Shown here in pieces: positions 1-15,288 of a stretch of 15,288 nt of DNA (the first letter of the stretch is position 1; the number at the start of each line of letters is the position of its first letter). This DNA comes from Trebonia sp. (lineage in GTDB: Bacteria > Actinomycetota > Actinomycetes > Streptosporangiales > Streptosporangiaceae): assembly GCA_030038035.1 (NCBI GenBank), contig JASHPP010000607.1, forward strand, positions 1 through 15,288, given 5' to 3'. The translations under genes were made by a program, and so were the position numbers. The notes beneath the pieces are model-generated. The model made no database searches, was not told where the DNA came from, and saw only the letters and a program-made list of their open reading frames with translations.

Positions 1-90
1 CTGCGCGGTACTGCGGCGCTTGGCCCAGCCTTCTAATGTGTGCCGCTCGTCCTCCGACAACACCAGCGGCGCCAACCTAGGATCTGGCAT
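1..90 (-). CDS. IS630-family transposase, N-terminal part only (runs off left edge)
   Basis: Reading leftwards from the ATG at 90-88, the 30 visible codons begin MPDPRLAPLVLSEDER and continue through LEGWAKRRSTAQ. This closely resembles the N-terminal start of IS630-type DDE transposases, where this stretch opens the helix-turn-helix DNA-binding region. The catalytic DDE domain lies outside the window. A GGGAAG stretch sits directly before the ATG, with no well-spaced Shine-Dalgarno. The end of the element should lie to the right of this gene, somewhere in 91-250, next to a truncated hypothetical gene. Family assignment rests on the short N-terminal signature alone, so it is likely but not certain. 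Confidence 0.65.
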   Translation of the reverse strand, partial: MPDPRLAPLVLSEDERHTLEGWAKRRSTAQ

Positions 91-154
91 CTTCCCAGCA
101 CAACGCACGACGGCGGCTCTGTCACCACCGCACGAGCGATCTGAAACGAAACAC

Positions 155-182
155 GACTCAAGTGGTGACGAGATGACTCAAG
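155..182. repeat. Direct repeat of GACTCAAG, 20-bp period, upstream of the IS630 transposase
   Basis: GACTCAAG occurs at 155-162 and again at 175-182, about 65-90 bp outside the transposase start. Repeated short words near an IS end can be transposase-binding sites inside the terminal inverted repeat. The other IS end is not in the window, so this cannot be confirmed. Confidence 0.3.
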
Positions 183-252
183 ACCGGGACACTAGCCCCG
201 GTCGTGCAGCGGCGGGCGCAACGCCGCCCGGCATCGGTCCAACAGGCCGGAC

Positions 253-657
253 GTGTCCCGCCGCCGCACGGTCGCGTTCGCCGACGCGGTCCCTTCGCCG
301 CGGATCGCCGCCGATTTGAAGGCCGAGCTGCTCCGCGGCGCGGCCAAGCCCTGGAGCATGAACGCAGTCCACGACATCGACTCGCTCAGCCTTGCCGTGC
401 CCTACTGCCACGTCGTCGTCCCGCACCGCGAGATCGCCAGCCTCCTGTCCCGTCCCCGCGCCGCAGAACGCCACGGGACACAGGTCACCGCCGCTCTCCT
501 CGGCTTGCCGGACGCGCTGCCTGGCCTGGCCGAGCAGGCCCGGAACGCCCCGGAAGACCGCACCGGCTGGGACTGGGCCGGGGCATGGGACGGCTGGGAC
601 TGTCTCGACTGGGCCGACCTGGTCAACAGTGCCACACGTCAGCCTCCAGCGGCCTGA
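253..657 (+). pseudogene. C-terminal remnant of an actinobacterial hypothetical protein
   Basis: An open frame of 134 codons from a GTG with no visible ribosome-binding site. The segment DIDSLSLAVPYCHVVVP at about residues 41-57, followed by a short polar stretch and ERHGTQV, resembles the C-terminal half of hypothetical proteins I associate with actinomycetes. In those, an N-terminal half of similar size precedes this region. Here the frame is closed by a TAG at 193-195 and no matching N-terminal half is seen, so the gene appears beheaded, possibly by the IS630 insertion to its left. The tail is Trp/Asp-rich (WDWAGAWDGWDCLDWADL). Function is unknown. It could still be a short expressed protein, but the missing start region argues for a remnant. 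Confidence 0.45.
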
Positions 658-807
658 CCGCCACTATCTCGAAGGCCGGGAAGGTTCCCTCATCCGAGGG
701 CACCACCAGCGTGCTGCCGACAGTACCGGTACGGAACGGGGTCCCCCAGGGTTGCCCGCTCGCACGGACGGAAGAGTGCCGGGCTGCCCGATTCAGGGGT
801 CCCGCGT

Positions 808-979
808 CTAGTCCCAGCAGAACGGCTTGCCGACCAGGTCGGCGTGGCCCCGCCAGTTCACGCCGCCGGAGGACAGTGAGGTGGCGCCGGGCTGCAGCAC
901 CGCCGCCTCGGCCGCAGTACGCGGCGAGCCGCCGGGCGTCGGGTACGTCGAGCATCATCGTGCGCAACGTGCCGATCAT
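808..979 (-). pseudogene. VOC (glyoxalase-like) family protein, internally deleted relic
   Basis: The ATG at 979 has a well-placed AGGGAG six bases upstream and begins MIGTLRTMMLDVPDARRLAAY, a typical opening of VOC-superfamily proteins (metal-dependent dioxygenase/glyoxalase fold). About 20 codons later the frame loses similarity. In a different frame the sequence resumes as GATSLSSGGVNW and ends GKPFCWD followed by TAG at 810-808, a typical VOC C-terminus. The first and last beta strands are therefore kept, while most of a normal ~120-residue protein is gone and the two parts are out of frame. It lies 28 bases downstream of hsdR on the same strand. It is very unlikely to give a working protein. 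Confidence 0.6.
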
Positions 980-1007
980 CGGATGCTCCCTCTGGAGTCA
1001 CCGCTCA

Positions 1008-4000
1008 TCATGCCCAGATGTCGCGCTCTGCCCCACTCCGCGCTATTGCCCTGCTCTGGGGGGACCATTCGTCGGCGAAGGTTTCCATCTGGTCCAGGAC
1101 GCGCTGGATGGCCTCCTTCTCGGCGTCCGGGGGGTAGCCGTGCCTGGCCAGGAGGCGCTTGATGGCGGAGCGGATCTTGGCCCGGACGTCGTCGCGGGCT
1201 ACCCAGTCGGTGGTGATGTCGCGGCGCAGGGTGCGGACCAGGTCGCGGGCGATGTCCGCTAGCTTGCCCTCGCCCATCCCGGCGACGGCGGACTCGTTCT
1301 GGGCGACCGCGTCGTAGAACGCCAGTTCGTCGGCGTTCAGCGGCGGGGCGAACGTGGCGCCGCGGTTGGCGTCGGCGGAGACCTCCTTGGCCAGGGCGAC
1401 CAGTTCGGCGATGATCTGGGCGGCGGTGAGGTTCTGGTTGGTGTACTTGCGCATCAGGTCTTCGAGACGCTCGGCGAAGGACTTCTGCTTGACGATGTTG
1501 TGCTTGGTGACGATGCGCATCTCCTGCTCGACCAGACGGCGCAGCGCCTCGATGGCCAGATGGGGGTTGCGCTGTGCGCGCATCCGGGCGATGAACGCCT
1601 CGTCCAGGTGGGACAGGTCAGGGCGGCCGATGCCCGCCGCCTGGTAGATGTCCGTGACGGCGCCGGCCTCGATGGCGCTGGCGGTGAGGGAGTTCAGGTA
1701 GAGCTCGACATCGGGCGGGACGGCCTCGCCGCGGGCCTTACGCTCCTCAGCGTCGAACCTGGCGTTCAGCATCCGGACTTCTTCGAAGAACGCGATGTCG
1801 TCACGCAGGCCCGCCATCTCATTGCTACCACGGCAGATCGCATACATCCGGGCGAGCTGGCCGGCGGCGCGGCGGAAGCGTTCCGACAGGTTGAGCTCGC
1901 CCTCTTCGACCTGGTTGCCTGGCGTGGTCGGGTCGCGCAGGTAGTCGACCGCGCCAGTAACGGCGTTCCAGTACGCTCTGGGGCCGGTGGCCGCGCGGCG
2001 GGTCTGCCAGTCATATCCGGACAGGATCTCGTCGCTGATCACGGCCAGCACGTCCCTGACCTTGGCGACCGCGTCCTCGACGTCCTTGCCCATGGGCTTG
2101 GTGTTCTGGTCGCGCGTGGTGTACTCCGCGAGCGCCTCGAAGAGTTTTTCCGTGAGCGGCGCGTAGCCGACGAGCAGACCGTCCTGCTTGTTGCGGAACG
2201 TGCGGTTGACCCTGGCCAGGGCCTGCATGAGCGCTGCGCCCCTCATCGGCTTGTCGACGTACATGGTGTGCAGCGGCGGCGAGTCGAAGCCGGTGAGCAG
2301 CATCGACTGGACAATAAGCAACTCAAGCTCGTCGTCGGGATCCTTGGCACGCTGCTGGATGATCTTGTTCTGTGCGGGGCGGCGGACGTGCTGGTAGATC
2401 TTGGGCTCGTCGCTCGGGGAGCCGGTGTAGACGACCTTGATCTTGCCCTTGTCGGCATCCTCGCTGTGCCAGTCCGGCTTTATGGCGATAATTCGCTCGT
2501 AGAGGTCGGCGCAGATCTCCCGGGTGGCGCAGACGATCATGCCCTTGCCCGGGACGCCGATGAACTTGCGCATCTCGGCGCTGCGGGCCGCCCAGTGCGC
2601 GACCACGTCCTCGCTGAGCTTGCGCACCCGGTCCGGTGCGCCGTACACGCGGTTCATCGCCGCGACTCGCTGCTGGATGCGCTCGCGCTCGGAGTCGTCC
2701 AGCCCCGCGGTGATCTCGTCGGCCGCCTCGTCGATCTCCTTCGCGTCCATGCCCTTGGGCAGGTTCAGTTCGATGAGGCGGGACTCGTAGTAGACCGGGA
2801 CGGTCGCGCCGTCCTGGACGGCCTGGGTCAGGTCGTAGATCAGCTCGATGTACTCACCGAAGACATCGCGGGTGTTCCGGTCCGCGAACGAGATCGGGGT
2901 GCCGGTGAACGCGATGAACGTGGCGTGCGGCAGCGCGTCGCGCAGGTGCCGCGCGTAGCCGTTCAGGTCGTCGTAGTGGGAGCGGTGCGCCTCGTCGACG
3001 ATCACGATCACGTTGCGGCGGTCGGACAGGAGCGGGTGCGGCCAGCCGTTGTCGCGTTCCTCCTTGGTCCTGCCGAACTTCTGCAGCGTGGTGAAGATGA
3101 TTCCGCCCATCCGGCGGTTGGCCAGCTCGGTGCGGAGCTCGTCACGGGTGATTACCTGAAGAGGCTGCTCCGGCAGCAGGTCGCTAGCCTGGAAGGTGTC
3201 GAAGAGCTGATCGTCCAGGTTTGTCCGGTCGGTGAGGACCACGATCGTCGGGTTGCCGAGCGATGGGTGGGTGAGTATCTGGTTGGCGTACAGCTCCATT
3301 TCCAGCGACTTTCCAGAGCCCTGGGTATGCCACACCACCCCGGCGCGGCCGTCGCCGCGAACCGCCTCGATCGTCTTGCCGACCGCTTCAGAAACCGCGA
3401 AGTACTGGTGTGGCTTGGCGAGGCGCTTGAGCAGAGTGCCGTCGGTGTGGGCGAACGCGATGTAGCCGGTGACCAGGTCAAGGAAGCGCGCGTGCGGGAA
3501 CATGCCGTGCAGCAGCAGCATGATGGGCTGATCGATATCCCGAACGGCCGGTTGTTTCACCGGATGCCCGTCATCATCGACGCTCCACGGGGCGAAGTGC
3601 TCGAACGGCGTGAACGCGGTACCGCACAGCGCACCGGGACCGTCGGAGACCACGCAGATCTCGTTGCAGCGGAACGCCAGCGGCAGCTCGCCCACGTAGG
3701 TCCGCAGCTGGGCGTGCGCGTCCTTCAGCGCGCTACCGTCGGCGGTGGACTTCTTCAGCTCGATGAAGCCCAGTGGCAACCCGTTGACGTACAGCACCAC
3801 GTCGAAACGGCGGCGGTGCTCCCCCTCCACCACCGTCACCTGGTGGGCGGCCATGAAGTCGTTACGCCCCGGGTCGCGGGGGTCGATCAGCCGGATCGTC
3901 GGGTTCTGCACCGCACCGTACTTGTCGGTATAGGTGACGGCGCGGATGCCCCGGGTCAGGAACTCGTGCATCCGCAGGTTCTCGGCCCGCGCGTCCCGCG

Positions 4001-4229
4001 AGGTCGCGGTTAGCACGATCTGTACCGCGTCCTCGACCGCCGACGGGGGCAGCGCCGGGTTGATCGCCGCGATCGCCTCGCGCAGCCGCCACGGAATGAT
4101 CAGCTCACTCCACGACTCCCGCTCCCCCGACCCCGGCGCGATCTGCTTCCCGTCCTTGGGCTCCCAGGCAAGCTCGCCCAACTCGTCCATGACGAGCTGC
4201 TCCCACGCACTCTCCGACATCCCCGCCAT
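1008..4229 (-). CDS. hsdR: Type I restriction endonuclease subunit R (HsdR)
   Basis: This 1073-residue protein is the motor and nuclease of a type I restriction-modification complex: it translocates DNA using ATP and cuts away from the recognition site. A PD-(D/E)xK nuclease centre is visible at about residues 143-159 (FDVV, then IELKK; D143, E157, K159). Superfamily 2 helicase motifs follow in order: Walker A TQGSGKS at 302-308, DEAH at 412-415, FTGTP at 441-445, LLTGFDSP near 645, and ALARVNRTFR near 670. All look intact and the length is normal for HsdR. I chose the ATG at 4229 because it overlaps the hsdS stop as TGATG and has GAGG ten bases upstream. A GTG one codon earlier and an ATG three codons later are alternatives. 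It is the last gene of the operon. Unmodified foreign DNA is the expected substrate. Confidence 0.95.
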   Translation of the reverse strand: MAGMSESAWEQLVMDELGELAWEPKDGKQIAPGSGERESWSELIIPWRLREAIAAINPALPPSAVEDAVQIVLTATSRDARAENLRMHEFLTRGIRAVTYTDKYGAVQNPTIRLIDPRDPGRNDFMAAHQVTVVEGEHRRRFDVVLYVNGLPLGFIELKKSTADGSALKDAHAQLRTYVGELPLAFRCNEICVVSDGPGALCGTAFTPFEHFAPWSVDDDGHPVKQPAVRDIDQPIMLLLHGMFPHARFLDLVTGYIAFAHTDGTLLKRLAKPHQYFAVSEAVGKTIEAVRGDGRAGVVWHTQGSGKSLEMELYANQILTHPSLGNPTIVVLTDRTNLDDQLFDTFQASDLLPEQPLQVITRDELRTELANRRMGGIIFTTLQKFGRTKEERDNGWPHPLLSDRRNVIVIVDEAHRSHYDDLNGYARHLRDALPHATFIAFTGTPISFADRNTRDVFGEYIELIYDLTQAVQDGATVPVYYESRLIELNLPKGMDAKEIDEAADEITAGLDDSERERIQQRVAAMNRVYGAPDRVRKLSEDVVAHWAARSAEMRKFIGVPGKGMIVCATREICADLYERIIAIKPDWHSEDADKGKIKVVYTGSPSDEPKIYQHVRRPAQNKIIQQRAKDPDDELELLIVQSMLLTGFDSPPLHTMYVDKPMRGAALMQALARVNRTFRNKQDGLLVGYAPLTEKLFEALAEYTTRDQNTKPMGKDVEDAVAKVRDVLAVISDEILSGYDWQTRRAATGPRAYWNAVTGAVDYLRDPTTPGNQVEEGELNLSERFRRAAGQLARMYAICRGSNEMAGLRDDIAFFEEVRMLNARFDAEERKARGEAVPPDVELYLNSLTASAIEAGAVTDIYQAAGIGRPDLSHLDEAFIARMRAQRNPHLAIEALRRLVEQEMRIVTKHNIVKQKSFAERLEDLMRKYTNQNLTAAQIIAELVALAKEVSADANRGATFAPPLNADELAFYDAVAQNESAVAGMGEGKLADIARDLVRTLRRDITTDWVARDDVRAKIRSAIKRLLARHGYPPDAEKEAIQRVLDQMETFADEWSPQSRAIARSGAERDIWA

Positions 4230-5467
4230 CACGTCACATCCTCGACAGCCTTCTCCGCATCCCGCACGCGGATCTCCCCCGACATAAGCCTCGGCAACAG
4301 CGCGTCCCTCAGTTGGATGAGACTTCTCGATTCCTCTGCCGCTGCGACGATCCGATAACGCAAGGGCTCCGCTGCCGCCTCGAATTCAGCCAACGCACTT
4401 GGCTCCGGGACCTCTGCGAACGATAGGTCCAAATCTCGCTTGTTGAGATGGATTACCGTCGTTCCGGTTTTATGTCCTTCTAGCTCGCTTAGCGGCTTTC
4501 GTAGAACTTCCCGGACGAAAGACCGCCCGCCCTCCTCGGCCAAGGGGCGACCGCGAAGGACTCGCTGATTCAATAGCACCGACTCCCCGAGCCAGAATGC
4601 GGGGCGGAATTCTGCATCCATTCCGGCAACCACATCGCCAGGCTGCACAACCACATCCCTCGCGATCCGCTCTGTTGTCCACACTTGGGGGGCGAAAGTC
4701 TTGATATCTCTGATCCGGAGAAGCGGAAGTCCCTGTTCATCGCTATTGAAACTATCCGAAGAGAACGGCAGTCCGAAGTCAAAGGCTATCACGTCGCCTA
4801 GCGGGGGCGCGGTTGATCCCGGCCGTTCTAGGGCTTGCACAAAGAGCGTGGATATCAATTCGGACGCCAGGCCAACGATCCGGTCGTTGACGGCGATCTT
4901 GTCGTCGAGTGCGCCGAGGACGTCAGCTATTCCCGACTGCTCACTCATCGGGGGTACCAAGACAGGCAAGGAGCGGATCGTGGGAAGATTCAGGCGTTCG
5001 GCGACTGATCCATCACGGAAACCGTGAATGTACGTGGCCATAATTGGCGAGTTCAGCCAGTAACGCAGGAAACGGAAGCCGACTACCGACCTGTCGGGCC
5101 TAATTAGAACCATCCGCTGACCGAGGCAAACCCGTACGCTAGGCGGCACCTCGGCGGCGATTCCGAAGTAGGTCCCCTCCCGGCTATACAGCAAGTCGCC
5201 GCGCTTGGGCTCAGCTCTCGTGACGCGTTCGCGGTAAGTCTCTTCGGAAACATGCCCAGCAGATGCCGCAAGAAAGACACCTGACAAAATGTCTTGCGTG
5301 CGGACGACGTACGGACCTGTCGTGGTCAGCTTTGGTGTTGAGTGTGGACAGTCGTATATGCCTGCGCATACCTCTTCAAGACGCCTCCATGACCATTCTT
5401 CAGGAAGATCACGAGTGTTCGCTGACACGCGAAGCATCGCTTCGCTGATAGACGAGTCGGCGTCCAT
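4229..5467 (-). CDS. hsdS: Type I restriction-modification specificity subunit S (HsdS)
   Basis: The 412-residue product should read the bipartite DNA target for both modification and cleavage. Two target-recognition regions are visible, about residues 22-190 (opening WRRLEEVC, ending with a PPMSEQSGIADVLGALDDKI spacer helix) and about 225-400 (opening PLGDVIAFDFG, ending LRDALLPRLMSGEIRV, a typical HsdS C-terminus). The ATG at 5467 is chosen because it overlaps the hsdM stop as TAATG and has GGAGAGG eight bases upstream; an in-frame start at 5518 would overlap hsdM by 52 bases without benefit. The stop overlaps the hsdR start. Base composition is visibly more AT-rich than in hsdM or hsdR, as expected for target domains exchanged between lineages. 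The recognised sequence cannot be predicted by eye. Confidence 0.92.
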   Translation of the reverse strand: MDADSSISEAMLRVSANTRDLPEEWSWRRLEEVCAGIYDCPHSTPKLTTTGPYVVRTQDILSGVFLAASAGHVSEETYRERVTRAEPKRGDLLYSREGTYFGIAAEVPPSVRVCLGQRMVLIRPDRSVVGFRFLRYWLNSPIMATYIHGFRDGSVAERLNLPTIRSLPVLVPPMSEQSGIADVLGALDDKIAVNDRIVGLASELISTLFVQALERPGSTAPPLGDVIAFDFGLPFSSDSFNSDEQGLPLLRIRDIKTFAPQVWTTERIARDVVVQPGDVVAGMDAEFRPAFWLGESVLLNQRVLRGRPLAEEGGRSFVREVLRKPLSELEGHKTGTTVIHLNKRDLDLSFAEVPEPSALAEFEAAAEPLRYRIVAAAEESRSLIQLRDALLPRLMSGEIRVRDAEKAVEDVT

Positions 5468-7074
5468 TAGATCAACCTCTCCAGTTGCTCGCGGACGACC
5501 TGCTCCAAGCGAGCGCATTCGTCGAAGTGGGCGAAGAGTTCCTTCTTGAGGCGGTCGATCTTTTCCACGATTGGCTCGGCGTCGGTGTCATCGACCTCAG
5601 CGGCGCCTACGTAGCGGCCCGGGGTGAGGATGTGGTCTTGCTTGCGGACCTCTTCGAGGGATGCTGAGTAGCAGAAGCCGGGGATGTCCTCGTACTTCTG
5701 GCCCGCGTTTCGGGCCGAGGCAGTGCCGCGCCAGGCGTGGTATGCGCCGGCGATCTTGGCGATGTCATCGGTGGTGAGGATGCGCTCGGTGCGGTCCACC
5801 ATCGTGCCCATGGACCTGGCGTCGATGAAGAGGAACTCACCGCGCCGGTCGACCAGGTGCCTGGACGCCTGGGGACCCTTGTTGTTGGAGAAGAACCACA
5901 GGCACGCGGGAATCTGCGTCGTCCGGAAGAGTTGCGGGGGCAGGGCGACCATGCACGCGACCAGGTCGGCCTCGATGAGAGCCTTGCGGATCTCGCCCTC
6001 GCCGGATTGCTTGGAGGACATCGACCCGTTGGCCAGGACCACGCCGGCGGTGCCGTTGGTGCTGAGCTTGTAGACGATGTGCTGAAGCCAGGCGAAGTTC
6101 GCATTGCCCGCCGGGGGGACGCCATAGCGCCAGCGGGGGTCATCTGTCTTGCGATACCAGTCCGAATCGTTGAACGGGGGGTTGGCCAGGATGAAGTCGG
6201 CCTTCTTATCGGAGTGCTTGTCGGCGTAGAAGGTGTCTTCCCATCGGGAGGACAGGTCGCCGTTGATGCCGTGGATGGCCAGGTTCATCTTCGCCAGCCG
6301 CCAAGTGCGTTCGTTGGACTCCTGACCGTAAACAGCGATGTCGTCACGCTTTCCTCTATGTGCAAGAACGAATGACTCCGCCTGGACGAACATGCCGCCC
6401 GAGCCGCAGCACGGGTCGTAGACCCGGCCGGAGTACGGTTCCAGGACCTCGACGAGGACCTTGACCACGCTGGCGGGAGTGTAGAACTCGCCGCCGCGCT
6501 TGCCCTCGGCGCGGGCGAACATTTCCAGGAAGTACTCGTAGACCTCGCCGAGGACGTCGCGGGCCTTCTTCTCGCCGTGGCCGGTGAAGCGGGCGTCGCT
6601 GATCAGGTCGACCAGTTCGCCGAGGCGGCGCTGGTCGACGTTGTCGCGGTTGAAGATCTTCGGCAGGACGCCGGTCAGGGATGCGTTCGTCTTCATGATC
6701 GCGTCCATCGCGTTGTCGATCAGCTCGCCGATGCCCGCGCTCTTGGCCTGGGACGCGAGGTGGTCCCAGCGGGCGCCCTCGGGCACCCAGAAGATGCCCT
6801 CGCCGGTGTACTCGTCCTTGTCGTCGAGGAACTCCCCGCGCCGCGCCTCGGGGATGGCGTCGGCGAGGAGCTCGGCGCGGATCGCCTCGCGACGCTCGGC
6901 GAAGGCGTCGGAGACGTACTTGAGGAAGACCAGGCCGAGCACGAAGTCCTTGTACTGGGCGGCGTCCATTGAGCCGCGGAGTTTGTCGGCTGCCCGCCAG
7001 AGCACGGCGTGCAGTTCGGCCGTGGTCTGGGTGCCCGGGAGCGCCGGGTCGTCCTTCTTCTTCCGCGCAGGCAT
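5467..7074 (-). CDS. hsdM: Type I restriction-modification DNA methyltransferase subunit M (HsdM)
   Basis: This 535-residue N6-adenine methyltransferase should use S-adenosylmethionine to methylate the site chosen by HsdS. An N-terminal helical HsdM domain (about 15-150) is followed by RGGEFYTP near 193-200, the SAM-binding motif I DPCCGSGG at 220-227 and the catalytic motif IV NPPF at 298-301, all intact. Length is normal. The start ATG at 7074 has GAGGA seven bases upstream and overlaps the stop of the preceding gene as TAATG. The stop likewise overlaps the hsdS start. Coupled translation with its neighbours is likely. It is the clear catalytic partner in contrast to the degenerate methylase-like protein encoded just upstream. 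Confidence 0.95.
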
Positions 7075-9170
7075 TACTGTTCCTCTTCGCTGGGTTCGTC
7101 GTTGGTGAGAGTCAGTGTTCCATCGACGAGGCCGCCGATGGCGACCTTGCGCAGTTCGTCGAGTATGTCGAGTTCCTTCCTCACGAGGTCGCGGCGGGCG
7201 TCGAGCTCCGTCAGGAGCTGGTCGAGCCTGCGGACCTCGGCGGGGGCGGTGAGGAGCACGCGCTGCTCCTCCAGCGACCGGTCCCCGCCTGCGGGCCGAG
7301 TGGCCGCGTCGGCGGAAAGCAGGGCGGCGAGGACCCGGGGAGTGAACTGCTCGATCTCGGCGGCGGGGATGCGCAGGATGCGCACCGGGGACTCGGCGAT
7401 CGCGTAGCCGTGGGAGTCCACCATGACGCCGAAGCGCTGGCCGGTGGTGACCAGCACGTCGCCAGGCTGGGTGAGCCGGGCGCTGTGATAGTTGCGCGCG
7501 AAGGTCTCGCGGTCGACCCAGCGCTCGCCCGGCCGGCGGATGCCGAGCACCTCATCCGCACCGAGCACGGCGTGGTGACCGGTTGGCCGGATGTGGTGCG
7601 CGCGGATCCGCGTGCCCTGGTGCAGGCGCAGGCGTCTGCTCTTGAGCAACGCGCCGATCGTGTCCGACGCCGGATTCAGGTCCGCTGCCTGCAGCATCCC
7701 GGTAGAGACGTGGCGGCGGTCGGCGGTGGCGGTCTCACCGATCTCGTCGAGCTCGATTCCGAACCGGGTCACGTCGAGGACCCGCTGGCTCGCCTCGTTC
7801 GCGCGTTCCCTAGGGCTGACGGGACGGCGGTTCACGAGAAGAGAACGAGGCGGGTCGACCAGGTCGGCGACCGCTACCTGCTCGCCGTAGACGCGCTGGT
7901 GTGCCACTGGCGTAAAGCCCTCCCGCCGCCAGGTGGTCACGTCCTCGGCCAGGTCGCGGATGACATCGTCGGTGAGGTCCCGACCGGAGACATCCGCGAG
8001 CAGGACCCGGCCGCGCCACCGGGATGTGCGCGCTTGGGTGACCACCCACAGCGCGGTCTCATAGCCGGGCCGGAACGGGACCAGCCGCTTCGGCAGCCGG
8101 ATGATCGCCTCCACCATGTCGCTCGTCAGCAGTTTGGCGCGGGCACGCTCGGCCGGGGAGAACGCCCCGAGGTCGCCGGTCAGGACGTCCGCCGGTCCTA
8201 GGACCACGCCGAAGCGGCCCCGGGGCAACCGGACCGCCATGTCGTCTACCGCTGTCAACGCGCCGATCGCGTCGCGGGCCTCGACCGGCTGATAGGGAAG
8301 CTGGGTCACGATCACGTCGGGCTCGCCGCACTCGTCAGGCAGTTCCGCGCCGGCGCGGATATCCAGATCGCTGTCCGGGATGCCCTGGACGAGCATCCGG
8401 CGCCGGACCAGACGGGCCAGCGCCTTGTCCGGCTCAGCGGCGGCGACCCTGGGCGGGTTATCCGGGCCGAGCAGGTACACCACGGCGGCCAGCAGGTCGC
8501 CCGGGCCGGCCGCGGGATCGGCCAGCAGGAGCTGGCGCCCCGGCCGTGCGCGGTCGGCCGCGCCGCTGAGTTCCGCGATCAGATGTCCCAGCGGCCTGGC
8601 TATCGCGGCGGCAGCAGCCGCACCCGCGCCGAAACGATGCCGGGCAATCATCACCCTCTCGAACGCCGCCCCGCAGGTGTAGGACGCTTCGACCAGTTCG
8701 TCCACTAGGGCGATCAGCCAGGCCGCGGCAGGAGGAATGGAATGGATCTCGGTGAGAAGCACGCGATCGTTCGGATCGATCATCTCGGCCAGCGCGCGGG
8801 CCGCAGCGAGCGGATCACCCGCGCCGTCGGAAAGCGGCTCGTGCTCTCCTGCGCGATAGCGCAGGCAAAGCAGCGCGGTGACCGCAGCGATGGCATCGGG
8901 GCCGGGGTAGCTGGCCGCGAGGCCGGCCAGCATGAACAGGCTCACCTCCTGCTCGGCCCGTTCGCGGTTGATGCGGCCGGTCGCCAGCAGCCAGTCGGCG
9001 ACCTCCCCCGGGTCGAACAGCGGACGGGCCTCGTCGCCGCCCACGGGCTTAGGGAAGCCGATGTCGCGGCGGGTCCACTTGGTGATGAGAGGACGGTCCT
9101 TCTCGGCAAGTTCGGCGACGTCCGTCAGCGACATGAGCACCCGGGGCGCGGTGAGCACGCTTCCCGCCAT
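7074..9170 (-). CDS. HTH / degenerate N6-methylase / HsdS-like target-recognition fusion protein
   Basis: A 698-residue protein with three parts. Residues ~15-65 look like an AlpA/MerR-type helix-turn-helix ([18 protein letters not shown], then FPKPVGG and [11 protein letters not shown]), as seen in some actinobacterial N-6 DNA methylases. Residues ~85-430 follow the HsdM methylase layout: the SAM-binding motif is DPAAGPGD at 218-225, but the catalytic NPP(F/Y) position reads QLPY at 290-293, so methyl transfer is doubtful. Residues ~490-605 resemble half an HsdS ([15 protein letters not shown], then a partition-type strand), followed by a coiled-coil at ~635-675. I chose the ATG at 9170 because GGAGG lies four bases upstream; a GTG at 9191 has none. 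It is the first gene of the hsd operon and its stop overlaps hsdM. The role is inferred: regulator, specificity adaptor or accessory subunit. Confidence 0.8.
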
Positions 9171-9207
9171 CGAACCTCCGTCCCTTGGCACCAGCTTGAC
9201 TCTCAGG

Positions 9208-9236
9208 AACCTACCACTACTAGTGGTCTGAAGAAT
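9208..9236 (-). promoter_or_regulatory. Candidate promoter for the hsd operon
   Basis: On the minus strand TAGGTT (9213-9208) fits an actinobacterial -10 box and would place the transcript start near 9201, leaving a ~31-nt leader that includes the GGAGG at 9179-9175. The -35 region (ATTCTT at 17-nt spacing) is a poor match, so this is tentative. A 15-bp palindrome touches the -10 box and fills most of the spacer. Confidence 0.35.
9213..9227. promoter_or_regulatory. 15-bp palindrome (possible operator)
   Basis: ACCACTACTAGTGGT is a perfect inverted repeat with 7-bp arms around one central base. It lies between the candidate -35 and -10 of the hsd operon, where a bound protein would block transcription. 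No binding protein is known from the sequence; the HTH protein encoded just downstream is one candidate. Confidence 0.5.
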
Positions 9237-9246
9237 TTCATGACTG

Positions 9247-9264
9247 TGACAACCTGGGTTGTCA
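9247..9264. promoter_or_regulatory. 18-bp palindrome in the divergent control region (possible operator)
   Basis: TGACAACCTGGGTTGTCA has two perfect 8-bp arms separated by two bases. It lies near the middle of the space between the divergent hsd operon and the DUF6119-like gene, where it could control either or both. Perfect arms of this length in a 139-bp intergenic region are unlikely to be noise. Confidence 0.55.
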
Positions 9265-9296
9265 GCAGCTTGAAGTTCTATTGGAGAAAGGCAGCC

Positions 9297-9302
9297 TACA
9301 TT
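9297..9302 (+). promoter_or_regulatory. Candidate -10 box for a leaderless DUF6119-like gene
   Basis: TACATT fits the TANNNT -10 pattern and ends seven bases before the GTG at 9310, so transcription would begin at or next to the start codon. This agrees with the absence of a Shine-Dalgarno at usable distance. A TTGAAG at 9270-9275 is too far away (21 nt) to be a good -35. Confidence 0.4.
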
Positions 9303-9309
9303 CTCGTAT

Positions 9310-10989
9310 GTGAACCGACCTAAGACGCGGCCTGCGACGCTCTACCGGTTCGTTTCGGACGTAGGCAGCAGCCACGAAGAAATGTTCGACGCGTTTTCAC
9401 AGTACGTCAGCCTGCGCTCGCTGGACGAGCGGCACGCCGACGTCGAATTCATCGAGGTGGCAGGGGTTCCGGCCATCTGGATCGGGATACAGGACGAGGA
9501 GAAGAAGGCGGAGTGGCTCCGGGACGCCGCCGTCACAACAGGGCTTGACCTCTCCTACAGCGAGCGCCGCGCCGGCGGGCTGCTATTGCTCGGCATCGAC
9601 GGGACTGCGTACGCGCTCAGCTTCGGGAACGGGCACCTGCTTATTCCGGACGAGCTCAAGGACGAACGGTTCGGGCTCAGCTTCCTGATCCGGCGGCTGG
9701 ATTCCGACCAGGTCCAGGAACTGGTCCGGCGGCGGGCCAACGCCCGCGGCCGGACTGACACCACCATGGTGGCCGTCGGCGCGCCGGTGTGGATGCTCGG
9801 TGTGGCGGAGAACGTCGAAATCATCAGGCGGATCGGCGGGCGTGCCAAGGACCTCAAGGTCACGTTCACGGCTGCGGGCGACCGCGGAGTCAACGTTGAG
9901 GGGGCTGGCGGCCTGAAGATGCGGTTCGGGGTCGAGCCGGATGCGCTCGTCTCGGACATCCGGGAATGCGCGCGGGTCTGCCGCGAGGAGCAGCCGGAAG
10001 CTGCACTCGAGTTCATCGAGCACGTCATGCCCGTGGGCGACGCCACCCTGAAGGGCGTGCTCAACGGAGAACTGGAGAAGCTGCTCTCCGGGACAGCGGC
10101 TGATGCGGGCGAGCGGCTGGTACCGGTCGTTCCGACCTCGATGCTTGAGTACTTCGGTCAGGCCCACAGTCTCACAGTCAAGATTGGCTACGGTAGGCCC
10201 GTCCCGGTACCGTCGCTGGAACTGGACGATATCCTTCGGGCCGCGCGCTCCCAGCGCAGCGGTGAGCGCGTCAAGGCGTTGCGCGGCGGGCGGATCTACC
10301 TCAACGCCGACGCTCGCGGAGAGGATGTCCTCGGGGGCGCGCGGGCCGACAAGTGGCTGGAAGCCAACATCTCCGTCGATGCACGCAGGTTCTTCCTCAT
10401 GGACGGCGAGTGGTTCGAAATCGGCGCCGATTACGTGCGCACCTCGCGCGACGCCATCACACCACTCTTCGCGGTCGTGCCGAGCGTTATCCTCCTCCCC
10501 TGGTCACTGCCGACGGGGCGCACAGAGAATGACTACAACAGGTACGTAGCGGCCAGGTCCGGCGGACGGCTGCTGTGCCTCGACCGGAATCAGACCGTCC
10601 GCGACCCGCTCGGGATTCGCAGCAGCCTGGAGATCTGCGACCTGCTCGGCCCGGACAACGAACTCATCCACGTCAAGCGCGCAAAGGGGTCCGCGCCACT
10701 CAGCCACTTGTTCTCTCAGGGCCTCAACTCGGCACAGGGCCTGATCGCCGGGCCCGCCATCGTGCGGGACCAGTTCGTTGACTGCGTCGCCTCGGTCCCC
10801 CACGGCCGGGTACTGCCGCGTGACTTCAAGCCGGCCAAGGTCATCTACGCGATCTTGCTGGAGAACGGCAAGCAACTCACCCCCGACACGCTGTTCCCGT
10901 TCTCCCAGGCGACACTCGCGCACGCCGCACGGATCCTGCATACCTACGGAATCACGGTCGAGGTCGCCGGCGTCCCAGGCGCGCCCTAA
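9310..10989 (+). CDS. TIGR04141/DUF6119-like 'sporadically distributed' protein
   Basis: The 559-residue product matches, from memory, the signature of the TIGR04141 (DUF6119) family: FFLMDGEWFEIGADYV near 361-376, YNRYVAARSGGRLLCLDR near 409-426, LEICDLLGP near 440, IHVKRAKGSAPLSHLFSQG near 453-471, and a C-terminal KVIYAILLEN ... LFPFSQATLAHAARIL. Length fits the family. Its molecular function is not established to my knowledge. No signal peptide or membrane segment is evident, so it is probably cytoplasmic. The GTG start is chosen because no in-frame ATG precedes it and a TACATT -10 box lies seven bases upstream, suggesting a leaderless message. It is divergent from the type I operon and shares a palindrome-rich control region with it, which suggests a linked, possibly defensive, role. 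Confidence 0.85.
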   Translation: MNRPKTRPATLYRFVSDVGSSHEEMFDAFSQYVSLRSLDERHADVEFIEVAGVPAIWIGIQDEEKKAEWLRDAAVTTGLDLSYSERRAGGLLLLGIDGTAYALSFGNGHLLIPDELKDERFGLSFLIRRLDSDQVQELVRRRANARGRTDTTMVAVGAPVWMLGVAENVEIIRRIGGRAKDLKVTFTAAGDRGVNVEGAGGLKMRFGVEPDALVSDIRECARVCREEQPEAALEFIEHVMPVGDATLKGVLNGELEKLLSGTAADAGERLVPVVPTSMLEYFGQAHSLTVKIGYGRPVPVPSLELDDILRAARSQRSGERVKALRGGRIYLNADARGEDVLGGARADKWLEANISVDARRFFLMDGEWFEIGADYVRTSRDAITPLFAVVPSVILLPWSLPTGRTENDYNRYVAARSGGRLLCLDRNQTVRDPLGIRSSLEICDLLGPDNELIHVKRAKGSAPLSHLFSQGLNSAQGLIAGPAIVRDQFVDCVASVPHGRVLPRDFKPAKVIYAILLENGKQLTPDTLFPFSQATLAHAARILHTYGITVEVAGVPGAP

Positions 10990-11092
10990 CCATGCTCGTC
11001 CGGCTCCAACAGTTGCGCGACCCCTTGGGGGCCGAGATCAGTCTGACACGGCCGGAATACATCGAGCCGGACAAAGGCGGCCTCGCTGGGCA

Positions 11093-11167
11093 CTCGGCGG
11101 GCGCCTGGACCTCGTCGCCAGCTTCACCGACCACACCCTCACCGTCACCACCACCGAAGCAGCCTGA
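11093..11167 (+). pseudogene. C-terminal tail of an XRE-type regulator/antitoxin (relic)
   Basis: The frame ending with TGA at 11165-11167 reads ALGGRLDLVASFTDHTLTV, which resembles the C-terminus of small XRE-family antitoxins of the HigA type. No helix-turn-helix is readable in the same frame upstream and no toxin is adjacent, so only about 25 residues seem to survive. The preceding ~100 bases after the DUF6119-like gene hold no other recognisable coding sequence. Confidence 0.3.
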
Positions 11168-11289
11168 CGACATGTACCGGCCCCGATGAGCAGTGCATTC
11201 CCAAGCCGGGGACCGCACAACCGCGCTCGCCCTCTCCGTCCGCTGCCCGACGGACCGCCCCTGCTGGTGGCTGCGACCGGACCGCGCAG

Positions 11290-11632
11290 GGGAAGGGTTC
11301 GACGGTCCCGACCTGCGAGCCGCCCTGTCCGCGAGGCATCCCCTCACTGTCGCGCTACAGAGTGCCCTGTGGCTGCACGGGCTTGCCGCTCGGGCACCGG
11401 ACCGGCACGAGCTGGCGGCCCCGCCTGGCAGTGCGGTCCCTGTCTGCGTGAGACGCGGGATGCGCGTCGTCCGCTTCTCCGCCCGGCTCCCGGCAGCTCA
11501 GGTCGACCAGCTGCCCGTCTACCGGACGGCCGCGATCCTGGTCCACCTCGCCGCCGACCGGGCGACGTGCGGGGCGGGACGACGTTCGCCGAGGCGCTGC
11601 CAGAACTTGCCGCCCGGAGCACGGCCGAATGG
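11290..11632 (+). pseudogene. AbiEi-like (type IV antitoxin family) relic with frameshift
   Basis: One frame reads GPDLRAALSARHPLTVALQS, LWLHGLAARAPDRHELA and RGMRVVRFSARLPAAQVDQL through ILVHLAADR, a typical order of segments in actinobacterial AbiEi-type antitoxin proteins, where a C-terminal region follows the HTH domain. Near 11558-11562 similarity moves to another frame, which continues GDVRGGTTFAEALPELAARS and then stops resembling the family around 11632. A frameshift plus a missing N-terminal HTH and C-terminal end make it non-functional. No AbiEii nucleotidyltransferase toxin is next to it. The surrounding frame happens to remain open into the next genes, which could mislead an automatic annotation. 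Confidence 0.5.
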
Positions 11633-11767
11633 TCGACGGGCTTCTCCCGTTCGACCCCCGCACCCGGAAGGAGCCCGCACGAGCCGTATCACCACGGGCC
11701 CGGCCGACTCCCCATACGCCACAACGAAACAGGGCCGACACGACCCCTCAGCGCGAAATGAGCGAGG

Positions 11768-11773
11768 TATACT
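11768..11773 (+). promoter_or_regulatory. -10 box of a leaderless mazEF-like operon
   Basis: TATACT is a near-consensus -10 and ends exactly six bases before the ATG at 11780, which would be the first base of the transcript. No Shine-Dalgarno precedes the ATG. No good -35 is visible. The ATAC/GTAT half-sites at 11769-11772 and 11778-11781 overlap this box and could be where the antitoxin binds. Confidence 0.5.
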
Positions 11774-11779
11774 TTCGGT

Positions 11780-12013
11780 ATGGCTGATCCGATTACATTC
11801 CGTCCGACAGTTGAGGATACGCAGAACCTCGCGATCCTCACGGCAGATGGCACCAGCCCCACCCACGCGATCCGGCGCGCACTGGAGATCGCCGCGCACA
11901 ACAAGCGGCAGGAAGACCTGCGCGCCGACGCCGCGCGACTGGCGGCCAATCCGGAGTACCAGGCAGAGATCCGCGCGGTCCGCGAAGAACTGGACGAACT
12001 CCGTGCGTGGTGA
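11780..12013 (+). CDS. MazE-like ribbon-helix-helix antitoxin
   Basis: A 77-residue protein. The N-terminal ITFRPTVEDTQNLAILTADG followed by TSPTHAIRRALEIAAH fits a ribbon-helix-helix DNA-binding unit (strand, helix, turn, helix), and the Arg/Glu-rich helical C-terminus (about 40-77) is where such antitoxins clasp the toxin. It should neutralise the MazF-like product encoded next and repress its own promoter. The ATG at 11780 is preceded by a TATACT -10 box six bases upstream, pointing to a leaderless message. The downstream toxin gene starts inside its last codons, an 11-base overlap, so the two are translated together. Whether it is closer to MazE or CopG-type antitoxins cannot be fixed by eye. 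Confidence 0.75.
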   Translation: MADPITFRPTVEDTQNLAILTADGTSPTHAIRRALEIAAHNKRQEDLRADAARLAANPEYQAEIRAVREELDELRAW

Positions 12014-12320
12014 CGTCTACCGCCTCAGGAGGCCACGATCCGCCCAGGGGCGCGAACAGCAAGGCGAGCGCTACGCCGTCGTCGTCCAGGCCACCGCCTA
12101 CGACGATCTCTCCACGTGGCTGGTGGCCCCGACGACAACCAAGTCCTTCGGATCCCTGATCCACCCCAGCATCGAACTCCTCGGCCAGGACATCCGGGTA
12201 CTGGTCGAGCAGACCACCGCCGTCGACCCGCAGCGCCTCGGTGACCTCGCGGGTCGCCTGGACCCGGACGAACTCATGGAGATCAACGTCGCACTGCGCG
12301 CCGTGCTTGACCTCGAATGA
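12003..12320 (+). CDS. MazF/PemK-family endoribonuclease toxin
   Basis: A 105-residue protein of typical MazF length. It opens RGDVYRLRRP, followed by GREQQGERYAVVVQ, the GxEQxGxRxxVVV signature of the family. The Arg of GERYAVV and the Thr cluster in LVAPTTTKS correspond to the catalytic Arg and Thr of MazF ribonucleases, which cut mRNA at short sequences. The end DPDELMEINVALRAVLDL matches the C-terminal helix. The start is a GTG at 12003 inside the antitoxin gene; no later start keeps GDVY. Both key residues and full length are present, so the toxin looks active. The pair is a type II toxin-antitoxin module able to stabilise this stretch of chromosome or respond to stress or phage. Confidence 0.85.
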   Translation: MRGDVYRLRRPRSAQGREQQGERYAVVVQATAYDDLSTWLVAPTTTKSFGSLIHPSIELLGQDIRVLVEQTTAVDPQRLGDLAGRLDPDELMEINVALRAVLDLE

Positions 12321-12394
12321 CAGATGCCCGCATGTCGGTAGACGCGGCGGTTTGGCGTTGCGAGAGGGAGGCAAGCGGGTGCCAGCGACTCTGC

Positions 12395-12470
12395 GGTACG
12401 GGACTTAGCCGGATGCGGCGTTGCCAGGGTCCCCTGGTCACCGGCAGGGCGCAGCCGCGGCCCCAGGCCG
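12395..12470. repeat. ~75-bp direct repeat, copy 1
   Basis: Nearly identical to 14373-14447: the cores share TTAGCCGGATGCGGCGTTGC, CCTGGTCACCGGCAGGG and CGCAGCCGCG, with only a few substitutions and a one-base indel. It contains the small inverted repeat CCAGGGTCCCCTGG at 12425-12438. It lies between mazF and the ABC-transporter relic. Weaker similarity appears to continue to the right of both copies (AGCGCGCCGGGCT is shared). Confidence 0.85.
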
Positions 12471-12484
12471 GTCACCCAGGGGGG

Positions 12485-12836
12485 TCAGTTGATGTCCTGC
12501 CGGGCGGACAAGACGATGCCGGCAGCCGCCAGTACGCCGGCCCAGCGCGCCGGGCTCAACAGGACCGTCAGGCAGACCGCGCCGAAGCGGTACCCGCCGG
12601 TCACCAGCAGCACCCCGGCAAGTGCGGAGAACACGCGACGGCGCGGGCGGCCACCCGCAGGTGATCGCGGCCCGTTCGGCCGGGATGGAAGCCGGTGACC
12701 TCAAGCACGGCACCGATCCGCAGCGCCGCACGCGGCAACCGGGCGTACCGGTGACCGGACACCAGTGCCCGTCCGCTCGCCGGCGCCGCCAGGCCCAGGA
12801 TCATCCGCAGCATCGTCATCTTCCCGGTAACGCTGA
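12485..12836 (-). pseudogene. ABC transporter relic (ATPase fragment joined to membrane-protein fragment)
   Basis: From the right, the minus strand reads TGKMTMLRMILGLAAPASG, the segment just after Walker A of an ABC-transporter ATPase, and continues LPRAALRIGAVLEVTGFHPG and GRDHLRVAARAV, as in DrrA-like export ATPases. The Walker A is spoiled and the signature, Walker B and C-terminus are absent. In another frame a hydrophobic stretch, SALAGVLLVTGGY ... LLSPARWAGVLAAAGIVLSA, ends at a TGA at 12487-12485 and resembles the last segment of a membrane protein. The two pieces were probably parts of an exporter locus fused by deletion. It is not functional. Confidence 0.5.
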
Positions 12837-12960
12837 GTATCCCGTGCTGTCTGACCTGCGGAAAGCGTCATCGCAGAGCACGCTGGAAGCAACGTTGGCA
12901 GCGAGCGCGGGGACCCGCCGTTCCGGGGTGCCGGGAGGCCTTCGCGGGAGCGCGGCTGCG

Positions 12961-12977
12961 CCACCGAATGTCGGTGG
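12961..12977. promoter_or_regulatory. 17-bp inverted repeat just upstream of the rpn promoter
   Basis: CCACCGA and TCGGTGG are perfect 7-bp arms around three bases. The repeat ends eight bases before the candidate -10 box at 12985, covering the -35 region, a usual operator position. It could also form a weak hairpin stopping transcripts from the left, but there is no T-run. Confidence 0.4.
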
Positions 12978-12984
12978 GGACCGG

Positions 12985-12990
12985 TACGGT
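12985..12990 (+). promoter_or_regulatory. -10 box for a leaderless rpn message
   Basis: TACGGT fits TANNNT and ends six bases before the ATG at 12997, the same geometry as in front of the mazE-like gene. No usable Shine-Dalgarno precedes this ATG. This supports 12997 as the original start of the rpn gene, although that ATG is now in another frame than the main coding region. Confidence 0.4.
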
Positions 12991-13094
12991 ACGGGCATGG
13001 CAGATCAGCCAGACCCCGGTGGCAGCCCGCCGTCCCCGCCCAGTCGACATCCGGCCGTAAGCAGCCGGGCGGCGCGCCCAGCCCGCACGACGCG

Positions 13095-14027
13095 GTGTTC
13101 CGCCGGGTCTTCGGCGTGCCGGCGAACGCCGCGTCCCAGCTGGGCGCGGTGCTGCCGCCGGACCTGGCCGGCCGGCTGGACCTGGGCCGGCTGGCCCCGG
13201 TGCCGGGCAGCTTCGTCGACGAGGCGCTCAAATGGCGGCACTCCGACGTGCTGTTCACCGCCCCGCTCGACGGACGCGACGCGTTCGTGTACGCCCTGAT
13301 CGAGCACCAGAGCAGCGACGACCCGCTCATGGCGTTCCGGATGCTGCGCTACGTCACCCGGATCTGGGACCAGTACGAGCGCGAGCACCCGGGCACCCGG
13401 CGGCTCCCGGCCGTCATCCCGCTGGTCGTCTACCAGGGACCCGACCGGTGGACAAGCCCTGTGCAGCTGCTGAACGTGATCGACCTCGATCCCGAAGGCA
13501 AGCAGGCGGTGCAGGCGTACCTGCCCCGGTTCGGGTTCCTGCTCGACGACTTGTCCCGCATCAGCGAGGATCAGCTCCTTAACCGGAAGCTGACCCCGTC
13601 CGCGCGGGTCACCCTGCTGGTGCTGAAGACCGCGCCAGGCAACCCGCAGATCACCGCCCTGCTGCGGCGGTGGGAAGGCCAACTGCGGGCGGTGCTGGAC
13701 CAGCCCGGCGGCGGCGAGGCGTTCCTGGCGATCTTGACGTACATTCAGCATGTGAGCGAGACACCGGGCGGCGAACTGCATGACCTGGCCGCCTCGCTCG
13801 GCCCGGACGCAGAGGAGGCGTACGTGACCACCGCAGAAATGCTCCGCGCCGAAGGCGAGGCCCGCGGCAAGGCCGAAGACATCCTCGTGGTCTTCGAGCA
13901 GCGCGGCATCGACGTGGACGGCAAGTCGCGCGCGCGGATCGAGTCGTGCACGGAGCTGGGCACCCTGAACGGCTGGTTCCGCCGCGCGTTCAAGGTCGAC
14001 CAGGCCAGCGACCTCTTCGGGGAGTAG
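13095..14027 (+). CDS. Rpn-family recombination-promoting nuclease / putative transposase
   Basis: The 310-residue frame opens at GTG 13095 with FRRVFGVPANAASQL and carries the PD-(D/E)xK core of Rpn (YhgA-like, Transposase_31) proteins: WRHSDVLF with D51, then ALIEHQSS with E70 and Q72, then MAFRMLRY. Members are DNA endonucleases that promote recombination without RecA. A C-terminal region with AEMLRAEGEARGKAEDIL is also usual. The family signature extends upstream in the same frame (SPHDAV before FRR), yet no start codon exists there. The likely native start, ATG 12997 with a leaderless -10 box, is in another frame, and the two frames must meet around 13040-13075. The gene therefore seems frameshifted near its N-terminus, or uses the GTG and makes a slightly shortened protein. 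Catalytic residues are intact. Confidence 0.8.
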   Translation: MFRRVFGVPANAASQLGAVLPPDLAGRLDLGRLAPVPGSFVDEALKWRHSDVLFTAPLDGRDAFVYALIEHQSSDDPLMAFRMLRYVTRIWDQYEREHPGTRRLPAVIPLVVYQGPDRWTSPVQLLNVIDLDPEGKQAVQAYLPRFGFLLDDLSRISEDQLLNRKLTPSARVTLLVLKTAPGNPQITALLRRWEGQLRAVLDQPGGGEAFLAILTYIQHVSETPGGELHDLAASLGPDAEEAYVTTAEMLRAEGEARGKAEDILVVFEQRGIDVDGKSRARIESCTELGTLNGWFRRAFKVDQASDLFGE

Positions 14028-14029
14028 CC

Positions 14030-14192
14030 GCCGCTGCGGGCGCGGCGATCGCCGTCAACGCCCCGTCGGATGCCTCCGCAACCGGGACGTTCGGGACCGC
14101 GGACTACCTCGTCAGCATCCCCGGCAGCGACCCGGACCTGGCAGCCGACATCGCGGCCATCAGGCAGCAGGCCGGCACGATCTTTGGGAAGG
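14030..14192 (+). pseudogene. FtsX-like ABC permease fragment (relic)
   Basis: Directly after the rpn stop one frame reads AAAGAAIAVNAPSD, TGTFGTADYLVSIPG and PDLAADIAAIRQQAGTIF, which resembles the first extracytoplasmic segment, just after the first membrane helix, of actinobacterial FtsX-like permeases. No start, no membrane helices and no continuation are seen, and similarity ends near 14192. A tentative call based on a short stretch. It may belong to the same lost transporter locus as the ATPase relic to the left. Confidence 0.35.
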
Positions 14193-14359
14193 GCTCAACG
14201 CCCTGTGGGCAACAGTGCTCACCCGCCGGCGGCCACCAGCTAACGAGTCTCCCGCACCGCGCGGCCAACCCGTTAACTCTCATTAGTGGACGCCAGTGCC
14301 TGGCGTGGCCGGCGATGCGCAGCCGGCACCGCCCGCGCGGGCCGGCGCGGCAGGGACGG

Positions 14360-14395
14360 CGCATCCGGCACCGGTACGGGGGTTAGCCGGATGCG
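14360..14395. repeat. Hairpin at the edge of repeat copy 2
   Basis: CGCATCCGGC (14360-14369) and GCCGGATGCG (14386-14395) are perfect 10-bp arms with a 16-nt loop. Only copy 2 of the direct repeat has the left arm; copy 1 lacks it. There is no T-run to suggest a standard terminator. Confidence 0.5.
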
Positions 14396-14447
14396 GCGTT
14401 GCCAGGATCCCCTGGTCACCGGCAGGGCGCAGCCGCGACCCAGGCCG
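14373..14447. repeat. ~75-bp direct repeat, copy 2
   Basis: Second copy of the 12395-12470 repeat, same orientation, about 1.98 kb away. On the minus strand the adjoining sequence to the right reads SPARSRVLAAGVVAGALAGIA, loosely like the hydrophobic end beside copy 1, so both may come from duplicated ends of one membrane-protein gene rather than from a mobile repeat. Confidence 0.85.
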
Positions 14448-14578
14448 ACCGCCGGGCCGACAGCCTCGCCGGAGACCCCGGACGCGATCCCGGCCAGTGC
14501 GCCGGCGACAACCCCGGCGGCCAGGACGCGTGAGCGCGCCGGGCTGCCCTTCGTATGCCCAACGTGGGGTATACGACT

Positions 14579-14632
14579 CATGATCATGGGTCAAAGGTGG
14601 CCGTATACGGTCCTCTTTGACCCATGATCATG
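14579..14632. repeat. 54-bp imperfect palindrome (18-bp perfect outer arms)
   Basis: CATGATCATGGGTCAAAG (14579-14596) is the exact reverse complement of CTTTGACCCATGATCATG (14615-14632). The 18-nt centre contains CCGTATACGG (14601-14610), also palindromic and on the same axis, so only three base pairs in the whole element fail to match. No T-run follows either side. It could be a bidirectional stem-loop terminator, a small palindromic repeat, or the trace of an IS. No gene is intact within 400 bases on either side. Confidence 0.85.
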
Positions 14633-15041
14633 CTCCATGGGCGGTTCCCGGGAGGTGTTTTATGGCTTAACGGCGGACATATCCGTTTTGTGCTTGCCGT
14701 GGCGCGGTTGACCCGTGACCTGCTCTCTACTGCAAAGGGCCAGCGACCACGGCCGGCCTCGCGAGATCGGAAGAACTGTGACGCGACGGCCTCGAGCGGG
14801 ATTTTGAATAACGCTCCTGGAGCTTCCGGCGGACTCCCAGACTTAAATGCTCCTGAAGAGCACTGCCCGGGCGTCTCCCGGGTGGGCTGGAGGCGGAGAA
14901 AACGGCCCGTTCGGGATAATGGAGGGTGCAGGGACGCGACGCCAGCTGTCGGGGGCGGCGGGGAGTGCGGGCTGCGCCTGGGGGTCCTTCCGGGGACGGG
15001 GAGCCTGTTCGGTCGGGACGGCAGGATGCGGGCATGGCCTG
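14633..15041. other. Intergenic stretch without a recognisable gene
   Basis: No frame here resembles a known protein. An orphan GGAGG at 14651-14655 precedes ATG-GCT-TAA at 14662, a two-codon frame that may be all that remains of a gene start. Small inverted repeats are present, such as GCTCCTGGAGC at 14813-14823 and TGCTC/GAGCA near 14850. The left part is more AT-rich than the surroundings. Confidence 0.5.
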
Positions 15042-15288
15042 TCAGCCGCAAGTTCCCGGCTGGGTTCCCCCTTCCGGCACAGTTTCCGGCGCAGCTTCCG
15101 GCGAGGGGGCGGCGAGCAGATCGAGGTCGCGCACGCAGAAACCGTGGTGCGCCCACTCCTCGTCCAGCACCACGTGCACGCACTCGAGCACCGGCCTGTC
15201 CCCGGCGTCCGGCGGCCAGCCCAGGCCCGCCTGCGCGAGCGCCGACAGCTCACCGGGTGTCACGGTCGACAGCCAGCGCTCCAGCTCT
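15042..15288 (-). CDS. DinB-like family protein, C-terminal part (runs off right edge)
   Basis: The visible 81 C-terminal residues read ELERWLSTVTPGELSALAQ and then VLECVHVVLDEEWAHHGFCV followed by RDLDLL, before a low-complexity Pro/Glu tail and TGA at 15044-15042. The HVVLDEEWAHHGFCVRDL helix resembles the last helix of actinobacterial DinB-family proteins, a four-helix-bundle, metal-binding fold that includes thiol-dependent transferases. The N-terminal metal ligands lie outside the window, so activity cannot be judged. Frame and composition are continuous to the window edge, so the gene is simply cut by the boundary. It looks unrelated to the defence genes. Confidence 0.55.
   Translation of the reverse strand, partial: ELERWLSTVTPGELSALAQAGLGWPPDAGDRPVLECVHVVLDEEWAHHGFCVRDLDLLAAPSPEAAPETVPEGGTQPGTCG

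Follow-up and report, generated by a model that had tools for sequence, protein, structure and literature searches.

A pseudo-methylase heads a type I restriction operon of Actinomycetes and may act as its operator-binding autoregulator

The window, i.e., the whole stretch of 15,288 nucleotides analysed here, carries a type I restriction variant of Actinomycetes whose fixed core consists of four genes, PM-hsdM-hsdS-hsdR, the first of which encodes an HTH-pseudomethylase-TRD protein (PM). We consider it reasonably probable (about 0.6) that PM has lost catalysis and regulates its own operon by binding an operator, in a type I system whose accessory gene can be exchanged. The disabled methylase at the head of the operon probably acts as the switch of the system. 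A palindrome upstream of PM, on which the first-pass annotation was silent, is new here. The features of the locus are as follows:

1008..4232, minus strand: hsdR, type I restriction subunit with HSDR_N nuclease, SWI2/SNF2 motor and T1RH-like C-terminus
4229..5518, minus strand: hsdS, specificity subunit (PF01420, Methylase_S, 5e-7; PADLOC Specificity_I, 7e-52, in two stretches)
5467..7074, minus strand: hsdM, catalytic N6-adenine methyltransferase subunit (PF02384, N6_Mtase, 2e-108; HsdM_N, 1.5e-27)
7074..9191, minus strand: PM, 705 aa from GTG 9191, with HTH at about 18-72, pseudo-methylase at about 76-455 and TRD plus coiled coil at about 495-700 of these 705 residues
9213..9227, no strand: second palindrome, ACCACTA-C-TAGTGGT, seen at this locus alone and absent from the palindromes listed for relatives
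9247..9264, no strand: candidate palindromic operator TGACAACCTGGGTTGTCA (TGACAACC-TG-GGTTGTCA) in the divergent intergenic region
9310..10989, plus strand: DUF6119/TIGR04141 accessory gene, divergent (PF19614, 4e-104; TIGR04141, 3e-104)

A type I core headed by a pseudo-methylase

The open reading frames found agree in position with those of the first-pass annotation, and its view that the three hsd genes are intact holds, as HsdM, HsdS and HsdR all feature the motifs and profile matches expected of a type I restriction-modification system. HsdR matches TIGR00348 (2e-142) as well as PF04313, PF18766 and PF11867 and contains GSGKS, DEAH and the nuclease motif D-x13-E-x-K, HsdM keeps DPCCGSGG (SAM motif I) and the catalytic NPPF, and hsdS overlaps both hsdM and hsdR within one operon. 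The window additionally encodes MazF-like and YhgA-like genes. Like other type I systems, the locus combines canonical, intact hsd genes with swapping specificity subunits; it differs in being headed by the HTH-pseudomethylase-TRD gene and in its dedicated palindromic site.

The extra first gene of about 700 residues, built from type I parts, is present as described; a start at ATG 9170, backed by homologues, gives the 698 aa noted before, which is also the length of the closest homologue (P0006). PM is a real protein family, and its designation as a non-catalytic pseudomethylase is borne out by sequence. Motif IV reads TQLPY in the window copy and TQ[ILV]PY in most homologues, instead of NPPF; the N, D or S of this motif is absent in 121/121 PM sequences (Q in 116, H in 5), and the active N6-adenine methyltransferase motif [NDS]PP[YFW] was not found in any of them. 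Moreover, the loop after motif IV is missing in seven PM sequences aligned with HsdM and related HTH-methylases, which have it. In contrast to motif IV, the SAM motif residues D225, G231, D232 and L233 are kept in 121/121 sequences, position 253 is E or D in 119/121 and Y300 occurs in 120/121. As PM retains motif I together with the acidic residue of motif II, it may still bind SAM.

The proposed linkage of the first gene to hsdMSR is tight: PM-M-S-R is complete in 52 of 59 PM loci, with five others cut by contig ends and two lacking hsd genes. One further locus (L068, genome G123), featuring an HTH of the PM2 kind (see below) and motif IV HPPF, was removed from the PM set. The neighbourhood was tested against chance with the 59 PM loci and a sample of 394 genomes, in which PM occurs in at least 13 genomes and DUF6119 in 22; PM scoring covered two candidates per genome, so that PM counts are lower bounds, and one PM paralogue was dropped. 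PM distances track those of HsdM and HsdR (Mantel 0.82 and 0.82, p 0.001), and their correlation with HsdS distances is weak (Mantel 0.26, p 0.001).

The palindrome at the PM promoter

The family consensus upstream of PM is TGATAACC-NN-GGTTATCA, from which the window copy at 9247-9264 deviates by two mismatches (chance expectation 0.01 in the window). With up to four mismatches, the palindrome is found upstream of PM in 55/59 loci, and 56 matches in 26,800 upstream positions compare with 24 in 1,085,216 other positions, counts that come from the same loci from which the motif was derived; only G329 and the plasmid loci below lie outside the derivation set. At no more than one mismatch it occurs in 9 of the 394 genomes, a sample sharing 13 genomes with the motif-derivation loci, each time as a single site; eight of these sites lie at a PM promoter, and the ninth adjoins a decayed locus, overlooked by the PM search, with remnants of PM and SMC. 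Two plasmid loci outside the motif derivation, one of them close kin of a locus used, also carry the palindrome with at most one mismatch, and it was not found in two related PM-less hsd loci on plasmids. In 5 of 11 RmuC loci, a second copy precedes rmuC, at a distance of about 1.94 kb on the upstream side of PM. Exact matches were also seen in 14 viral-contig stretches, which may be due to chance; no PM was found in the viral contigs searched. A search of positions 9100-9400 of the window revealed no sigma-70-like promoter.

HTH and site change together, as L121 and L122 combine an altered HTH with TGATAGCA..TGCTATCA-like sites. This joint change and the single-site genomes suggest that PM binds the palindrome, and we infer that it would act as a repressor. 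The conserved palindrome points to regulation rather than to a second specificity subunit. In the proposed mechanism, HsdM, HsdS and HsdR would carry out modification and cleavage as in other type I systems, and PM would be a methylase that lost its catalytic function and serves as the DNA-binding switch of its own locus. The palindrome between the divergent promoters would most likely be bound by the PM HTH, aided by the methylase/TRD body, by which PM would restrain or time expression of both the operon and the divergent accessory gene, with DUF6119 possibly serving as a nuclease for when restriction falls short. A body of 700 residues is large for a plain repressor.

M.Ecl18kI, M.SsoII and M.EcoRII belong to type II systems and are active C5 methylases. 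PM shares with them the fusion of a methylase to a DNA-binding part, here an HTH joined to the methylase fold, and PM loci likewise have a conserved operator-like site at their own promoter; PM differs as a pseudo-methylase of the N6 type at the head of a type I operon. As described in a passage of PMC12707154, the three enzymes are dual-function methylase-repressors, in which the methylase is fused to a transcription factor, and inactive M.EcoRII still represses, but only if another enzyme methylates its sites. RptR is a regulator of the type I system at whose locus it lies, in that case one with an additional defence unit embedded, and it binds a palindrome, as is proposed for PM. It differs in being a small protein of its own and in its site, TAGCTA, which is 6 bp long and present as three direct repeats; the abstract describing it mentions no methylase body (PMC12255303). 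The HTH and methylase layout of PM recurs in PM2, the HTH-N6-methylase of PADLOC PDLC03037 (MTase_I), a model that the L071 copy matches. PM2 is divergent to DUF6119 in eight loci, and in L071, L077 and L081 it precedes M, S and R-like genes. PM2, in contrast to PM, features NPPY/F, SPPF, DPPA/S or HPPF as motif IV, and the exact TGATAACC site core was not found in these eight loci.

DUF6119 and the exchangeable accessory position

The DUF6119-like gene points away from the shared control region, as previously described, and scores far above the curated cut-offs (349.5 bits vs 27 in Pfam, 349.4 vs 35 in NCBIfam). The accessory position beside PM is exchangeable: DUF6119 lies near PM in 19/59 loci, and RmuC, an SMC-like ATPase, DndB-like and other genes are found at this spot elsewhere. 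PM and DUF6119 co-occur in 4 of the 394 genomes (Fisher p 0.004) and are close and divergent in all four, with a small gene in between in G146 and a truncated PM in G136; in L100, L101 and L103, DUF6119 lies downstream of hsdR and not at the divergent promoter. Of the expected neighbourhood, PM beside hsdMSR and the recurrence of DUF6119 were thus recovered, but DUF6119 is no fixed partner, and the suggestion that all five genes form one fixed system gives way to a core of four genes with DUF6119 as one of several exchangeable neighbours.

In the C-terminal domain of DUF6119, E441, C443, D444, K456, H466 and Q470 are almost invariant. E441, D444 and K456 each occur in 151 of 152 sequences, a set leaving out the four distant loci L084-L087, with the spacing E-x-x-D-x11-K and H, L, M, C or S at position 454. 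The domain is possibly PD-(D/E)XK-like, and DUF6119 may be a nuclease effector. Its fold matches are weak: Foldseek gave no significant PDB match and an hmmsearch of PDB sequences no match; the N-terminal part weakly matches triphosphate tunnel enzymes and RnlA, and the Pfam entry gives no function. An apparent DUF6119 fusion in L063 (960-aa ORF) was rejected, since the plasmid record NZ_CP101138.1 annotates two overlapping genes there, making the N-terminal part a spurious ORF extension. As the 960-aa reading had also served as a query, its short matches in L007, L061, L102 and L105, which fall on a small gene next to it (SM222), were not counted as DUF6119.

We know of no relation between PrrC and DUF6119. 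PrrC of EcoprrI offers a likeness, being an accessory effector that is tied to a type I locus; according to a passage of PMC12707154, this anticodon nuclease is encoded within the hsd locus, whereas DUF6119 is divergent. MADS could be compared by name and models alone: PADLOC mad1 matches the L071 PM2 (7e-8), mad3 matches SMC neighbours (6e-25 and 2e-22) and mad2 matches PM weakly. The mad1-mad8 operon is not found in the window, five of whose proteins give only cross-matches far below the cut-off (PADLOC, NCBIfam). In a literature search by titles and abstract openings, with most subscription journals outside its coverage, no entry described PM and nothing related to TIGR04141/DUF6119 was found; the term TIGR04141 is also absent from PMC12839542 (BREX diversity).

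Other roles for PM and implications

PM could instead be a structural part of the type I enzyme itself, i.e., a non-catalytic M/S-like partner of HsdM and HsdS that provides allosteric control or an invariant contact with DNA, with the palindrome read additionally by the PM HTH or by another factor. PM has the fold of a type I M subunit and could sit in the enzyme. In PacII M1M2S, both M chains are catalytic. Compared with that assembly (PDB 7vru, 7vs4), PM additionally has an HTH and its own TRD. We regard such a role as doubtful, as the PM TRD is constant where HsdS varies: in PM pairs of 80-97% identity, TRD identity is 0.89 and that of HsdS 0.28. The TRD is as well conserved as the rest of PM, while HsdS averages 28% identity even among near-identical systems. 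In addition, 13 of 24 related hsdM loci lack PM in the short flank examined (one of them for lack of upstream DNA), by which PM looks like an add-on, and the locus-specific palindrome would be left unexplained. The second M/S-like subunit suggested in the first-pass annotation is disfavoured on the same grounds, namely a TRD that does not diversify with HsdS and the existence of PM-less hsdM relatives.

An unlikely reading, yet one worth stating, makes PM a guard repressor: an inactivated type I methylase copy serving as decoy for phage anti-restriction, which once engaged would leave its single operator and free the restriction operon together with an exchangeable effector, e.g., DUF6119. The general form of this idea, a methylase look-alike that senses anti-restriction (Ocr/ArdA DNA mimics, SAM depletion) and then derepresses the accessory effector, is in our view rather improbable. 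It would fit the retained SAM motifs and M-subunit fold as well as the RmuC, SMC/AAA and DUF6119 genes among the neighbours. The best Foldseek match of PM is an Ocr-bound methylase, but several type I M structures among the listed matches are Ocr- or ArdA-bound, so this match lends it weak support.

A methylase of unusual chemistry, using Q in place of N in motif IV, would agree with the retained motif I, acidic motif II residue and Y300 and with a PM that is conserved rather than decaying; the loss of the motif IV residue in all 121 sequences and the loop missing from the seven aligned ones make it very improbable. A chance gathering of functionally unlinked genes in a defence island, for which the minority of loci with DUF6119 and the MazF-like and YhgA-like genes could speak, is scarcely credible and is contradicted for the four-gene core by its order, found in 52 of 59 loci, and its locus-specific palindrome; single accessory genes may have been gathered in this way.

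How type I systems are safely switched on is poorly understood. With PM as operator-binding autoregulator, an enzyme would have been turned into the switch for its own defence system. The dead-methylase family is widely distributed and usually has one matching site per genome, which makes regulator, target and regulon directly testable. In this context, the common control region that ties DUF6119 and other genes to restriction loci also provides a testable setting for DUF6119.

Gene content and the conserved core

The operon in the window is headed by PM, an HTH-pseudomethylase-TRD protein in which the N/D/S of motif IV is replaced by Q/H. The following features were assigned:

1008-4232, minus strand: hsdR, expected motifs present
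4229-5518, minus strand: hsdS
5467-7074, minus strand: hsdM, expected motifs present
7074-9191, minus strand: PM, 705 aa (homologues favour a 698-aa version, start 9170)
9247-9264: palindromic site, putative operator (chance expectation in the window 0.01)
9310-10989, plus strand: DUF6119/TIGR04141 gene

Homologues of PM include two Trebonia MAG proteins (90 and 85% identity), and RefSeq-derived plasmid annotation labels PM a 'hypothetical protein'. In the plus-strand frame 11193-12320, the last part (codons ~272-372) matches a PemK/MazF-like toxin domain (PF02452, 1.7e-15) and the part upstream of it weakly matches an AbiEi antitoxin domain. A YhgA-like putative transposase gene (13095-14027, plus strand; PF04754, 2.9e-50) suggests a mobile or defence-rich stretch downstream in the window.

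The set of 59 PM loci comprises the window itself, 13 loci found on GTDB contigs, 10 from a class sample of 394 genomes (E<=1e-20; 11 fetched, the paralogue L068 left out) and all 35 new loci from the order sample (26/297 genomes PM-positive at E<=1e-60) and the family sample (17/250). The same-strand order PM-hsdM-hsdS-hsdR was found in 52 of them, with one or two genes in the S-R gap in a few cases (e.g., L004, L009, L069), and five more are cut by contig ends (L005, L062, L064, L102, L105), which bears out the coupling of the first gene to hsdMSR proposed in the first-pass annotation. Two loci without hsd genes carry a divergent PM-like gene (L066) or a truncated PM (L067). Conversely, among 24 hsdM-like loci of a 246-genome sample, with flanks of up to ~1.5 kb in which some PM genes may be missed, a PM match was present in 11 (weak in L149 and L152) and absent from 13, including L165, which lacks upstream DNA. 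PM is thus tied to hsdMSR, and hsdMSR is able to exist without PM.

DUF6119 and the exchangeable neighbour slot

The same annotation had joined the divergent DUF6119-like gene to the operon as one five-gene unit. A fixed five-gene unit is not supported, as DUF6119 is a recurrent but not constant neighbour, found near PM in only 19/59 loci (16 upstream, 3 downstream; L006 and L108 offered <1 kb of upstream DNA). In L100, L101 and L103, it lies ~0.9-1.0 kb downstream of hsdR and co-directional with it, not divergent to PM. Other neighbours, assigned by similarity to representatives with Pfam annotation, were SMC/RecF-like ATPases and RmuC proteins (11 each), nine DUF4352 genes at short distance from PM, DndB-like genes and an unnamed family (3 each) and one GHKL-ATPase gene; small genes without Pfam match also occur, and some loci have more than one neighbour type.

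Within the class sample, DUF6119 is carried by 22/394 genomes. PM is divergent and close to it in four (G002, G136, G382 and, with a small gene in between, G146), whereas PM2, a distant HTH-N6-methylase of PADLOC model PDLC03037, is divergent to it in eight (motif IV NPPY/F in four, SPPF in one, DPPA/S in three), and no HTH-methylase match was found near it in the remaining ten. DUF6119 thus often accompanies HTH-methylase genes and is not a constant fifth component of the PM system. At L074 (11659-19901), DUF6119 is divergent from an HTH-methylase gene, downstream of which come protein kinase and SNF2-type helicase genes and one more gene; this is a different multi-gene unit with a common DUF6119/HTH-methylase head. 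Two DUF6119/PM2/hsd loci encode an HTH_31-DUF5753 regulator on the minus strand, between hsdS and an hsdR-like gene (L077, 3224-4063) or downstream of hsdS (L083, 2322-3206).

A palindrome upstream of PM

An inverted-repeat search of PM upstream regions recovered the same palindrome repeatedly (consensus TGATAACC-NN-GGTTATCA). Counted from -400 to +60 relative to the PM match start, it is present with <=4 mismatches in 55/59 loci and with <=3 in 45, giving 56 matches in 26,800 upstream positions versus 24 in the 1,085,216 positions elsewhere in these loci. Matches with four mismatches include variants, e.g., TGATAGCA..TGCTATCA in L067 and reversed half-sites in L115 and L118, where the operator-like site reads TGTTATCCCGGGATAACA, as if its halves were turned round. 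The palindrome was missed in four loci, namely L121 and L122, which show TGATAGCA..TGCTATCA-like sites alongside a changed HTH, L066, with GATAAGGGCCCTTATC in its place, and L108, which lacks upstream DNA. In 5/11 RmuC loci (L090, L091, L093, L094, L106), a second copy precedes rmuC, ~1.94 kb upstream of PM. L116 and L117 have an extra copy (1 mismatch) ~7.4 kb upstream of PM, past the 3' end of a gene region of very large size that encodes a helicase and an MTES_1575 nuclease.

With <=1 mismatch, the palindrome occurs in 9/394 class-sample genomes, as a single site in each. In eight of these genomes it lies immediately upstream of PM, and in the ninth (G329) PM and SMC remnants adjoin it; the remaining PM genomes have variant sites or more mismatches. 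The backwards control pattern occurs in 2/394 genomes, none with PM. Five of the eight plasmid records showing similarity to hsdM were examined. One of them, NZ_CP101138.1, matches G146:C2 in length and was taken as the same plasmid. L139 and L140 hold PM and the palindrome within 1 mismatch, the L139 PM being close kin of that of L063 (93% identical), and L141 and L142 hold neither.

PM as a probable regulator

In 11 locus pairs, PM is 82-97% and HsdR 88-97% identical versus 22-37% for HsdS (mean 28%), and the mean identity of the PM TRD (0.89) equals that of the rest of PM. Mantel correlations of PM distances were 0.82 with both HsdM and HsdR (46 loci), versus 0.26 with HsdS (p 0.001); DUF6119 correlated moderately with PM (0.44, p 0.006, 14 loci), below PM with HsdM or HsdR, and with HsdS at 0.20 (p 0.04). 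As HsdS is swapped while the PM TRD stays constant, PM does not track the changing target of the system, which disfavours a specificity role for the second M/S-like subunit initially suggested.

PM is instead probably a regulator, judging from this constant TRD, from its being the only product common to PM loci with a recognised HTH, from the single palindrome in each of the nine genomes and from the joint change of HTH and site in L121 and L122. On this reading, PM would bind the palindrome. Precedents are type II methylases that double as repressors (PMC12707154) and the type I repressor RptR, which acts on a different site (PMC12255303). A literature search, with most subscription journals outside its coverage, found no published account of the PM gene or palindrome. 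The locus represents a variant of type I restriction built on four core genes, with a palindrome specific to it and an accessory gene that can be exchanged; the dead methylase PM is probably the regulator of this system.
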